From a virus: DNA of 64,000 nucleotides. The translations under genes were made by a program, and so were the position numbers. The notes under the pieces were generated by a model that saw only the letters and a program-made list of their open reading frames with translations, made no database searches and was not told the DNA's origin. Location of the stretch: positions 62,001 through 126,000 of IMG/VR virus record IMGVR_UViG_3300027976_000007; one strand, 5' to 3'. Below, one piece after another: positions 1-64,000 of the stretch; position 1 is the first letter of the stretch; every line of letters starts with the position of its first letter.

Positions 1-325
1 CTAAAAGAACGAAAAATCCTTTATTAAAAATATCTGGAGAGTAGGCATATGTAACACAACAGTTATACATCCTAGCATGGTTTTTTAGTAAATGTTTCCC
101 TCTAAATTGGAGATTTCTTTGAGAAGCTAGGAATTCTTTTTCTTTATATGATTCCATAACTTCATCAAGATAGGGTTGTATTTTATCCCCATATTTCATG
201 GTATGGGTGTTTAATACTCCTTCAACCGCTTCATTCCATGTTTCATAACGATTTAGGGATTCATCCCATTTTAAATAATCGGTGTATAGTTTTAGTTGAG
301 ATAAAAATTCTTTTCCTTTTGACAT
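1..325 (-). CDS. nrdJ: Ribonucleoside-triphosphate reductase, class II (B12-dependent), N-terminal part
   Basis: This gene is cut by the left window edge; 108 codons from its ATG are visible. The visible part resembles the N terminus of monomeric adenosylcobalamin-dependent ribonucleotide reductases: a YETWNEAVEGVLNTH segment, then LASQRNLQFRG, then RMYNCCVTYAY, where a cysteine of the active-site region is expected. Such enzymes reduce ribonucleoside triphosphates to deoxyribonucleotides for DNA synthesis. It is the last visible gene after the helicase, 47 bases downstream of it, and has its own upstream ATATTTATAA motif, so it may be transcribed separately. Family assignment rests on the first hundred residues only; the radical-site loop and the C-terminal redox cysteines lie outside the window. 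Confidence 0.75.
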   Translation of the reverse strand, partial: MSKGKEFLSQLKLYTDYLKWDESLNRYETWNEAVEGVLNTHTMKYGDKIQPYLDEVMESYKEKEFLASQRNLQFRGKHLLKNHARMYNCCVTYAYSPDIFNKGFFVLL

Positions 326-356
326 ATAATCTTGTATTGTTAATTTTTGGGCGTAA

Positions 357-366
357 TTATAAATAT
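357..366 (-). promoter_or_regulatory. ATATTTATAA motif upstream of the ribonucleotide reductase
   Basis: Exact copy of the recurrent intergenic motif (ATATTTATAA on the coding strand), 31 bases before the reductase start codon. Candidate promoter element; its role is inferred only from recurrence and position. Confidence 0.5.
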
Positions 367-372
367 ATAATT

Positions 373-1731
373 TTATTTATTCATACCTAATTCAAAAAAC
401 TTTTCACGTAATTTCTTTTTCTCAGATTTTTCTATATCTGTAGTTTGGGTCTTTTGAGCGTATTCTAATTCCTCTTCATCCATTTCATCTTCTTCGATTT
501 CAAACTTGCCCATTGATGTATCTATATAAGGAGAATAGAAAGTACATCCATCTTTACCATATCTGTTTCCCATAAAGTGCCACCTACCTGTACCATCAAG
601 TCTATCTTTTCTCCCTCTTGATAGTGATATTATTATATCTCCTATCATTAATTTATCAAAACTGCCTGCAATGTGAGTACTTTCTAAGATAGCTTTATCT
701 GCTCCTGATCTGTTTGCTTGTGATGGTGATATTATAGGAATGTTTAGTTCTTTAGCTAATCCTTTAGCGTCTGTAAATATGTCATCTATTTCATCTTTTC
801 TTTCACCTCTAATTTGTCTTCCTTTTAATAAATCTAGATAATCTATTATAATGAAGTCTGGTTTGAAATCTAAACTATTTAAGTGGGCTTCTATAGTACT
901 TAATGAAGCTCTTTTTGGTGAGTATGATTTGATTACTAATCTTCCAGGTAAGGAATCAGCTATCATTTCTATTTTTTCTCTATGTTGTCCTAAATCGTCT
1001 ACAGGAATTTCTGCTAAACAGGCGTCCATTCTTCTACCTACATATTCTTCACCTAATTCTAGAGAATAATATACTCCGTTATATCCGGCTTTCAAGGCTT
1101 CGGCGGCCATGGCTACTACCGCCCATGATTTTCCTCCTTTAGGATTACCAAATATTAATACTAAATCTCCACCCCCATAACCTCCTTGAGTTATGTTATT
1201 AAAGGAGTCCCAGGGAAAAGGAATTGCCTTTCTAGAGTTTTCTCTAAATCTAGCTTCTACATCTTTCTCATATTCATGTCCTACACTCCTATCAGCTCCC
1301 GCTTTCAGGGCTTTATCTACTATATGCCTTATAGAATCATATTCCCCATTAGATAATAAATCTACACTTTCTATTAAAGCTGATTTCAGTTGTTGGTTCT
1401 TACAAAAAGTAGAAAATTCTTTCTTTACATAATCTAAATCATCTTTACTAGTTTCGTAAGCCAACCTTAATTGTTCTTTAACTGAGATTTTTAATATATC
1501 ATTAGGGATTTTTTGGAGTTCTACTTTTAATATCTCCATTGATATTGTATTATGATAATCCTCATAATATTTCAATATTTTTTCTATTATCCAAGAGTGG
1601 GCGGGATTGTCCCAGTCTTCAGGTCTAACTATATCATATATATTATTTAAAAAATCTTTATGGGTTAACAAAGATGATATAACTTTGATTTGGAATGAGG
1701 GCCCATAAGCTTGTATATTGGAAAGAGTCAT
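373..1731 (-). CDS. gp41: DnaB-like replicative helicase (T4 gp41-like)
   Basis: 452 residues, close to the length of T4 gp41 (475). The N-terminal part (about 1-150) is helical, as in DnaB N domains. The C-terminal RecA-like motor has Walker A GNPKGGKS at 195-202, Walker B ending in IIIDYLD at about 294-300, and a SQANRSG segment near 337-343 that fits the DnaB polarisation/arginine region. It should form a hexamer that unwinds DNA at the fork and partners with the gp61-like primase at 50453-51403, although that gene lies almost 50 kb upstream. Its ATG overlaps the stop of the RNase H gene by four bases (ATGA), implying translational coupling. Confidence 0.9.
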   Translation of the reverse strand: MTLSNIQAYGPSFQIKVISSLLTHKDFLNNIYDIVRPEDWDNPAHSWIIEKILKYYEDYHNTISMEILKVELQKIPNDILKISVKEQLRLAYETSKDDLDYVKKEFSTFCKNQQLKSALIESVDLLSNGEYDSIRHIVDKALKAGADRSVGHEYEKDVEARFRENSRKAIPFPWDSFNNITQGGYGGGDLVLIFGNPKGGKSWAVVAMAAEALKAGYNGVYYSLELGEEYVGRRMDACLAEIPVDDLGQHREKIEMIADSLPGRLVIKSYSPKRASLSTIEAHLNSLDFKPDFIIIDYLDLLKGRQIRGERKDEIDDIFTDAKGLAKELNIPIISPSQANRSGADKAILESTHIAGSFDKLMIGDIIISLSRGRKDRLDGTGRWHFMGNRYGKDGCTFYSPYIDTSMGKFEIEEDEMDEEELEYAQKTQTTDIEKSEKKKLREKFFELGMNK

Positions 1732-2753
1732 TTATTTTTTATTTTTTCAAAGGTTGTTTTAATCCATAAATCTACATTATTAATAATATTACCTAATTGG
1801 TCTTTTTTATAAAACTGTAAAAATTGTTCAGGGTCATAATTTAATTTTTTATTTTTAATAATTTCATTTAAATAATCTTCATCTTGTAAACTTAACATAG
1901 GTTTTGATAAATCCATAACTTTATGACTTTTTTCTAACTCTGTTATTGTTTTTAATATTTTAGGATAAATGATATGATCCTTTATATTAGATTCACATAT
2001 AGAACATATATCCTCTAATGTTGTCTTCTTTGAGGTTAATGTAGGAAAGAGTTTAAATAGTTTTTTAGGACCTAAACCTTTAACTCCTTTTAGTTTATCG
2101 GAGGTATCCCCCATTAATGTTTTATATATAAGAAAATTTTCAGGGTAAACATTAAATTTATCTTTTACAGATTCCTTAGTATAGAATTCTTTCTCTATAG
2201 GTCTATAGACTGTGACATTTGAATTTATAAGTTGGAGGAAATCTTGGTCTGAGGAAACTATGAATATTTTATCCTTTGGTTTTTTAGGGAGGTTGGTACT
2301 TAGGAATGCTATAACATCATCAGCTTCAACTTTATCTATTATTATAGTTTTCACTGGGAGGGTTTTTAAATAATGTGTTATTCTTACTATTTGGTCTATT
2401 TTGGAATCGTTTTCCTCATCTCGATCATCAAATACAAAAGTATTAACTCTCATAGTATCTCTTCCTGATTTATATTCAGATATTAAATTTTTTCTGCTTT
2501 TAGAGGAATCTAAACCATCAAAAACTACATAGACCTCATACGGGTCCATAGTTTTTATCAGAAACCCTAAAGACCTAAAAAAACCCCCAAGACCTCCTAT
2601 ATGAGAACCTTGAGGGTTTACCATATTTAATACTGCAAAATTCCTGAAAAATAAATTCAAACCATCAATAATGAGAACTCTTTTCCCTTCAACAGTCTCT
2701 TTTCCTTCTTCCTTAACGTTATTAAGGAGATTAAATAAATTTTTTTTGTTCAT
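1728..2753 (-). CDS. rnh: 5'-3' exonuclease / RNase H of the FEN-1 family (T4 Rnh-like)
   Basis: 341 residues (T4 RNase H: 305). The metal-binding acidic residues of the FEN/5'-nuclease family can be followed in order: D30 in LIIDGLN, D79 in VVFDG, the EADD cluster at 143-146, D169 and D171 in SSDQD, and D216/D219 in MGDTSD, followed by the helix-hairpin-helix KGVKGLGPKKL (about 222-232). Arg/Lys-rich KSRKNL and EYKSGR lie between. The expected role is removal of RNA primers and flaps from lagging-strand fragments. It sits between uvsX and the helicase and overlaps the helicase start by four bases. A motif-like TGATAAATAT lies just upstream. Confidence 0.88.
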   Translation of the reverse strand: MNKKNLFNLLNNVKEEGKETVEGKRVLIIDGLNLFFRNFAVLNMVNPQGSHIGGLGGFFRSLGFLIKTMDPYEVYVVFDGLDSSKSRKNLISEYKSGRDTMRVNTFVFDDRDEENDSKIDQIVRITHYLKTLPVKTIIIDKVEADDVIAFLSTNLPKKPKDKIFIVSSDQDFLQLINSNVTVYRPIEKEFYTKESVKDKFNVYPENFLIYKTLMGDTSDKLKGVKGLGPKKLFKLFPTLTSKKTTLEDICSICESNIKDHIIYPKILKTITELEKSHKVMDLSKPMLSLQDEDYLNEIIKNKKLNYDPEQFLQFYKKDQLGNIINNVDLWIKTTFEKIKNK

Positions 2754-2769
2754 AAAATGTTTTGTATAT

Positions 2770-2779
2770 TGATAAATAT
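2770..2779 (-). promoter_or_regulatory. Variant ATATTTATCA motif upstream of the RNase H gene
   Basis: One-base variant of the recurrent motif, 16 bases before the RNase H start codon. Candidate promoter element. Confidence 0.3.
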
Positions 2780-2804
2780 ATAAAACTCTTATAGTAAAGC
2801 CAAT

Positions 2805-3887
2805 TTATTCAGGTTCAGAAGTAAAAGAATCTATATTATCATCATATTGATCATCCTCTTCCACTATATTAAAATCTCCCCCACCTAAGATAGCGGCCCA
2901 AGTTTCAGAGTTGTCATCTTTATATTTTTTAAGGGATTTTTCATTATCTAAAATAAAACCATGAGGGGTCATTACTATTTTACCTCTAGTAGTAACTCCA
3001 TTTATGTGATTCTTATCAATTTGGATATTTACTCTTTTAGCGAATTCCACCTGTTTCCCGCTTTTGATAGCTTTTATTTTAGAAGTACCAGCATTTGATA
3101 TATTTCCAAAAGTAACTACAAAGGCAGCATCAAACCACATAGCAAAACCTCCTTTATTCATCAGCTTAGGTTTACCCATAGGAGATTCAGCCTTAGCGGT
3201 CCATACTTTGTTTATACAGACTAGGGTGTTTATGTAAGGATAGGATTCCTTTCGAGATAGTACTATTCTTTGGTTAACATTGTTCCCAAATTGAGTAGAC
3301 ATAGCTCCAGCATTCCATTCATTGTTGTTTTTGTTAGATCTTAGAGAAAGTTCACAAGGAACTGATCCTATTGAATCCCAAAGAAATAATAAATCCCAAG
3401 GTAGATTTCCTTTCTTTTGTTCATCTATCAAATCCAATATAAAGATAGCAACATCCTCTATGGAATTTATACTTTCTCTATCTATATAAATAAAATCCCC
3501 AGTATAGTCTACAATTTCTCCAGTATCAGGATCTTTTACTTCATTTACTTCGAGACCCATTTGGATAGCATGTTCCCAATTCCACTTCATCTCCGTAATA
3601 ATAAATACAGGTAGTACTTTTCTTTTCTGGGCAGACACCGCCGCCTCTAAAAGGGCGGTTGTTTTTCCCGTATCCGAATGACCTCTGAGCAAACTAATTT
3701 GCCCTTGAGGGATTCCTGGGGTTGATGTTATTTCTTGATAGGCTTCAGAAAGAGGGATCCAAGTTTGTTCTTTAAATTTGGAATTTGAAGCTAGACCCTT
3801 CTTATTCTTAAAACTATCTAAATTAAATTTATTTTTAATTTCTGAAGAAATAGCTTTTTTTAAATCTTGTGATTGTTTTTTAGCCAT
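2805..3887 (-). CDS. uvsX: UvsX-like recombinase (RecA family)
   Basis: 360 residues (T4 UvsX: 391). A RecA-fold ATPase with Walker A GHSDTGKT at 69-76 and Walker B LLFLWDSIG at 166-174 (D171). The following SMSTQFG-like stretch (AMSTQFGNNVNQ, about 195-206) and the conserved basic and aromatic blocks match phage RecA proteins. The C-terminal tail is acidic (EEDDQYDDN), as in UvsX and RecA. It should coat single-stranded DNA, cooperate with the gp32-like protein encoded just upstream, and drive strand exchange for recombination-dependent replication. The gp32-like gene ends ten bases before this ATG, so the two are probably co-transcribed. I do not see uvsY in the window. Confidence 0.9.
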   Translation of the reverse strand: MAKKQSQDLKKAISSEIKNKFNLDSFKNKKGLASNSKFKEQTWIPLSEAYQEITSTPGIPQGQISLLRGHSDTGKTTALLEAAVSAQKRKVLPVFIITEMKWNWEHAIQMGLEVNEVKDPDTGEIVDYTGDFIYIDRESINSIEDVAIFILDLIDEQKKGNLPWDLLFLWDSIGSVPCELSLRSNKNNNEWNAGAMSTQFGNNVNQRIVLSRKESYPYINTLVCINKVWTAKAESPMGKPKLMNKGGFAMWFDAAFVVTFGNISNAGTSKIKAIKSGKQVEFAKRVNIQIDKNHINGVTTRGKIVMTPHGFILDNEKSLKKYKDDNSETWAAILGGGDFNIVEEDDQYDDNIDSFTSEPE

Positions 3888-3897
3888 TTTTTAAAAA

Positions 3898-4704
3898 TTA
3901 AAAGGGTAGATCATCTTCTGGTGTTCCCTCCACATCATTTCCTTTAAATAAAGAATTGAATTTTTCGGAATCAGAGGATTTCTTTTTAAGATTATAATTA
4001 GTTGGGGGGGCTGTTTCTGTCACTAATTCACTATCATCATCTTCATCAGGTTGTAACCATTCTTCTAGAGAAGCTTTCATTTCGTCAAAAGAGTAAGCTT
4101 TAAATACAGACAAAGGATCTGTTTGTTCTTCTAAGAACTTTTCCACTTCTTCTTTTTTAGCTGATAGAGGAGACATTTTTAGGGATGGTGAGATTGTGGT
4201 TTTATTATAAGTGGTACCCGTTATTTCTGGACCTACAGTGTTTAACTTGATATCCCTACCATTTACTATGTCAGTATAGTCTCCTATTTCATCATCAACA
4301 GCCATTGTAAGAAAAGCTTCATAGATTTCTTTTCCAAACTGCCATAATTTAACTCCTTTATCTTCTTCTCCTCTTATGATTACGGGGACAAAAGTTCTTA
4401 CTTTAGCATCCAGTTTTTTAGCTAGTCTCCAATTTTCTTTATCATTACTATTTCTTAAAGATTTAGCGAATTCAAAAATAGGATCTTTATCTCCCCAATT
4501 TAAAGGAGAAGCCATTACTTTTTTACTTCCAATCCCATAGTAAAATTTCATTTCTTTGAAAGGCATTTTAGGGTTGAATTTTGAAGGAACGACTCTTATA
4601 ACCTCTTTCCCTGGAGTAGGTTTCCAAAATAGGTTTTTATCATAACCTCCAGTAGATTGATTGTTCAAAGAATCTAATTTGGTTTTTATTGCTTTTATAT
4701 CCAT
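3898..4704 (-). CDS. gp32: Single-stranded DNA-binding protein (T4 gp32-like)
   Basis: 268 residues (T4 gp32: 301). The N-terminal 'claw' is followed by an OB-like core with a gp32-type start (YDKNLFWKPTPGKEVIRVVP, about 21-40) and KLWQFGKEIYEAFL. T4 gp32 holds zinc through three cysteines and a histidine; this protein contains no cysteine at all, so that zinc site is absent. The C-terminal third is acidic and ends in PEDDLPF, the form of the protein-interaction tip of bacterial SSB rather than of T4 gp32. It should protect single strands and organise the replication and recombination proteins encoded around it. Confidence 0.85.
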   Translation of the reverse strand: MDIKAIKTKLDSLNNQSTGGYDKNLFWKPTPGKEVIRVVPSKFNPKMPFKEMKFYYGIGSKKVMASPLNWGDKDPIFEFAKSLRNSNDKENWRLAKKLDAKVRTFVPVIIRGEEDKGVKLWQFGKEIYEAFLTMAVDDEIGDYTDIVNGRDIKLNTVGPEITGTTYNKTTISPSLKMSPLSAKKEEVEKFLEEQTDPLSVFKAYSFDEMKASLEEWLQPDEDDDSELVTETAPPTNYNLKKKSSDSEKFNSLFKGNDVEGTPEDDLPF

Positions 4705-4781
4705 AGCGTATTTATGTTTTATTTATTATATGTTAAATATACGAAAGTCTTTTATCCCCGCCAAACTATAATGAATCCTTT

Positions 4782-6047
4782 TTAACGCATTTCATCATAA
4801 TTATACCCTTCCTTTACCTTAAATTTAAGATTATGTTTAATGAAAATATCTTTGATTTTATCGATTACCTCTTTGTCCTCATCAAGGGTATCGAATAAAA
4901 AGCTGTCATACGTATAAAGCACTAATTTTGTGGTTTTATCGTATAATATTTGTGACATATCCCATAACAATATCACATTAAGGTCTGTTTCTGTAGCTTG
5001 TAATATATAGTTTAATAGTTTTTGAGGATTCATATCTTTTAAAATAGAATTTTCAAATCTTTTTTTAGATATAGGACATTCTATAAATCCTTCTTTTTCA
5101 AATTTTTCCCATGTAGAATTAATATATTTATCTACTTCTTGGAAGAATTTTAAATGTTGATATTTTTCAAAGACCCCACCATATAACTGTTGGAAAGTTA
5201 TTTCTTTAGCTTTATCATAACTCACTTCATATAAATCCGCAAAATATTGATGAATATCTTTACCTCTAAAATCATAATTTATTATTTTGGAAAGTATTGT
5301 TGGATGATAAGCACTAATATCTATTTCTATAAATTTTTGGTTTTGAGGGATGAAGCTTTCTCTGCTTTTGTTACTTTTGTTTAAAGCCGCATAGTTTATA
5401 TTATTGAAAGAATTAGATGGTCTGCCCGTTGTAGTTTTTAAATTGTAATTAGTATAAATGTGTTTTTCTTCTGTTGGGTAAAAAATATTTGAAAATTTAA
5501 CAGGATCTATTTTAATTCCATTTTTTTCTATAAAGTTAAAAACTACAGATGATTTATTATTTAAAAATGTATTATGTTGTGACTTTATATAGGGTTTAAG
5601 ATCGTTATAGATTTTTTCACAATACTCATAATGTTTTACTATGGGGATTATTAAATTGAGGTCCTTTTTATTTTCATATTTTCTTTGGAAGAAATTATAA
5701 ACTGTGGGGAGAGTTAATTTATAATTTATATTATGGAAGGTTAAATCCATTATTTTAGGATGAATAATGTAATGTAAAAATTCCTTTTTATCTCTTACAT
5801 ATAAGGTTGAGAATGTTTCTAAAATTGAGATTGGAATCTCTTCTGACAGTAAAAAAGCCTCACTATGGTTAATGGGAAATATAAACCCCTTAGTAGAATT
5901 TAAAGGTCTTATATAAATTAGAGAAATAGAGTTAGTTATAGGATGTTGGAATGAGTTATAAGGAATAATTTCTACAAAACCTTCCTTATACCCTTCAGAC
6001 TTAAAATTTTTTACTTGTTCCTCTGTCTCTACTAACCAATACATCAA
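4782..6047 (-). CDS. Short family A DNA polymerase with no visible exonuclease site
   Basis: 421 residues, much shorter than a Klenow fragment. Family A signatures occur in order: TGRPS at 207-211 (TGRLS motif), motif A EIDISAYHPT around D243, a DIH block at 264-266, O-helix KEITFQQLYG at 281-290 (K281, F285, Y289), NYILQATETD near 346-355 (the QGTAAD region), and motif C YTYDSF with D381. The first 110 residues look like a remnant of the proofreading domain, but the DxE metal-binding motif is missing. The position of the steric-gate glutamate in motif A is H248, the usual histidine before the motif C aspartate is Y380, and the O-helix arginine position is Y277. The context (gp32, uvsX, rnh, helicase) suggests it is the replicative polymerase. 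Confidence 0.8.
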   Translation of the reverse strand: MMYWLVETEEQVKNFKSEGYKEGFVEIIPYNSFQHPITNSISLIYIRPLNSTKGFIFPINHSEAFLLSEEIPISILETFSTLYVRDKKEFLHYIIHPKIMDLTFHNINYKLTLPTVYNFFQRKYENKKDLNLIIPIVKHYEYCEKIYNDLKPYIKSQHNTFLNNKSSVVFNFIEKNGIKIDPVKFSNIFYPTEEKHIYTNYNLKTTTGRPSNSFNNINYAALNKSNKSRESFIPQNQKFIEIDISAYHPTILSKIINYDFRGKDIHQYFADLYEVSYDKAKEITFQQLYGGVFEKYQHLKFFQEVDKYINSTWEKFEKEGFIECPISKKRFENSILKDMNPQKLLNYILQATETDLNVILLWDMSQILYDKTTKLVLYTYDSFLFDTLDEDKEVIDKIKDIFIKHNLKFKVKEGYNYDEMR

Positions 6048-6096
6048 TATAGGATTTATACTTTAAATATATAATCCTTTAAACTAAAAACCAAAC

Positions 6097-8253
6097 TTAA
6101 CCATCACCATCAACTATAGTCCAAAAATGATCATTTCTTAAGGAGGCTCGAGCTGTTATTCCCTTACCTGATGGGGTTGATGATCCACCATGAAAGGTGA
6201 CATTCTTTAATACAGATTGAGATTCCCAACCAACCAATGTAGAATTATAATTAACAGTGGATAATGAATTACTTGTAAACATGGATTCAGCATTTTCTAG
6301 TAAAGTTACGATCCAGTTTCCTAAACTATAATTAAATATTATATTAAAAGCAAACATGAAGCTTGTATTCTCTAAGGCGGGAGTGTTCCATATTCCTATA
6401 TCTTGGTTAAATTTTAAAGCATTGGAAAACATATAAGCCATACTCTCCACTTTAATAGTATTCCATAAAGTTATGTCTTGGTTAAATTCAAGAGCAGCAA
6501 AAAACATATTACTCATTGTTATAACCTCAGCAGTATCCCATCCTCCTATATAAATGTCAAATATCGCAGCTCCAGCGAACATTCCCCCCATATTATTTAC
6601 CTTTGAGGTTATCCAGTTTGTTATTAAAGAATTAAACTTTGTAGTTATCCCAAAGGTACCTTCCATATTAACCACTTCTGAAGTATTCCAACTATTTAAA
6701 TTTTGGTTAAAGTCAACCGCACTATAAAACATGTAAGAAATGTTGAGGTTTTTTGACATATCCCAACTGTCCATAGGTTTATTATACTTTCTAGCATTTA
6801 TAAACATATAAGAGGTACTTAACAGAGCAGAAGTAATCCAGTTTTCTATAGATTGATTGTATATTAAAGCATTGTTAAACATCGAAACCATATATTTAAC
6901 TTTACGTACATCCCAATCCCCTATATATTGGTTATATTCCCAACATAGATAAAACATGGAACTCATATCTATAACATTCGAAGTATTCCAATCCCCTATA
7001 TATTGATTGAACTTTTTGCACCCCGAAAACATATAAGCCATATCAAGACAGGCTACGGTATTGAAACCATTAATACCATTAAATTCATTTAATATAAAAC
7101 AGTTTAGGAACATACTATTTAGGGAAGTAGCTTCATCTACTGAAAGGAAATCATTAGTTTCCACAGTCATGTTACTGCATCCATTAAATACATTAACCCC
7201 ATCTATTCCTATATCTAGGCAACCCCAATTTAGGATTTTTCTTACTTTTAAAGAATCAGCCACTCCCTCGAATTTCAAACCTCTTAAAATCCCTGTTATC
7301 CTTATAATATAAGTACCTTCTGTATCGTATGTATGGGTTTTAGATAGGTCTGAATGGGAAGTAACTGTACCTGTAGTGGAATCCCCCCAATTTACTATAA
7401 AATTATATGAGCTGTCTATTCCAGGAGTTGTAGGTATGGTAAAATCTAAACTTGAATTATTTACTTGTACCTCAAACATAAAGGATGAGGGATCAAATGG
7501 AGGGTTTAAGTTAGGGATATAAACTTCAAAAATTTCAGGTATATCAGGAGAATTGTTTGTTTTTTTAGAAAAAATTTCCTTAGATATTATAGGAGGTTTC
7601 CAAAATTTTAACCAATTATTGTTTAAAAAAGTAGAAAGGTTTGATTGTTTAAGCCTTCTTTCTTGGAGAAGTGTTATTTTTCTATTTACATTATATACTT
7701 CTTCCCTTTCCCCTACTATGGTCCAAGGCATGAAAAAAGTATTATATACCCCCCAATACCAATTTGGGTCTTGATCATTTAATTTATCATAGGTTTCCTT
7801 ACTAATTTCAGTATATATAGGTTGGTTTATTTTAAGGCAAAAAAATCTGTTAATAGATCCCTTCTCATAACTATCATCAGTAGGGGAAGGATAATATTGA
7901 GGGGGTAATAATTTATTTGTAGGCCTTAGGAGATTTATATTTTTTAAAAAAACATAATCTAATATTTCTTTTTGATTGTACCCCATAGTATCTAACGAAT
8001 CAAATACCGTAGGGAAATCCCCATAAGCTATTTGAGTTTGTAAGGTTTGGGGTTGGAAACTCTCCTCTACATTTGAAGGAAATGTTATAGGAAGGTTAGG
8101 AGGAGAATCAGGAGAAACCCCAGTAAAAAATTTTCCATTGGAAGTTTTATAATAAGGTCCTATATAAGGGATTTGACTTCCTTCATATACTAAAAAGTTA
8201 TTATTACTGCTAAATAAACCAGTAGTTATTTTATTTTTGGGAGTATAAGCCAT
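6097..8253 (-). CDS. BspA-like (DUF285) repeat tail adhesin with PKD-like domain
   Basis: 718 residues. Three regions are visible. Residues 1 to about 240 form a phage-type N-terminal part with a GPYYKTSNGKFFTG segment. Residues about 260-330 contain VNWGDSTTGTV and HTYDTEGTYIIRITG, a PKD-like beta sandwich. From about 340 to 690 there are about 12 repeats of the form MFxxAxxFNxxIxxW, the DUF285/BspA type of leucine-rich repeat known from surface proteins of Bacteroidota and other bacteria. It follows the baseplate hub genes with a one-base overlap, so it is probably a tail-tip or baseplate protein that binds the host surface. The N-terminal part would attach it to the virion. No enzymatic motif is seen. 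Confidence 0.75.
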   Translation of the reverse strand: MAYTPKNKITTGLFSSNNNFLVYEGSQIPYIGPYYKTSNGKFFTGVSPDSPPNLPITFPSNVEESFQPQTLQTQIAYGDFPTVFDSLDTMGYNQKEILDYVFLKNINLLRPTNKLLPPQYYPSPTDDSYEKGSINRFFCLKINQPIYTEISKETYDKLNDQDPNWYWGVYNTFFMPWTIVGEREEVYNVNRKITLLQERRLKQSNLSTFLNNNWLKFWKPPIISKEIFSKKTNNSPDIPEIFEVYIPNLNPPFDPSSFMFEVQVNNSSLDFTIPTTPGIDSSYNFIVNWGDSTTGTVTSHSDLSKTHTYDTEGTYIIRITGILRGLKFEGVADSLKVRKILNWGCLDIGIDGVNVFNGCSNMTVETNDFLSVDEATSLNSMFLNCFILNEFNGINGFNTVACLDMAYMFSGCKKFNQYIGDWNTSNVIDMSSMFYLCWEYNQYIGDWDVRKVKYMVSMFNNALIYNQSIENWITSALLSTSYMFINARKYNKPMDSWDMSKNLNISYMFYSAVDFNQNLNSWNTSEVVNMEGTFGITTKFNSLITNWITSKVNNMGGMFAGAAIFDIYIGGWDTAEVITMSNMFFAALEFNQDITLWNTIKVESMAYMFSNALKFNQDIGIWNTPALENTSFMFAFNIIFNYSLGNWIVTLLENAESMFTSNSLSTVNYNSTLVGWESQSVLKNVTFHGGSSTPSGKGITARASLRNDHFWTIVDGDG

Positions 8254-10109
8254 TAGGTTGAAGGTGCTTTAAATATATAAAAATCCCAAAAATTACTATC
8301 TGTTGAACCATATATAAATTCAGCTCCATAATTAAGTCGAAGAGAAGAAGACCATTGAACTGGATTTATGTCTCCCACACATATTTGAGTGTGGCCAAGC
8401 TCTCTATGGCTTCCCTCTCCATCATTAGCATAATATACTACAACATCTCCATATTCATAATAATAAGGGGGATTAATAAGGGCTGCTAATCTTTCTTTAG
8501 ATATATTAGTACCAATTTTATGTTGAGTATATCCTATCTTTGTTAGGTTGGACCAATATTCTAAATTTTGATTAGCAGCCCCTCCGGAGGGTATTTGGGT
8601 CATTGGTGGGAATTGATCTTTCAGGAACCTAACATAGTTATAAGCCATATTATAGGTCCATCTAGCACACCACCCTTTCTTCTCTCCGTCTCTCTTGAAT
8701 ACAAAATTATAACTTTTTTGCATGGCATCTCTTCTATTCTGTGAAAATAGTGCTGATGGGAGAGAAGGAACAATTTTATAAAGATCGGAATTTTCACTGG
8801 TAGGTAGTAGGTTATTTTCTCTTATAGAAGCTTTTGGATTTATGTTAGACATTAAAGGAGAAATAGGCGGTAATTTACCTTTAGTAAAAGAAGGAGTTGC
8901 TAAGGTATCAATAGAAGTAATCCAAGAACTAGAATCTACTTTATGAGAAACGCTACTAACTATAATATCTATCTCTTTTGAATCATAAGATTTAGGGAGG
9001 ACACTATCGGACATTTTGAATTTTTGGTATAATTTAATTCCCGCCAGTCCATCTAAGTCTAAAGAGAGGTTGAAAGGGAGAAAGAATGGTCCCGCTATTT
9101 GCTGAGATGGGCCGGGTGTTGATAATTCTCCTATTTTATATTGAGAGTATTCTTGGTAATTAGATTTTAAACTATCTATATTTTCATCATTGAAATGGAT
9201 CCCTCCTCCATCATGGAGAAGATATGTTTTAGATATTAAATTTTTGAGGGTTTTTTCTGTTTTAAGGGGGGTCTTCTTCGATGTATCTTGCGTTCCCGGG
9301 GCTTCAGAGTAATTTATTTTTTCTGGGATTATTCTATCTATTAATCCTTTACTATAATTAGAGAAGGAGAGAGCATTTCCCCCTACTTGGTTGGAGTTTG
9401 ATTGGGCCCCTATCACAGCTAAAGCTTTCATATCATTAGGTATTTCAGAGGATAAGTTTATTTTTCTAATAAAACTTCCCTCCAACGATGAATTGGATTC
9501 TTTTATTCCGTATATATTAAATATAGAGTATTCTGGATCTGGGGTTTTGTTTTCTTTAGGGGTTTTTTCTATAAAATTTATTTTATTTCTATCTACTTGA
9601 ATCGAAATATCATTTATACCTCCCAAAGATTCAGTTATCCCCGCATTTATGGTTTTTAAAAATTCTAATATAGTAAAGGAATCTTTATTATTATTAATAT
9701 TTTCTGATGTTATGTTACTCAACCAATCTATATTTAGGTATAAATTAAATAATCTCCCCTGAAATATATCAGATGTGGTAAAATGGTTAGGGAGATTTAA
9801 TTCCTTTAAAGTTAAACATATTCTTGGATCAGAGGATATACTTCCTTCATATGTTAAAATATAATTTTCATCAGATTCTAAATTTTCAAAATCTATATTA
9901 AACCTCAAACAAGGGATGTCTCGATCATATAGCAAAAGTCTTGATTGAATTTGAGATAAGAGATAACCGTATTTTATATAGGTTTTAGGGTTACTTGAAG
10001 AATCATCTCCCCCAGAGGATGGGATCTTAATTATAGCATCTTTTATAATAAAAGTCTTACCCTCAAGAGATATCTTTTTAGGAAAGGTTGTATATACGCT
10101 GTTATCCAT
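8253..10109 (-). CDS. Baseplate hub protein with C-terminal CHAP/NlpC-P60-like tail lysin
   Basis: 618 residues. The first 420 or so look like the second half of a gp27-type hub: beta-rich, with a conserved late block (LPFNLSLDLDGLAGIKLYQ, about 344-362) and a SVSHKVDSSSWITSI strand typical of hub domains. The C terminus carries a cysteine amidase/peptidase: C481 in GWCARWTY, YEYGDVVVYY at 551-560, and H573 in LGHTQICVGD, the Cys-His arrangement of CHAP/NlpC-P60 enzymes. It would cut host peptidoglycan during injection, replacing the T4 gp5 lysozyme. It starts two bases after the stop of the other hub gene, so hub and lysin are made together. Confidence 0.75.
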   Translation of the reverse strand: MDNSVYTTFPKKISLEGKTFIIKDAIIKIPSSGGDDSSSNPKTYIKYGYLLSQIQSRLLLYDRDIPCLRFNIDFENLESDENYILTYEGSISSDPRICLTLKELNLPNHFTTSDIFQGRLFNLYLNIDWLSNITSENINNNKDSFTILEFLKTINAGITESLGGINDISIQVDRNKINFIEKTPKENKTPDPEYSIFNIYGIKESNSSLEGSFIRKINLSSEIPNDMKALAVIGAQSNSNQVGGNALSFSNYSKGLIDRIIPEKINYSEAPGTQDTSKKTPLKTEKTLKNLISKTYLLHDGGGIHFNDENIDSLKSNYQEYSQYKIGELSTPGPSQQIAGPFFLPFNLSLDLDGLAGIKLYQKFKMSDSVLPKSYDSKEIDIIVSSVSHKVDSSSWITSIDTLATPSFTKGKLPPISPLMSNINPKASIRENNLLPTSENSDLYKIVPSLPSALFSQNRRDAMQKSYNFVFKRDGEKKGWCARWTYNMAYNYVRFLKDQFPPMTQIPSGGAANQNLEYWSNLTKIGYTQHKIGTNISKERLAALINPPYYYEYGDVVVYYANDGEGSHRELGHTQICVGDINPVQWSSSLRLNYGAEFIYGSTDSNFWDFYIFKAPST

Positions 10110-10111
10110 TA

Positions 10112-11176
10112 CTATTTTGCCTCTATAACTTTATTATTACGTTTTAATTTTTCTGTTGAATATTGGGGGATTAATTGGGATGCATCATATAGTAATTTAT
10201 CTATAAAAGATCTATCTCGATTAGATATTAAAACATTATCTTCATCTTCCTTATCTTCATCTTCCCCCCAACCCACATTTATTCCTGCTTTTAAAGACTC
10301 AATAATATCCCCTACAGAAGTAATAGTTATTTCACAACTATAACTCCCATCATTATCTAAAGCCCAACTGAAGTTAGAAACTTTCCCTAATATAGCCTCA
10401 TAGTTTCCTTTCTTATCTTTCTTTTCCACATCTATAACCTCATACATTTCATCTTGATTTATCCCTTTTAAGAATTTTATAAGAGGGTCTGAATGGAAAG
10501 TGTCCATTTTTTGTATAGTGTTATTTTTATCGAAAAAATGACTCCATCCAAATTCTAAAAGTAAAGTATATCCCGGTCTCATATATAATATATCTATAAT
10601 TTGGAGTTGGTTTTTACTAAAACATTTTATACTTATAGTGGATTCTGCTAATGTCCCATTATTTAGATATTTTGTAGTAGCTTGAGTTATACCAGGTAAA
10701 GGGATATATCCTCTTTCACTTGTTCCTAACCACCCATAAGATCCTTGGTTATTAAATTCCTGAGAATTTATCCCGGAATTTAACCCTAAATATTTATATT
10801 CTCCATTATTAAGGCCATCAGATACAGCCCCCCCAAATAATATACAGTTTCGGGCTAAATCACTTCCTTCAACCACAGGCCAATTTTCACTTAAAAGTTT
10901 TTGAATTATAGATGAAGGATCATTCACCTTAGGGGTAGGGGTTAAATTCGCGAAACTATAGTTTGAGTTGGGTATTATGTTGATGGAAAAAGGATTATGA
11001 TCATAGTGGTATAAAGAAGTATTAGAGAGATTTATAGAACTGGCCAACCTAATCCAAGGGGTTTTGGTGTTATATACTTGCAAGTTATGAGGATCTGTTG
11101 AGGTTCCTAATATCTTCTGTCTAGTTTCTATTTGTTCCTTTACCCAAGGGCTAAAAGGCTCTCCGAATATACTCAT
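10112..11176 (-). CDS. Baseplate hub protein, N-terminal half (gp27-like)
   Basis: 354 residues, beginning with SIFGEPFSPWVKEQIETRQ, a start seen in hub proteins of large T4-type phages. It contains a GRPGY-like loop (ILYMRPGYTLLLEFGW) and a strand block ending in SYSCEITITSVGDIIESL, both typical of the hub ring. The C-terminal end is acidic and charged (GEDEDKEDEDN). Only two bases separate it from the next hub gene; the two together make about 970 residues, the size of a single hub polypeptide in some phages. I cannot tell whether the split is ancestral or a recent gene fission. Neighbours are a LysM protein upstream and the tail lysin downstream. Confidence 0.65.
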   Translation of the reverse strand: MSIFGEPFSPWVKEQIETRQKILGTSTDPHNLQVYNTKTPWIRLASSINLSNTSLYHYDHNPFSINIIPNSNYSFANLTPTPKVNDPSSIIQKLLSENWPVVEGSDLARNCILFGGAVSDGLNNGEYKYLGLNSGINSQEFNNQGSYGWLGTSERGYIPLPGITQATTKYLNNGTLAESTISIKCFSKNQLQIIDILYMRPGYTLLLEFGWSHFFDKNNTIQKMDTFHSDPLIKFLKGINQDEMYEVIDVEKKDKKGNYEAILGKVSNFSWALDNDGSYSCEITITSVGDIIESLKAGINVGWGEDEDKEDEDNVLISNRDRSFIDKLLYDASQLIPQYSTEKLKRNNKVIEAK

Positions 11177-11179
11177 TTT

Positions 11180-11503
11180 TTAAAGACCATTTAATAATTT
11201 ATAGTTTGTAAGGATTGAATTTAAGTTTGTAGGGATCCTTATTTGGGATCCTTCTAATATAGAAAGAGAACCGAAGTTAATAATATCAGGATTAGCTATA
11301 GATATTATCCAATATAAAGTGACATCTTTATAGAATTGTTGAGCTAAAATATCTAACCTGTCTCCAAATTCGGTTATTACATATATATCATTTTCATCTA
11401 ATGGAACTGTTGGATATTTTACTCCCTTATATGCAAGAGAATTACCACCCCTTAAGTCTTCATTTAGGTTCCTTATTTGTTTTATGTTAGAATATCTATT
11501 CAT
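11180..11503 (-). CDS. LysM-like baseplate protein (tail protein X / gp53-like)
   Basis: 107 residues. The segment from about 40 to 95 is LysM-like: YVITEFGDRLDILAQQFYKD, then TLYWIISIANPDI, then ILEGSQIRIP. In contractile tails a small LysM protein (gpX of P2, or the LysM part of T4 gp53) lies between the tube-initiation proteins and the hub, which is exactly its place here. It should help connect the hub to the wedges, or to cell wall. It starts two bases after the large upstream gene and ends three bases before the hub gene. Confidence 0.7.
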   Translation of the reverse strand: MNRYSNIKQIRNLNEDLRGGNSLAYKGVKYPTVPLDENDIYVITEFGDRLDILAQQFYKDVTLYWIISIANPDIINFGSLSILEGSQIRIPTNLNSILTNYKLLNGL

Positions 11504-11505
11504 TA

Positions 11506-14037
11506 TTATAGATTAGGAAGGGATATATATCTTTCTAAGGAATTGTTTAGGTTTTTAACCTTTTGAGGAAGGAAGTTATGGATTGGGACAAATGAAAAAC
11601 CACTTACTTCTATTCTGTGAGGTAGTTCTGTTAGATCTTTGTCTTTACCACCTTCTTCATTTATACCTATTTCCCAAGTAGTATCATCAGGAATTGTATA
11701 TGTTAAGGATTTTATAAAACCCGGCTGTTCATATATATAACCTCCTACAGTTAGTTTCACTAAAGTACCTCTCATAAACCCTGAGGCTGAATAGTCTGGG
11801 GCTAAGATAGAAGCTAAATAATTTAATTTTTTATACATTGGGATAAGCTCTGGTCTAGATTGAGCCATCACCGTAAAAGATAATGAAATGTCTCTATCAA
11901 ATCCACTATAGTTGTATAAAGTATCCCCTCTACCTACATAGTTTACAGCATCCCATTTAGCCCCGTAACTATCTGAAAAACCCTTTATTAAGGCTCTGAA
12001 GTGGAGATTTATAGATTCTCCATTTACATCGTCGTTGTTTATAGTTGATATTTTAAATTTAACTAAATCACTAATAGATTCAGGGGACGGAGGGTTTGAA
12101 GATGGATAAGGTAATAATGAAGTGATTTTATCTAAAGCATCTTTAGAAGTTTGAGATGAATATTTGTATACGTTTTTAGATGTACCTTGATTATTATTCC
12201 ATAATCCGGGATCCCCTAAATTTACCCTATTTTCTATGTTTTTCCCATTACTGGGTAAGTATGAAGGAGATAAAGAAATTATTTTACTTATACCCTCTTC
12301 TACATTAATTTTTTTTCTAAAATCCTCTTTTACTCCTTGCCCTATCTCAGATTCAGAAATAATCTTAGAAGTATCTTGGATTTTTTTAGTTCCCTGCCAA
12401 TATTCTCCACCCAAAGGGATACCATTAAGGATGAGAGTATTATTTACCCCCGTTAAATTCCCTCCATTATCAGGGATGGGGTTATGTGTTTTTAGGTACT
12501 CTATATAAGAATCTAAAGATTTTTTATCTTCTGCTGATATTAAACTAGATGAAGTAGCCGTTTTAGTAACTCCTAATATTTTATTGGATATTAGTTTTTC
12601 AGTACTGAATATTGGATCTAATTTAGGATCAAACTCAGGGTTGTTTATCCCTGTTCTTTGATCTGTAAAGGGAATTATTGTTGATCCTATCCCTAATATA
12701 GATCCGGGACCTCCTGGATATTCTCTTATATTGTTATTATTTTTCTTTATCTGGGAAGTGTACCATATATTTAATAGTCTGTTTGAGAAACCCGCACCTA
12801 AAGATGATTTAATAATAGTAATATAAGAATTATTAGGATTATATTCGGATCCTAATATTTGAGGTGAATCTAATAGAAATTCATCTTTAATTATTTCTTT
12901 AGTAAAAGTTAAAGGAAGTTTTTCTAGGTCTTCTTCTTTTTGAGTTTTTATTATACTAGAATAGGAGTTTATCCCTAGACCAGGAAAAGAAGAATTATTC
13001 GTAATAGGTATTATCCCTAAGTGGTTTAAATGGCCCCCAAAAGAAGAAATACCAGATTGGGCTATAGTAGATAAGGGAGAATAAATTCCTTGATTTATAT
13101 TCCCCCCACCATATCCTATCCCTTTAGAAGCTTCCGTTTTTACTGCAGTCCTAGATAAAATATTCTCTTTTAGGGTGAAAAGAAGTCCTTTTAGTTTTTC
13201 AGTACTGAATATTGGATCTAATTTAGGATCAAACTTAGGGTTGTTTACCCCTGTTCTTTGATCTGTAAAGGGAATTATTGTTGATCCTATCCCTAATATA
13301 GATCCGGGACCTCCTGAATATTCTAATATATTGTTATTATTTTTCTCTATCTGGGAAGTGTACCATATATTTAATAGTCTGTTTGAGAAACCCGCACCTA
13401 AAGATGATTTAATAATAGTAATATAAGGATTATTAGGATTATATTCGGATCCTAATATTTGAGGTGAATCTAATAGAAATTCATCTTTAATTATTTCTTT
13501 AGTAAAAGTTAAAGGAAGTTTTTCTAGGTCTTCTTCTTTTTGAGTTTTTATTATACTAGAATAGGAGTTTATCCCTAGACCAGGAAAAGAAGAATTATTC
13601 GTAATAGGTATTATCCCTAAGTGGTTTAAATGGCCCCCAAAAGAAGAAATACCAGATTGGGCTATAGTAGATAAGGGAGAATAAATTCCTTGATTTATAT
13701 TCCCCCCACCATATCCTATCCCTTTAGAAGCTTCCGTTTTTACTGCAGTCCTAGATAAAATATTCTCTTTTAGGGTGAAAAGAAGTCCTTGTGGTGATTT
13801 TAGATCGAAAAACATTTGAGTTAATCTACTTACATCCTCTACAGATTTGAAATGTAGCTTAGGTGAAAGTAAACCCCCGCTTAATAAAACATCAGGACCT
13901 CCAGTGCTTAAAATTCCAGACCCTTCTCCTTCAGGGATAGATTTTTGAATATAAGGTTGATTGCTCGAACCTCCATATTTTTTATCTCTCCCATATTTAA
14001 GGGATTTTAGATCTGTTTTAAGTTCAATTAAAGCCAT
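11506..14037 (-). CDS. Baseplate tube-initiator-like structural protein with 200-residue tandem duplication
   Basis: 843 residues. The C-terminal 200 residues hold the conserved part: VGRGDTLYNYSGFDRDISLS, ELIPMYKKLNYLAS and LVKLTVGGYIYEQPGF, a tube-like beta-barrel seen in baseplate proteins at the base of the tail tube (gp48/gp54 role; inferred). The middle is occupied by two nearly identical 200-residue blocks encoded by a 600-bp tandem repeat, rich in Gly, Ser, Asn and Ile. Position between tape measure and LysM/hub genes supports a hub-proximal location. The single-copy form would be about 643 residues. Which T4 gene it corresponds to is not certain. Confidence 0.55.
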   Translation of the reverse strand: MALIELKTDLKSLKYGRDKKYGGSSNQPYIQKSIPEGEGSGILSTGGPDVLLSGGLLSPKLHFKSVEDVSRLTQMFFDLKSPQGLLFTLKENILSRTAVKTEASKGIGYGGGNINQGIYSPLSTIAQSGISSFGGHLNHLGIIPITNNSSFPGLGINSYSSIIKTQKEEDLEKLPLTFTKEIIKDEFLLDSPQILGSEYNPNNPYITIIKSSLGAGFSNRLLNIWYTSQIEKNNNNILEYSGGPGSILGIGSTIIPFTDQRTGVNNPKFDPKLDPIFSTEKLKGLLFTLKENILSRTAVKTEASKGIGYGGGNINQGIYSPLSTIAQSGISSFGGHLNHLGIIPITNNSSFPGLGINSYSSIIKTQKEEDLEKLPLTFTKEIIKDEFLLDSPQILGSEYNPNNSYITIIKSSLGAGFSNRLLNIWYTSQIKKNNNNIREYPGGPGSILGIGSTIIPFTDQRTGINNPEFDPKLDPIFSTEKLISNKILGVTKTATSSSLISAEDKKSLDSYIEYLKTHNPIPDNGGNLTGVNNTLILNGIPLGGEYWQGTKKIQDTSKIISESEIGQGVKEDFRKKINVEEGISKIISLSPSYLPSNGKNIENRVNLGDPGLWNNNQGTSKNVYKYSSQTSKDALDKITSLLPYPSSNPPSPESISDLVKFKISTINNDDVNGESINLHFRALIKGFSDSYGAKWDAVNYVGRGDTLYNYSGFDRDISLSFTVMAQSRPELIPMYKKLNYLASILAPDYSASGFMRGTLVKLTVGGYIYEQPGFIKSLTYTIPDDTTWEIGINEEGGKDKDLTELPHRIEVSGFSFVPIHNFLPQKVKNLNNSLERYISLPNL
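12591..13190 (-). repeat. 600-bp in-frame tandem duplication, downstream copy
   Basis: This block repeats 13191-13790 with exactly 600-base spacing. By eye there are seven mismatches, all between about 12637 and 12829; the remaining 360 bases or so are identical. The copy encodes 200 residues in frame. Confidence 0.95.
13191..13790 (-). repeat. 600-bp in-frame tandem duplication, upstream copy
   Basis: Partner of 12591-13190. The boundaries are sharp: identity stops at the base before 12591 and at the base after 13790. All seven differences from the other copy change the protein (P/S, E/K, L/R by two bases, S/P, V/I, K/E). Confidence 0.95.
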
Positions 14038-14151
14038 TTAAGGTTTTGGTTTAAAAATGTCGCCTTTTATCGCATTAAATAAAATAGGTATATAAGGTAT
14101 TGAATCATATAAGACTATTAATATAATACGTTAATCCTCCGTTAATATGAA

Positions 14152-14376
14152 TTAAAATGACGCACCCTCGGGTGAATTATCTCTATAATTATATGAAGGA
14201 ACTTGTCCATTTAAATCTAGATTTGAAGGTTGCCTTAATGACACATTATCCGGAATACCGTTTAAAGAATAACTATAATGTAGTTTTGAATCTATACTAA
14301 CAGTTACTGGAGGGGTAGACCCATTGAAGGTTGAAAGGTTAGATCCTTGTGATTGAAGTTTATTAAGTAATGGCAT
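14152..14376 (-). CDS. Small conserved-looking structural-region protein, function unknown
   Basis: 74 residues, rich in Ser, Asn, Leu and Pro, with no cysteine, no membrane segment and no recognisable domain. It begins MPLLNKLQSQGSNLSTFNG and contains VTVSIDSKLHYSY. It lies between the tape measure and the tube-initiator-like gene and has an exact ATATTTATAA motif 20 bases before its start, so it is probably expressed as a late virion or assembly protein. The 114 bases after it, 14038-14151, hold no open frame that I can support. Confidence 0.55.
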   Translation of the reverse strand: MPLLNKLQSQGSNLSTFNGSTPPVTVSIDSKLHYSYSLNGIPDNVSLRQPSNLDLNGQVPSYNYRDNSPEGASF

Positions 14377-14396
14377 TTGTTTAAAATTTTATTTTG

Positions 14397-14406
14397 TTAT
14401 AAATAT
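14397..14406 (-). promoter_or_regulatory. ATATTTATAA motif upstream of the 74-residue protein
   Basis: Exact copy of the recurrent motif, 20 bases before the start codon and abutting the tape-measure stop codon region. Candidate late promoter element. Confidence 0.5.
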
Positions 14407-16937
14407 TAACCCATTCTAGAAGTATTTAGGGCTAAAGATTTTCCTACTTTATTTCCATCTAAATAAACATCCCCTTCCATTTTTACTGCGGCTATTAGCT
14501 CATCTAATTTAGAATATAATTTTTCTAAAGATATAGCTGGGGATGTTGTGTTTTGAGATTGTTGGGTCTTATTAGATAATAAATTTGGAGCCGCTATTAA
14601 ATCATCATTGGGGGATAGTTCAAATAAACCTCCTTCTTTAGTAGACACTCGAGTTTTGCCTTTTGAGGGGGACATTACATCACCTGCTTTATCATAAACT
14701 ATTTTTCCTATCCCTGCAGCCAATCCTATTCCTACCAAAGCCGCTACAGGGTGTGCTATAGTATAGGCTACAGCCTGGGCTACCATTTGAGCTAATTTAC
14801 TTTTCCCTAATATTAAACTTAACTTCTCAGTTATCAATTTACGTTTTTCTATAGTTTCTATTGCGAAAGACATATTTCTCGTAGCTTTCATAGTCCCATA
14901 AAGTGTGGCTAAGGTTAATACTACCCCACCAAGAGTTGCCTCCCAACCCTTAATACCTTCAAGGTTCCCTTCTATTAATCCTCCTATAATTTTGAAGGCT
15001 GAAGTTATAGGAGTCAACAACAAACCTATTCCTGCGATAGCGGGTGCTAGCATACTAACTATAGGGTTAATTATATCCATTAAAGGAATAGCCATGCTTG
15101 TAAAAACGTCTTTTAATTTTTCTGTAGATTCTCTTATTTTATCTGAATTGGAAGCTTGTTCTCTTAATCCTTCAAGTTTTTTATCTTGGAGTTCAGCTAA
15201 GGCTCCCTCTTGACCTAGAATATCTATTCGAGATTGGAGGATTTTAGCATCTTTTTCAGCTTGTTCTCCAGTAGCTCCTTTTAATTGTTCCCTGATAAAT
15301 AATGAATCTGCTAATTGATCTTTAGTCATTCCAACAGCTTTAGCTAAAGCTTCTTGTTCTATTCTATTTAAGTTTCCAAACGCAGCGGCTGTCCCTACTT
15401 GTTTCGCTATTTCAGAGGCTACACCCGCCAGATTATTATCTAAAGCATATTGTCGTGCTTTTTCCAAGTTAAGATTTCTTCCTAATATCAACTCCGCACT
15501 CATTTCAGCTTGTATGGAATCTTGGAAGTTTAATAAACTATCAGCTATGGAATTTACCTGGTCTAACTCCATACCTAAAGACTTTGCTGTAGCTACGGCC
15601 TCAGCTATAAGCCCTGGATTTTGACCTAATGAAAGAGTGATTGAAGATGAAACTTTTCCTATCCCTTTTAATAATTCTTTTTCGTTTAATAATACTCCGT
15701 TTTTAAGGGAAGCGATTTTAGCTTGAGCCATAAACTCCTTAGTAATATCGTTTACAGGTTTTCCAGAACTTATTGAGATTTTACCTAAAGCAATCATTTC
15801 TTCGTTAGTGAATCCTGCCATGTCTTTTAAGGCACTCATCTGTACTAACATATCTTTATTTAACATGACTCCGGTTCCTAAGGAATCATTCATTTTTGTT
15901 AACATTTCAGAAAGGTCTTTGGATGATACAAAGTTTTCTCCTGAAGCTTTTGCCGCCTCGTTAAGTTCTTTATGGAATCCAGTAGCTTCTTTATATGAAA
16001 CCCCCATCCCTTTAGCCATACTTCCTACGACTTGATCTACTTCCATTATAGAAGAAACCAATAACCCTAATAAGGCTATGGGTCCTAAGGCGGTCATTAA
16101 ATTAGCTCCAAGACTCTTAACTCCTGCCATAAGAGGGGATAGAGATTTAACATCTGGGATGTTTATTATAGATTCCTCCCCCGCCTGGGACGCAGCCTCT
16201 TGAGAGGTCATTCCTTCTTTTCTTTTTTCTTTATATAATCTCTTTTTTTCCTCCCACCTCCTCTCTAATGTTATTTTTTTAGCGGTTTCAGAACTAATGC
16301 CTTTAATATCTCCAAATGCTTCTTTATTATATATAGCTTGTTGTCTAGAAGCTTCAGCCGCTTCTCCAAAGGAGGTGGAATATGATCTTAATCCAGGGAT
16401 GCTTTTAGCTATATCATTAAAAGCCGCAAAGGAACCTACCCCAAAACTTCTTTGAATTTCTTCAGAATGGCTTTCTATGATAGCCAATTCGTTTCTAGTA
16501 CGAACTATATTAGCTAATTGCTCCTCAATATTTTGAGCTTGAATGTCTGACCCTTCTACCCCAGACATAAGAAATTTAGCCTGAAGTTGATCCAGAAGTT
16601 GGGCTTGTTTAGTTAAGGATAATCTTTTTTCTGTTAATTGGTTTTTTGTAGATTCTAATCCTAAACTATCTTTTTGGATTGAATATACAGATTCAATTTC
16701 TTTAGTTATTTTGGAAGTAAGGGAAGATAAGGATCTTTGTTCGGTATTTAACCTTTTCGCAAATTTTGATTGGCTTTTAATAGAATTATTAATATCCTGT
16801 TGGGTATCTAAAACTGTTGAAGAAATACCAGCCCTTTCTCTTAATATCTCAAGTATAGCTTTACCTATCTCATGTTCCTCCGTTAAGGAATTGTTAAGAT
16901 TTTCTTGATCATTTATATTCTCCGGGGTTACTGCCAT
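14406..16937 (-). CDS. Tail tape measure protein
   Basis: 843 residues. The N-terminal third is charged and coiled-coil-like (long runs of E, K, Q and L), followed by hydrophobic segments typical of tape measures: ALGPIALLGLLVSSI near 285, MLAPAIAGIGLLLTPI near 635, and AALVGIGLAAGIGKIVY near 740. Between these lie long Ala/Lys/Leu helical stretches. It follows the sheath, tube and chaperone genes, the canonical place for the protein that sets tail length. By the usual rule of about 0.15 nm per residue the tail would be about 125 nm long; this is an estimate. No peptidase domain is visible in it. Confidence 0.85.
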   Translation of the reverse strand: MAVTPENINDQENLNNSLTEEHEIGKAILEILRERAGISSTVLDTQQDINNSIKSQSKFAKRLNTEQRSLSSLTSKITKEIESVYSIQKDSLGLESTKNQLTEKRLSLTKQAQLLDQLQAKFLMSGVEGSDIQAQNIEEQLANIVRTRNELAIIESHSEEIQRSFGVGSFAAFNDIAKSIPGLRSYSTSFGEAAEASRQQAIYNKEAFGDIKGISSETAKKITLERRWEEKKRLYKEKRKEGMTSQEAASQAGEESIINIPDVKSLSPLMAGVKSLGANLMTALGPIALLGLLVSSIMEVDQVVGSMAKGMGVSYKEATGFHKELNEAAKASGENFVSSKDLSEMLTKMNDSLGTGVMLNKDMLVQMSALKDMAGFTNEEMIALGKISISSGKPVNDITKEFMAQAKIASLKNGVLLNEKELLKGIGKVSSSITLSLGQNPGLIAEAVATAKSLGMELDQVNSIADSLLNFQDSIQAEMSAELILGRNLNLEKARQYALDNNLAGVASEIAKQVGTAAAFGNLNRIEQEALAKAVGMTKDQLADSLFIREQLKGATGEQAEKDAKILQSRIDILGQEGALAELQDKKLEGLREQASNSDKIRESTEKLKDVFTSMAIPLMDIINPIVSMLAPAIAGIGLLLTPITSAFKIIGGLIEGNLEGIKGWEATLGGVVLTLATLYGTMKATRNMSFAIETIEKRKLITEKLSLILGKSKLAQMVAQAVAYTIAHPVAALVGIGLAAGIGKIVYDKAGDVMSPSKGKTRVSTKEGGLFELSPNDDLIAAPNLLSNKTQQSQNTTSPAISLEKLYSKLDELIAAVKMEGDVYLDGNKVGKSLALNTSRMG

Positions 16938-16955
16938 TTATTTTGTTTATACATA

Positions 16956-17198
16956 TTAAGGTTTAGGGTTTTTTATAAAATTCCCGTCACTATCAAAAAA
17001 ATCTTTACCTTTAGGTTTTGATGATGGGATATCTTCTTTATTAAAATCCTGGATTTGTTTTAAAGTATAATTCCTTAACCAAATAGGCATATTATATAGG
17101 ATTTCATAAGAGAAACCTCCCCTACCATGAAATGTTATTTCATGAAGGGTTTTAAAAAGGTTTTGCCTAAAAATTTGGAGATTTTCAATAGTCAGGCC
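16956..17198 (-). CDS. Probable frameshift extension of the tail assembly chaperone (gp51-like)
   Basis: This reading frame has no usable ATG near its beginning, but continues the chaperone in another frame. After a run of seven T on the coding strand (17199-17205) a +1 (or -2) shift gives 80 more residues: GLTIENLQIFRQNLFKTLHE, then ITFHGRGGFSYEILYNMPIW, then LRNYTLKQIQDF, ending in NPKP and TAA. The pattern GGF..E....MP.WLR is like the downstream half of tail assembly chaperones, made as a fusion in many phages. The open frame starts after a TAG at 17214-17216. The tape measure follows 18 bases after its stop. Independent initiation at a rare start codon is the alternative. Confidence 0.6.
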   Translation of the reverse strand, partial: GLTIENLQIFRQNLFKTLHEITFHGRGGFSYEILYNMPIWLRNYTLKQIQDFNKEDIPSSKPKGKDFFDSDGNFIKNPKP

Positions 17199-17913
17199 AA
17201 AAAAAGTTGAGCCCTATAGGGAGACTCACCTCCTTTCCTTTATTAGATATATATGTTAAATTGACATCGGGTTGAGTTTGTTTTATATGTCCTCTAAAGG
17301 CTCTAGAATCCATAGCTAAAAACCTATTATCTACAAATTCCCTTATATGTTTAGGTTCAGAATTTTCTTCTACTGAAAGGATCATATGTTTAAGTCTAGT
17401 GGTCAATTCTGGGGATTCGTTTGGATTTAATTTCTTTAATCCCTCTAATTCTCTAGTTATAGCCTTTTCATCCTTCCCAGTTAATAATTTATATTTAATT
17501 TCTACACCTGTTGAAGGTAAGGTGAAAGAAAAAGAATTTAAACCTAAGGTTATTGAAGTTTCATCAAACTCTTTATTTTCCAATGTAGTCAAATCTATAA
17601 CTTGGGATTCTCCTCCTACATCAAATTCATAATTTTTACCATATCCTAAAACTCTAGATGCTATAAATAGAGCGTTTTTATCTCCTACTATAAGATCATC
17701 TACTTTAATTTTTTTATTTACAATTAAAGATTCCAAAAGCTTATCTAAAACTATTCCTTTCTCTATATAAGATTGGTTAGATAGGATATCTTCCTCTTTA
17801 GCTGTCATATATTTTATTTCAATTTTCCCTGATCTTAAAGGGTTATTTTCTTCATATATTAATCCTTTAGAAGGAAGTTCTATTTCTTCTGTAGGGAACA
17901 TTTTTTCAACCAT
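17185..17913 (-). CDS. Tail assembly chaperone / gp26-like baseplate protein
   Basis: 242 residues. The protein resembles T4-type gp26: EIELPSKGLIYEE, then GKIEIKYMTAKEEDILSNQS, then KGIVLDKLLESLI. It sits between the tube and the tape measure, the place of the chaperone that coats the tape measure before tube polymerisation. The last codons contain TTT TTT TGG within seven T, followed by a nearby TGA, where a shift would add the 80-residue extension described separately. Whether it acts as a chaperone or a hub component is not decided by sequence. An exact ATATTTATAA motif lies 16 bases before the ATG, and a terminator-like hairpin lies between it and the tube gene. Confidence 0.7.
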   Translation of the reverse strand: MVEKMFPTEEIELPSKGLIYEENNPLRSGKIEIKYMTAKEEDILSNQSYIEKGIVLDKLLESLIVNKKIKVDDLIVGDKNALFIASRVLGYGKNYEFDVGGESQVIDLTTLENKEFDETSITLGLNSFSFTLPSTGVEIKYKLLTGKDEKAITRELEGLKKLNPNESPELTTRLKHMILSVEENSEPKHIREFVDNRFLAMDSRAFRGHIKQTQPDVNLTYISNKGKEVSLPIGLNFFWPDY

Positions 17914-17929
17914 AATATTTGTTTATTTG

Positions 17930-17939
17930 TTATAAATAT
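17930..17939 (-). promoter_or_regulatory. ATATTTATAA motif upstream of the tail chaperone gene
   Basis: Exact motif copy 16 bases before the start codon, directly after the terminator-like hairpin that follows the tube gene, which supports a new transcript starting here. Confidence 0.55.
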
Positions 17940-17945
17940 AAAAAT

Positions 17946-17973
17946 AAAAAAAGAGCTTGACAAAGCCAAACTC
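17946..17973 (-). terminator. Intrinsic terminator after the tail tube gene
   Basis: On the minus strand GAGTTTG pairs with CAAGCTC (17967-17973 with 17953-17959, one G-T pair) around a seven-base loop and is followed by seven T. It lies 24 bases after the tube stop codon. Confidence 0.65.
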
Positions 17974-17997
17974 CTTTCTAAGGTAAAATCTTTTGAA

Positions 17998-18486
17998 TTA
18001 GAAATTCAAGACACAATAATCCATCCCAATTGATAATTTTATGTTAAGGGCTTCATTTTCAGTATCCCAATTAAAATCTCCAAAATTTGCAGATTTAATA
18101 AAGGCTCCTTTTATGATCCATTCCGACACTGTATCATTGACAGGTCCTAGTACATTTATAGTTAAATCTTTTTTATAAAAATCGGAATAACCATCTCTGC
18201 CCGTAACAGATTCGTGGTGCAATCTTACCCACTCCATAACGGATTGGGCTCCTGATGGGGTGATTGGATCAAATAACTCCAAATCAAGATCATTCCATTT
18301 TAATTTACCTTTTACTTTACGGTAAATATTAATATGGTTAAGAGTTATTTCATCTTGGGAAAAACCTAACCCACTGACCCCTTTGATGAGATATGAAGGA
18401 ACCCCGTCTACATACATTACGAATCTATTTGCTTGTTTAGGTTCCCATGCGGTGAAGAAGCTTTCGTTTGGATTTAATACTGCCAT
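17998..18486 (-). CDS. gp19: Tail tube protein (T4 gp19-like)
   Basis: 162 residues, matching T4 gp19 (163). Characteristic segments are NRFVMYVDGVPSYLIKGVSG near 21-40, the INIYRKVKGKLKWNDLDLEL block, and WIIKGAFIKSANFGDFNWDT near the C terminus. It polymerises into the inner tail tube. It lies directly after the sheath gene, 41 bases downstream, with its own ATATTTATAA motif, and is followed by a terminator-like hairpin. The protein is small, beta-rich and without cysteine except near the C terminus (DYCVLNF). Confidence 0.92.
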   Translation of the reverse strand: MAVLNPNESFFTAWEPKQANRFVMYVDGVPSYLIKGVSGLGFSQDEITLNHINIYRKVKGKLKWNDLDLELFDPITPSGAQSVMEWVRLHHESVTGRDGYSDFYKKDLTINVLGPVNDTVSEWIIKGAFIKSANFGDFNWDTENEALNIKLSIGMDYCVLNF

Positions 18487-18498
18487 TTTGTTATTTTA

Positions 18499-18508
18499 TT
18501 ATAAATAT
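18499..18508 (-). promoter_or_regulatory. ATATTTATAA motif upstream of the tail tube gene
   Basis: Exact motif copy 12 bases before the tube start codon. A strong promoter would be expected here because the tube protein is needed in high copy number. Confidence 0.55.
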
Positions 18509-18527
18509 GTAAGAAATGAATTTTTAA

Positions 18528-20237
18528 TTAAGAAGGAAATTCTGCCCCTGTGGGAAGGATGTTGAAATCTAGGTAAATAAATTCTGATGTTCTTGTAGGT
18601 TGAATGTAAATAGCTCCTCTCAATTCATTTCTATCTATTACATCTGGAGTATTATTACTATCATCCATAACTACTTTAAAAGCATATAACCCTTGTCTTT
18701 GTTGTACACTTTCCATTCTTGGATTTACTTGACTTAAGAAGGTATTTCTTGTGGCCACTGTATTCTGTTCGAATACTAGAGTATCAGCTATTTGACCTAT
18801 CCAGCCTTTTAGGTCAATCAATAATCTTCTAACGTTAATTCTATCTAATGAGCTTGCTTGGGATTGTAATGTTTTATTACCAAACACTACTATTCCTCTT
18901 CCAGGAAAGGTGGCTAATGGGTTTACTTTACCTGCATATAAAGAGTTTCTATCAGAGTTTATTAATTTTCTTTCTGTTTGGATTACATTCTTTAATCCTC
19001 CTCTGCTTATTCCTGCGGGAGCAAACCAAGGTTCAGATTTTTTATCACTAGAAGCATACATACCAGGAACTAAAGTTGAGGTAGGAACCCATACATTTTG
19101 TCTTGTATCTGGGTCTACTATTTGCACCCAAGGCCAATATGAAGCACAATAAGATGAGTCTAATGTAGCTGCTGTTCCTATAGCAGCTGTTATAGTAGAA
19201 TCATATCCTTCTAGATCTAGAGGTATTATAGCGTCTCCTCTTCCCTCTATGTTAGAAATTAAAGTATTCAAGGAGGTTGCATGAGATGCAAAAGAATAAA
19301 TAAGTCCAGGGGTAGAGATTACATTAAATCTAAATTCATCTTTATTAGCTAGTAAGTTTAAAGCAATAGTATAATTGTCTCCTACTAATCCCTGTGAATC
19401 TGTGTTTGTTATATTGTGGTAATATTTTCCCGTTCCTGTAAGTATGGTTCCAGTTGCTCCTGAAAAAGAACCACTTTGAACTGTAGGCATTGATCCTGTA
19501 TATTGATCTTGAGCTATTCCATTATTATTAAAATACCCAGGAGTTGGAAGTAATACTGAATCTACTCTTATATATCTTGAAGAGTTAGGATACGAACCTG
19601 ATGATTGTAAGTATACTTCAGTTCCAGATCCTCTCAAAGTTTGGGTTTGGTCACCTATAATCCTAGAAATATAGTTGGGAGCTGTTGGATCTAAAGATAA
19701 GTTATTAAATACTTCTAATACTGATTTTGATTTAGTATTATCGTTTCCATTTCTTACTATCAGACTAAATGTACCGGATGAAGATGAAGGGCTTACTATT
19801 TCCCATCTAATATTATTGGCTGAACCACTAGCTAAGGACCCCTTGGAATTTAATGAAGAGGAACTGTTCATGATTATCCCTTCACCTAGAGTTTTTAAGG
19901 TGAAAGCTACAGTACCTAAAGAAGAGGATATACCACTTGAAGCGGGGGTAAATGAACCTGATGCTACTCTAGTTACTAATAAAGAATCTCCACCATTTTT
20001 GAAATAATTATAAGCTGAGATAGATGTAAAGAAAGTATTTTGTTGGGATCCTGTTATAAAGGTAGAACCAAAAGCAGAAACATATTCACTATATGATGTT
20101 ATTACTTTAGGTATGTTAACTTGACCTTTTACCGTAGGGCCTACTAAAGCCGCCCCAACCTGGATGGGTTGAGAAAGTATTTGGGATTGATCATTTTCTC
20201 TAGCAAGAACGCCTGGAGATATTAAAGTTTCAGCCAT
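18528..20237 (-). CDS. gp18: Tail sheath protein (T4 gp18-like)
   Basis: 569 residues (T4 gp18: 659). The N terminus SPGVLARENDQSQ is the typical sheath start. The C-terminal domain shows SRGGLKNVIQTERKLINSDR, then NPLATFPGRGIVVFGNKTLQ, then NVRRLLIDLKGWIGQIADTL, the conserved core of contractile sheaths. The middle is a variable, Ser/Gly-rich insertion exposed on the outside. It contracts around the tube during injection. It starts after the 85-residue protein and has an exact ATATTTATAA motif 21 bases before its ATG. Confidence 0.95.
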   Translation of the reverse strand: MAETLISPGVLARENDQSQILSQPIQVGAALVGPTVKGQVNIPKVITSYSEYVSAFGSTFITGSQQNTFFTSISAYNYFKNGGDSLLVTRVASGSFTPASSGISSSLGTVAFTLKTLGEGIIMNSSSSLNSKGSLASGSANNIRWEIVSPSSSSGTFSLIVRNGNDNTKSKSVLEVFNNLSLDPTAPNYISRIIGDQTQTLRGSGTEVYLQSSGSYPNSSRYIRVDSVLLPTPGYFNNNGIAQDQYTGSMPTVQSGSFSGATGTILTGTGKYYHNITNTDSQGLVGDNYTIALNLLANKDEFRFNVISTPGLIYSFASHATSLNTLISNIEGRGDAIIPLDLEGYDSTITAAIGTAATLDSSYCASYWPWVQIVDPDTRQNVWVPTSTLVPGMYASSDKKSEPWFAPAGISRGGLKNVIQTERKLINSDRNSLYAGKVNPLATFPGRGIVVFGNKTLQSQASSLDRINVRRLLIDLKGWIGQIADTLVFEQNTVATRNTFLSQVNPRMESVQQRQGLYAFKVVMDDSNNTPDVIDRNELRGAIYIQPTRTSEFIYLDFNILPTGAEFPS

Positions 20238-20258
20238 TTTGTTTTTTATTTAATTTTG

Positions 20259-20268
20259 TTATAAATAT
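20259..20268 (-). promoter_or_regulatory. ATATTTATAA motif upstream of the sheath gene
   Basis: Exact motif copy 21 bases before the sheath start codon. Confidence 0.55.
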
Positions 20269-20286
20269 AATAAATACTGTTAAAGG

Positions 20287-20544
20287 TTAATCTAAAGGAT
20301 GAAATTCCCCTGTATCTAATGATATTCTTCCTTTACCATGCTCTTTTGTTATTTTGTCTATCAAATCCTTTTCCCTTTTCTCTAAAGAATAAAATTTTTC
20401 CTTTATTTCTTTTTTAATTTTTTTAAGGGAGAGGATTTGTAAACCTATATTTCCCATTTCATAGGTTATAGTAGATAATTCTTCTCTTAATTCTTTTATA
20501 GAAGTTTGAAGTTCTAAGCTTAAGGTTTGTTGTTTGTTTTTCAT
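20287..20544 (-). CDS. Small coiled-coil protein, function unknown
   Basis: 85 residues. Almost the whole chain is a charged heptad-like helix (SIKELREELSTITYEM, LSLKKIKKEIKEKFYSL), followed by a short tail RISLDTGEFHPLD. No known domain. It overlaps the LamG protein gene by four bases (ATGA), so the two are translationally coupled, and it precedes the sheath gene. It might be an assembly factor or a small virion component; the sequence does not decide. Confidence 0.6.
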   Translation of the reverse strand: MKNKQQTLSLELQTSIKELREELSTITYEMGNIGLQILSLKKIKKEIKEKFYSLEKREKDLIDKITKEHGKGRISLDTGEFHPLD

Positions 20545-21974
20545 AATAATGATGGTGTTGTCGTCAGGTAGTATGATTCTGCTACATATAAATTATCGAA
20601 AGTAACTGCAGCGTTTCCACCTTTAAAAGAATTTTGACCTGTGATTTCTGGCCAAAAGGTTTGGGATGATAAGTCTATATTTATATTTTGGGGTGGATGG
20701 AGTAGTTGCCAAGAATCTATGTTATCCCAATATGAAAATGTTAAAATTTTATTAATCCTATCTATATTCATTCTACATCTAGGATATGTAACTATAGAAA
20801 CTGAAATATTATCTATAGAAATTAAACCTGTACTATCCCTCCATAAAACCCTGTAGTTTCTTTGATCTGTTGAAGCCGCCATTATAGAAGCAAACATGAG
20901 ATTTCCTGCGACATTTACCGTTCCTCTTAATATTAACCTAGGAATAACATCCACCTCTAAATTATTTCCATAGATATCACATTGCATGGATAGATTATCA
21001 CGTTCTGAAGATATTGTTGGATATTTTATATTATGGGTAGATGGCGATATTGATCCTGCAGTACCGCTAAAAGTTAAAACACATCGGGAACCATTATTAC
21101 TCCAACTATCTCCCGTTACTACCCCATTACCATTACTTCCATTAAAATTTTCATAGTATATTAATTTAGAATAGGTAGCAAATGAAGGTATTATGTCGGC
21201 CGTGGTTATTCCAACACTTGGTAAATTTTTTGGTACTACTTCATCTAAAAGGTTTGCTATGGAACCTGATACCGATTCTCTTTCTCCAAACCTATATAAA
21301 GATTTTAAATTTGGTAAAGAGGTATAAAGTTTTCTTGGATCTCTAATATTTCTATTATTATAAATCTCTAAAAGTTCCTGGTGTGTTAATAATTTATCCC
21401 AATAAGCCATCATTGAGATTGTAGACTTTAAACCTCCACTGGAACTCCCTAAAGCGTTGGCTGATATGTTTGCTTTAGTCAAAACTGAAACATCCCCAAA
21501 CCAACTACCATTATTTGCAGAAGCCCCCCCGAAGGATAAGGACGTTGATATTGTATAATACTCTCCATTGATCCATATTTTATATTCACTTCCTGTTGTT
21601 TGAAAAGCAACAACATAGGTAGAGCCTACATTTATTGAAGGTCCAGCAAATATTACGTTAGTAGTAGTAACAGGGTCACCCCTCCAACTAATACCAAATC
21701 TACTTTCATTATTAGTTTCATCGGCTAATCTGAATATGCCTATTATAAGTGCCCCACCAAGGCTCAAATCACTTTTTCTAGCCTGTAATATATTATATCC
21801 GTTTGTAGATTCAACCACTAATGTATTTATTTCTATAGAAAATAAAATTGTTTTTCCTCCATCTTTCACATCACCTAAAAAAGATAAACCATCACCTATA
21901 ATATATTTTCCCGTGTTACCATCTAAATTTATTTTCTTTTTGAGTTGGGTATTATGTTGTGCGTATTGGTTCAT
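20541..21974 (-). CDS. LamG/concanavalin-like virion protein
   Basis: 477 residues. The first 215 or so form a LamG-like jelly roll: STYVVAFQTTGSEYKIWING, followed by MMAYWDKLLTHQELLEIYNN, a pattern that closes LamG/concanavalin-like domains in phage and Bacteroidota proteins. The remaining part, from about 255, may be a second beta sandwich (IYYENFNGSNGNGVVTGDSW, VTFDNLYVAESYY). Such domains bind carbohydrates or decorate virions. It lies between the neck/terminator gene and the sheath, with one-base overlap with the upstream gene, which suggests a neck or collar decoration. No catalytic residues can be named. Confidence 0.6.
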   Translation of the reverse strand: MNQYAQHNTQLKKKINLDGNTGKYIIGDGLSFLGDVKDGGKTILFSIEINTLVVESTNGYNILQARKSDLSLGGALIIGIFRLADETNNESRFGISWRGDPVTTTNVIFAGPSINVGSTYVVAFQTTGSEYKIWINGEYYTISTSLSFGGASANNGSWFGDVSVLTKANISANALGSSSGGLKSTISMMAYWDKLLTHQELLEIYNNRNIRDPRKLYTSLPNLKSLYRFGERESVSGSIANLLDEVVPKNLPSVGITTADIIPSFATYSKLIYYENFNGSNGNGVVTGDSWSNNGSRCVLTFSGTAGSISPSTHNIKYPTISSERDNLSMQCDIYGNNLEVDVIPRLILRGTVNVAGNLMFASIMAASTDQRNYRVLWRDSTGLISIDNISVSIVTYPRCRMNIDRINKILTFSYWDNIDSWQLLHPPQNINIDLSSQTFWPEITGQNSFKGGNAAVTFDNLYVAESYYLTTTPSLL

Positions 21975-24328
21975 TATGATGGTGTCATTAATATGTAAAC
22001 AATTAATCCCTTTCCTGAATCTCCTGTACCTACAGTGTCTATATCAACTTGGAATTCATCATCAGCAGTTATGGAGGTTGCTGATAAAACTGAAGGAATA
22101 GCAGCCCCTACTGTAGTTCTAGAGTTAATATCTATTGTAGGTTTAGTTGAGAATATAGTGGTTCCATTTTTTTTTATATTCACCGTTACTTCGGCCCCTG
22201 TGGAGGCTTGTATTAATGATGCTCCCACTCCTGTTATAGTCCCAGCTAGTGGAATTCTTTTATATGAAGCTGTTGCTAAGGGGGCTAATGTGGAGACAAA
22301 ATCAGAACAAGCAAATTCAAATACTCTAGTAGCTACCCCCTTACCGTCACCACTGCCAGTGTTAATTGTTACAGGGAAGGTTGAACCATCACCCTTGGTA
22401 AAGGTGATAGTGTTAACGTTTACTGAAGCTGTGGTTAGGAGTGAACCTGTTGGGGTAGTTCCCCCTCCACCACTGCCCGTGTTAATTGTTATAGGGAAGG
22501 TGGTTCCATTTCCTTTAGTGAAAGTTATAGTGTTAGCTTTTACTGAGGCCGTGGTTACAAATGAACCAGTGTTTCTATCAGTTAATATATAAGACCATAA
22601 TAAACCTCCCTCGATATCATAAGCATCTGTTATTTTTAGTCTGTTATAGTTACCATCATCAGGGAAATACTTAACACCATCAGATTCAAACATAACATAA
22701 CCTGGACTATATTTATGGAACTCCCCAGGACTCCCTACAACACCATCACCATCTATATTCCAACGCTTCTCATTATCAGGGTCTGCTATAGGAAGTTGTA
22801 TTCCTCTATATTTATTAAAAACCGTAGATAAAACATCATCAGAGGTAAATGAATTAATAACATATTCGTTATATTCTATAACTGAAGGAGTCTCGGAATA
22901 AAATTCTCTTAAATAAGAACCTCCATTATTACTATATATTTGGAATCTAGAGTTATTTAAAAGTAACTGTCGGTTTGATGATGAGACTTCAAGGTCACTA
23001 TTTCCTATATTAAAATCTTCAAAAGATCCTGTTGAAATTGTTATAGGGAAGGTGGTTCCATTTCCTTTAGTGAAAGTTATAGTGTTGGCGGACACTGAGG
23101 CTGTGGTTAGGAGTGAACCTGTTGGGGTAGTTCCCCCTCCACCACTACCAGTGTTAATTGTTACAGGGAAGGTTGAACCATCACCCTTGGTAAAGGTGAT
23201 AGTGTTAACGTTTACTGAAGCTGTGGTTAGGAGTGAACTTGTTGAAACTTGACTGCTCGTTGAGATTTCTAAAGAAAAAGAATCCCCATTAGATTTTACA
23301 AAATTAAATATTGAGCTTGATAAAGAACTCGTAACCGAACCTGTAACCATATACACCCCAGTATTACCCCCACCCCCACCAGATATGCTAGGGAAAGGAG
23401 GGTAAGTGAAAGTTGAAAATTCTCTAGGGCCCGCTATTTCTGTTCTAGAAGGGACTGAAGTATTATTTATGTTAGGAACCGTCTCTAAAGTAAATATAGT
23501 CTTAGCTTTAGAATTAAACTTTTTAAGAGAATTTAATTGTTTTTGAGTAGTATCAGGTATTACATAACCGTAAAGTTTTAATGTAAAATTACATTTAACC
23601 GACCTTTCCCCTGATGATGAAACTTCTACCGGAGTAGAGAATGAGTCTACTGTAGCCTTAAACTTAAAACTTTCAGGATCTCCCCAATAGGAGTCTGAAG
23701 CATAATTTATGGCTTCTACTAATTTGTTTAATTGTTCTATATAATAAGTAGATATAGAGAAATCATATGTTACTGTAACATAGTCGGGTACTACTACAGC
23801 ATAATGTTGTTTTACAGGTATTCTATTATTTAATATGCTAAAATTATCATATGTGTTTTTTGGGCTATATGTTTTAGTAAATATCTGGGTATTGATGGGG
23901 CTGTTAGCATCCATCTTATTTGTAAGGTTCTTTATCTTTTCTATGTTGCTTCTTTTAAAAACTATCACGGGCATCATTAGAGCCCCATTTTTGTCTCTAT
24001 AATATCCATCTTTTTGGATTTGTTTCCATCTTTCCGAATTACCATATAGGACAGGAACTTTTATTACATTCCCGTTTTGGACTACTGTGGGTTTGATTAT
24101 GTTTTCTATGTAATAGAAAATGGCTTCATCTATTTCTTTAAAACCTAAACTTATGGGTTTTGTATTATCCTCTTTAAAGGATAATTGTTCCCCTCTATTG
24201 ATTTCTGAATCAATATCATTTGGGTTACCCTTACTTTCTCCAGTGTCAGGGTTAGTGTAAGGGGAATGTAGAGACTTGCTTATATCCTTTTGGGATTTAG
24301 GTGTAGGTTTTTTTCCTTTTTTAGCCAT
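21974..24328 (-). CDS. gp15: gp15-like tail terminator fused to a repeat-rich appendage
   Basis: 784 residues, against 272 for T4 gp15. Residues about 60-290 follow gp15 in pattern: VIKVPVLYGNSERWKQ, then VTYDFSISTYYIEQLNKLVE, then RSVKCNFTLKLYGYVIPD. That part would end the tail tube and sheath and join the neck. The rest is an addition: a Gly-rich linker, four copies of a TASVxxNTITFTKGxGxTFPxTI repeat, a segment of about 140 residues between repeat pairs, and a C-terminal domain (about 670-784) that looks like a small beta sandwich. The appendage may form neck fibres or whiskers that touch the host. It follows the 184-residue neck protein by four bases. Confidence 0.6.
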   Translation of the reverse strand: MAKKGKKPTPKSQKDISKSLHSPYTNPDTGESKGNPNDIDSEINRGEQLSFKEDNTKPISLGFKEIDEAIFYYIENIIKPTVVQNGNVIKVPVLYGNSERWKQIQKDGYYRDKNGALMMPVIVFKRSNIEKIKNLTNKMDANSPINTQIFTKTYSPKNTYDNFSILNNRIPVKQHYAVVVPDYVTVTYDFSISTYYIEQLNKLVEAINYASDSYWGDPESFKFKATVDSFSTPVEVSSSGERSVKCNFTLKLYGYVIPDTTQKQLNSLKKFNSKAKTIFTLETVPNINNTSVPSRTEIAGPREFSTFTYPPFPSISGGGGGNTGVYMVTGSVTSSLSSSIFNFVKSNGDSFSLEISTSSQVSTSSLLTTASVNVNTITFTKGDGSTFPVTINTGSGGGGTTPTGSLLTTASVSANTITFTKGNGTTFPITISTGSFEDFNIGNSDLEVSSSNRQLLLNNSRFQIYSNNGGSYLREFYSETPSVIEYNEYVINSFTSDDVLSTVFNKYRGIQLPIADPDNEKRWNIDGDGVVGSPGEFHKYSPGYVMFESDGVKYFPDDGNYNRLKITDAYDIEGGLLWSYILTDRNTGSFVTTASVKANTITFTKGNGTTFPITINTGSGGGGTTPTGSLLTTASVNVNTITFTKGDGSTFPVTINTGSGDGKGVATRVFEFACSDFVSTLAPLATASYKRIPLAGTITGVGASLIQASTGAEVTVNIKKNGTTIFSTKPTIDINSRTTVGAAIPSVLSATSITADDEFQVDIDTVGTGDSGKGLIVYILMTPS
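22359..22530 (-). repeat. Repeat module of the gp15-fusion gene, 3' copy
   Basis: Two sub-repeats of about 100 bases encode TASVxxNTITFTKG units. The stretch 22359-22445 reappears almost exactly at 23151-23237, and 22429-22474 at 23101-23146. Confidence 0.85.
23037..23240 (-). repeat. Repeat module of the gp15-fusion gene, 5' copy
   Basis: Counterpart of the module at 22359-22530. The two units appear in a different relative order around the Gly-rich linker, so recombination between modules could add or delete the segment lying between them (about 22535-23035). Confidence 0.85.
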
Positions 24329-24332
24329 TATC

Positions 24333-24887
24333 TTATATTAAATTATTAACCTTAGAAATTCCTAAACGGTTTGGAGGTACCATATGGGTAGTACATATAA
24401 CAGAAACATTATACCCAAAATCTTCTAATCCAGGGTTTATAGGATTGGGTGAATTAGGATAATCTGGATCTTTACCCATAAAAAATTGGTTAGATTCTAT
24501 CTTTGATATTTCGAAATAATTCTCTTGGTAGAGAATAATATCTCCGATTTCCGGATATATGTTAGCTCCATGGGAAGAAGTAGAATTAAAGTCTAAAGAG
24601 TTAGGTAATAAATCATCTCTGAGGATTTTAAATAAAGTATCCCAAGTAACGTCTATATTATAGTCATTAGAAGTCACATCTTGGGGTTTTCTTTCTACTA
24701 AACAATTAACTAATATAGGACCTTCATAATATTTTTCATCAGAAGCCTCCCCATATAAATTAAACTTTGTAGAATTTAATCCCAGTTTATAAAAGGCACA
24801 TTGTTGGGTTATAATATCCCCCATTAGTTCCCTATTAATTTTTCTTATGAGACTAATGTCCCTTGATGATCCAAATAAAGCACACAT
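24333..24887 (-). CDS. Neck / head completion protein (gp14-like)
   Basis: 184 residues. It lies between the first neck protein and the gp15-like terminator, which is where T4-type phages encode gp14. The sequence has ILVNCLVERKPQDVT, then YPEIGDIILYQENYFEISKI, then YNVSVICTTHMVPPNRLGI, conserved-looking strands of a small beta-barrel head-completion protein. T4 gp14 is 256 residues, so this is shorter. It starts three bases after the stop of the upstream gene. Assignment is mainly by position and overall pattern. Confidence 0.55.
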   Translation of the reverse strand: MCALFGSSRDISLIRKINRELMGDIITQQCAFYKLGLNSTKFNLYGEASDEKYYEGPILVNCLVERKPQDVTSNDYNIDVTWDTLFKILRDDLLPNSLDFNSTSSHGANIYPEIGDIILYQENYFEISKIESNQFFMGKDPDYPNSPNPINPGLEDFGYNVSVICTTHMVPPNRLGISKVNNLI

Positions 24888-24890
24888 AGG

Positions 24891-26036
24891 TTAAAATATA
24901 TATATTGGAAAGGGAACATTATTAAGTTCTTTTTGGAGAATCTCACTCTCTCTTCCTCTTCGTTCTAATAATTTATCTTTTGAAGTCTCATTTAAGAAAT
25001 CTCTTAGGCTTTCTATTAAACTAGTTTTATCAGCAGTTGCAGAAGATATTAAATCACTTTGGTTAAGTTGAACATTATCTCCTGGAATTGGGATTGAACC
25101 GTATTTCCCTCTAATATAACCTAACATTTCTTTACATAGAGCTAAAGTATATTCAAATACCCAACTCCTTCCTACTGAATTCATTTGAGAGTATATAGGA
25201 TTATTAAAAGGGACATTAGATACATTGGTTATTAAAGATGGAGAAGATACAACACTATTAGCAGCTCTTTCTGATTTTAATATGAAATGGAAGTATAATT
25301 TTTCTACACTACCATTAGGAATGGGAAATATCCTAAGGTTATTGTTCTGTATTTCGAAGGAATAATTAGATTTTCTTATAGTATCATTTAATTCTATTTG
25401 TTGTAATACTTGTAAATCATAATTTAGAGGCATTAAAACGAAAGACATTGCGGGTGATGAGTTCCCAAAACCAAATTGGCTTCTTAAACCTCCACCATGT
25501 GACCCCACTAAGGGATCATAGAATTTAAGAATTGCAGGTGGGGATGAATGGAAAATCCTTTTTATTTCTAAATCTGAAGAGGTAAAACCTTCATCAACCG
25601 CCCAGGCATTTAAATCATAAGTTTGGATTGAGCTTGTTAGGTTGATGGAACCTGTCTTCCATGTAACATTTCCCCCGGTCCCCGCCTCGGATCCATATTG
25701 TTGTGCTTCCTTTATTAAATTTCCTAAATTAGGAGTAATGATAGCCGAATTTATTGAGGATCCTGTTGATGATCCCTCTAATGATAAATAATCCTGTCTT
25801 ATTTTATAAGCATATAATTCATTACCATAAGTAGTGACTGCCTGTTCAAAAGCTGTGAAGAAATTTTTGTCTTGAAGTTCTATACTTACTATAGGAAATC
25901 CTAAACGTTGAGCACAAAAATTAGCCACTTTTACCGCGTCACTCTGAAACGTCACATCGTTATCGTAAAAACCAAAGGGAGTTGAAGAACCGGAAGTAAA
26001 TACCGGTAAACCGTCATATATTTGTATGTTAGCCAT
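24891..26036 (-). CDS. Neck protein (gp13-like)
   Basis: 381 residues (T4 gp13: 309). It contains VKVANFCAQRLGFPIVSIEL and FFTAFEQAVTTYGNELYAYK, a helical connector-like N-terminal part, then an Ile/Phe-rich beta region including LRIFPIPNGSVEKLYFHF, and a C-terminal helical part ending YTLALCKEMLGYIRGKYGSI-like and RDFLNETSKDKLLERRGRE. Such proteins bind the portal after packaging and form the neck. It follows phoH and starts 11 bases after an exact ATATTTATAA motif, so it may open the neck/tail transcript. Confidence 0.6.
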   Translation of the reverse strand: MANIQIYDGLPVFTSGSSTPFGFYDNDVTFQSDAVKVANFCAQRLGFPIVSIELQDKNFFTAFEQAVTTYGNELYAYKIRQDYLSLEGSSTGSSINSAIITPNLGNLIKEAQQYGSEAGTGGNVTWKTGSINLTSSIQTYDLNAWAVDEGFTSSDLEIKRIFHSSPPAILKFYDPLVGSHGGGLRSQFGFGNSSPAMSFVLMPLNYDLQVLQQIELNDTIRKSNYSFEIQNNNLRIFPIPNGSVEKLYFHFILKSERAANSVVSSPSLITNVSNVPFNNPIYSQMNSVGRSWVFEYTLALCKEMLGYIRGKYGSIPIPGDNVQLNQSDLISSATADKTSLIESLRDFLNETSKDKLLERRGRESEILQKELNNVPFPIYIF

Positions 26037-26047
26037 GTTGAATTTTA

Positions 26048-26057
26048 TTATAAATAT
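26048..26057 (-). promoter_or_regulatory. ATATTTATAA motif upstream of the neck gene
   Basis: Exact motif copy 11 bases before the start codon of the gp13-like gene. Confidence 0.55.
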
Positions 26058-26077
26058 GTAACTTTAAAAATTTATTA

Positions 26078-26782
26078 TTATTTTGATGGAGTTTGTTTTT
26101 CTCTTTCATCCTCATAAGCTTTAATTATATCATCTACTATAGGATCCCTATGATTATGAATTAAAGTTATGCTTTCCATATTCTTTATCTTTTTGGCGGC
26201 GGAATATATGAATCTAAATCCTGAGTCTCTTCTTGATTTTAAATCAACTTGATGGTCATCTCCGCATATCATCATTTTTGATCTAATTCCTATTCTAGTA
26301 GTAATCATTTCCATCTGTTCATGAGTAACATTTTGGGCTTCATCTACTACTATACATGAATCTAGAAAAGTGCGACCACGCATGAATGATAGAGGAACTA
26401 TTTCTACTATCCCATCAGCTATTAGTTTTTCTATTTTAGTTTTATCATATAGTAAAAACATATTTTGGTATATAGGTTGGATCCAGGGATCCATCTTTTC
26501 TCTTAGATCCCCAGGCAAGAAACCTATTTCCTCCTTTGATACTGTAGGTCGGGTGATGATTATTTTACTATATTCTTTTCTAAACAACCCATCTAATGCT
26601 ACTTGACATGCTAATAAGGTTTTACCTGATCCAGCTTTACCTGCTAATATAGTTAAAGTGTTGTTTAAGATTTTATCTTTAGCTTCCTTCTGTTCTTGGT
26701 TTAAGTTGATTTTAAATTTTATAGGGTTCTTAATAATTTTTTTGCTTTTAAAAATTTCGTCATCATGATGATTAGAGGCCAT
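26078..26782 (-). CDS. phoH: PhoH-like P-loop ATPase
   Basis: 234 residues. Walker A GKAGSGKT at 48-55, IIITRPTV at 74-81, GFLPGDLREKM near 87-97, Walker B IVVDEAQN at 144-151 and the MICGDDHQVDL sensor segment are all PhoH-family hallmarks. PhoH ATPases are common in phages; a link to RNA metabolism or phosphate stress has been proposed but the phage role is unresolved. It lies between the homing endonuclease and the neck gene, a break in the structural operon. I see no close ATATTTATAA motif before it, so it is probably read through from upstream. Confidence 0.9.
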   Translation of the reverse strand: MASNHHDDEIFKSKKIIKNPIKFKINLNQEQKEAKDKILNNTLTILAGKAGSGKTLLACQVALDGLFRKEYSKIIITRPTVSKEEIGFLPGDLREKMDPWIQPIYQNMFLLYDKTKIEKLIADGIVEIVPLSFMRGRTFLDSCIVVDEAQNVTHEQMEMITTRIGIRSKMMICGDDHQVDLKSRRDSGFRFIYSAAKKIKNMESITLIHNHRDPIVDDIIKAYEDEREKQTPSK

Positions 26783-26800
26783 ATATTTTTTTTATATTAT

Positions 26801-28150
26801 TCAATTATACATATTAGAATTCCATTCAAATTTTAGATTTCCCGTATTCCATACTCGGTAATATCCTCTATTTAACATAATCTCATATTCTGTAAGTTTG
26901 GGGTCTTCTCCTTGTTTTACTAATAGATCTTTTCTGAAGTTAAATCTATTATATTTTATTTTTGATTTAAACCAATGATATCCTGGAGTAGTAGGTTTTA
27001 AGGGGTTCATATTCAATTTATTGTATAAACCCCCATCACTCCAATCTCTGTTGGCATAAGATATTACTTTTATAGGGGAATGGAGGGTTATAAATTTCTT
27101 AAATAGTTTAGATGCTCCCCCTATAACATTATAGTATTTTTTATTACAAAATCTTAACAATTCAAAATGACCTTCGATATTATTTTGTTTTAAATTTTTT
27201 CGTAATTTACTAAAGGTCATTACTGAAACTAATCCATCATTATAGAATAACCCTAAACTGTATTTACATATAGCATTTCCCTGTAGATGGTTTTCTTTTA
27301 AGAAAGAAGTACTTTCTTTATTTGAAATGTTTTTTACAACACATTTTCTAGCATAAATTGAATTTGGAGTAATACTCAATTGGTTTTTGAGTATTGATTT
27401 GATAATATCGCTTTTTTGGATCCAATCACTATCCCAAATATGTATTAATTTTACCCCTAAAGAGTTACATTCTTTTGTTTTTTTTAGATGGTATGATTTG
27501 TCTTTTTTAAAGAGATCGGAATGATAATAAGTTCCATTAAATTCTATAGCTAATTTTAATTCAGGTAGATATATATCTATTTCTTTCCCATTTAATAATT
27601 CTGTATCATTATTAATTATTTTATCTTTATATTCGTTTTTAATGAAAGAAAGTAGTTCTTTTTCTAGTTTGGATACTCCCTTAAATAATCCTTTTTCTTT
27701 TTCTATTCTCTTTATAGCACTTTTTCTCATTTGGTTTTTTGTTTCTATTGAGTGGGTGTTATATCCAGGTTTTACCCAATCCCAATGACCTTTAATATAG
27801 GAAGAAAACCAGTTCTTTTTGTCATATTTAATAAAAGTAGTTTCACCTTTACATCCACATTTACATAATGGAGGTTTATTATTAAATTTATGCTTTAGTA
27901 TATAATTTTTGAAGGATATGTTATGTTCTTTAGAAATATGGAACATTAAATTCCTATAATCTTTTACATTAACACCACATTCCATACATTCCATTTTATA
28001 GGTTTTAGAGTCTTTTATTTCTTTGATTTTTTTGATTCTAAATTCCCCGTACTTCGAAAGGTATTCCTCCGTCTTTATTGAATGGTTCCATCTCAGATGC
28101 ATCGCTAAGGACCTAGCGGTTATTTCTTCATTACATATATTACATTTCAT
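26801..28150 (-). CDS. Free-standing homing endonuclease, EDxHD/Vsr-like, with zinc fingers
   Basis: 449 residues. The N terminus has two C2H2-type zinc motifs (CNIC...H17/H22-type spacing and CMEC...HISKEH) and a CKCGCKG element for DNA binding. A Vsr/EDxHD-type nuclease core follows: EIDIYLPELKLAIEFNGTYY, then H in YYHSD, then LIHIWDSDW. The C-terminal half is a second conserved domain (VMTFSKLRKN, LLRFCNKK, SYANRDWSDGGLY) typical of phage homing enzymes. It lies alone between the capsid gene and phoH, just after the capsid terminator, and is therefore most likely a mobile gene inserted into the late region. Confidence 0.82.
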   Translation of the reverse strand: MKCNICNEEITARSLAMHLRWNHSIKTEEYLSKYGEFRIKKIKEIKDSKTYKMECMECGVNVKDYRNLMFHISKEHNISFKNYILKHKFNNKPPLCKCGCKGETTFIKYDKKNWFSSYIKGHWDWVKPGYNTHSIETKNQMRKSAIKRIEKEKGLFKGVSKLEKELLSFIKNEYKDKIINNDTELLNGKEIDIYLPELKLAIEFNGTYYHSDLFKKDKSYHLKKTKECNSLGVKLIHIWDSDWIQKSDIIKSILKNQLSITPNSIYARKCVVKNISNKESTSFLKENHLQGNAICKYSLGLFYNDGLVSVMTFSKLRKNLKQNNIEGHFELLRFCNKKYYNVIGGASKLFKKFITLHSPIKVISYANRDWSDGGLYNKLNMNPLKPTTPGYHWFKSKIKYNRFNFRKDLLVKQGEDPKLTEYEIMLNRGYYRVWNTGNLKFEWNSNMYN

Positions 28151-28179
28151 GCTAATTAGGCTTTAAGTCCTGAATTTTA

Positions 28180-28189
28180 TAATAAATAT
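28180..28189 (-). promoter_or_regulatory. Variant ATATTTATTA motif upstream of the homing endonuclease
   Basis: Close variant of the recurrent motif, 29 bases before the homing endonuclease start and directly after the capsid terminator. Confidence 0.35.
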
Positions 28190-28190
28190 A

Positions 28191-28224
28191 TAAAAAAAAT
28201 CCTGAAGTAAAAAACTTCAGGATT
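28191..28224 (-). terminator. Intrinsic terminator after the major capsid gene
   Basis: A perfect ten-base stem (AATCCTGAAG with CTTCAGGATT, 28198-28207 and 28215-28224) with a seven-base loop is followed on the minus strand by eight T. It lies 25 bases after the capsid stop codon. Confidence 0.9.
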
Positions 28225-28248
28225 CTTCTTTTAACTATTAATTAGTTA

Positions 28249-29877
28249 TTACAGTGTGTTCAATCCACTTACTAGGATCTTACCGTAAAATTCTGGTCTC
28301 ACAACTTTCTTAGCGTATCTAGTCATCAAACCTTTACTTGGTACGTAAGTGTCTGGATCATATACAAGAGGTGTCATAATCAACGGAACATAAGGGGCGA
28401 AAACCGCTCCGGCTTCTAGGAATTGACCTCCTCTGAATCCCATAAGGATTACATTTTCAGTCATATAAGGGTTTTTATACACCGTATATCTTGAATTCAT
28501 AGTTCCTGCTTTTTCAACTCCAAAAGCATATGTTTGTTTAGTAACATCACCGTCTGAATTAGAAGCAAATCCTGGGATAGACTCTAAAATAGTTCCTACT
28601 GCAGGAGAACAAACTATGAAGTTAGCTCCTCCTCTTAAGGTTCTTTGGTGAATTATATTAGACAATTTTTGCATTTTAGTTCCAAGTGTTTGGAACCATT
28701 GTCCTTGGGAATTAAAGAATCCTAAATCAGAATTTAATACACCAGCAGCACCTATTGAAAGGTTATTAACCGCTGACCAATATTCGGTACCAGCCGCTGC
28801 TGACTCAATCAACATATCAAGTATTTCTAAGTCTATATCTAAGGCGATATGTTCACTCATAATACTTGTTAATTCTGCTTCAGCATCCAAACTTTGGTAA
28901 GCATCAAGGTCTTGAGCGAACTCAGGAGTCCATTTAGCTTTAAGTTTTCTAGTTTTAGCAATTATACCTTCACTTCTCATTGAAATGTTAATTTCAGGGA
29001 TAGAAATAGGATCATTACTACCATTAAGGTTAGTATTTCCTTCTTCGTAATCTCCTCTATTAGCATCTGTAGGTTGTAGAGTATAAGTTATAGTAACGTT
29101 AGATCCTTCAACAGGAGCTTGAGTTGAACTTACTACGAATCTCAAAGTAGAGCCTGAAGCCTTTGTAAAAGCGGACAATTGGATAGGTCCTGTTATAGAT
29201 CCAGTACTCAATTGGAAACTTCTGATTGCTTCAGCATCATAGTTAGGGATTGCAGAGGTAGGAATCATTACTACTTTCAAACCACCAGCAGAAACAGAAG
29301 CAGAATATGCTGAGTCAGCATTTATGTCTGTAAACCAGTTAGTAGATGAAGCCGTAGTAGCTGAAGAGATAGAAGCTGTGTTGTTAATTGAATAACCATA
29401 TCTTCCAGCACCATAAGATCCACCTGTTGTAGAGTTCCCGAAAGGACCAGTACCGTCAGCAGCTAAAGTCCCATATAAAGACTCACCAGCAGTGAAAGGG
29501 GTTTTTGAAGTTCCATATTGGAAATCAAGGAAGAATACTAAACCTGCAGGCAGGTTCATAGGTTGTACAGAGACAAACTCCTTAGTGGAGATTTGACCCA
29601 TGATTTTTCTAACCATAGGAAGAGCTATTCCAGCCCATTGTGCTCCTGTACCAGTTGAGAAACTACCAGCACCAGCACCTCCACCAGTTGTAGAGTTTTC
29701 TACTACTAATTGTTTTGACTGGTTCTCAAGGATCATAGACATATTGTTTCTTTCTGTTTCAGAATCAATACCTTCTAATAGTCCTGTAGTCTTCCATTTT
29801 TTGGCTAGTCTTGAAGCATCACTTTGTAGTGATTTATAAGGACTAGCACTTTCTAAAAGTGATTGTAATTTTGACAT
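28249..29877 (-). CDS. gp23: Major capsid protein (T4 gp23-like)
   Basis: 542 residues (T4 gp23: 521). The N-terminal region MSKLQSLLES to about 60 is charged and fits the propeptide removed by the prohead protease; IxE/LxE-type sites are E51 (ILE-N) or E35, with E60 (VVE-N) as another option. Then GAQWAGIALPMVRKIMGQIS and the FVSVQPMNLPAGLVFFLDFQ strand are gp23 landmarks. The late RTLRGGANFIVCSPAVGTIL and YKNPYMTENVILMGFRG blocks also match. It forms the hexamers of the head. It follows the scaffold gene and ends at a strong terminator. Confidence 0.95.
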   Translation of the reverse strand: MSKLQSLLESASPYKSLQSDASRLAKKWKTTGLLEGIDSETERNNMSMILENQSKQLVVENSTTGGGAGAGSFSTGTGAQWAGIALPMVRKIMGQISTKEFVSVQPMNLPAGLVFFLDFQYGTSKTPFTAGESLYGTLAADGTGPFGNSTTGGSYGAGRYGYSINNTASISSATTASSTNWFTDINADSAYSASVSAGGLKVVMIPTSAIPNYDAEAIRSFQLSTGSITGPIQLSAFTKASGSTLRFVVSSTQAPVEGSNVTITYTLQPTDANRGDYEEGNTNLNGSNDPISIPEINISMRSEGIIAKTRKLKAKWTPEFAQDLDAYQSLDAEAELTSIMSEHIALDIDLEILDMLIESAAAGTEYWSAVNNLSIGAAGVLNSDLGFFNSQGQWFQTLGTKMQKLSNIIHQRTLRGGANFIVCSPAVGTILESIPGFASNSDGDVTKQTYAFGVEKAGTMNSRYTVYKNPYMTENVILMGFRGGQFLEAGAVFAPYVPLIMTPLVYDPDTYVPSKGLMTRYAKKVVRPEFYGKILVSGLNTL

Positions 29878-29909
29878 ATTATTTTATGTTAATTTGTTGT
29901 TTTTATTAA

Positions 29910-30842
29910 TTAAATTTTAATACCAGCTAGTTTTTGGAATCTTGCAACCATAGGGTCAACCTCTATAATAGAAGTTTTAGATTCATTTAAATTGGCTAAT
30001 GATTTTGAAGCAGAACCCATTTTGTTTTCTCTGATTGGAGCTTTTCCTCTAGGAGTTATGCTTTTTATCAAAGTCTCATATATGACTTTTGCTTCTGATG
30101 TTGTGGATGCCTTATCGAAAGATTCTAGAACTTGGATTTTTTGAGATTCTCTTAAATTGTTAACTTTAAAAATCTTATTTGTGTAAATAAGTTTAGCATT
30201 TAATAAATTAATTTCATTAAGTTCATTTCTAAGAATTTTTACTGTTTTATAAGCTTCAAAAAGTTCTTTGTGATAATCAACTTCATCTTCTACTTCAGCT
30301 TCACCTTCAACAGGGAAATCTGATTCGGATTCTAATTCACCATCTTGGTTCATTTCGTCTATAACGGAAGCTACAAAAGCTTTAAATTCTTCTTCAGTCA
30401 TATCCCCTACATCGAAATCTTCTTCGTCTTCAGTTTCATCCTCCGTTTCTTTTTCTTCTTCTTCAGTTTCTTTTTCTTCTTCTTCAGTTTCTTCTTCTTC
30501 AGTTTCTTCTTCTTCAGTTTCTTCTTCAGTTATAGCTTCAGTTTCATCATCCATTTCTCTTTCGATTTCTGCTAGGATTTCGTCTAAGTTGAATTCCTCT
30601 TCTTCTTCTTCTGTAAAAGAGCTCTCTAAATCTTCTTCTTCTTCTTTCATTGTATCGTATTCTTCTTCTACATTTTCCTCCTCTTCTTCTTCTCCTAATT
30701 CGATTTCTTCTAACTTTGCAGCTAACATTGATTTCAAATGAGGGGTGAAGGCTTCTTCCAATGCTAGTTTAGCATTTTCAATAGCGGATTCTTTTATAGT
30801 CTTAGCATCAGCGATAGCATCTTCTAATATATTTCGTTTCAT
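29910..30842 (-). CDS. gp22: Prohead core scaffold protein (T4 gp22-like)
   Basis: 310 residues. It lies between the prohead protease and the major capsid gene, the place of gp22 in T4. The middle (about 55-190) is extremely acidic, with many EEE runs and ETEEEE repeats from GAA triplets; such proteins fill the prohead core and are degraded by the protease. IxE sites (NILE-D, TIKE-S) lie near the N terminus. The C terminus has a coiled helix ILRNELNEINLLNAKLIYTN and ends VARFQKLAGIKI. The latter tail resembles the end of the 192-residue protein at 45157-45735. Confidence 0.85.
   Translation of the reverse strand: MKRNILEDAIADAKTIKESAIENAKLALEEAFTPHLKSMLAAKLEEIELGEEEEEENVEEEYDTMKEEEEDLESSFTEEEEEEFNLDEILAEIEREMDDETEAITEEETEEEETEEEETEEEEKETEEEEKETEDETEDEEDFDVGDMTEEEFKAFVASVIDEMNQDGELESESDFPVEGEAEVEDEVDYHKELFEAYKTVKILRNELNEINLLNAKLIYTNKIFKVNNLRESQKIQVLESFDKASTTSEAKVIYETLIKSITPRGKAPIRENKMGSASKSLANLNESKTSIIEVDPMVARFQKLAGIKI
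30421..30690 (-). repeat. GAA-triplet low-complexity tract inside the scaffold gene
   Basis: Runs of (GAA/GAG)n on the coding strand with imperfect repeats of about 15 to 24 bases encode EEETEEEE-type peptides. This favours slippage and length variation in the core protein. Confidence 0.8.
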
Positions 30843-30966
30843 GTTCCTAAATTTGTTTTGGAAAATACGTTTATTGTAAACGTAATAGTTTTTTTGATAT
30901 ATAATCTTACCATCATATAGAAAATGATGTATTGTTGATGATACATATGTGAAGGAAATTCAAAGT

Positions 30967-31009
30967 AAAAAAAGACCCTAATGCTGATCTTACGGTAAAC
31001 AGTTAGGGT
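30967..31009 (-). terminator. Intrinsic terminator after the prohead protease gene
   Basis: On the minus strand ACCCTAA pairs with TTAGGGT (31003-31009 and 30975-30981) around a 21-base loop and is followed by C and seven T. The 197 bases between protease and scaffold (30843-31039) hold no gene; they probably hold this terminator and the promoter for scaffold and capsid genes. Confidence 0.65.
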
Positions 31010-31039
31010 ACATTTAGTTTAGTAGGGGTAATAGTACTT

Positions 31040-31651
31040 TTAGTTTAAAGGACAAGATCCATTACCGCATAAAATATCTATGATTATAGAATTTATTACC
31101 CCATACTGGTTATAGTATTTAGATTCAGTAATGTTTTCTCTAAGAGGTTTCATAAAGGAGTTTGGATTGGATGGGGTGCTTACAAAATCCCAACATAACA
31201 ATTCAAAATCATCTTGAACCTCCATTATTCCACCTTCTTCTTTAAGAGATCCCATACCTCTAGAAGACACACCAACACGAATATTGTTTTCTATTAAAGC
31301 TTTTAAAATATTACCTGATGGGGTAGGAAGGATTTCTATTTTCCCTATAATTTCATCCCCATCCCATCTATATTCTATAATATTATGTGATACGTTTTTT
31401 AAATTTACAGTTTGGGATTCTGGATGGTCTAGTTCTCCAGTTGCTCCATTACTTTTAATTAGTTCATCATACTTCTTCATTTCCCTAACCCAAAGCTCCC
31501 TGGAATAATATCTACCGTTACCGTTTTTGATTTCCGCTGTGGCTAGTATCCCTTCAACTACAAGATTTCCCCTAGCTGATAGTTTACCCTCTGTAATGAC
31601 AGGAGAGATTGTAGGTTTAAAGGTGGAAGTCTCTATTAATAGTTGTTTCAT
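31040..31651 (-). CDS. gp21: Prohead protease (T4 gp21-like, family S78-type)
   Basis: 203 residues (T4 gp21: 212). Catalytic landmarks: H76 in TGELDHPES, serine S129/S130 in GVSSRGMGS, and an aspartate in LLCWDFVSTPSNP near 159. NGRYYSRELW near 45-54 is also conserved. The protease is activated in the prohead and cuts scaffold and capsid proteins after (L/I)xE. Its own N terminus has LIE-T (residues 5-8), possibly a self-processing site. It follows the 565-residue head-region gene by three bases and is followed by a terminator-like hairpin. Confidence 0.9.
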   Translation of the reverse strand: MKQLLIETSTFKPTISPVITEGKLSARGNLVVEGILATAEIKNGNGRYYSRELWVREMKKYDELIKSNGATGELDHPESQTVNLKNVSHNIIEYRWDGDEIIGKIEILPTPSGNILKALIENNIRVGVSSRGMGSLKEEGGIMEVQDDFELLCWDFVSTPSNPNSFMKPLRENITESKYYNQYGVINSIIIDILCGNGSCPLN

Positions 31652-31654
31652 AAT

Positions 31655-33352
31655 TTATAGGGAATTTTTTCTTTTTAGAGGTCTTTTTCTTTCTTCAATA
31701 TTATTATCTTCAATAGTATCACCACTAACTATTTCAGTTGGAGGAGAATAAGAACATCCTGCGGTTTTTTCGTACACTTTAACCATGGTGGCTTTTTTCT
31801 TTTCTAAAAGCTTTATTTCCTTCTCCATCTCCTTGATCTTTTTCTTGTCAACAAGTTCAGATAAACTTTCATCTTCAGAAACCATAGATAATCTTTTACT
31901 TTTTGAATCAATAGCGTGTGATATAGCTTCTATTTGAAATTCTATAGTCGCAATCTTCCCTTGGTTTTCTATCTCCGATAATTTACTATCAAGGGTAGGT
32001 TTTTTCTCTTTTTTAGGTTTAGGGGATGGTTTTTCTCCTAAGGGGAGTTGTTCTTTTATAAGGTTTATCAGTTTTATGTGTTTCATATTTTTTTTACTTT
32101 CTGAGAATTGTCTTCCATCTTCAAATGATGCTACTGTGGATTCAGAATCATACCAATCCTCTACTCTATAATCAATATTACCTTTCCCGTCATCTATTCT
32201 ATTTACATGCTGGGTAACTCTTTCTGATTTTGATATATCTCTTGCTTTGTTAATAGCTCTAGTTTTAAGGTCTTCACCCTCACCAGCATCGAACCCAAAC
32301 CAAACATCATCAGGGAATTCATTAAAATCATCTTGAGTATATTCTCTGCTATCAGCTTCAGGTGGGTTGAAATTATCATTATCATAAGGGGCTTTTAAAG
32401 GTTGTTTATTTGATACCCCTTCCTTCAATTTAACTTTAACCATTTGGTCTGTTTTTGAAGCTTTTAATCCAGGTAAGTCGTCTCTATATCCTAATCCTTT
32501 TACCCCAAATTGACCATCCTTAACATAATGAAGTCTATCTTTAGTTAAGTTTTTAGCTACTATGTCTTTTATTTGTTCAACAGTTTTTTCGGAGTTCTTA
32601 GGATCTTTCATTTCACAATAATAACCTGACAAGAATTCTTGTCCAAAGATATTATCAATGTTTTTTATATCTTTATAATCATATCCTTTAACCTCCATAT
32701 CAATTACTTCTTTGGGGGTTTTCTTCTCTTCAGCTTTAGCTCCTTTTGCTTCTTTTGCTTCTTTTACAAAAGTTCTTCCACATTCTCTTAATCTTTTCAA
32801 TTTATCGTCTATTGAATTTAAAGCATCACCAAATCTGCCAGCGACTTCTCCTCCTTGAGGTTCAGCTTCTTGTTCCATATCTCTAGTAATTTGGGCTCTT
32901 TCATCCTCAAGTTCATATCTTTCTAAACCTTGTTGGGTTTTATCAACATGAAATCCTTTAGAATATTTAGGTTCACCATCTACTTGGTTTTTAAATCTGT
33001 CCCTTGATGTTCTAGCTCTCATTAAAGGGGAATCATTTACATCTTCTATTTCTTTTATTGAACTTTTAGATGTTGCGGCCGATATTTTACGATCCTCAAA
33101 ATCTGAATATTTCTTTTCCTTTTCATTTAATTTAGATTTAAATATAGAAAAGAAATCTGAATCTTCAGATTTAGTATTTTCATGGGAGTGAATTATATTA
33201 TTTCTTTTTAAACTATTTATTGTTTCTTTTATATCCGCCGCATTACGGATAATAGAAGGGAATAGTTTCTTAGCAGTTTTTTTGAAAATTTCAACATTAC
33301 CTTTTCCTTTAAGGATCAAATTATATTGTTCTTGTAAAGTTTTTTGTTTCAT
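31655..33352 (-). CDS. Head-region protein with internal leader-like segment, function unknown
   Basis: 565 residues, charged throughout, with long Lys/Glu-rich helical stretches, no membrane segment and no domain I can name. Around residues 420-435 there is a sequence that looks like a new N terminus: MKHIKLINLIKEQLPLGEK, containing an IxE site, followed by a coiled-coil domain with KKKIKEMEKEIKLLEKKK. This suggests a fusion of two genes or a polyprotein to be cut by the prohead protease. It overlaps the next upstream gene by four bases (ATGA) and precedes the protease gene, so it is likely a prohead core or internal head component. Confidence 0.6.
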   Translation of the reverse strand: MKQKTLQEQYNLILKGKGNVEIFKKTAKKLFPSIIRNAADIKETINSLKRNNIIHSHENTKSEDSDFFSIFKSKLNEKEKKYSDFEDRKISAATSKSSIKEIEDVNDSPLMRARTSRDRFKNQVDGEPKYSKGFHVDKTQQGLERYELEDERAQITRDMEQEAEPQGGEVAGRFGDALNSIDDKLKRLRECGRTFVKEAKEAKGAKAEEKKTPKEVIDMEVKGYDYKDIKNIDNIFGQEFLSGYYCEMKDPKNSEKTVEQIKDIVAKNLTKDRLHYVKDGQFGVKGLGYRDDLPGLKASKTDQMVKVKLKEGVSNKQPLKAPYDNDNFNPPEADSREYTQDDFNEFPDDVWFGFDAGEGEDLKTRAINKARDISKSERVTQHVNRIDDGKGNIDYRVEDWYDSESTVASFEDGRQFSESKKNMKHIKLINLIKEQLPLGEKPSPKPKKEKKPTLDSKLSEIENQGKIATIEFQIEAISHAIDSKSKRLSMVSEDESLSELVDKKKIKEMEKEIKLLEKKKATMVKVYEKTAGCSYSPPTEIVSGDTIEDNNIEERKRPLKRKNSL

Positions 33353-34212
33353 AGGTTGTTTATTTTAAAAAGCTCTTCCATTAAATTCTGATATTGTAGT
33401 AAATTAACTAAATGGTTATTAGTTATTTTCTCTTTAGAATTAACTTCTTGGAGAAGTTTTGATATTTCTTTTATTTTTATTTTTAATGTTGGGTCTTTAA
33501 CTTTAAATATTTCTTTTTTTAAGGAAGTTTTCAGTTCTAAAATCTCTTTATTATAAAAATCTTTAAGTTTAGAAGAATTATCTACAGATTCTATAAACTC
33601 CCTTAATATTTCTTTTTGTTTAGAGTTTAATGATGAATATTTAGTATTAAATTTCTCTAATAAAACATGGTATGTAAGAATTCTTAAATCTTTATCATAG
33701 GTTCTAAACTCAGACATTACATCGGTTTTGATTTTCCCTTTATTTATTTCTTTGGTAGAAGTAAGATATTCTAGTACTAGTATTTTGTTATCTATTATCT
33801 GAGTGGGGAGAACTTTATTGGAGGTATTGTAGATTTCAAATAAAGTATAAAAGGAAGCTAGTTCCTTATAGTTAGAGATGTTAGACTTAAATAATTCATC
33901 TACATCATAGATTTCCTTCAATTCCTTTATAAGGTTATATTTTTCTTTTCTTAACTTAGTTCTATTGAGACTTTTTGAAGCTTTTAATATAGTATCTATT
34001 ACCGTAGAAGCTTTACCTTCACTAAGGTTTTTATATTTAGATAGTATTTCATATAATTTATATTCCTTACCCAACTCTGTATTAGAGAAGTATTTTTTTA
34101 ATAGAGGAAGGGATTTTGATTTTACCCCTGAGATAGTATCTGATGTTATTTTTTTCGTTAATAACTCAAATAGAATTCCTGTATTTTTAAATTTAGAATG
34201 TTTTATATTCAT
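33349..34212 (-). CDS. Conserved head-region protein, function unknown
   Basis: 287 residues, helical and Lys/Leu-rich. The start NIKHSKFKNTGILFELLTKK followed by DTISG and KKYFSNTELGKEYKLYEIL recurs in proteins encoded near the portal gene of many T4-type marine phages as far as I recall, without a known function. There is no cysteine, no membrane helix and no enzyme motif. It lies directly after the portal gene and has an exact ATATTTATAA motif 12 bases before its start, then overlaps the next gene by four bases. A role in head assembly is inferred from position only. Confidence 0.6.
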   Translation of the reverse strand: MNIKHSKFKNTGILFELLTKKITSDTISGVKSKSLPLLKKYFSNTELGKEYKLYEILSKYKNLSEGKASTVIDTILKASKSLNRTKLRKEKYNLIKELKEIYDVDELFKSNISNYKELASFYTLFEIYNTSNKVLPTQIIDNKILVLEYLTSTKEINKGKIKTDVMSEFRTYDKDLRILTYHVLLEKFNTKYSSLNSKQKEILREFIESVDNSSKLKDFYNKEILELKTSLKKEIFKVKDPTLKIKIKEISKLLQEVNSKEKITNNHLVNLLQYQNLMEELFKINNL

Positions 34213-34224
34213 TTCTATAGTTTC

Positions 34225-34234
34225 TTATAAATAT
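34225..34234 (-). promoter_or_regulatory. ATATTTATAA motif upstream of the 287-residue head-region gene
   Basis: Exact motif copy 12 bases before the start codon, between the portal gene and the prohead protease group. Confidence 0.55.
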
Positions 34235-34247
34235 GTAAAAGAGGATG

Positions 34248-36152
34248 TTATTTAATATTAGATTCATCTAAAAGCGGAGACGTATCTTCGGGAGATTCAA
34301 CTAACAAACGAGTTTTTTCTTGAGGGATTAACTCTAAAGTATCCTTGTAAGATAAATAATGGGATGTTTGTGATTCTAAAGCTAATGGAGATCCACCTTT
34401 GGGTTTATATTTTAATGGTGATTTTTCATTATTATAATCATTTTTCATCCCTTTCGAACCTAATCTATCATTCCCAAAATTGTCGGCTTGAGTATTTCGT
34501 TTAGTTTCACTATTCTTAGGTCTACCTAAAGTTTCAGATTTGTTTTCATCATATCCCGGAGGAACGGATCCCGGAACCATTCTTCCTGGACCATACAGAC
34601 TAGCCAGATCATGAGGAGTACCATAAGATTTTCCTGTTTCTAGGGGATCATTACCTTCAGATTCAATTTGAGCCAATCTAAATTTACGATGTGAGTCCTG
34701 CATAATCAAATCTCTATATTCATCATATTGATCCTCACTCAAATGGAAAATATGTTCATAAATAAAGTCAGTAGGGAATAAGTTTTGTTCTATCATGCTA
34801 GCAGCTAACTCTACCTTAGATTTTAATAATTCTATTCTCTCTTGATCATATATTATTGATGGGGTAGTTAATGAAATTTCAAAGTTTCCTAAATTCTCAT
34901 CTCTATATCCTTGCGTGTATAAATGAATAATAGCTATTTTATACAATTCAGAAATAGTTATTCTTTGGATCCTTTCTATTGTTCTAGCGAATCTAATATC
35001 TTGGGCTGCCAATGTAGCTTTACCATCAGTATTTTCATCATATCCCATGAAAGCTTTAGGTACTTTTAAAGCCGCGAATAATTTGTCTCTAAAATATTCT
35101 ACGTCTACTATCCCATCCCATTGCATCCCTTGAGCCGTATCTATTTTTGTTGATGAGTCATTTCCCCTTACGGGGATGTAATAATCTTCTAGTAGGTTTT
35201 GAAGATTGAATCTTAAATTATAATCTCCAGTTTCTGGATTTATATGGGGAGTTCGTTTCATAGTAGAAACTGTTTTTTCCATAAAAGCATCTACCTCATT
35301 TGGAGGGATTGATCCTACATTTAAATAAAATATTCTTTTTTCTGGTGCTCTTACTATCCTATGGATTAACATAGCATCCTCCATTAGTGTATATTGTTTA
35401 AATAATTTTCTTGCAGGTTCTATATAAGAACGGCCATAAGGTAAATAATTAACATCCGCAAGTAGTCTAAAGTGAGCAATTTCGTAATTATCAAATAAAT
35501 TGTCGGTTGAACCATTATCCTTTGAAGGTTTATAGTTATAGGAAGTATTGGGGCCTTCGGGACTATATCTAAATTGAATTTTGGTAGGGTTTTCTCTATC
35601 TCTTCCTTCTAATCTCTCTATATTAAATGCGGTATAAGGTATTACATTATATACTCCAAATTTTTCAGCAATTTCTAATTTTAGGAAAAAGTCTCCATAT
35701 TTACACATATTTCTTATCCAAGGCCATAAATTGAATTCTATGTTTAAAACATCATAGAATAAATTATATAAGATTTTTTGAATATCTTCATCGGTAGATT
35801 TTATTTGTAGCACCTCCCCCATATCATTTTTTAAAGTAGATTCATCTGCTATAATATCTAAAGCAGAAGCTACTATTGCATCTGTATCCATAGAATCATA
35901 ATCTGAATATAGTTGTGTTCTTATATTCTGGTGGTTTTGGTGGAGTTGATTTCCATATATTGAAGTACCATTTCCTGATGTAAATACTTTGTTGAATCTA
36001 TCGATTACAGTATTAGTAGCTACTTGGCCTGATTGTTGTATTTGGTTTATGTCAAATACTTTTAATTGATTTTCCCCATTATTTCTTATGATAACATCAG
36101 TAGAGAATAATCTTCTAAGTCTTGAGAATAAATCTTTTTTTATAGGATCCAT
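34248..36152 (-). CDS. gp20: Portal protein (T4 gp20-like)
   Basis: 634 residues (T4 gp20: 524). Gp20 landmarks include YDSMDTDAIVASALDIIADE, FNLWPWIRNMCKYGDFFLKL, the VRAPEKRIFYLNVGSIPPNE segment and GYDENTDGKATLAAQDIRFA. Twelve copies form the vertex through which DNA is packaged and to which the neck binds. The C-terminal 100 residues are an extension rich in Gly, Pro, Ser and Asn, ending SPLLDESNIK. It starts 28 bases after the terminase stop codon. No ATATTTATAA motif is present before it, so it is probably co-transcribed with the terminase. Confidence 0.95.
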   Translation of the reverse strand: MDPIKKDLFSRLRRLFSTDVIIRNNGENQLKVFDINQIQQSGQVATNTVIDRFNKVFTSGNGTSIYGNQLHQNHQNIRTQLYSDYDSMDTDAIVASALDIIADESTLKNDMGEVLQIKSTDEDIQKILYNLFYDVLNIEFNLWPWIRNMCKYGDFFLKLEIAEKFGVYNVIPYTAFNIERLEGRDRENPTKIQFRYSPEGPNTSYNYKPSKDNGSTDNLFDNYEIAHFRLLADVNYLPYGRSYIEPARKLFKQYTLMEDAMLIHRIVRAPEKRIFYLNVGSIPPNEVDAFMEKTVSTMKRTPHINPETGDYNLRFNLQNLLEDYYIPVRGNDSSTKIDTAQGMQWDGIVDVEYFRDKLFAALKVPKAFMGYDENTDGKATLAAQDIRFARTIERIQRITISELYKIAIIHLYTQGYRDENLGNFEISLTTPSIIYDQERIELLKSKVELAASMIEQNLFPTDFIYEHIFHLSEDQYDEYRDLIMQDSHRKFRLAQIESEGNDPLETGKSYGTPHDLASLYGPGRMVPGSVPPGYDENKSETLGRPKNSETKRNTQADNFGNDRLGSKGMKNDYNNEKSPLKYKPKGGSPLALESQTSHYLSYKDTLELIPQEKTRLLVESPEDTSPLLDESNIK

Positions 36153-36180
36153 TTTTAATTTTGATTTTAATTTTAGTTTT

Positions 36181-37758
36181 TTATAACAACCATTTAAGGT
36201 CTATATTATGTTCACCTATCTGGGATTTATAGGGGTTTGGGGTATTGGAATTAATAAAACCTCCAGTATATGTGGTTTTATTGGTTCTAATAGAATTTAA
36301 AGTAGCCTTAGCCATATCTAACCCCTGTTGTTGAAATCTTAATGATGTATCTCTTAAAAACATACCTATAGCATAAGATATGACCAAATCATCGTTGTTC
36401 CCCGTTCTAGCTTGAGGCTTCCCATTTTTCCATATAAATACTTTCATTTCACCTAATAATCTTCTAGACCTTATAATAGTGCCTCCATCTTTAACACATT
36501 CGACAAATTTACTTATACATAAAGGACGAGTTCTGGTGGACATTGTAAACCCAGGAACCATATCAGAACTAGAGTCATAGGATCTTAAATAAGATTCAGA
36601 TGTAAGTTTCTCTCCTTTAGGGGAATAGTATAAATTTTTATAATTTAACTCTAATACAGTTTCAATAGTAGCCCAACCTACATTAGCATTTTCTATTACT
36701 AATAAAGCGTTATTATATTCAGTACCTAAAGAAGTTACAAAATGTCCTAACTCTTTAGGGGAAAGTCTTCCCCTATATTCGGCTACTTGGGTATTTGTCT
36801 CTATATCTATAACATGAGCTGCCGAATTATCCTTCCCATCTCCTCGGGCTACATCAACTAATATTATGTAGTCTTTAGAGTAATCAGGATATTCCCATAT
36901 CCACAAATCCTTAGTAGCCCCTCTATATTCTATGGGGTCTTTTATAGTTTCTTTTTCTATTATTTCAAGGAACTCCGCAATGAAAACCGTGTCTCCAGAG
37001 TTATTAAAGTCACAATCACATTCTTGGGCGGCGGTTTTTTCTCCTAACAGATCATCTTGTTCATCTCTCCAAGTTTGGTTTCTTTCAGGATGGACAAACC
37101 AAGGGAGTTTGATGGGTAAAAATTTACCTGTTCCCTTCTTTTGACCTTGTACAGCATCTTCCCACATATCGGAAAACCAATTTCCTATCCCATTTGGGGT
37201 TGATAAAACTATACATCCTCCCCCGGTAGCTAGAGTTTGTTGAGCCGACCCCCAAGTTTCTTCTATATTATCTATAAAAGCAGCCTCATCTATTACTAGT
37301 AGAGATACAGCTTCAGATCGGGCGGAATCGCTGTTTGATGATTTGGCTTGGATTTTGGATCCATTAGATAGTCTAAGGGATAATTTATTGTTTTCTACAG
37401 AGTCTACTTTCAACCATGAAGGAAGGTTTTCCCACATAAATTGAACTTTAGTTACTAAGTTTTTTGCTGTTATTTGTGTAGTTGCTAGGGCCAGTATATT
37501 TTTATCTTTATGGAAAGTCATTAACCATAAACTATAACCTGATATTAGGGTGGAGATTCCTAATTGTCTTGATTTTAAAATAAAAACATAAGGGTTATCT
37601 TTTACTAAATTTAGAGCTTTTTCTTGGAATGGATATAAACCAAACTTAATACGACCCGCTTGAGGATGTTGAATATAGCAGTATTTTTTCATGAAATGGG
37701 TCGGATCTTTCGCACATTTCAAATATTCCTCTCGTATGGCTCTCTTTATATCACTCAT
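36181..37758 (-). CDS. gp17: Terminase large subunit (T4 gp17-like)
   Basis: 525 residues (T4 gp17: 610). The packaging ATPase has the deviant Walker A LKSRQLGIST at about 61-70, Walker B LLVIDEAAF at 153-161 and the coupling motif IVLSTPNGIGNWF near 183-195. The RNase H-fold nuclease follows with D302 in ILVDVARGDGKD, a conserved E in LVIENANVGW, and the final DDLVISYAIGMFL. It cuts concatemeric DNA and pumps it into the prohead. No small terminase gene is recognisable just upstream, unless the 305-residue protein at 37768 fills that place. Confidence 0.95.
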   Translation of the reverse strand: MSDIKRAIREEYLKCAKDPTHFMKKYCYIQHPQAGRIKFGLYPFQEKALNLVKDNPYVFILKSRQLGISTLISGYSLWLMTFHKDKNILALATTQITAKNLVTKVQFMWENLPSWLKVDSVENNKLSLRLSNGSKIQAKSSNSDSARSEAVSLLVIDEAAFIDNIEETWGSAQQTLATGGGCIVLSTPNGIGNWFSDMWEDAVQGQKKGTGKFLPIKLPWFVHPERNQTWRDEQDDLLGEKTAAQECDCDFNNSGDTVFIAEFLEIIEKETIKDPIEYRGATKDLWIWEYPDYSKDYIILVDVARGDGKDNSAAHVIDIETNTQVAEYRGRLSPKELGHFVTSLGTEYNNALLVIENANVGWATIETVLELNYKNLYYSPKGEKLTSESYLRSYDSSSDMVPGFTMSTRTRPLCISKFVECVKDGGTIIRSRRLLGEMKVFIWKNGKPQARTGNNDDLVISYAIGMFLRDTSLRFQQQGLDMAKATLNSIRTNKTTYTGGFINSNTPNPYKSQIGEHNIDLKWLL

Positions 37759-37767
37759 AGAGGTTTT

Positions 37768-38685
37768 TTATAGAGAACCTTCTAACTTCTTCTTGGTTTT
37801 GGTTAGATCCTTTAGCTGGTTTAAGTATTTTTCTTTTTTATCCCCTTCAGAACTTTTATATAGTTTAGCTATTTTCTTCATTTTTTCTACCGCAGATTGG
37901 AGTTGTAAAGCGGTATTTGAAGTGGAATCCTTTTTGAAATCTTTCTTTGTTGGTTCTTTTTCGAATTCAGAAGAATCATCATCTTTATCTGCTTTATAAT
38001 AGTTATCTTCTATTTCTTCACCCCCATCGTCTTGGTTTTTCTTTTTCCTACCTTCAAACCTCAAAGCTGTAGCTATTTTCCTCATTTTTTCTACCGCAGA
38101 TTGGAGTTGTAAAGCGGTATTTGAAGTGGAATCCTTTTTGAAATCTTTCTTTGTTGGTTTTTTTTCGAATTCAGAAGAATCATCATCTTTATCTGCTTTA
38201 TAATAGTTATCTTCTATTTCTTCACCCCCATCGTCTTGGTTTTTCTTTTTCCTACCTTCAAACCTCAAAGCTGTACCGGCACCGGCACCCATATCTTGGA
38301 GCAATTTAACAAGTTTGTCTAAGAAAGGTTTGGATTTTTTTCCTGCTCTTACTATAGCTTTTATTAATTCGTTCTCATCCGTTATCTCTGGACCGTGTGT
38401 TTCTTCAATGTTTATATCTTTGGTAATTTTTGAAGTTTTTTCAAGTTCCTTATTTAATTCTTTTTGGTTTATTACTTCTTCTTTGGTAGCTTCTTCTAAA
38501 TCATATTTACCTTCTCCAAATTTACCTTTTATCCTATTCATTATACCCTCTATAGCTGTAAAAGAATCATATGGGCTGTATCCATTACGTATAGCTATTT
38601 TTTGGATAAATTTTATTACTATTTGTTCTAAAGAACCATTAATATTGGATTCTTTGATGGAAGATTTTTTGGAAAGATGTTTCAT
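37768..38685 (-). CDS. Acidic/basic protein with 68-residue tandem duplication, function unknown
   Basis: 305 residues, highly charged and predicted mostly helical. It begins MKHLSKKSSIKESNING, with an IxE site like the leader peptides of other genes here. A 68-residue block (FEGRKKKNQDDGGEEIEDNY, then KDFKKDSTSNTALQLQSAVE) is present twice, encoded by a 204-bp tandem repeat. The C-terminal end is a coiled helix (LNQLKDLTKTKKKLEGSL). It lies just before the large terminase gene, ten bases away, where a small terminase or a core protein might be expected, but no HTH is evident. Confidence 0.55.
   Translation of the reverse strand: MKHLSKKSSIKESNINGSLEQIVIKFIQKIAIRNGYSPYDSFTAIEGIMNRIKGKFGEGKYDLEEATKEEVINQKELNKELEKTSKITKDINIEETHGPEITDENELIKAIVRAGKKSKPFLDKLVKLLQDMGAGAGTALRFEGRKKKNQDDGGEEIEDNYYKADKDDDSSEFEKKPTKKDFKKDSTSNTALQLQSAVEKMRKIATALRFEGRKKKNQDDGGEEIEDNYYKADKDDDSSEFEKEPTKKDFKKDSTSNTALQLQSAVEKMKKIAKLYKSSEGDKKEKYLNQLKDLTKTKKKLEGSL
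37866..38069 (-). repeat. 204-bp tandem duplication, downstream copy
   Basis: Repeats 38070-38273 at 204-base spacing with two mismatches that I can see, both changing the residue (R/K and K/E). The unit is 68 codons, in frame. Confidence 0.92.
38070..38275 (-). repeat. 204-bp tandem duplication, upstream copy
   Basis: Partner of 37866-38069; identity continues two bases past the unit length and then stops. Confidence 0.92.
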
Positions 38686-38710
38686 AGTTTATTGTAAAAA
38701 TTAAAGTTTA

Positions 38711-38720
38711 TTATAAATAT
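38711..38720 (-). promoter_or_regulatory. ATATTTATAA motif upstream of the pre-terminase gene
   Basis: Exact motif copy 25 bases before the start codon of the 305-residue gene; it may start the head transcript (305-residue gene, terminase, portal). Confidence 0.55.
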
Positions 38721-39250
38721 TACAGAGAGAGTGCATGTTTAATAGAAGATATTCTATCCTCCATACTTCCTTCTATCTTATAGAAGTTTTTGATTCGGTG
38801 TTTGTATATGTTGATTATCCTTTGGATGCTATGGTCTATTTCTTCCCTATATTCAGCATCAGTTTCCCTGACTCCATTATCTTCTATATTTACCCCTTCA
38901 GGTGAAACATAAAATATATAATCATATTCAGATATGAGATTTTTAGCCATTATACAAAAATCGTCCTTATCATTTGGAGGGATTGATTTGGATAGAAGGG
39001 AAAATGCCATTACATCTATAATAGTTCTATCGGTAATTATGTTTTCTTCAAGAAGTTCCCTTGACCTTTCTGCGGCAAATATTATTTGTCCTTTAAGGGT
39101 TGAGTCTGTATTTAAGGGTATTCCTAAATCCCTTAAATATTTAGATCTTTCTGTTGTGAATTTATAATGAGAAAATTCTGGGAGTGATTTTAATTCATTC
39201 ACCAATGAAGTTTTCCCTACAGAAACTGTTCCACAAAATCCTATTTTCAT
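38720..39250 (-). CDS. P-loop kinase of the AAA_28/NadR type
   Basis: 176 residues. The N-terminal P-loop GTVSVGKTSLV at about 7-17 is followed by TTERSKYLRDLG, the type of segment seen after the P-loop in NadR-like ribosylnicotinamide kinases and related AAA_28 proteins, then DRTIIDVMAFS and DYIFYVSPEGV. The family phosphorylates small molecules such as nucleosides or nicotinamide riboside, but the substrate cannot be read from this sequence. It lies with small genes between the FAD oxidoreductase and the head genes, and starts three bases after the stop of the 74-residue gene. Confidence 0.65.
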   Translation of the reverse strand: MKIGFCGTVSVGKTSLVNELKSLPEFSHYKFTTERSKYLRDLGIPLNTDSTLKGQIIFAAERSRELLEENIITDRTIIDVMAFSLLSKSIPPNDKDDFCIMAKNLISEYDYIFYVSPEGVNIEDNGVRETDAEYREEIDHSIQRIINIYKHRIKNFYKIEGSMEDRISSIKHALSL

Positions 39251-39253
39251 TAT

Positions 39254-39478
39254 TTATACATTTTGACAATAAATGATAAAGTCATCTATTACTTCTTTAC
39301 CATGAGAATTTAAACCTGTTTTATAGGATTCTAAGGTAAGTATAGAATTTTTAGACTCCAAAAGTAAAGGTTTAATATCTAACAGAATAGATTCGTTTAT
39401 GGATAATTGGTCTAAAGTATCCCCTGAATATGATATGCTATCATTTATATAATCTTCTATATGATCCGAGTATTTCAT
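39254..39478 (-). CDS. Small acidic protein, function unknown
   Basis: 74 residues, helical and acidic: MKYSDHIEDYINDSISYSGD, then SILLDIKPLLLESKNSILTL. Its start lies inside the end of the DUF6884-like gene, an overlap of 38 bases, so it is presumably translated from the same mRNA. There is no known domain. It contains an LLLE-S site, which may be chance. Reality is supported by the tight fit between its neighbours, three bases before the kinase gene. Confidence 0.5.
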   Translation of the reverse strand: MKYSDHIEDYINDSISYSGDTLDQLSINESILLDIKPLLLESKNSILTLESYKTGLNSHGKEVIDDFIIYCQNV

Positions 39479-39932
39479 TTAATAAGGTAGTTAGTTTGAT
39501 GAATGTTTCTTTTATTTGAGAATTAAGCCATTGGAGTCTTTCTCCCATCCTTTTCCCTTCCATAGGTTTCTCAATATTTTTTTCAGGGATGTATAAAGTT
39601 AGGGGTTTTATATATTCACTCCCCACAAGAAATATAAATTTATCTTTTTTTAAATCTATACCTTTTTTTATCATTTGGGATGCTACTTTTTTACCCCACT
39701 TCTCTTTTTCTTCTTTAGACATATCCTTTAAAGTAAGATCATAAGGGCCTAATTTCATATCATATGGAACCAAATGATGTTTAGCAGATAATATAAACTT
39801 TTTATTAGGTTTCAAAGACTCACCATAAGCCAAAGTTTTTTGAAACATTGGGGATGGGGAATATAAATCTACAGCTTTAGATACTTTGTCTAGTTTAGAT
39901 TTAGTACAACTTAATAATACAATTCGGGCCAT
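39441..39932 (-). CDS. DUF6884-like protein
   Basis: 163 residues. The start ARIVLLSCTKSKLDKVSKAV, then LYSPSPMFQKTLAYGESL, FILSAKHHLVPYDMKLGPYD and TLKDMSKEE follow the DUF6884 pattern (C.K.K at the start, LY.S..F, LSA..GL, PYD.tL). Members are found in phages and bacteria; an exact activity is not established to my knowledge, although relations to nucleotide- or base-modification enzymes have been discussed. It has an exact ATATTTATAA motif nine bases before the ATG and would head a small transcript with the 74-residue protein and the kinase. Confidence 0.55.
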   Translation of the reverse strand: MARIVLLSCTKSKLDKVSKAVDLYSPSPMFQKTLAYGESLKPNKKFILSAKHHLVPYDMKLGPYDLTLKDMSKEEKEKWGKKVASQMIKKGIDLKKDKFIFLVGSEYIKPLTLYIPEKNIEKPMEGKRMGERLQWLNSQIKETFIKLTTLLNEILGSYRRLYK

Positions 39933-39941
39933 ATGTTTTTA

Positions 39942-39951
39942 TTATAAATAT
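39942..39951 (-). promoter_or_regulatory. ATATTTATAA motif upstream of the DUF6884-like gene
   Basis: Exact motif copy nine bases before the start codon, one of the shortest spacings, which leaves almost no leader if transcription starts downstream of the motif. Confidence 0.5.
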
Positions 39952-39952
39952 A

Positions 39953-40156
39953 TTAAGATACTTTTTCAATCAAATTCATAAAAGTCTTCATAATTTGAAC
40001 TTCATTTATGAATAACTCTACATTAATCCCTCTAACCCCAACACAAACTGTTGGGGTTTTGTTTGTAGTTAAATTTTTATTTAATCCACTTAGAAAAACC
40101 CCATAAAAGGGTTCTTCCTTTATTGACCGTTTACCAGCTTGAATTATTTCTTCCAA
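39953..40156 (-). CDS. Small protein, possibly a metallopeptidase-domain fragment
   Basis: 67 residues: EPFYGVFLSGLNKN near 15-28, then TPTVCVGVRGINVELFINE near 34-52, then a short helix. The two blocks recall the N-terminal part of phage DUF2201-type metallopeptidase-like proteins, but the HExxH part that would follow is missing, so it could be a remnant. A perfect ten-base inverted repeat lies inside the coding frame (40034-40058). The frame fits the space between neighbours, but no other evidence supports expression. Confidence 0.35.
   Translation of the reverse strand: MEEIIQAGKRSIKEEPFYGVFLSGLNKNLTTNKTPTVCVGVRGINVELFINEVQIMKTFMNLIEKVS
40034..40058. other. Perfect inverted repeat (ten-base stem, five-base loop)
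   Basis: AACCCCAACA (40034-40043) and TGTTGGGGTT (40049-40058) can form a hairpin on either strand. On the plus strand it is followed by TTGTTTG, on the minus strand by AGAGGG, so it is not a good terminator for the minus-strand genes. Its role is unknown. Confidence 0.5.
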
Positions 40157-40167
40157 ACCATATAGAT

Positions 40168-40431
40168 TTAGTTTCTGGTATCAGACAACTTGCCTTTCAT
40201 AGATGAATTTTTGTAGTAAGGCAAACCCTCTCTTTGAGATCTTGCTTCTTTCCATTCATCTTTAGTTTTTTGAAGGCCATAGAGATAATATTCAGCTTTC
40301 TTGCTGTTTCCTTCAGGGGTCAAAGCGGGGCCATCCCATCTGTGAAGTTTTCCATCCCAGATATAAGCTATAGTCCCATCTGCTTTTCTTAATTTCCTAC
40401 TTTGAGGGAATGGTGTTCTTTCCTGTGTCAT
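40168..40431 (-). CDS. Small phage protein with DGxLHRxDGPAL motif, function unknown
   Basis: 87 residues from the ATG at 40431. A longer reading from 40464 is possible, but its first codons run straight through an ATATTTATG motif that resembles the upstream motif of other genes, so I prefer the internal start MTQERTPFPQSRKLRK. The sequence GTIAYIWDGKLHRWDGPALT followed by AEYYLYGLQKTKDEWKEA resembles short phage proteins with HR.DGPA motifs, whose function I do not know. It follows the FAD oxidoreductase gene. Confidence 0.5.
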   Translation of the reverse strand: MTQERTPFPQSRKLRKADGTIAYIWDGKLHRWDGPALTPEGNSKKAEYYLYGLQKTKDEWKEARSQREGLPYYKNSSMKGKLSDTRN

Positions 40432-40449
40432 ATATACATTTTTGATTAT

Positions 40450-40459
40450 ACATAAATAT
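40450..40459 (-). promoter_or_regulatory. Variant ATATTTATGT motif upstream of the 87-residue gene
   Basis: Near-copy of the recurrent motif, 18 bases before the preferred start at 40431. Its presence argues against the longer reading of that gene. Confidence 0.4.
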
Positions 40460-40500
40460 AACATCCTTTCCCCGGGAGGCCAAACAGGGGGGGAAATTTG

Positions 40501-41853
40501 TTATATATCCTTTAATATTGATTCGGCTGAGTAAATACCTTGGCTCCCACTAACCGTAATACCCCTAGCAGATAAAGCATCACCAACGAAATGAATATTA
40601 GGATATTTAGTTAAGGATAAATCTTTATAGCTGACCAAAGGTTCAGGAGAAAGATATTTGACCTCTGGCATGTATATCCCATAGTCATTCCCTAAGGTTG
40701 GGAATACTTCTTTCATATCTTCTATAAATCCCTCAATGTAAAGGGCATAGTCTCCTAAAGCATCATATAAAGGCTGGATTGAATTAACCACATTACATTT
40801 TAAATATTCCCCTTCTGAATTTTTGGAAGGTTGGCGGTTGTTGTTGGGGGAATAAAATGAACCCATTCCTTTATTTTGGAGAGTTTTTACAGCAGTTCTG
40901 GAATACTCAAAGGGGTTTTCTATGTTTTGAATTTCCATCAATATCCCAAAATTAGTCATATTATTACGATGAGCTTCATCTTTTTTGGCATGTCCATTAT
41001 AAGAATGATCCCCGTATGTTTCTTCTATGGCTATATAAGCTGCGTTGTTGTTCGTACAAAAAGTTCTTAACGAAACTCCTTTATCTTCAAATTTTCTATA
41101 TAATTTGAAATCATAACTAATATCAATTAACTTTTGGAAATGATGTTGAGGTGCCTCAAAACGGATCCCTATTTGTACTGATTTAGGTTCAGTTGGTAGG
41201 TCGTATTTTTCTGCTAATTTTTTTCCAAAGTCTATGCCGGATTTACCTACACCAAATATAAGTGTATCGTATTTTAATATCACATTATTGGCCCATTTCA
41301 TACCTTCGGGTAAGCTCTCACTATCCATTTTTGCTGTTTTAGGATAATATACTTTATTATTTTCAAAATCAATATCCGTTACTTTAGTCTCCCATTCAAA
41401 GTGGACACCTTTTCCAACTAAATAATCATACCAGTTCTTTGCAATTTCAGATAAGTAATCTGTCCCTATATGCCAAACAGGAAATAACCTTAAACCAAAA
41501 TAAGGTTTAATGAAATCAGGTTCTGTTTCTGGGTTTGAACAATGGACTTCTTTAGGGTTAGGGTGGAATCGTTTGAAATTATTTATCACCTGATCCATCA
41601 ATTCCATTGCTTTTTCTTCACCACAATATTTAGATAGTTGACCTCCTATTGAAGTATGATAAGTTAATTTACCATCACTCCAACCTCCAGCTCCTAACAT
41701 ACCTTCCATTACCTCACTAGGTAACCTATCATATGGGCCTTTACCCATATCTATTATGGTTATTAGTTCCCCCGGGTAACCATTATCTATTAATTTAGTG
41801 GCAGCATTGATTCCTGAGACTCCGGCTCCTACAATTACTATTTTTTTATCCAT
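40501..41853 (-). CDS. FAD-dependent oxidoreductase (COG2509-like)
   Basis: 450 residues, full length for the family. The Rossmann dinucleotide motif IVIVGAGVSGINAA is at 5-18. GAGGWSDGKLTYHTS follows near 55-69 and corresponds to the FSDGKLT element of COG2509 uncharacterised FAD-dependent dehydrogenases. The second FAD motif, FVGDALSARGITVSGSQGIY, is near the C terminus. There is no signal peptide. The substrate is unknown. It is an unusual gene for a T4-type phage and looks like an auxiliary metabolic gene acquired from a cell. Base composition is like that of its neighbours. A short A/T-rich spacer of ATTATTT repeats precedes it. Confidence 0.8.
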   Translation of the reverse strand: MDKKIVIVGAGVSGINAATKLIDNGYPGELITIIDMGKGPYDRLPSEVMEGMLGAGGWSDGKLTYHTSIGGQLSKYCGEEKAMELMDQVINNFKRFHPNPKEVHCSNPETEPDFIKPYFGLRLFPVWHIGTDYLSEIAKNWYDYLVGKGVHFEWETKVTDIDFENNKVYYPKTAKMDSESLPEGMKWANNVILKYDTLIFGVGKSGIDFGKKLAEKYDLPTEPKSVQIGIRFEAPQHHFQKLIDISYDFKLYRKFEDKGVSLRTFCTNNNAAYIAIEETYGDHSYNGHAKKDEAHRNNMTNFGILMEIQNIENPFEYSRTAVKTLQNKGMGSFYSPNNNRQPSKNSEGEYLKCNVVNSIQPLYDALGDYALYIEGFIEDMKEVFPTLGNDYGIYMPEVKYLSPEPLVSYKDLSLTKYPNIHFVGDALSARGITVSGSQGIYSAESILKDI

Positions 41854-41915
41854 TATTTATTATTTATTATTTATTAATATACGAAAAAAAAATGTGGTCT
41901 CCAAATTCTGATTTT

Positions 41916-42833
41916 TTATTTTATTATATCTGATATTATGTCTTGTAATATAGTATGAACTTCTTTACCTTTGATTAATGATTTAATTGTATATAATCCC
42001 CCTTTAATATAACTAGCACTTTTAATATATTTTATTCCATCTCCCCCGGCTTGTCCTGCCATCAATAATATTACAATGGCATATAAAACATCAGATATAT
42101 TTTTTTTATATTTTTCATTCTTAGTAAACAAACCAACTACTTTTTTTATTGGGGCCTTAAAGGCTTGTTCATTCTTATGAGTGAAATGTTCTATTTTTTT
42201 AGCGGCCTCTTCCCCCTTTCCAAAATTATGTTTAGCAAATTGGTTTTTAGCAAACTTAGACAGCATATGGGCTACCGTGTTAGATAGAAGAATATAACCT
42301 AAAATTCCTATTAAAGATTCATTAAGATCTTTTTTACCTTCTAATTCTTTTTTGATAGCATCCGCTAATTCATCTCCTAAGTCAGCAAATTCATCTCCTA
42401 AGTCAGCAAATTCATTTTCTCTTTCGAATTGTAGGGGTTGAATTCCATTTATGTTCGAAGGGGTGTGTTTCATATTTTTAACACTTAGGGAACCCCCCTC
42501 AAGGTTAGAAAACATTTCATGTAAACATTTTTTAATTTTATTTTTTTCAAAATCTTTATATGAAGATAAATTTAAATCTCTATTTTCTAAAACTTTTTTA
42601 TTTTTCCCTCCTACATCAAGTAAACCTCTAGAATATAAATATCGTGCTTCATCTATCATTTTTAGATACTCATATTTAGACATATGACCTTTATATGAGG
42701 TTAACGGTAAATTAGCGCCTATATAACGCTTAAGTGTAGGGGTCAATATTATGGGTGAAATCAGATTTTCATTTAAAGAAATCGCATACTTTTTAATGGA
42801 GCAGGGACCACATTTATGATTATTATTGCACAT
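41916..42833 (-). CDS. Probable membrane-interacting or internal virion protein, function unknown
   Basis: 305 residues. The N terminus has a cysteine cluster NNNHKCGPCSIKKYAISLNE. The middle holds a short tandem repeat EFADLGDEFADLGDELAD encoded by 21-bp units. The C-terminal half has two hydrophobic segments, LIGILGYILLSNTVAHML near 173-190 and DVLYAIVILLMAGQAGG near 250-266, each flanked by Lys-rich helices. That makes a membrane-active or ejected protein possible, but no family is recognised. It follows the PD-(D/E)XK-like gene with one base between them. Confidence 0.5.
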   Translation of the reverse strand: MCNNNHKCGPCSIKKYAISLNENLISPIILTPTLKRYIGANLPLTSYKGHMSKYEYLKMIDEARYLYSRGLLDVGGKNKKVLENRDLNLSSYKDFEKNKIKKCLHEMFSNLEGGSLSVKNMKHTPSNINGIQPLQFERENEFADLGDEFADLGDELADAIKKELEGKKDLNESLIGILGYILLSNTVAHMLSKFAKNQFAKHNFGKGEEAAKKIEHFTHKNEQAFKAPIKKVVGLFTKNEKYKKNISDVLYAIVILLMAGQAGGDGIKYIKSASYIKGGLYTIKSLIKGKEVHTILQDIISDIIK

Positions 42834-42834
42834 A

Positions 42835-43932
42835 TTATTTCATTATTTCTTTATAGGTCAATTCTATCTTATTTCCTGATAAATCTCCTTTAGGGTACAC
42901 CTGCTTTTTAGGAACTACTGTAGCTCTTAAACCTCCAGTAATATTCCTTGTAGAATCATGTCTTATATTTAATAATGGTTCCAAATCATACTCTTCTATA
43001 TCTACCATATTTTCTAACACTTTGGAAACCTCAACATATATTGTATCTCCTTTTAGGGTGAAATCTTGAGGTGAATAGGTTTTATATATAACTACAGAAT
43101 TATCTGACCCGAATATTATTAATTCTTCTTCAGATTCAGGTAAATCCAATACTATTACTCCTGAAACTTTGCTTTTTGTTTCTTTATTATACATAGTATA
43201 TATTCCTTTCTTTTTATTCCCTAACTTATCTAGGAAAGGTTTGAAAGTTAATTGTGGGGCAAATCCTCCATTTTGGATTTTGGTGAATAATGCATTTACT
43301 AATTCTCTATATCTAGAGTCTGAACTTTCCCAGAAACCTGCATTGTCTTTTTTTATTGATATAGGATAATCTTTTTTACCTTTTAATATTATATCTGCTT
43401 TTTTACCTCCTTGAGTATCATAACCCACACTTTCTACTTTATTGATATTTTTAACAGTATAAGTTTTATTTTCCCCTTTAAATTTTATAGTTTTAGGACC
43501 ATCCTCTAAATATTTATTTAATTCATCTACTATGATGTCTTCATTTCCTGTACCCGCAGAAGATCTGCCTTGAGAGTTATCAGGTTTAACTACAAAAGTA
43601 ACGGTTTTATATTTTATGGCTCCTGTTGAAGATCCTGGGGCGTTAGGGTCAAAGTTAAAATCTTTTAATTTAGAGATTTTTTCAATATAATCAAACCTTT
43701 CGGTTCTGGGAACTAATATTTTATATTTCTTAGAAGAAATTTTAGCGAAATTTTCATCCCCAAACCCAATTTTTGATTTTAGAATTTGTATAGCATTATA
43801 CATATCATCTTCTTTTAACATACCTTCTATTAATGAATTAAATAAGTTAATGTCTTCAGGGGATGAGGGGTCTAAATATCCTTTGGGGAATTTATAACCG
43901 TACTTTCGTATTAGTTTTTCTATTATTTCCAT
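42835..43932 (-). CDS. Nuclease-like protein (possible PD-(D/E)XK fold)
   Basis: 365 residues. The segment from about 130 to 205 has the appearance of a restriction-endonuclease-like core: GTGNEDIIVDELNKYL, then VGYDTQGGKKADIILKGKKD, then YPISIKKDNAGFW. The aspartate of KADIIL and the lysines of SIKK could be the D...xK pair, but the usual acidic residue before the lysine is replaced by Ser-Ile, so activity is uncertain. The N-terminal 60 residues and C-terminal 150 residues are unassigned. It overlaps the upstream gene by one base. Confidence 0.45.
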   Translation of the reverse strand: MEIIEKLIRKYGYKFPKGYLDPSSPEDINLFNSLIEGMLKEDDMYNAIQILKSKIGFGDENFAKISSKKYKILVPRTERFDYIEKISKLKDFNFDPNAPGSSTGAIKYKTVTFVVKPDNSQGRSSAGTGNEDIIVDELNKYLEDGPKTIKFKGENKTYTVKNINKVESVGYDTQGGKKADIILKGKKDYPISIKKDNAGFWESSDSRYRELVNALFTKIQNGGFAPQLTFKPFLDKLGNKKKGIYTMYNKETKSKVSGVIVLDLPESEEELIIFGSDNSVVIYKTYSPQDFTLKGDTIYVEVSKVLENMVDIEEYDLEPLLNIRHDSTRNITGGLRATVVPKKQVYPKGDLSGNKIELTYKEIMK

Positions 43933-44771
43933 TAAAACCGCATTCCATCAATAATATTTTCTATTTGATCTTTTAGATCTTCCATATAAGAAATTATATC
44001 TGATTTTTGATCTCCAGCCAAAGCATAGGCGCCTCTTCTGGCGTTTTTGATTTCGTAATCTAACTTAGCTACGGAAGATGTAAAACCCAATAATCCCAAA
44101 TCTTCAAAATATTCTTCTTTCCAACCATCATTTGAATATGATTCCTCTTCAAAGTTATCATCAGGTCCTTGTCCTTTATAGACTTCTAATATTAGTTTTT
44201 TTAGTTTAGATTTTTTCATTTTTGTTTCTTGTATTTCTTCGGGTTCAATATCAAAGTTATCATCAGGTCCTTGTCCCTTATAGACTTCTAATATTAGTTT
44301 TTTTAGTTTAGATTTTTTCATTTTTGTTTCTTGTATTTCTTCGGGTTCAATATCATCGATTTCTACATCTTCTGTTTCTTCAGGTTCATCTAAAGGTTCA
44401 GTTTCTTCTTTTGCCCCATATCTTAATATTCGGGAGATGGCTTCTACCGCTCTATGCTCCTCTGGTAGATTTAATAAATAATATTTTTTACCTTCTATTT
44501 GAGCTATCCAACTTCTACCATTATATACTAAGTAAAAACTTTGATCGTTTTTTAGATTAATTCTAAATGTAGTAGGTTTTGGAGAAACCCAGTCTATAGA
44601 ATCTAGAAAGCTATTAAAATCTAAAGATAACAAATCTACAATTATCTTTTTTAATTCTGGGAATTTAGTTATTTCATCATATTCTATAGAACTGTCATCT
44701 ACCTTTTTTATATCTTTTAAGATAGTAGGGATTATAGATTTGACTTTAGATTTTAATTCTTCCTTGTTCAT
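43932..44771 (-). CDS. Acidic fusion protein with two internal leader-like repeats, function unknown
   Basis: 279 residues. Residues 1 to about 130 form one domain (ILKDIKKVDD, SFYLVYNGRSWIAQIEGKKY, EHRAVEAISRILRYG). An acidic linker follows, then two copies of a 34-residue block containing MKKSKLKKLILEVYKGQGPD, then a helical C-terminal domain (LDYEIKNARRGAYALAGDQK). Each MKKSKLKKLILE resembles the start of other proteins in this cluster and contains an IxE site, so this looks like two genes fused, with a duplicated junction that the prohead protease might cut. It overlaps the 365-residue gene by one base. Confidence 0.55.
   Translation of the reverse strand: MNKEELKSKVKSIIPTILKDIKKVDDSSIEYDEITKFPELKKIIVDLLSLDFNSFLDSIDWVSPKPTTFRINLKNDQSFYLVYNGRSWIAQIEGKKYYLLNLPEEHRAVEAISRILRYGAKEETEPLDEPEETEDVEIDDIEPEEIQETKMKKSKLKKLILEVYKGQGPDDNFDIEPEEIQETKMKKSKLKKLILEVYKGQGPDDNFEEESYSNDGWKEEYFEDLGLLGFTSSVAKLDYEIKNARRGAYALAGDQKSDIISYMEDLKDQIENIIDGMRF
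44149..44355 (-). repeat. 102-bp tandem duplication encoding a leader-like peptide twice
   Basis: Two units (44149-44252 and 44251-44355, period 102 bases, 34 codons) are identical except for one synonymous base. Each encodes KMKKSKLKKLILEV followed by YKGQGPDDNF. Confidence 0.9.
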
Positions 44772-44772
44772 T

Positions 44773-44979
44773 TTATTGTAATAAATCGGTTAGAGACCCT
44801 ATTAGGAGATCTATTTGATTATTTATTTTAGGAGTAGAAAATTTTTCAGATTTGAAGTTTTGTAACCTTATAATCGTTCTATTTACTTCCTCCTTCATTT
44901 CCTTTTTAGGGGAGTCTCTTTTTTCATGTTGGGGGTTCAGAGATTCTCTAATTATATTTTTTAATTCGGATTTTTTTAT
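44773..44979 (-). CDS. Small tagged protein, probably starting at an ATA codon
   Basis: 68 residues if read from ATA at 44979, which overlaps the TAA of the histone-like gene in the pattern ATAA, like the ATGA overlaps elsewhere. From there it reads IKKSELKNIIRESLNPQ, the same leader type as MKKFELKKLIKEEL at 45767-46066, and ends LIGSLTDLLQ one base before the next gene. An internal ATG would give only 39 residues and lose the leader. The start codon is therefore unusual, or a mutation has removed the ATG. It is short, charged and helical, with no known domain. Confidence 0.45.
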   Translation of the reverse strand: MKKSELKNIIRESLNPQHEKRDSPKKEMKEEVNRTIIRLQNFKSEKFSTPKINNQIDLLIGSLTDLLQ

Positions 44980-45131
44980 TTGTGGTTTCTTTTAAAATCA
45001 GCAGATAGTTGCTTTATTTTAGTAGCAGCAGCTCTACACCTTTGTTTTGCAACCGCTGTTGATTTTTCTATTTCTGTTTCTATTAATATGATTTGTTCTT
45101 TAATTCCTTCTAATAATTCTTTAGTTTCCAT
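44976..45131 (-). CDS. Histone H1/Hc1-like DNA-binding mini-protein
   Basis: 51 residues: METKELLEGIKEQI, then EIEKSTAVAKQRCRAAATKI, then KQLSADFKRNHK. The second half follows the pattern of bacterial histone H1-like (Hc1) proteins of Bacteroidota, in which a helix with KAAGTRARKAS is followed by a KQF.K.S end. It is basic in its C-terminal part. It could condense phage or host DNA, or travel in the head. It lies in a group of small tagged genes between two acidic proteins. The assignment is by pattern only. Confidence 0.55.
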   Translation of the reverse strand: METKELLEGIKEQIILIETEIEKSTAVAKQRCRAAATKIKQLSADFKRNHK

Positions 45132-45156
45132 AATTGTTTTTTATTTTTATAATTGT

Positions 45157-45735
45157 TTATTTTATTATTCCTGCTATTACTTGCATTCTTCTTTTGAAGT
45201 CAGATTCTTGCAGTCTTTCGGATTCGGTGATTTCTCTATTTCTTCTCCTTTCCCTCTCTTTAGCAAAGTCTTCATTTGGATATTCTGTATTTATAAAGGG
45301 GGTTGATTTATTTAATTCATTATCATAAGGGGTATCATCTATATTCAAATTGTCTCTAGGAGATCCTACTTCTTTTACAACATGCTGTCTGGTGAAAAAG
45401 GTTAATGAGTTACCTATTTGTTTAGTTAACTTGTCATCTCCTAATTGCCTAGCTCCTTCTAAAGCGGCTTCTAGATTGTTTTGTATATCACCTGATATTC
45501 CAGAAAGTTCTGTTTCCGCATCTTGGTATATGTGCATTTTGTCACCCCCTCCTTCTAAATCGTAAAAATTCTCTAAATCTTCGATTTCTTCATCATCCTT
45601 GATTTCTTCATCTTCAACTTCTTCTTCCTCTTCCTCTTTATCCTTTTTCTTAGTTTCCATAAGTTTAGAATAAAAAGCTTCCTTAAGGTATGGGGGTTTA
45701 ACTGGTAATTTTTTTACTGTTTTTTTCATTTTCAA
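45157..45735 (-). CDS. Acidic, scaffold-like protein, function unknown
   Basis: 192 residues. A basic start (KMKKTVKKLPVKPPYLKEAF, with an LKE-A site) is followed by a strongly acidic stretch (KDKEEEEEEVEDEEIKDDEE), a Glu/Ala-rich helix, and a C terminus SDFKRRMQVIAGIIK. That ending resembles the end of the gp22-like scaffold (VARFQKLAGIKI), so this may be a second core or internal head protein. An exact ATATTTATAA motif lies nine bases before its ATG. Confidence 0.55.
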   Translation of the reverse strand: MKMKKTVKKLPVKPPYLKEAFYSKLMETKKKDKEEEEEEVEDEEIKDDEEIEDLENFYDLEGGGDKMHIYQDAETELSGISGDIQNNLEAALEGARQLGDDKLTKQIGNSLTFFTRQHVVKEVGSPRDNLNIDDTPYDNELNKSTPFINTEYPNEDFAKERERRRNREITESERLQESDFKRRMQVIAGIIK

Positions 45736-45744
45736 TTTCGTTTA

Positions 45745-45754
45745 TTATAAATAT
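45745..45754 (-). promoter_or_regulatory. ATATTTATAA motif upstream of the acidic protein gene
   Basis: Exact motif copy nine bases before the start codon. Confidence 0.5.
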
Positions 45755-45766
45755 TAAATCCTACGT

Positions 45767-46066
45767 TTAAGATACATCCATCTCATCTTCATCGGCTTCA
45801 AACCCTTTAGATCTTAAAGAATTTATAATTTCTTCAGAGTTGTATTTGTCCCCTACTCCCCCTTCAACCTCAATCCCTATCCTTTTTAGGAAAGCATTCG
45901 TTTCGTCTTTGTTTAAAGTTTTTCTTTCTCCGTTTTTTAGGTAAAAGTATGCTTTATAAAAACGTGACCCTGGATAAGTATAAGATATCAAGATTCTTTT
46001 GATTTTTATAGCATCCCTTAGAGATAATTCTTCCTTTATTAATTTTTTTAGTTCAAATTTTTTCAT
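45767..46066 (-). CDS. Small tagged protein, function unknown
   Basis: 99 residues. It begins MKKFELKKLIKEELSLRD, the clearest copy of the leader peptide in this window, with an IKE-E site at residues 10-13. The rest has a short beta-rich middle (KRILISYTYPGSRFYKAYFY) and an acidic end (GFEADEDEMDVS). No family is recognised. The start overlaps the upstream zinc-binding gene by four bases (ATGA). It may be a head-packaged protein if the leader is a targeting signal. Confidence 0.55.
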   Translation of the reverse strand: MKKFELKKLIKEELSLRDAIKIKRILISYTYPGSRFYKAYFYLKNGERKTLNKDETNAFLKRIGIEVEGGVGDKYNSEEIINSLRSKGFEADEDEMDVS

Positions 46067-46623
46067 TTTTTTAATTTTTCTAAGTTTTCTATAGTTTTGT
46101 TAAGACTATCTAATATTTTTTCTTTATCTACCCCACCAATCCAATTTTCTAAATCTCCATTTTCGGAGATGAAGGAATTGGAAGTTTCATTTATTTGTTC
46201 TAAAACCCAATTTTTATATCCTTTAATAAAACCTTCTAAATCAGCATTATGGATATTTTTTTCATATTGAACATATAGACCTGCCTTTTTTAAGTCATGT
46301 TCAAAATCAATAACACAGTCAAAACACATTTTATGTACTTTATAATAATCAGGGTCGAACCTCTTTTTCATCAGGTTAGTACAGTTAGGGCAAAATAAAG
46401 GTGGAATATTTAAGGCCCTTGCCTTATCTAATTTAGTTATGTTTTGTTTTATTCCTTCTTTTATAGTCCATTTCCTTCCATCTTCTTCCCAAATGTCTCC
46501 TTCAGAATAGAATTCTTTTGGTTTACTGTATCCTGAACTTGATCCTGTTTTCTCTTCAGATTTACCTTGGATGAGATTTCTCATCCTTTGAACTTCCTTT
46601 TTATTAAATTCTTTTTTTAACAT
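46063..46623 (-). CDS. Zinc-ribbon phage protein, function unknown
   Basis: 186 residues. After a basic start (MLKKEFNKKEVQRMRNLIQG) comes GDIWEEDGRKWTIKEGIKQN and a likely zinc ribbon formed by FCPNC and MCFDC (about 77-81 and 100-104), followed by an acidic helix and a C-terminal coiled region. The block around the cysteines seems widespread in large T4-type phages, but I know of no assigned function. It overlaps the four-domain gene by one base upstream and the 99-residue gene by four bases downstream. Confidence 0.6.
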   Translation of the reverse strand: MLKKEFNKKEVQRMRNLIQGKSEEKTGSSSGYSKPKEFYSEGDIWEEDGRKWTIKEGIKQNITKLDKARALNIPPLFCPNCTNLMKKRFDPDYYKVHKMCFDCVIDFEHDLKKAGLYVQYEKNIHNADLEGFIKGYKNWVLEQINETSNSFISENGDLENWIGGVDKEKILDSLNKTIENLEKLKK

Positions 46624-48839
46624 TATAATCCTAATTCTTTTAATTCCTTAATAGTTTGGGTCGTTGATTTAAATAATATACCAATACCCCCGGCCTTATT
46701 CCAATTTATTATGGTTTCCTCCCTATCATCGATTAATATATCATTGGAGGTTAATTTAGGTTTTATTAAATGTTTTTCCTTAGCAGGTTTCATATTCATT
46801 TTAGGTTTTGAAGGGAAAAGACCTTTGTTAACCCATATATCTAACCAAGCTTTTTTACCTTCTACTGATTGTTCTTTGATAGAAGGAGCAGTAAGAAGTT
46901 CATAATTATATTTAGATACAAACTTAATTAATTTTTTAGCTTCAGGCAGGGGAGGAATTCCTTTCCAGAACACCATTTTATTAGGACCTTCATCTATAAA
47001 ATCCCAAAAAGCTTTAACCCCAAATTCATCTCTATAATCCCCAGGACTTATACCTTGAGATAATTCAGTAAATCTTCCATCAAAATCTGCTATTACCCCA
47101 TCCATATCAACATATATCATAGGGTTATCCAATTTAAAAGATTCAAATAAAGGCAAAGATAAAGATTTAGATCTAGTTCTCCATTTGGAAAGTATTTTAT
47201 CCTTTTGCAAAGAAGTGAGTTCTTGGTCTTCTAGATAAGCATCAATAACATCCTTCATTGGTTTTTTTGATTTTTTAGCTTGAGTATACATCCCATATAA
47301 CATAGCATCTATCTCTGTAGGTAAAGTGAAATATTTCCAATATGGATTTTTTCCTGTTTCTATTTTATCTCTAAGATCATTGTCTTTGTCTAAGTCAAAA
47401 TCTTTGGATGGGGTTTTATTAAGACCATCCTGAGTAAGATGTTCTATTTCATGTCTAAGTATGTCAGAGACTGCATAGGATACTTTTTCCCATATTTGGG
47501 GGAAATCTTCTTTGGGGACTTTAAAAATAAGTTGGATTTTGGCAGGTTTTGAAGCAAATGATCCACCTTCATCATAAAATTCATATGATTTAGTATTTAG
47601 GGATGCTTCTAGATTGAATTTTAACCCTGATTCTTCAACTTTAAATTTTAGTTTAGAAAGTTGATTACCTTCTTCAACATCATACTTCCAACCTTTAATT
47701 ACCTGGTTAGTAAGTTTGGTTACTAGACTATCATATTTACCTTCCTTTAAGTTTATTACTTCGTGGAAAAAAGATATTGCTTTTTCATTCAAACCAAATA
47801 TGTCTTTTGATTCCTTTACATCCCAATTCTTATTAACGGTTTCTAAATCTCCTTTTTCCGTTTGAGATAACAGTTCATCATAGGAAATAGATTCATTTAA
47901 ACTATCAGTCCAATTTCTAAAATTCATATTTCCATTTAAATATGCTTCTTTTTCTAATTCCACTAAACCCTCATCTTCGTTAGTGTTGGTTGTTTGTATA
48001 TTACCTAATCGGTTTTCTAAATCTTGCAAATAATGAATAATCTCATGGGAATAAGATCTAATTAAATCTTTAGGATGTCTTCCTTCAGTATATAAAACTA
48101 TAGTTTGATTTGTAGGATCATAATAAGCAGTTTTTCCAAAGAAATCTTTTGCGTTTTTTACATCTCCATGTTTGAATATAACTTTAGGGAGGGTTTTGAT
48201 TTCTGGATGTTTATTTAAGAACCATTTAGTGAGGGATTTTATTTGGGATTTATAGTCTATCTCTTTAGAGTAAGTAGCATCCTCGTTTAGTTCCTCTAGG
48301 GTTTTGTTATCTAGAATATTAAATATTTCTTCCTTTTCATTCTCAGATAATTCGCTAGGTAAATATTTTGAAAATTCTTCAATACCTTGTTTTAATGCCT
48401 TTCTAGCATTTGATCCGCTCATACTTCCATCTGGGGTTGATATTATCTTGAGAACCATATTAGGGTATTTTGAATCTATATTTTTGGTTCTCTGTTTAAT
48501 ATCCAATTCGTCATCTTCCCTACCCTCTCTACTCCCTATAACAAAATATATTAGGCCTTGGGGGTTGTTTTTTGCTAGTCTTAATATTTCCCCTATAGGG
48601 GCATGGGCGGGGATAAGTTTTACTTTAGAAGGGAGATATTTTAAATATATTTCCCATATTTTTATAGATAATTCTTGAGATATACCACCCCTTTCTCCAC
48701 CCCCAACATAAATTATAAACTCACCAACGTTTGGGAGTGCTTCTAATGCTTTTTTAACTACAGAAAGATGGCCTGCGGTTGGAGGTTTGAAGGACCCTCC
48801 AAAAACTGCTGTAGGGTTCTTTTGAGTTGGTGAAGTCAT
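46623..48839 (-). CDS. Four-domain fusion: nucleotidyltransferase, two HExxH domains, HAD phosphatase
   Basis: 738 residues. Domain 1 (about 9-160) is an HxGH-type nucleotidyltransferase: GGSFKPPTAGHLS with T21-A-G-H24 and SGSNARKAL near 141-149 (the ISSTxxR-type motif of NMNAT/cytidylyltransferases). Domain 2 (about 190-310) has HEIIH at 265-269 and a downstream acidic helix. Domain 3 (about 355-555) has HEIEH at 463-467 and PTEIDAMLYG with E509. Domain 4 (about 573-738) is a HAD 5'(3')-nucleotidase: DMDG at 578-581, LLTAPS near 648 and ILIDDRE near 701. LxE sites occur between domains (SLNE-S, PLFE-S), so it could be a polyprotein. It overlaps the kinase gene by four bases. Confidence 0.75.
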   Translation of the reverse strand: MTSPTQKNPTAVFGGSFKPPTAGHLSVVKKALEALPNVGEFIIYVGGGERGGISQELSIKIWEIYLKYLPSKVKLIPAHAPIGEILRLAKNNPQGLIYFVIGSREGREDDELDIKQRTKNIDSKYPNMVLKIISTPDGSMSGSNARKALKQGIEEFSKYLPSELSENEKEEIFNILDNKTLEELNEDATYSKEIDYKSQIKSLTKWFLNKHPEIKTLPKVIFKHGDVKNAKDFFGKTAYYDPTNQTIVLYTEGRHPKDLIRSYSHEIIHYLQDLENRLGNIQTTNTNEDEGLVELEKEAYLNGNMNFRNWTDSLNESISYDELLSQTEKGDLETVNKNWDVKESKDIFGLNEKAISFFHEVINLKEGKYDSLVTKLTNQVIKGWKYDVEEGNQLSKLKFKVEESGLKFNLEASLNTKSYEFYDEGGSFASKPAKIQLIFKVPKEDFPQIWEKVSYAVSDILRHEIEHLTQDGLNKTPSKDFDLDKDNDLRDKIETGKNPYWKYFTLPTEIDAMLYGMYTQAKKSKKPMKDVIDAYLEDQELTSLQKDKILSKWRTRSKSLSLPLFESFKLDNPMIYVDMDGVIADFDGRFTELSQGISPGDYRDEFGVKAFWDFIDEGPNKMVFWKGIPPLPEAKKLIKFVSKYNYELLTAPSIKEQSVEGKKAWLDIWVNKGLFPSKPKMNMKPAKEKHLIKPKLTSNDILIDDREETIINWNKAGGIGILFKSTTQTIKELKELGL

Positions 48840-49633
48840 TTTAAAAATTGGTTTATTTTAGATTGGGCTTCTTCTTTTGATACGGAAGAAGCAATTATAT
48901 TTTGAGTTTTGTCTGATTGAAGAAATGATTGGAGATCTTTATTCAGTTTTTCTTTATTCTTTTCGTCTCTTAACTTTTCTTTATCTGTTTTATCCCTCCC
49001 ATCTCGGGGAATGAAGGGGTATATATAATTTTTTAAAATATCTTCTACAGACTTCATAGTTTCTTTTTTTCCTAAATTGGAAACAGACACAAAATTGGAG
49101 AATGATTTTTTATATATAGGAAAGTTTTCTGAAACTTTTAACCATGTTTGGAGGATTGAGGAGGGAACTAAACTCCTATCTTTTCCTTTACTTTTTTCAA
49201 ATCGATTTTGGTTTCTCTTTAGGGATGTTTCTAGGTCTGTATAGACATATAACATCATAACATCATATCCGGATTCTTGAAGTTTATTTTTTAATTCTAA
49301 TGTTGGTTCTGATGATGAAGAGGTTCCGTCTAATATGAAAGACTCCTTGTTTGCTATTATTTTAGGCAATTGTTCTTGTTTGAGTTTTTTTGAAGCATTT
49401 TGCATGGCTTTCATAAATTTACTCCTATCTTTAGCACTGGTATCTTTTTGATTGAGTGAAAAATTTTCTATTTTGGATAAAGCTAAAATATTATCATCAA
49501 CATTTAGTATAGTTAATCCTTTTAAATCCAAATCTTGTAAAATAGAACCTTTTCCTGAACCTGGAGCCCCCGCAAGAATGAGGGCTTTAGGATTGGAAAG
49601 GGATTCTTTTAAAAGCTGAATTAACGATATCAT
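48836..49633 (-). CDS. P-loop kinase, zeta-toxin/AAA_33-like
   Basis: 265 residues. After a leader-like start (MISLIQLLKESLSNPK, with an LKE-S site) comes the P-loop LILAGAPGSGKGSILQDL at about 18-35, the FILDGTSSS segment near 99-107, and MMLYVYTDLETSLKRNQNR, a pattern of zeta-type and polynucleotide-kinase-like enzymes that phosphorylate small molecules or nucleic-acid ends. The C-terminal 70 residues are Lys/Asp-rich and helical. The substrate is unknown. An exact ATATTTATAA motif lies 15 bases before the start, and the gene overlaps the four-domain gene by four bases. Confidence 0.65.
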   Translation of the reverse strand: MISLIQLLKESLSNPKALILAGAPGSGKGSILQDLDLKGLTILNVDDNILALSKIENFSLNQKDTSAKDRSKFMKAMQNASKKLKQEQLPKIIANKESFILDGTSSSSEPTLELKNKLQESGYDVMMLYVYTDLETSLKRNQNRFEKSKGKDRSLVPSSILQTWLKVSENFPIYKKSFSNFVSVSNLGKKETMKSVEDILKNYIYPFIPRDGRDKTDKEKLRDEKNKEKLNKDLQSFLQSDKTQNIIASSVSKEEAQSKINQFLK

Positions 49634-49648
49634 TGTTTATGGTTTTTG

Positions 49649-49658
49649 TTATAAATAT
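49649..49658 (-). promoter_or_regulatory. ATATTTATAA motif upstream of the P-loop kinase gene
   Basis: Exact motif copy 15 bases before the start codon; it would drive the kinase and the four-domain fusion. Confidence 0.55.
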
Positions 49659-49685
49659 ATTAAACAAATTGAGGATATATTAAAT

Positions 49686-50456
49686 TCAAGTAATCCTTTT
49701 AGCTGAAGTTTTGGAGCTGTTAGTAATAGGTTTTGGGTTTGGGTTTTCAAGGTCAAATAATTTCTTTACAGTTAAATAAATATCAAAATTTTCTTCTTGT
49801 GATCTAGAAGATTCATACATTTCCCAACCTTTTCCTTGCATTTTACCTACCGAAGCCTTTCTTTTGTTAGAGTTTAACCATAACACTCCTGATCTTTTGG
49901 GTTTTATACCATAACATTCCTCATAACATTGGCTGTAGGCTGAAGTTTGTAGATCATATGTTATTTGAAGGTGGTTTGAGGTTTTATAATCTATAATCCA
50001 TAATTCATGATCTATTTCACATACCATATCGCAAGTTCCTGCTATTTTATATTTATCTGAAAATAAATGTACTTCTGTTTCTATTAAAGTAGGTTTATAT
50101 AATTCCCACCATTCAACAAACCTTATAAACATATTCCAGGAATCTATAGGATATTTTAACTCATCATTTTTTAATAAGGTTAATTCTTCCCCATCCAAAT
50201 ATTTTTCTATCATCTCATGAACCTGGGTTCCTCTTTTTCCTGCTTCCTTTACTATATGATTAGCTGAATATCCTACTTTTTTTAACCAATCTTCAAAATA
50301 TATTCCCTTTGGATAGTATGATAATATATGAGTAATACTAGGATAATATAAACCATTTCGTCTATAAAACCTTGAATCAGGCATGGTTATTTGTTTAGAA
50401 TCTGGGGAGATTTCTAATACCCTATTATAGGATTTTTTTATTAATTTACTTTTCAT
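49686..50456 (-). CDS. PD-(D/E)XK exonuclease (RecB/Cas4-like)
   Basis: 256 residues. The nuclease core is visible: H in GKRGTQVHEMIEKYL, D in IAGTCDMVCEID, and WIIDYKTSNH with the D...xK pair, followed by the QxxxY-like LQTSAYSQCYEECYG. This arrangement is that of RecB-family phage exonucleases. No iron-sulphur cysteine set like that in Cas4 is evident. It may resect ends or process DNA in recombination with UvsX. It overlaps the primase gene by four bases (ATGA), so both are made together. Confidence 0.8.
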   Translation of the reverse strand: MKSKLIKKSYNRVLEISPDSKQITMPDSRFYRRNGLYYPSITHILSYYPKGIYFEDWLKKVGYSANHIVKEAGKRGTQVHEMIEKYLDGEELTLLKNDELKYPIDSWNMFIRFVEWWELYKPTLIETEVHLFSDKYKIAGTCDMVCEIDHELWIIDYKTSNHLQITYDLQTSAYSQCYEECYGIKPKRSGVLWLNSNKRKASVGKMQGKGWEMYESSRSQEENFDIYLTVKKLFDLENPNPKPITNSSKTSAKRIT

Positions 50457-51403
50457 AGTATTTGTATCTGTCTTTTTAATAACCCTGACATAGATAATGG
50501 GGGAGTTTTTTGTATTATATGGGTAAAATGACGAAAACCTAACTTAGATGGGTCTTTTTCATTTATGTCTACTATATATACTTCTTTACCCATTTTCATA
50601 AAATATTCAGCATGTACTAGACAATGTTTTAAAGCATCTTTATCTAGAGCCAAATATATTTGTTTTACATCAGAAGTAATTATTTTTTTTATTAAGGAAT
50701 CTTGGATTTTATTACTTAACAAAGGGATAGCATTTCTCTTAATAGCCATAGCATCAAAAAATCCTTCACATAATATTATAGGTAAATCCCAATTTATAAA
50801 CAAATCGAAAGCTATAATATCTCTGGAAATCTTAGGGTTAAGATAAGGGAGAAATTTATTATTCATAAAGGATCTACCAGTAAAATAATTAAGTTCTCCT
50901 AGGGAGTTATATGAAGGGATAATTATTCTATTAGCATATTCCCCATATTCACAATATCCTATATTATGTTTATCAATATCCTCCTGAGTTATATTTCTTT
51001 CTTTTAGATAATTGAAAGCATGCCTCATTATTAAATCCCTAGGGGTTTTGAAATTTTTAAATTCTTTAGGGAGAGATAAAGAATATTCTACCATATCCGG
51101 TAGAGAGGAATATAGGTTTGGTGATGATTTGGATGTTAGGTTTTTAAGCTCTAGCCTTAATTTCTTTTCTACTTTTAAGGATTTGAATAGATTTTCAATT
51201 TTAGTCCCTTTAAACCCATGTTTTAGAGAACCACATACCCAACAACTATATTGTCCTGTAGTAATATTTACTTCTAATTTATTCTTTATAGGATGGCAAA
51301 AGTTAGGACATTTAAATGAATAATTCCCTCCATTTTTCTTATATCCTGGACCTAATACTCTAGTTAATAAATTTAAAACAAGTTCTTCATTCATATAAGA
51401 CAT
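50453..51403 (-). CDS. gp61: DNA primase (T4 gp61-like, Toprim)
   Basis: 316 residues (T4 gp61: 342). A zinc-binding N terminus is seen in FKCPNFCHP and YSCWVCGSLKHGF. The Toprim core follows: YANRIIIPSYNSLGELNYFT, then PIILCEGFFDAMAIKRNA with the Toprim glutamate, then QIYLALDKDAL with the aspartates. It makes RNA primers for lagging-strand synthesis and should work with the gp41-like helicase encoded near the left end. It overlaps the exonuclease gene by four bases and follows the GIY-YIG nuclease gene after 40 bases. Confidence 0.85.
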   Translation of the reverse strand: MSYMNEELVLNLLTRVLGPGYKKNGGNYSFKCPNFCHPIKNKLEVNITTGQYSCWVCGSLKHGFKGTKIENLFKSLKVEKKLRLELKNLTSKSSPNLYSSLPDMVEYSLSLPKEFKNFKTPRDLIMRHAFNYLKERNITQEDIDKHNIGYCEYGEYANRIIIPSYNSLGELNYFTGRSFMNNKFLPYLNPKISRDIIAFDLFINWDLPIILCEGFFDAMAIKRNAIPLLSNKIQDSLIKKIITSDVKQIYLALDKDALKHCLVHAEYFMKMGKEVYIVDINEKDPSKLGFRHFTHIIQKTPPLSMSGLLKRQIQIL

Positions 51404-51443
51404 TTAATATTAAAATATAACATCAAAATTTAGGGAAAACAAA

Positions 51444-51884
51444 TTATAGAATAATATCCCTGTAAAAGAATCTTCCTTGGATAGAATCATTATAATATTG
51501 TTCAGGATATTCTATAACTGAATTCGAAAATAAGGCTTTGTTTTCAAAATATGTTAATTGTTTTTTAGTATAATGGACTGAAATGATGGTCTTTATTATA
51601 TCATCCCCCTTTTCTATGTCTTTGAGAAGACCTTTATGAGAACCACAATAAGTTTTCCAATCAGATTCTTTTCTGTTTTGTTTGAATTTTATAGGGCGGC
51701 CTTTAGAACCTTGAAGTTCTTTAAGTTCTTTTTTCCCTAATTTCATTTTTCGGTTAAAAAATAGCACTTTCTTTCCTATATAAATCTTACCATTAGATAG
51801 GTTTTTTATTTTATAAATAAACCCATAAACCTCTTCAGGGAAGTCCTCTATTGATTTAAAATTAACACCTTCAAATACCCACAT
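51444..51884 (-). CDS. GIY-YIG endonuclease (SegE-like)
   Basis: 146 residues. The GIY-YIG motif appears as VYGFIYKIKNLSNGKIYIGK (about 19-38), and a later glutamate lies in LTYFENKALFSN. The KKELKELQGSKGRPIKFKQN and DWKTYCGSHKGL parts are those of the SegE-type phage proteins. These can be free-standing homing enzymes or perhaps resident nucleases; it lies between a tail gene and the primase gene, a place where mobile genes are common. It overlaps the structural gene by one base, which suggests a settled member rather than a fresh insertion. Confidence 0.72.
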   Translation of the reverse strand: MWVFEGVNFKSIEDFPEEVYGFIYKIKNLSNGKIYIGKKVLFFNRKMKLGKKELKELQGSKGRPIKFKQNRKESDWKTYCGSHKGLLKDIEKGDDIIKTIISVHYTKKQLTYFENKALFSNSVIEYPEQYYNDSIQGRFFYRDIIL

Positions 51885-52810
51885 TATATGTCAAAGTTTA
51901 TTATTATATTGGTATCTATGTCTTGAGATTTTGGTAAAGGTTGAGATAATTTACCTACGGCTATAAGTTCAGAATTTCTATTATATAGCCCTATAGTAGT
52001 TATATAAGGTGAAAATGAAGAACCTGTAACAAAACCATAATACTCATTAGTATCATTAACTAGTAAAGAAGGATTCTGTGAGTAATTAAACTCATTAGCT
52101 CTTATTGAACATTGGTATTGGTTCTCATATAACGTAATTGTTGATGAAAAAGACATAGTAATAGCCTCTAAATACGAAGATGTATTATATACTCTATCTC
52201 CTATCTCTCTACTGTTTATATTTCCTATAGGGAGAATTACTAAACCATGGGAATAAAAAATATTACCTGATTTAAGGTTGGAGCTTAAAGAATTTAAAAC
52301 ATTTCCCTCACCATCATCATACAGAGAACTAGAAGCTAAATTATTATCTATCAAAGCAAAGCTGGAAGGGACAATATTTTCTCCAAATAATCTTTGAGGA
52401 ATAGAAACCACTGTTTGGTTATAGGTAGAAGATGATGAAAGAGTTCTAGATTGGGTTATATCTGTTTGTAAGTAATTATCATATCTGGGAGCATTTACTT
52501 CACCATAATATTTGTCATCTTTAACAAAATATCCAGGTATTAATGAAGGTAAAGGAACTTCATCCCCTCTACTAGAAGACCTATAATTGGAATAATATAA
52601 TTGCTTTACTCCATTCCATAATGAATATTTATCATATTCTAAAGATAAACCTGAAGAACTAACCCCATAAGATCCCGGGTTTTCTATAGCGAAAATATTA
52701 ATCCCCACATCACTCCCTGTAATCTCATTTCCGTAAAAAATGAATTCTTTATTTACTTCAAAGGGAGTTATAGTTACATCATTAGTATTGAATTGTTTAT
52801 AAGCACTCAT
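51884..52810 (-). CDS. Virion structural protein, paralogue of the next gene upstream
   Basis: 308 residues, beta-rich, Ser/Tyr/Asn-rich, without enzyme motifs. Its C-terminal segment NEFNYSQNPSLLVND ... YITTIGLYNRNSELIAVGKL is clearly homologous to NEYNYSTNPSFISGS ... YITTIGLYNSNQELLAVAKL in the 337-residue gene. The N-terminal parts are much more diverged, with only a similar start (YKQFNTNDVTITPFEVNKEF against TQFDPRDLLIASEPITTTVW). It is likely to be a tail or baseplate component, as its neighbours are. It ends at the GIY-YIG gene with one base of overlap. Confidence 0.6.
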   Translation of the reverse strand: MSAYKQFNTNDVTITPFEVNKEFIFYGNEITGSDVGINIFAIENPGSYGVSSSGLSLEYDKYSLWNGVKQLYYSNYRSSSRGDEVPLPSLIPGYFVKDDKYYGEVNAPRYDNYLQTDITQSRTLSSSSTYNQTVVSIPQRLFGENIVPSSFALIDNNLASSSLYDDGEGNVLNSLSSNLKSGNIFYSHGLVILPIGNINSREIGDRVYNTSSYLEAITMSFSSTITLYENQYQCSIRANEFNYSQNPSLLVNDTNEYYGFVTGSSFSPYITTIGLYNRNSELIAVGKLSQPLPKSQDIDTNIIINFDI

Positions 52811-52826
52811 CTAATGTTGTTGTAGG

Positions 52827-53840
52827 TTAAAATGTTAATTTCGCTCTAATCAATAGCTCTCTAGTAAAGTCTTTTAATAAAGGTCTTGAAAGTTTAGCTA
52901 CGGCTAGAAGTTCTTGATTTGAATTATATAATCCTATGGTAGTTATATAAGTTTGAGGGTTGTCTATAAAAGAGTTATATAATATAGTTCCAGTTGAACC
53001 CGATATGAATGAAGGGTTTGTAGAGTAATTATATTCATTATTTCTACCTCTCACAAATATATAATCTGAAGATAATGTTTCTTTACTGTTAAGAGTAAAT
53101 TCACCAGAGGCATTTAAGGCTTCATATAAAAGTTGAGGGTTATTATTGTTAGTATTTGAATTTCTCAAAGTACTTAAACCAACACCTCCGGCGGCAATAG
53201 AACCATTTAAAGCTTCTCCACTTAATATAATTAAGCCTACATCTGGTAATAACCAACCGTAAGAACCTGAATTTATAGTCCAACCATTATTATTAACTCC
53301 AGTATAAATTGTTCCTGATGATCCCGATACTATATTATATCTTCTTCCCGCGTCTGTAAATACAGCACTTCCATTGAGAGAGCTATCATCTGTAAGAGAT
53401 ATTTCATTTGCGGAACCAGAGAGTTTTAATGTCATGGTTCCGGGTAATATTGATTCTTTGTATCCTGCTCTCTCTATGGGTAAAGCATAAAAATATCCAG
53501 ATGTTTGGTTTCCAAATACAAAGCTAGAATTTTCATCCCCTAAGACTAAGGTTCTATATTGACCATAATTGGTTTTTGAAGGGGAAGCCCCATTAACTGC
53601 GGCGTTATAAAGACTACTTCCACTACCCTGAGAATCACAATAAGCTATACTAAATTGGCTTAATCCTTCTGTTCCTACTGTAGCATAAATGTTATAGTAG
53701 AATCTTCCGGTATTACTAGCCTCCTGAGTGGAGGATGTAAAGAATGAAGTTAATGTTGGGGAGTTTCCCTCCCATACTGTTGTAGTTATAGGTTCAGAGG
53801 CTATTAATAAATCTCTAGGGTCAAATTGGGTAAATGCCAT
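52827..53840 (-). CDS. Virion structural protein, paralogue of the next gene downstream
   Basis: 337 residues, beta-rich with many Gly, Ser, Asn and Thr. It begins AFTQFDPRDLLIASEPITTT and ends LRRAKLTF-like after YITTIGLYNSNQELLAVAKL. The shared C terminus with the 308-residue protein indicates duplication of one ancestral gene with fast divergence of the rest. It lies between the two paralogous or related structural genes and the giant baseplate gene. No function is known to me. Confidence 0.6.
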   Translation of the reverse strand: MAFTQFDPRDLLIASEPITTTVWEGNSPTLTSFFTSSTQEASNTGRFYYNIYATVGTEGLSQFSIAYCDSQGSGSSLYNAAVNGASPSKTNYGQYRTLVLGDENSSFVFGNQTSGYFYALPIERAGYKESILPGTMTLKLSGSANEISLTDDSSLNGSAVFTDAGRRYNIVSGSSGTIYTGVNNNGWTINSGSYGWLLPDVGLIILSGEALNGSIAAGGVGLSTLRNSNTNNNNPQLLYEALNASGEFTLNSKETLSSDYIFVRGRNNEYNYSTNPSFISGSTGTILYNSFIDNPQTYITTIGLYNSNQELLAVAKLSRPLLKDFTRELLIRAKLTF

Positions 53841-53858
53841 ATTGTTATTTGTTTTTTA

Positions 53859-54542
53859 TTATGAAACTGTTTGGGTTGTGATTTTAGATATAGTAATTGG
53901 GATTTGAAGTCTAGCCCCACTATCTCTACCTATTACAGTTAAAGTACTATATAAAGAAGTGTCACTCCCAAATAAACTATTAACCCCAGTAGCTATAAGA
54001 GTTAAAGAAGTTCCTATAACAGCTCTAGAAATATTAGTTCCTATGGTTGATGAAGATTGGATTTGAGAATTATCCGTGGCTTTTCTTCCTATATTAACTC
54101 CTGTTCCTGTGATAGTGCTAAATAATCTAGCGTCTCCTACTATAAATTGATATCCTGAAGATTCATGAGTTGAATTATTTCCTAAATATGAAAGTGTTTG
54201 AGGTGTAATAGTTTTTTCTGAAGTTTGGAGCATAGTAATATTACCCTGACCAATAGATAAAGTAGGCATTTTTGAAGTCCCTCTAGGTAAAGTAGTAAGT
54301 TTATACTTCATTATCTGATTCTCATCGGGGAATGCTTCCAATAAAGGCATATTTTCTATGGCTTCTCCATAATATGCTGATCCTGAGGGATGTGTAGGGT
54401 TGAATAGAGTATAGTCTATTTCATCATCTGATAATGCGAATTGAGTAATTTTAAAAGTTCCATCACCTCTAGCCAGAAGTTCTCTTCCTTTTTTTGTTAA
54501 TATCGCGTCTACAGTTATGAGTTGATTGTTAAGATAGCCCAT
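53859..54542 (-). CDS. Conserved structural-region protein, function unknown
   Basis: 227 residues. The start GYLNNQLITVDAILTKKGRE followed by LLARGDGTFKITQFALSDDE is a pattern I associate with conserved virion proteins of T4-type and other large phages; the rest is beta-rich with Thr/Ser repeats. No catalytic motif or membrane segment. It is preceded by an exact ATATTTATAA motif 26 bases upstream of the ATG and would start a transcript with the two paralogous genes. Confidence 0.55.
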   Translation of the reverse strand: MGYLNNQLITVDAILTKKGRELLARGDGTFKITQFALSDDEIDYTLFNPTHPSGSAYYGEAIENMPLLEAFPDENQIMKYKLTTLPRGTSKMPTLSIGQGNITMLQTSEKTITPQTLSYLGNNSTHESSGYQFIVGDARLFSTITGTGVNIGRKATDNSQIQSSSTIGTNISRAVIGTSLTLIATGVNSLFGSDTSLYSTLTVIGRDSGARLQIPITISKITTQTVS

Positions 54543-54568
54543 GAATTTTTTATTTAATTGTTAATTTA

Positions 54569-54578
54569 TTATAAATAT
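54569..54578 (-). promoter_or_regulatory. ATATTTATAA motif upstream of the 227-residue structural gene
   Basis: Exact motif copy 26 bases before the start codon, directly after the end of the giant baseplate gene. Confidence 0.5.
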
Positions 54579-54593
54579 GCGTTTTTGTTTTTT

Positions 54594-57500
54594 TCAACCA
54601 AATGAATTTTTCTCTTTTAATATATCAATTAAACCTTGTATATTATTCTTTTGTGTTATAGAGAAATCATTTGGTATTATAAATCCTCCCCCTGTTATAT
54701 TATTATTACCTAATACTCCTTGGGGGGGTGTTTGGTATATTATTATTCTATTATCTTTTTCTTCTCTTCTTCTGATAATAATGTTATCTATTTCCCCATT
54801 TGCTATGTTTAAGGTTGAAGGATCAGGAGATACATTTATTTTATTGAATAAGGAAGAAGAATGTATAGTGTTTGTAGGGTTGGTAGGGCTGGAACCTGAA
54901 TATTGGTATAGAGATCCTACCCCATCTTCACTTGATACTGAAGTTACTATGAATTCTTGAGTTATATGAGGCTGTTTAGCGCTCCCCCCCATTGGGAGAT
55001 AAGTAATTTGTATTTCATCATTCTGTTTTATGATAAAAGGTAAAAGTTGGGTAGAATATCCAGCAATACTAGAAGAAGAAAAATTAAAGGTATGATAATT
55101 TTTATAATCCCCTTTTGAAGTTGAGAGAGATAATGAACTGTTTATAGGAAAACCTAATATATACCCTTCACCTAAAGAATAAGTTGTAGGTTGGTTTAAC
55201 TCTAATACTGTATTAATAGAATTGATTAGACCTAATCCTGGACCATAAAAACTACATACTTCTCCTGTGGTGATATTTAATGATTGAGATACTTTTATAT
55301 TACTTCCCCCTAATATAAAGCTATTGCTTGAGGTTATTAATAAGGGACCGTAAACTGTATTACCTATGGTATAACTTAATTCAAATCTATAAGTTTCTTG
55401 GAAGGATGAAGTCGTAAAGGACATTGCAGGGCTTGAATTAGGGAAATTATTAGGGGAAGGACCATATAGTCCTGTAGTAGTAGCCCCAATAATGTTATAC
55501 TGTATTCCCCCTTGGAAAATTTTAGATTTTTTCTCTTTTAAAGTACTATAATTAATACTACTTGATATGTTAGAATCATATAAAATTAAAGAATCTCTAT
55601 TTTTCTCAAACGCGCTGCTTACTATTTGCAAGAAATCTGAATTCCCTTTTGTTTTTAATGTAGGTGTGTTTATTTTAAAATTTGTAACGTTTATATCTTC
55701 TTGTGGTGATTCTATTAGGGTATCGATTTCAAAAATATAAGTTCCTTCTAGAGCTAAATTTGAATATGAACTTTTAAAGTGAGCAAAATATCTAGGGTAG
55801 GAATTTATAACAGATTCATTTCCATAAGAAACATCTCCATCCCAACTTCCACTATCACCATTTATAAAGGAGATTGATGAAGATCGGGGGGTATAATAAT
55901 TATAATTTACACTTTTAAGCTTAGACCCTAAATATCGAGGTTGGGTGAAGGACTTCTGATGATAGTTACTATCTGGAGTCTCTACTCTAGAGGCTTTATT
56001 TTGTTTTATGAGATTTAGGTTAGAAGGAAGATGCATACCCGATTGATATTCTATAGATTGGATATGTTTACTTTTTCTTATCCCTTCATCATTATTAAGG
56101 AGGGCGTTGAAGTCTGAATTTGAAAATATAAAGTCTGAAGGAAGAATAGGAGAGAAGTTATAAAGCACGTTGGATGTTGTGGTTAAAGAGAAATCTGAAG
56201 ATCCACTGTTTATTCTTCCATCAATATTATATTGGAAATATGTATTAGTATCGTCTGTGCTTTCTCCTTGGGATTCTATTAAATTATATTCATTATTTAT
56301 GATAGATCCAGATAAGTTATATACCCCTTGAGATTGAGGGGTTCCATTATAATCTAAAGTTATTTGAAAGGTAGGGTTATTTGCTAAAGTATTAATATTA
56401 TTAATAGTATCTCCCCCATTAAGACTTAACCTATTGAATATGAAAGAGGTAGGGATCCATTTAGCTATATCACTCCCTGAATTAAAGTATGTTAGGGGGT
56501 ACATATTTACACTCGCCGTCCCTATATTATATATATTTTTAATATGGAAATCTCTTTGGGTTTTAAATGATCCTAAATATAAAGTTTTGGAGGCAAAACC
56601 ACCTGAAGGAGTAACCAAACTAAAACTTGATCTGAAAAGTCTTCTATCTTTTTGATATTTGAATATTCTGTATTGTTTCGTATTTTGAACCCATAATTTA
56701 TCATCTGTTGGGATGCCTAATAAGGAAGATGCTATTTTACCTGAAGAGGGGGTTCCCGGGAGGTAGGGGTCTACATTTCCTGTTTCTAAATCAAAATAAA
56801 AATAAGGTGCTCTTACATTTTGGGGGTATTTCTTTTCATTAGGGTATAAATAATCCCCCCATCCGGGAATTGTAGGGTTATCTCTTCCATCTAGAGTTTC
56901 AGGTTTGTTTTTTGTCCAAAGAGCTATTGAAGCTAAAGAATAAGTAGGGGCGGTGCGTGCTAAATATAAAGATAGTATTACAGCATCTGTTTCTGGTGGG
57001 GGATTATTTGTCATTAATTCTTCTATCTCTAAAGCTGACGTATAATCACTACTCACGTAATAATGGATATCTACTGAATATGAAGGGTAATTTATACTTG
57101 AAGTTATTAGAGTATGATAGAATATAGGTTCACCTTTAAAGGAAGAATATGGGTTATTAAAGAGAGATTGGGTTGTTATAGGAAGTTCAGTTCCTTCATA
57201 TTCTCCATTATAAAATTCTTTTTGTGTATCTTCAATTTTTTCTATTATTCCTATAGGCGTATGTTGGGATGAAGTATAAGATTGATTAAATGAAGGATTA
57301 TTATAAGGATTTAATACCCCCCCAGGGCCTTCAGTAAAGGAATAAATTTCTGTAGGAGGGATTGAGGCTGTTATTTCAATATTTTTAAATGATATAGATT
57401 CATTCATCGATGAAGACGAATTAGTTGCCACCTTAGTATTTATAGTAAATTGGGTGGGGTGGACTCTATTTCTTTCTAATAAATGTTGTTTAATTATTAT

Positions 57501-60500
57501 ACCAGTATTAACTTTAGTTCTGGCGGGGGTATAGGCTTTTATTGAAGAAAATAAGGAATTATCATAATATTTGATAAGACGTATATAGTCCTGTAAATTA
57601 CCTTTTGAGTATTTTTTAAAGTATTCCTTGGCTATTACTCTAAGTTGAGGGTAAAATACTGAACCTGTAGTCATGAATCTAGGATCTCCTAAAGTATCTG
57701 ATATAAAGTTATATCCAAGAGATTGGATAATATCATCATTCACTTCATCTTGAGGGGAGAATCCTACCTCTAACATCGTTGTATCTTCTACATAACTCCT
57801 ACTTACTTGATAATCTTGTTGTATAGAAGTTTCTCTAGATAATAGATTTCCATAATATGGATTATTCTTTATTTGGATTTTATTTGAAATCTTATTATTA
57901 ACCCCAGAAGAAGGTTGGTTCATAAAATAAACCTCAACATTAGAAGTACTTAAATCCCCACTAGAAGTTAATTCTGAAGTTAATGAATACCCTGATGTTA
58001 CTACTCCATCATATATGAAAGAGCCTGTAATTAAAGAAGGAACTTCATTATATGTAGAAGGATGTGATGAAGAATAGTATGTAGTACTAACCCCTGAAGG
58101 TAAAGTGAATTTAGTTTCAAGTTCGTTTCCTAAAGGGGCTCTAAAAGCCAACATATCAAAAGAACTTTCTGGACCTGTAACAGAATTACCTTCTATAGAT
58201 TCAGGGTTCATTACAAAACTATTAAAAGAATTTCCGTTCAGAGGTTTTGTGTAATATCTAAGTTCTTGGAAAGATCCTGTGAATTGTACCCCTGAGACAT
58301 TTAATATTTTAGTAGTACCTTTTATTTGAGTACCATCTTTCCCTCCACCTAACAATAAACCTACACCAGCACCAGAAGATGTAGATTCAAACATGGTATT
58401 ATATAATTGAGCCCCCGCATCAGAACTACCTGTAATTATGAAACTAGCAGAAGCTTGGAATCCTAAAGAATTTCCATCAGAACCATTATATTGTTTATTT
58501 TTAGCATATAAAGTATAAGTAATATCATTAGCACTACCTTTAGTAGTAGCTCCTTCTCGTTTCAATAATACACTCCACCATCCCTTATCGAAGAAGGGTA
58601 AATAAATATCATCACTTTCTATAAAATTCCCACTATTATCCCCTAATACAAAATTTAAAGTTCCATATTCACCGTAAGGGTTTGAACCTGTACCTTGATA
58701 GTTCCCTAAAGATTGAGTTGCATAATTTAAAGTTATACCAAAACCACATCCATCAGAAGTTGAAGAATTTAAGTTAGATATTAAAGATTGAGTGAAATGA
58801 GATTCATCAGGAATTCCTAAAGTTTGAAATCTAAAAGCTATAGATGAAGGTACATTTCTTTCCCCTTTAAGGAATGAACTATAAGTTTCTTCCCATGGGG
58901 TTATTAAAGTATAATATGAAGCATTAGAATTAGTTTTAAAAGCATAACTAAATCTGTTATACCAATCATCATAATCATTGTCATTATCTTTATTCTTACC
59001 TCCGAATTCATTTATTCTAAGAATAGTATTAGGTATTCCCCAAACGTTTATAAGCTGTCTTAACCCCGAAATTGTACCTTTTTTCTTTATTAAATATGAA
59101 AGGTTATGATAAAGACGTTTTAAAATTTCTTTATTTATTTTATCTAAAGCGTAAGGAAATGATTGGATTATATTAGGGGTACTTCCACTTACATTTACGG
59201 CTATATAATCATTTATAAATTCACTCCCCGTGGAGGGGGCATAATATCCATCATTTTCCCCTATTAACCCTATGAAATTATCTGTATTTTTTGATGTGAC
59301 TGAAGTAAATCCTAAACTGTCTATAGCATCTTTTATTAACCCTAAAGGAAGACCTTGGTCTAGATTGTTAGTTGTATTATATCTTTCACTTAAAGCTTTA
59401 GTATACATCCAAACTTCATCAAAATGTTGACCTACCATATTAGAAAATTCTATATATTGGTTATTGTCATCATTGTCTCTTATAAATTCTGGTATTGTAT
59501 AATATAACCAGTTTTGGTTTTTATTATCATAAAGAGATGCTGATAAAATATATCCTCCATAATATTGATGGTTTTCTATATCATTTCCCATCCAGGTTAA
59601 CACTTGGGTACTTCCTGTATTTAAAAGAGTATAGGGGTAATTAGACCCAGTTTTAGGATATGAAAATGAAGAACTGTTATAATATTGATAGTATTCAAAA
59701 TCATCAAAGTTCTTTATAGTATTTTCTATCCTAGAATAAAAAGAATTTATTGTAGGAGAAGAGGAAGTTGTTGAGGTTAATAGGCTAATTTGATCCTCCC
59801 AACCTTGTATATTTGATACTTTTTTATAAAAATTATTTATTCTTGATTTAGCAGAAGAAAAGTTAACAAACTCATTGAAAGTACCATATGAATAATTAGG
59901 GGTGATTTTAACCCCCTCATCTTTTAATATTTTTAAGAGGTTGAATTTTGAAGCTGAAGAATTGGTTTCCATCAAATCATTTTCTGATTTCAATTCAGTT
60001 GATGGGTTCTGTTTAGCTTTGAAATCAAGGTTTGTGTTTGGGCCTTGTAAATATGTTATATTTTTTCGTTGTGAGGGGTCTGTAGATAGAAATGTAACTT
60101 CATAAGCTTTACTCTCACCTACTTTTATAACTACATTAAGTTCATCTTTAACATTATAGTTTGAGGGAAGGGGTTGGTATAATTTAACTATAACTTTCCC
60201 ATCATCTTCATTTCCTACATAATCTATATTAATACCTATAGAATAATTATTATCCCCTAAATTAAGATAAAACTCATCAAAATAAGGACTTAAACCTTTT
60301 AAAACTTGGGAACCAGATTGAATATTTTCTAATTCTTCCTTCAGGGTTTTTACTAAAGGAATTATATTCTTTGAATTTATATAATTACTCTTTAAAGATA
60401 CCTCTGTTCTATCCGAAGATATTTCGTTTATATAATATTTTTTGTCTTGAGATGATCCTAATTTATATTTAATGAAATTATAAACCCCATAAAGTTTACC

Positions 60501-60797
60501 TCTATCGAATCCCAATCTAGATAAATCATAGTCAGGAGATACTATTATAGAATTGGTATTGGTTTTTCCCTTTATGCTAGTATTAGAACCATCAACCGAC
60601 CAACCTGTATATGAATAGTCTGAGTGTAGGGTTTCTTTGTTAGAATCATAAACATGAAATTCCATAGTATCTTCCCCTGGATCATAAGACCCTTCCAATT
60701 CATAGTTCGGAATTAGGGTTTGATCAATATTATTAAAACCCCCTTTAGATAAAAGATAGGGATTAATAGTATTTATTGAAGAAGAAATATTATTCAT
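54594..60797 (-). CDS. Giant baseplate structural protein (gp7-like role inferred)
   Basis: 2067 residues, the largest gene in the window. Several regions can be told apart: an N-terminal beta-rich part (1-300); a helical segment with EVWMYTKALSERYNTTNNLD and LSYLIKKKGTISGLRQLINV near 470-600, the most conserved-looking part and similar to baseplate wedge/tail protein I-type helices; a LamG/concanavalin-like part near 730-900 (ASASFIITGSS, GVQFTGSFQELRYYTKPL); and a long Ser/Tyr/Asn-rich C-terminal half. It lies in the wedge region after a gp6-like gene, so a gp7-like wedge role and anchoring of fibres are plausible. It overlaps the 121-residue gene by eight bases. Confidence 0.6.
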   Translation of the reverse strand: MNNISSSINTINPYLLSKGGFNNIDQTLIPNYELEGSYDPGEDTMEFHVYDSNKETLHSDYSYTGWSVDGSNTSIKGKTNTNSIIVSPDYDLSRLGFDRGKLYGVYNFIKYKLGSSQDKKYYINEISSDRTEVSLKSNYINSKNIIPLVKTLKEELENIQSGSQVLKGLSPYFDEFYLNLGDNNYSIGINIDYVGNEDDGKVIVKLYQPLPSNYNVKDELNVVIKVGESKAYEVTFLSTDPSQRKNITYLQGPNTNLDFKAKQNPSTELKSENDLMETNSSASKFNLLKILKDEGVKITPNYSYGTFNEFVNFSSAKSRINNFYKKVSNIQGWEDQISLLTSTTSSSPTINSFYSRIENTIKNFDDFEYYQYYNSSSFSYPKTGSNYPYTLLNTGSTQVLTWMGNDIENHQYYGGYILSASLYDNKNQNWLYYTIPEFIRDNDDNNQYIEFSNMVGQHFDEVWMYTKALSERYNTTNNLDQGLPLGLIKDAIDSLGFTSVTSKNTDNFIGLIGENDGYYAPSTGSEFINDYIAVNVSGSTPNIIQSFPYALDKINKEILKRLYHNLSYLIKKKGTISGLRQLINVWGIPNTILRINEFGGKNKDNDNDYDDWYNRFSYAFKTNSNASYYTLITPWEETYSSFLKGERNVPSSIAFRFQTLGIPDESHFTQSLISNLNSSTSDGCGFGITLNYATQSLGNYQGTGSNPYGEYGTLNFVLGDNSGNFIESDDIYLPFFDKGWWSVLLKREGATTKGSANDITYTLYAKNKQYNGSDGNSLGFQASASFIITGSSDAGAQLYNTMFESTSSGAGVGLLLGGGKDGTQIKGTTKILNVSGVQFTGSFQELRYYTKPLNGNSFNSFVMNPESIEGNSVTGPESSFDMLAFRAPLGNELETKFTLPSGVSTTYYSSSHPSTYNEVPSLITGSFIYDGVVTSGYSLTSELTSSGDLSTSNVEVYFMNQPSSGVNNKISNKIQIKNNPYYGNLLSRETSIQQDYQVSRSYVEDTTMLEVGFSPQDEVNDDIIQSLGYNFISDTLGDPRFMTTGSVFYPQLRVIAKEYFKKYSKGNLQDYIRLIKYYDNSLFSSIKAYTPARTKVNTGIIIKQHLLERNRVHPTQFTINTKVATNSSSSMNESISFKNIEITASIPPTEIYSFTEGPGGVLNPYNNPSFNQSYTSSQHTPIGIIEKIEDTQKEFYNGEYEGTELPITTQSLFNNPYSSFKGEPIFYHTLITSSINYPSYSVDIHYYVSSDYTSALEIEELMTNNPPPETDAVILSLYLARTAPTYSLASIALWTKNKPETLDGRDNPTIPGWGDYLYPNEKKYPQNVRAPYFYFDLETGNVDPYLPGTPSSGKIASSLLGIPTDDKLWVQNTKQYRIFKYQKDRRLFRSSFSLVTPSGGFASKTLYLGSFKTQRDFHIKNIYNIGTASVNMYPLTYFNSGSDIAKWIPTSFIFNRLSLNGGDTINNINTLANNPTFQITLDYNGTPQSQGVYNLSGSIINNEYNLIESQGESTDDTNTYFQYNIDGRINSGSSDFSLTTTSNVLYNFSPILPSDFIFSNSDFNALLNNDEGIRKSKHIQSIEYQSGMHLPSNLNLIKQNKASRVETPDSNYHQKSFTQPRYLGSKLKSVNYNYYTPRSSSISFINGDSGSWDGDVSYGNESVINSYPRYFAHFKSSYSNLALEGTYIFEIDTLIESPQEDINVTNFKINTPTLKTKGNSDFLQIVSSAFEKNRDSLILYDSNISSSINYSTLKEKKSKIFQGGIQYNIIGATTTGLYGPSPNNFPNSSPAMSFTTSSFQETYRFELSYTIGNTVYGPLLITSSNSFILGGSNIKVSQSLNITTGEVCSFYGPGLGLINSINTVLELNQPTTYSLGEGYILGFPINSSLSLSTSKGDYKNYHTFNFSSSSIAGYSTQLLPFIIKQNDEIQITYLPMGGSAKQPHITQEFIVTSVSSEDGVGSLYQYSGSSPTNPTNTIHSSSLFNKINVSPDPSTLNIANGEIDNIIIRRREEKDNRIIIYQTPPQGVLGNNNITGGGFIIPNDFSITQKNNIQGLIDILKEKNSFG

Positions 60798-61155
60798 TGT
60801 TTATTATAGTATTAGTAAATTCCTCTATTAAGGATGCAGTTTCTTTTCTTAGTTCTAAGTTTTCATTTCTTAAATTATCTATTTCTTCTAAAAGGGCGTT
60901 AATTTCATCTTGGTTTGGGGTGAAATCTATATGTTCAGTACTTTCTTTTACCAAATATTCGTGTGAATTATTATCCCCATATTTAGGGATCTCGAAAAAG
61001 AGCTTGTTATATAAGGTAAAAAAGTCCTCTACGTTAGCCAAGTTGACATCGAAAAAATTAGGGTCTTTAACTTCCTTTAACTCTTTAAATGAAGCATCTA
61101 CTGTCTTATAGAATTTTGATTTATCAAAAACGTTTCTATTTAATTTTATATCCAT
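60790..61155 (-). CDS. Small coiled-coil baseplate-region protein
   Basis: 121 residues. The N-terminal part (VDASFKELKEVKDPNFFDVN, VEDFFTLYNKLFFEIPKYGD) is helical and the C-terminal part (NALLEEIDNLRNENLELRKE) is a leucine-zipper-like coiled coil. No enzymatic motif. The conserved-looking EIPKYG ... HEYLV part is a pattern I connect with small phage structural genes beside the wedge cluster, without a known function. It is translationally linked to the giant gene by an eight-base overlap and begins one base after the upstream gene. Confidence 0.6.
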   Translation of the reverse strand: MDIKLNRNVFDKSKFYKTVDASFKELKEVKDPNFFDVNLANVEDFFTLYNKLFFEIPKYGDNNSHEYLVKESTEHIDFTPNQDEINALLEEIDNLRNENLELRKETASLIEEFTNTIINNE

Positions 61156-61156
61156 A

Positions 61157-62293
61157 TCACTTTTCTATTTTAAATCTAATATCTTCATTAAAAGTTTTTG
61201 TTACTCCATCTAATGTAGTCTTTATCAGTATTGTATATTCTCTATAAGGTTCTAACCCATCCATATAAACATCAAAATAACTAGATACAGGATCTGAGCT
61301 TATTTTGGTATATAAATTATCAAATTCTACAACAAATTCATTAGTCCCAGTATCTTTTATAGCATACCAAGATGAATTACCTGGTAAGTAATAATTTTGA
61401 GAATAGAAAGAAGAGGTTGAAAAAGTTCTTGTTGGGTATTTTGGAGTTGCAGATACTCTAAATCTAACTATATCTTCCATATAGTATACTTTTTCATTAT
61501 TATATATAGAAATAAAGGATTGAGGATCACTTAAAATTGTTTGAGTAGATGAACCAGTATTAAAGGAGTAATCATCCCATCTAAATTCTAGTTCTGGTGG
61601 GTAAATAGTATGTGTATCTATTGAGAAATAACGCATAATTACGTCATTATTTAAATTGTCTATGAATTCATCACTATCTCGTTGTTTTATTAAGAATCCT
61701 TGGTTTAACACGCCATCTGAAGGATTAATAGAATTACTATACCATGTTTGGACTGTTGTAGTTACATCTACTTTTATATCTTTCTCATCAGAATAAGAAA
61801 AGCTTTGGGTTTGTACTAAGTTCAACCCTAAATTAGATCCTGTATACCAGTTTCCTCCTCCAGGAAGAGAAGTTTGGAATGAAGAAGTCACATATTCTGG
61901 TAAACTTGAAGTAGGCCATAGAGAGGACCCTTGATAATCTAAATACCTCCAACTAACACCATTAGTTACTTGAGGGGAATCCCCAAATTGACCCGTACCC
62001 ATACCCCAATCCCCCGATATTGGATAGAAATATAGTTTTTTATCTAAATTCAAACCCGTTAATAAGGCCATTTTGTTTTTCAAATAAACAACAGAGGAAG
62101 ATGAATTGATTTTATTATCTATAATACCTACAATCTCCTCCGTTGAAAATTTTATTAAATACCTGCTAACTTGAGGATATGAATCTCCCATATAAGTTGA
62201 AGCTTCCAATATAGGATCTAACCCTGAATTAGCATCAGGATATTGGGTGTATAATGTAGCATCCTTTTCAGGAAAGATCTTGTAAATTGCCAT
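61157..62293 (-). CDS. DNRLRE/CBM96-like virion structural protein
   Basis: 378 residues. The start IFPEKDATLYTQYPDANSG followed by SRYLIKFSTEEI and, later, IKVDVTTTVQTWYSNS fits the DNRLRE-type beta domain (ATL/DAYV at the start, FDLS and VT..V..W in the core) found in secreted and surface proteins. The C-terminal 150 residues form one or two further beta sandwiches (RFRVSATPKYPTRTF, YREYTILIKTTLDGV). It lies between the gp6-like wedge gene and the giant gene and is therefore probably part of the baseplate periphery. Confidence 0.55.
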   Translation of the reverse strand: MAIYKIFPEKDATLYTQYPDANSGLDPILEASTYMGDSYPQVSRYLIKFSTEEIVGIIDNKINSSSSVVYLKNKMALLTGLNLDKKLYFYPISGDWGMGTGQFGDSPQVTNGVSWRYLDYQGSSLWPTSSLPEYVTSSFQTSLPGGGNWYTGSNLGLNLVQTQSFSYSDEKDIKVDVTTTVQTWYSNSINPSDGVLNQGFLIKQRDSDEFIDNLNNDVIMRYFSIDTHTIYPPELEFRWDDYSFNTGSSTQTILSDPQSFISIYNNEKVYYMEDIVRFRVSATPKYPTRTFSTSSFYSQNYYLPGNSSWYAIKDTGTNEFVVEFDNLYTKISSDPVSSYFDVYMDGLEPYREYTILIKTTLDGVTKTFNEDIRFKIEK

Positions 62294-62309
62294 TTAAATG
62301 TTTTATGTT

Positions 62310-64000
62310 TTAAAAATTAACTATCCTTCCCTTTATATCATTATTAGGAAACTTCACTTCAAATATCATAGGGTCTATTGAAGGGTAAACCACACCATCT
62401 ATAGCCGCTCCCTTAATATCATATGCAAAATTACTATAACCTAAAACTTCTTCTGTTAAATTGTGGATTTCAACTAATTTTACAGTTTGAACCCCTTCTA
62501 CTTTATCTAAAAGAACATATAAGTCTCTCAATATTATAGGTTCATTTATTTGCCATTTATCTATTTGGAAATGTTCTTGAACTCTGTCTATACATTTAGT
62601 AAGTACTTCACTATTGTTATAAGATGGGAGGGTAATTATATTAAAATTTATACCTATATTAATAATAAAGGCATCTTTAATTCTAATAGAATCATTTATC
62701 ATTCTATATTCTGATAGATATGTTTTTAAGTTGTTTTTAATTAAAGGTGAAGCTATTCTTAAGTTCTTATTATTATCAAAAGTCAGGATATAGAGATCTA
62801 GGACAGTAGGAAGTTCTCCCAACTGGTAGTCTCCTACTTTACTTTGAGCGGTAAAAGCTTTAGCTATAGAACCTAAGTTTGAAGGCATAGATAAAGCCCT
62901 AATTAAATAATCTGAAGTAGTTACACTTCTTAATTGATTTTGGAAATTTCCTAAAGCCTTAACTTTTAAATCCTCAATGGTATCTCCATCAGACCCCCCA
63001 TCTGCTGCTAGGGCATTATTAGATGCTAAAGAATTGAATGTTATGTCAGCTAATGAAGAGTTAGATAAATTAGGATTATTAAAGGTAATATTGCTAGTAT
63101 CCAACACTGATAGAGAACCAGCCTCAACGTTGGAGGTGATTCCTCCCCCTGTAAGATATCTAACAGTTAATGTTATGTTAGAAGGTGATATTCCATAAGT
63201 TTTAGTATACATGAAATTCAATGGAGAGAATGCTGTGGTTAATTTGTCTTTCTCAAAAGGAAGTCCTAAACCTACATTATCAGGGTTTGGGGTGATTTCC
63301 TCATCACTATCCATAAAGGATCCTGCTCCAAATTGGATTTCTAAAGTAGTTGGATTTATAAATCTAGAGGCAAATCTCCTTTGGGTTTGTTTTAGCTGTA
63401 ATATATAAGGGGATGATGGATCGGAAGTATATAGAGGATCATTTACGTTTGTATTTCTTATATAATCAAATACACTTTCTTGGGCCAAGTTTGGTACTTC
63501 ATACCAAGTATTTCCTTCACTATCCACAGCATCTAATATTCCTATTATGTTGGAAGCATTTAGGGTCCTACTATCAAATTTAACTGGAGAGTTAAAGGAA
63601 AATGTAGTTGTATTAATAGTAGAAGAAATAGATTTCCTTGTTTTCTTTAATAAGAAAGATGTAGGATCATCTCCTGATATTTCATATATAGTAGTTTCCG
63701 TAGGGTCGAAAGAAGAAGATGAGGAAAAATCTAAAGGATCCTCAATTATAAATTTAATGTTAGAGTTTGAATTTGAAGATATTTGAGTGTTTTGAGGGAT
63801 AGTAAGACAATATGAAAAGTCTGGTACGTAAGAAGAAGCACTTAATATAGAAGGTAATGTTTGGTAAAAGTCTACATCTACAGAAGAGGCTGTAGTAGTT
63901 TTCGGTTTATATCCTAAAAATTGAGACATTTGATATACATTTTCTATTTGTCTAGAATGTTGTATAAATGTTTCTTGAATTTGGTTATCTAGGTAAAAAG
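62310..64000 (-). CDS. gp6: Baseplate wedge protein (T4 gp6 / J-like), truncated at the window edge
   Basis: The frame stays open to the last base of the window: before the first ATG (63929) it reads FYLDNQIQETFIQHSRQIE and NVYQMSQFLGYKPK, the conserved N-terminal region of gp6-like proteins, so the true start lies outside. 563 codons are visible; perhaps 50-70 more are missing. Later parts show the J-like core: SNVEAGSLSVLDTSN, DGDTIEDLKVKALGNFQNQL and VTTSDYLIRALSMP. This protein forms the ring of the baseplate wedges (660 residues in T4). The gene begins the visible baseplate series and is followed after 16 bases by the DNRLRE-like gene. Confidence 0.88.
   Translation of the reverse strand, partial: FYLDNQIQETFIQHSRQIENVYQMSQFLGYKPKTTTASSVDVDFYQTLPSILSASSYVPDFSYCLTIPQNTQISSNSNSNIKFIIEDPLDFSSSSSFDPTETTIYEISGDDPTSFLLKKTRKSISSTINTTTFSFNSPVKFDSRTLNASNIIGILDAVDSEGNTWYEVPNLAQESVFDYIRNTNVNDPLYTSDPSSPYILQLKQTQRRFASRFINPTTLEIQFGAGSFMDSDEEITPNPDNVGLGLPFEKDKLTTAFSPLNFMYTKTYGISPSNITLTVRYLTGGGITSNVEAGSLSVLDTSNITFNNPNLSNSSLADITFNSLASNNALAADGGSDGDTIEDLKVKALGNFQNQLRSVTTSDYLIRALSMPSNLGSIAKAFTAQSKVGDYQLGELPTVLDLYILTFDNNKNLRIASPLIKNNLKTYLSEYRMINDSIRIKDAFIINIGINFNIITLPSYNNSEVLTKCIDRVQEHFQIDKWQINEPIILRDLYVLLDKVEGVQTVKLVEIHNLTEEVLGYSNFAYDIKGAAIDGVVYPSIDPMIFEVKFPNNDIKGRIVNF

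Follow-up and report, generated by a model that had tools for sequence, protein, structure and literature searches.

Probable +1 ribosomal frameshifting in a gp26/gp51-family tail assembly chaperone gene of T4-like phages, with a conserved Shine-Dalgarno sequence upstream of the slip site

The tail assembly chaperone gene of the gp26/gp51 family (PF12322) in a large group of T4-like phages is very probably expressed by +1 programmed ribosomal frameshifting. Comparison with relatives indicates that the gpG/gpGT chaperone scheme is at work within this family, in the +1 direction. The novelty would lie in that direction and in the signal upstream of the slip site, where a Shine-Dalgarno sequence inside the gene, established by its conservation, is followed by a probable hairpin. 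An earlier note, drawn from the letters of one such gene, had proposed a '+1 or -2' shift. Its reading of a frameshift is supported; it missed the Shine-Dalgarno sequence and probable hairpin (17236-17208). Of its two directions, the comparison strongly supports +1 and disfavours -2.

Gene layout

The DNA analysed, here called the window, is a 64 kb stretch of a 142-kb virus record that may be incomplete. The chaperone gene (Table 1) adjoins a gp19-like tail tube gene (17998-18486), and an 843-aa ORF stands in the tape-measure position (14406-16937); the order tube, chaperone, tape measure is likewise annotated in immuto and LIS04. At its 3′ end ORF1 reads CTC AAC TTT TTT TGG CCT GAC TAT TGA, finishing at 17185 on the minus strand, with seven consecutive T at 17205-17199 (minus strand). 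The earlier note had the TGA after TTT TTT TGG and the run of seven T right, leaving the strand, which is minus, unstated. Its statement that a -1 shift meets TGA almost at once also holds in the window, where this frame reads TTG GCC TGA, a stop after three codons. From 17213 the +1 frame stays open until a TAA at 16958-16956 (minus strand). Counted from GGC (17198) it has the 80 codons, with no usable ATG of its own, that had been described: there is no ATG, GTG or TTG near its start, and the sole early ATG lies inside a conserved YNMP motif. No tRNA gene was found in the 64 kb window.

Table 1. Coordinates of the chaperone gene and its candidate recoding elements in the window
Feature	Position	Strand	Basis or remark
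ORF1, short chaperone, T4 gp26 family, 242 aa	17185..17913	-	PF12322, phrog_150, position
Internal Shine-Dalgarno sequence AAAGGAGGTGA	17226..17236	-	Conserved position in relatives; 11-mer unique in window
Probable hairpin TGAGTCT-CCCTATA-GGGCTCA	17208..17228	-	Fills the spacer between Shine-Dalgarno sequence and slip site; TGA shared with the Shine-Dalgarno tail
Putative slip site TTT TTT TGG	17197..17205	-	P-site Phe codon would re-pair one base forward, then GGC (Gly)
Zero-frame TGA stop of short product	17185..17187	-	
ORF2, +1 frame, 80-codon C-terminal extension (T-type domain)	16956..17198	-	GGC to TAA
Whole gene as putatively recoded, long product of 318 aa	16956..17913	-	

Three further ORFs on the minus strand of the window deserve mention in their own right. 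Within a tail ORF of 843 aa (11506-14037), about 600 nt are duplicated in tandem, and the 300-nt stretches compared, 12591-12890 and 13191-13490, are 98% identical; this is either a recent duplication or an assembly artefact. Within the tail gene region, an ORF at 6097-8253 carries three DUF285 stretches (BspA/Mycoplasma-type repeat, E 9.5e-76) and may encode a host-binding protein. Beside a PhoH-like ORF (26078-26782), an endonuclease-like ORF at 26801-28150 has weak MTES_1575/PvuRts1I-type matches and looks like a free-standing homing-type endonuclease.

Coding capacity of the second frame

Searches with ORF1 yielded 16, then 80 IMG/VR loci, along with Flavobacterium phage immuto, Microcystis phage Mel-JY01 and an uncultured jumbo phage; removing sequences more than 85% identical left 74. 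The nearest cultured relative, immuto, infects Flavobacterium and has a related element, TTT CTT TGG with a Shine-Dalgarno-like sequence and a hairpin. The relatives form a large group of T4-like phages, probably with Bacteroidota hosts.

Comparison demonstrates the frame relation: ORF2 stands in the same +1 relation to ORF1 in 98 of 98 relatives, down to 37% identity. Past the ORF1 stop, the codon-usage log-likelihood over 70 non-redundant sequences is +1929 for ORF2, whereas the two other frames score -388 and -1173. These other frames contain 345 and 980 stops in the same 70 sequences, and the median dN/dS of ORF2 there is 0.49. Its conserved core reads GGY..vYnMPiWLR. Between the last upstream +1 stop and the GG motif, 19 of 73 non-redundant sequences, that of the window included, contain no ATG, GTG or TTG, and only 5/73 offer an ATG in the interval from slip to GG motif. 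A +1-frame stop lies at most 24 nt upstream of the slip in 34/70 sequences, and the -1 frame closes after three codons in 69/70. By this comparison the openness of ORF2 in the +1 frame is more than chance, the same relation recurring in every relative found.

The putative slip site

The constraint on the slip codons likewise emerges from the comparison. All 74 non-redundant sequences have TTT as the first slip codon. The second is TTT in 64, CTT in nine and CTA in one, and never TTA, though TTA makes up 60% of the Leu codons in the gene. The third codon always begins with T (TGG 69, TAC 3, TTC 2; n = 74). Counting the window and its 98 relatives, YTT T is present in all but one of 99 sequences, so that a slip-prone sequence is conserved in the overlap, as in known chaperone pairs. 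Comparing the heptamer among relatives, a check that the earlier note had suggested, shows that the frame relation at the slip is kept and that the run of seven T varies, with TTTCTTT in about 10%. FF.P is kept in the zero-frame protein, and part of the conservation of the slip site is therefore at the protein level.

Codon choice after the slip shows dual coding. CCT follows in 73/74 sequences, against a usage of 38% for Pro elsewhere in the gene. An Asp codon comes next in 68/74 and is GAC in all 68, against 21% GAC and 79% GAT elsewhere in the gene. Such a bias is expected if CTG AC. is read too: CCT GAC serves both frames (Pro-Asp and Leu-Thr), so that the +1 frame is constrained from there on. 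Across ORF1, codon bias peaks in columns clustered in the last 14 codons and at the slip.

Nearly all sequences carry C or G immediately before TTT, although AAT outnumbers AAC three to one in this gene; the C or G removes the -1 heptamer T TTT TTT. No canonical -1 heptamer (X XXY YYZ) leading into an open frame occurs at the slip site. The A-site codon TGG is a sense codon, and the stop or rare codon usual for +1 slips is absent here.

Upstream Shine-Dalgarno sequence and probable hairpin

For each 9-mer along the gene, the energy of pairing to the 16S tail was compared with that of synonymous codon draws. A single sharp peak of Shine-Dalgarno pairing appeared, its end some 22 nt before the slip codon (z -14); elsewhere in the whole gene nothing similar was seen (z sd 1.3, minimum -5.3). 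The signal persists at stricter redundancy cut-offs, and the 11-mer AAAGGAGGTGA occurs once in the 64 kb. A Shine-Dalgarno sequence that is strong by the cut-off is absent from this region in 18/70 sequences, and both it and the hairpin are absent by the cut-offs in 8/70. The linear distance to the slip site is some 22-23 nt, much longer than the ~3 nt of prfB unless the hairpin forms. A nearer Shine-Dalgarno sequence, formed from the GGG of codon -3, was rejected, since pairing energy shows no excess there.

Among the window genes of at least 150 aa, none of 45 starts has a Shine-Dalgarno sequence, which is below background. This is initiation of the Bacteroidota type (Flavobacterium type), and the internal Shine-Dalgarno sequence can therefore hardly be an initiation signal. 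Bacteroidota ribosomes occlude their anti-Shine-Dalgarno sequence (PMC8710568). Nonetheless, the prfB gene of F. johnsoniae uses AGGAGGUAUCUUUGAC, a perfect Shine-Dalgarno sequence 3 nt before CUU UGA that marks its +1 site despite this occlusion (PMC8710568).

A hairpin probably occupies the spacer between Shine-Dalgarno sequence and slip site. Its energy in the window is -7.2 kcal/mol. Other sequences have arms such as ATCCC/GGGAT, AGTCC/GGACT, GGCC/GGCC and GCCC/GGGC, and further arms elsewhere are GCTGTCGT/ATGACAGC and CGCATCC/GGATGCG; the hairpin occurs in three registers, with loops of 3, 4 and 5. Fold-scan z-scores are inflated in low-energy windows, and effect sizes were therefore used: nowhere else in the gene does fold energy exceed that of synonymous draws by as much as here (-2.25 kcal/mol; rest: mean -0.09, sd 0.24). 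Fold energy also exceeds that under within-column codon permutation (z -5.1, 0/500), a signal that fades below 65% identity (n = 26 most diverse sequences). A single hairpin in fixed register was rejected, given that pair counting in two of the three registers gave no covariation beyond shuffles and RNAalifold gave no consensus pair for the region. As naked RNA, the 56-nt segment folds unremarkably (z -0.7), and the Shine-Dalgarno sequence is able to pair with the T run there, a pairing no longer open to it when a ribosome sits at the slip site.

Proposed mechanism

Most ribosomes would read TTT TTT TGG CCT GAC TAT TGA and make the short gp26-like protein. We infer that a minority, with the P site occupied by tRNA-Phe (by tRNA-Leu where the variant is CTT), would slip +1, from YUU U to UUU. 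These ribosomes would read on as GGC CTG AC. and make a long protein with a gp51-type C-terminal domain; the fusion junction would read FFG, spanning ...GLNFFGLTIENLQIFR. The hairpin could shorten the 23-nt spacer to two nt before the first slip codon and five before the second, close to the spacing in prfB, and the Shine-Dalgarno duplex together with the hairpin may push the ribosome forward at YUU U, much as in prfB. Most likely, then, the Shine-Dalgarno sequence with its hairpin promotes the forward slip in the prfB manner.

On 70S ribosomes, an upstream duplex beside the E site raises +1 shifting and dampens -1 shifting (PMC6321510), and in T4 genes 38 and 25 a hairpin brings a Shine-Dalgarno sequence 22 or 27 nt away to a working distance (PMC3014915). 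It is tempting, if somewhat less than an even bet, to see here a new design of +1 element: a 'split' prfB signal, in which a spacer hairpin brings a perfect Shine-Dalgarno sequence beside the slip codon. Phages with this element would infect hosts that hardly use Shine-Dalgarno sequences for initiation, and pairing of mRNA with rRNA would serve elongation only.

Alternative explanations

A -2 ribosomal frameshift at the T run would enter the same ORF2 with one residue more (FFFG). The final frame is identical, TTTTTTT allows full re-pairing two bases back, and a -2 tail chaperone frameshift is known in Mu-like phages, which speaks for this reading. However, 3/3 standard pairs survive a +1 slip of the P-site tRNA in 99/99 sequences and a -2 slip in 86/99; the remaining 13, with TTT CTT T or TTT CTA T, have no codon whose 3/3 pairing is retained two bases back. 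Because these relatives keep the frame and lose full -2 re-pairing, a -2 shift is very improbable, and the conserved C or G before TTT and the upstream Shine-Dalgarno sequence and hairpin also favour forward movement (PMC6321510). The comparison thus favours +1 over -2, and also over slippage by RNA polymerase. In the latter case the polymerase would add or drop a base in the T run, and the edited mRNA would give the fusion. The window does have seven consecutive T, but such a run is short for bacterial transcriptional slippage, and in 9/70 sequences that keep the ORF2 frame the longest T run at the site is only three, which makes this explanation extremely improbable.

ORF2 might instead be initiated independently and yield a free T-type protein, starting either at the conserved CTG, where Shine-Dalgarno sequence and hairpin would form a split ribosome binding site, or within YNMP at its inner ATG. 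T4 genes 25 and 38 do use a hairpin-bridged Shine-Dalgarno sequence (PMC3014915), and an ORF from the inner ATG is annotated in immuto and SP-15. The conserved CTG, however, is already dictated by the two-frame use of CCT GAC, and starting at the inner ATG would remove the conserved FFGLT..R..LF.QIH half. No ATG, GTG or TTG is conserved, the window phage leaves Shine-Dalgarno sequences unused at its gene starts (0/45), and keeping the slip-compatible YTT T would be needless, so that independent initiation is very improbable. The coding signature, the conservation over 98 relatives and the dual-frame constraint at the junction leave next to no probability for an ORF2 without a meaningful product, open in the +1 frame by chance or as a remnant.

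The gp26/gp51 family and other recoded chaperones

The assignment of the putatively +1-frameshifted gene to the gp26/gp51 family begins with ORF1, which scores 27.2 bits against PF12322 (T4_baseplate; curated cut-off 24.5) and 2.8e-10 against phrog_150 (baseplate hub). T4 gp51 matches PF12322 over residues 1-201 and has ~48 further residues as a C-terminal extension. ORF2 aligns in register with the gp51-like domain of cyanophages and KVP40 (hhalign 67%), and the cyanophage domain aligns with T4 gp51 211-244 (35%). This supports the link to the T4 pair that the earlier note had drawn. Compared directly with T4 gp51, ORF2 gives a weak match that is not significant (E 0.41), and phrog_634 is matched weakly by 4/20 ORF2 members (best E 0.012). 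Structures were predicted separately for ORF1 (pLDDT 90.5) and ORF2 (68). BFVD structure matches of ORF1 are gp26-type proteins; in the PDB structure comparison of ORF1, HK97 chaperone 2OB9 ranks fourth (E 0.81, TM 0.47 on target), a weak hint, and a PDB sequence search gave no matches. A second PF12322 gene was not found in the 142-kb record, itself perhaps incomplete, so no separate gp51 is at hand. ORF1 and ORF2 lie between tube and tape measure, the second overlapping the first in another frame without its own start, as expected of a chaperone pair. From position, family and gene logic, we infer that the products are short and long tail assembly chaperones.

An overlapping pair between tube and tape measure is likewise present in lambda and most long-tailed phages (gpG/gpGT; Xu, Hendrix and Duda 2004; PMC5009743), with a short product and, from a frameshift close to where the first ORF ends, a rarer long one. 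That shift is mostly -1 on XXXYYYZ in another sequence family, whereas here it would be +1 on YTT T in PF12322. The T4 gp26/gp51 pair and poly-T -1 chaperone signals in T4-like phages are prior art, as far as Vladimirov, Gautam and Davidson 2022 is cited in PMC10274946 (PRFect) and PMC12846349 (Adele). As those papers cite it, the system shares family and place with the present gene, and its short form is gp26, its long form a gp26-like domain with an extension. T4 has two separate genes, and -1 T_TTT_TTC signals are found in cyanophages, KVP40, Atu_ph07 and PA5oct; the present case would be +1. Cyanophage gp26 homologs have NNT TTT TTC, a canonical -1 heptamer, at the matching position in 81/81, with the -1 frame open into a gp51-like ORF in this set. 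The gp26 genes of KVP40, S-SM2, Atu_ph07 and PA5oct have T_TTT_TTC at the corresponding point, again with an open -1 frame.

Annotations of cyanophages, KVP40, Atu_ph07 and PA5oct either give the second ORF as a gene of its own with an ATG start or omit it. In SP-15, LIS04 and Streptococcus phage GXN1 it is also in +1, with other junctions (TTT TTT CAC GCC CGA, TTT TTT AGT ACC CGA and TTC TTT CGT CCC CGA, respectively) and probably other slip codons. An uncultured jumbo phage, LR756511, has a gp26 homolog followed by a T-type ORF in the -1 frame, with a longer zero-frame tail.

The RF2 gene prfB (AGGGGG UAU CUU UGA C; PMC8710568, PMC12421855) shares with the phage element the P-site slip on YUU U and the internal Shine-Dalgarno sequence. 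In prfB the latter lies 3 nt from the slip codon and a stop occupies the A site, whereas the phage gene has ~23 nt with a probable hairpin and UGG, its relatives having TGG, TAC or TTC in that place. The +1-stimulating hairpins next to the E site (PMC6321510) are likewise just 5′ of the slip and act in the same direction; they are reporter constructs, whereas the phage element is natural and adds a Shine-Dalgarno sequence. T4 genes 38 and 25 have split ribosome binding sites, that of gene 25 at the end of gene 26, with the same order of Shine-Dalgarno sequence and hairpin and the same spacer length, which the hairpin cuts from 22 to 5 and from 27 to 11 nt before AUG (PMC3014915). They serve initiation at AUG, whereas a slip site and no start codon follows in the phage element. 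The chaperone of the haloarchaeal myovirus HSTV-2 (PMC5009743) is also a myovirus tail chaperone and likely uses +1, in a host from another domain of life.

Meaning for the chaperone family and its hosts

The chaperone gene of the gp26 family appears to have been solved in three ways, all centred on the same Phe-Phe codons: as two genes in T4, by a -1 shift in cyanophages and KVP40, and probably by a +1 shift here. The base before TTT TTT (T as against C or G) separates the -1 from the +1 class, and a switch of direction should therefore be testable by single-base changes. Annotations of immuto, SP-15, KVP40 and cyanophages would then hold a truncated or separate ORF in place of the fusion. 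More broadly, these genes offer a natural case of selection maintaining an internal Shine-Dalgarno sequence in phages whose gene starts avoid it, and this would make the use of the anti-Shine-Dalgarno sequence by elongating Bacteroidota ribosomes directly testable.
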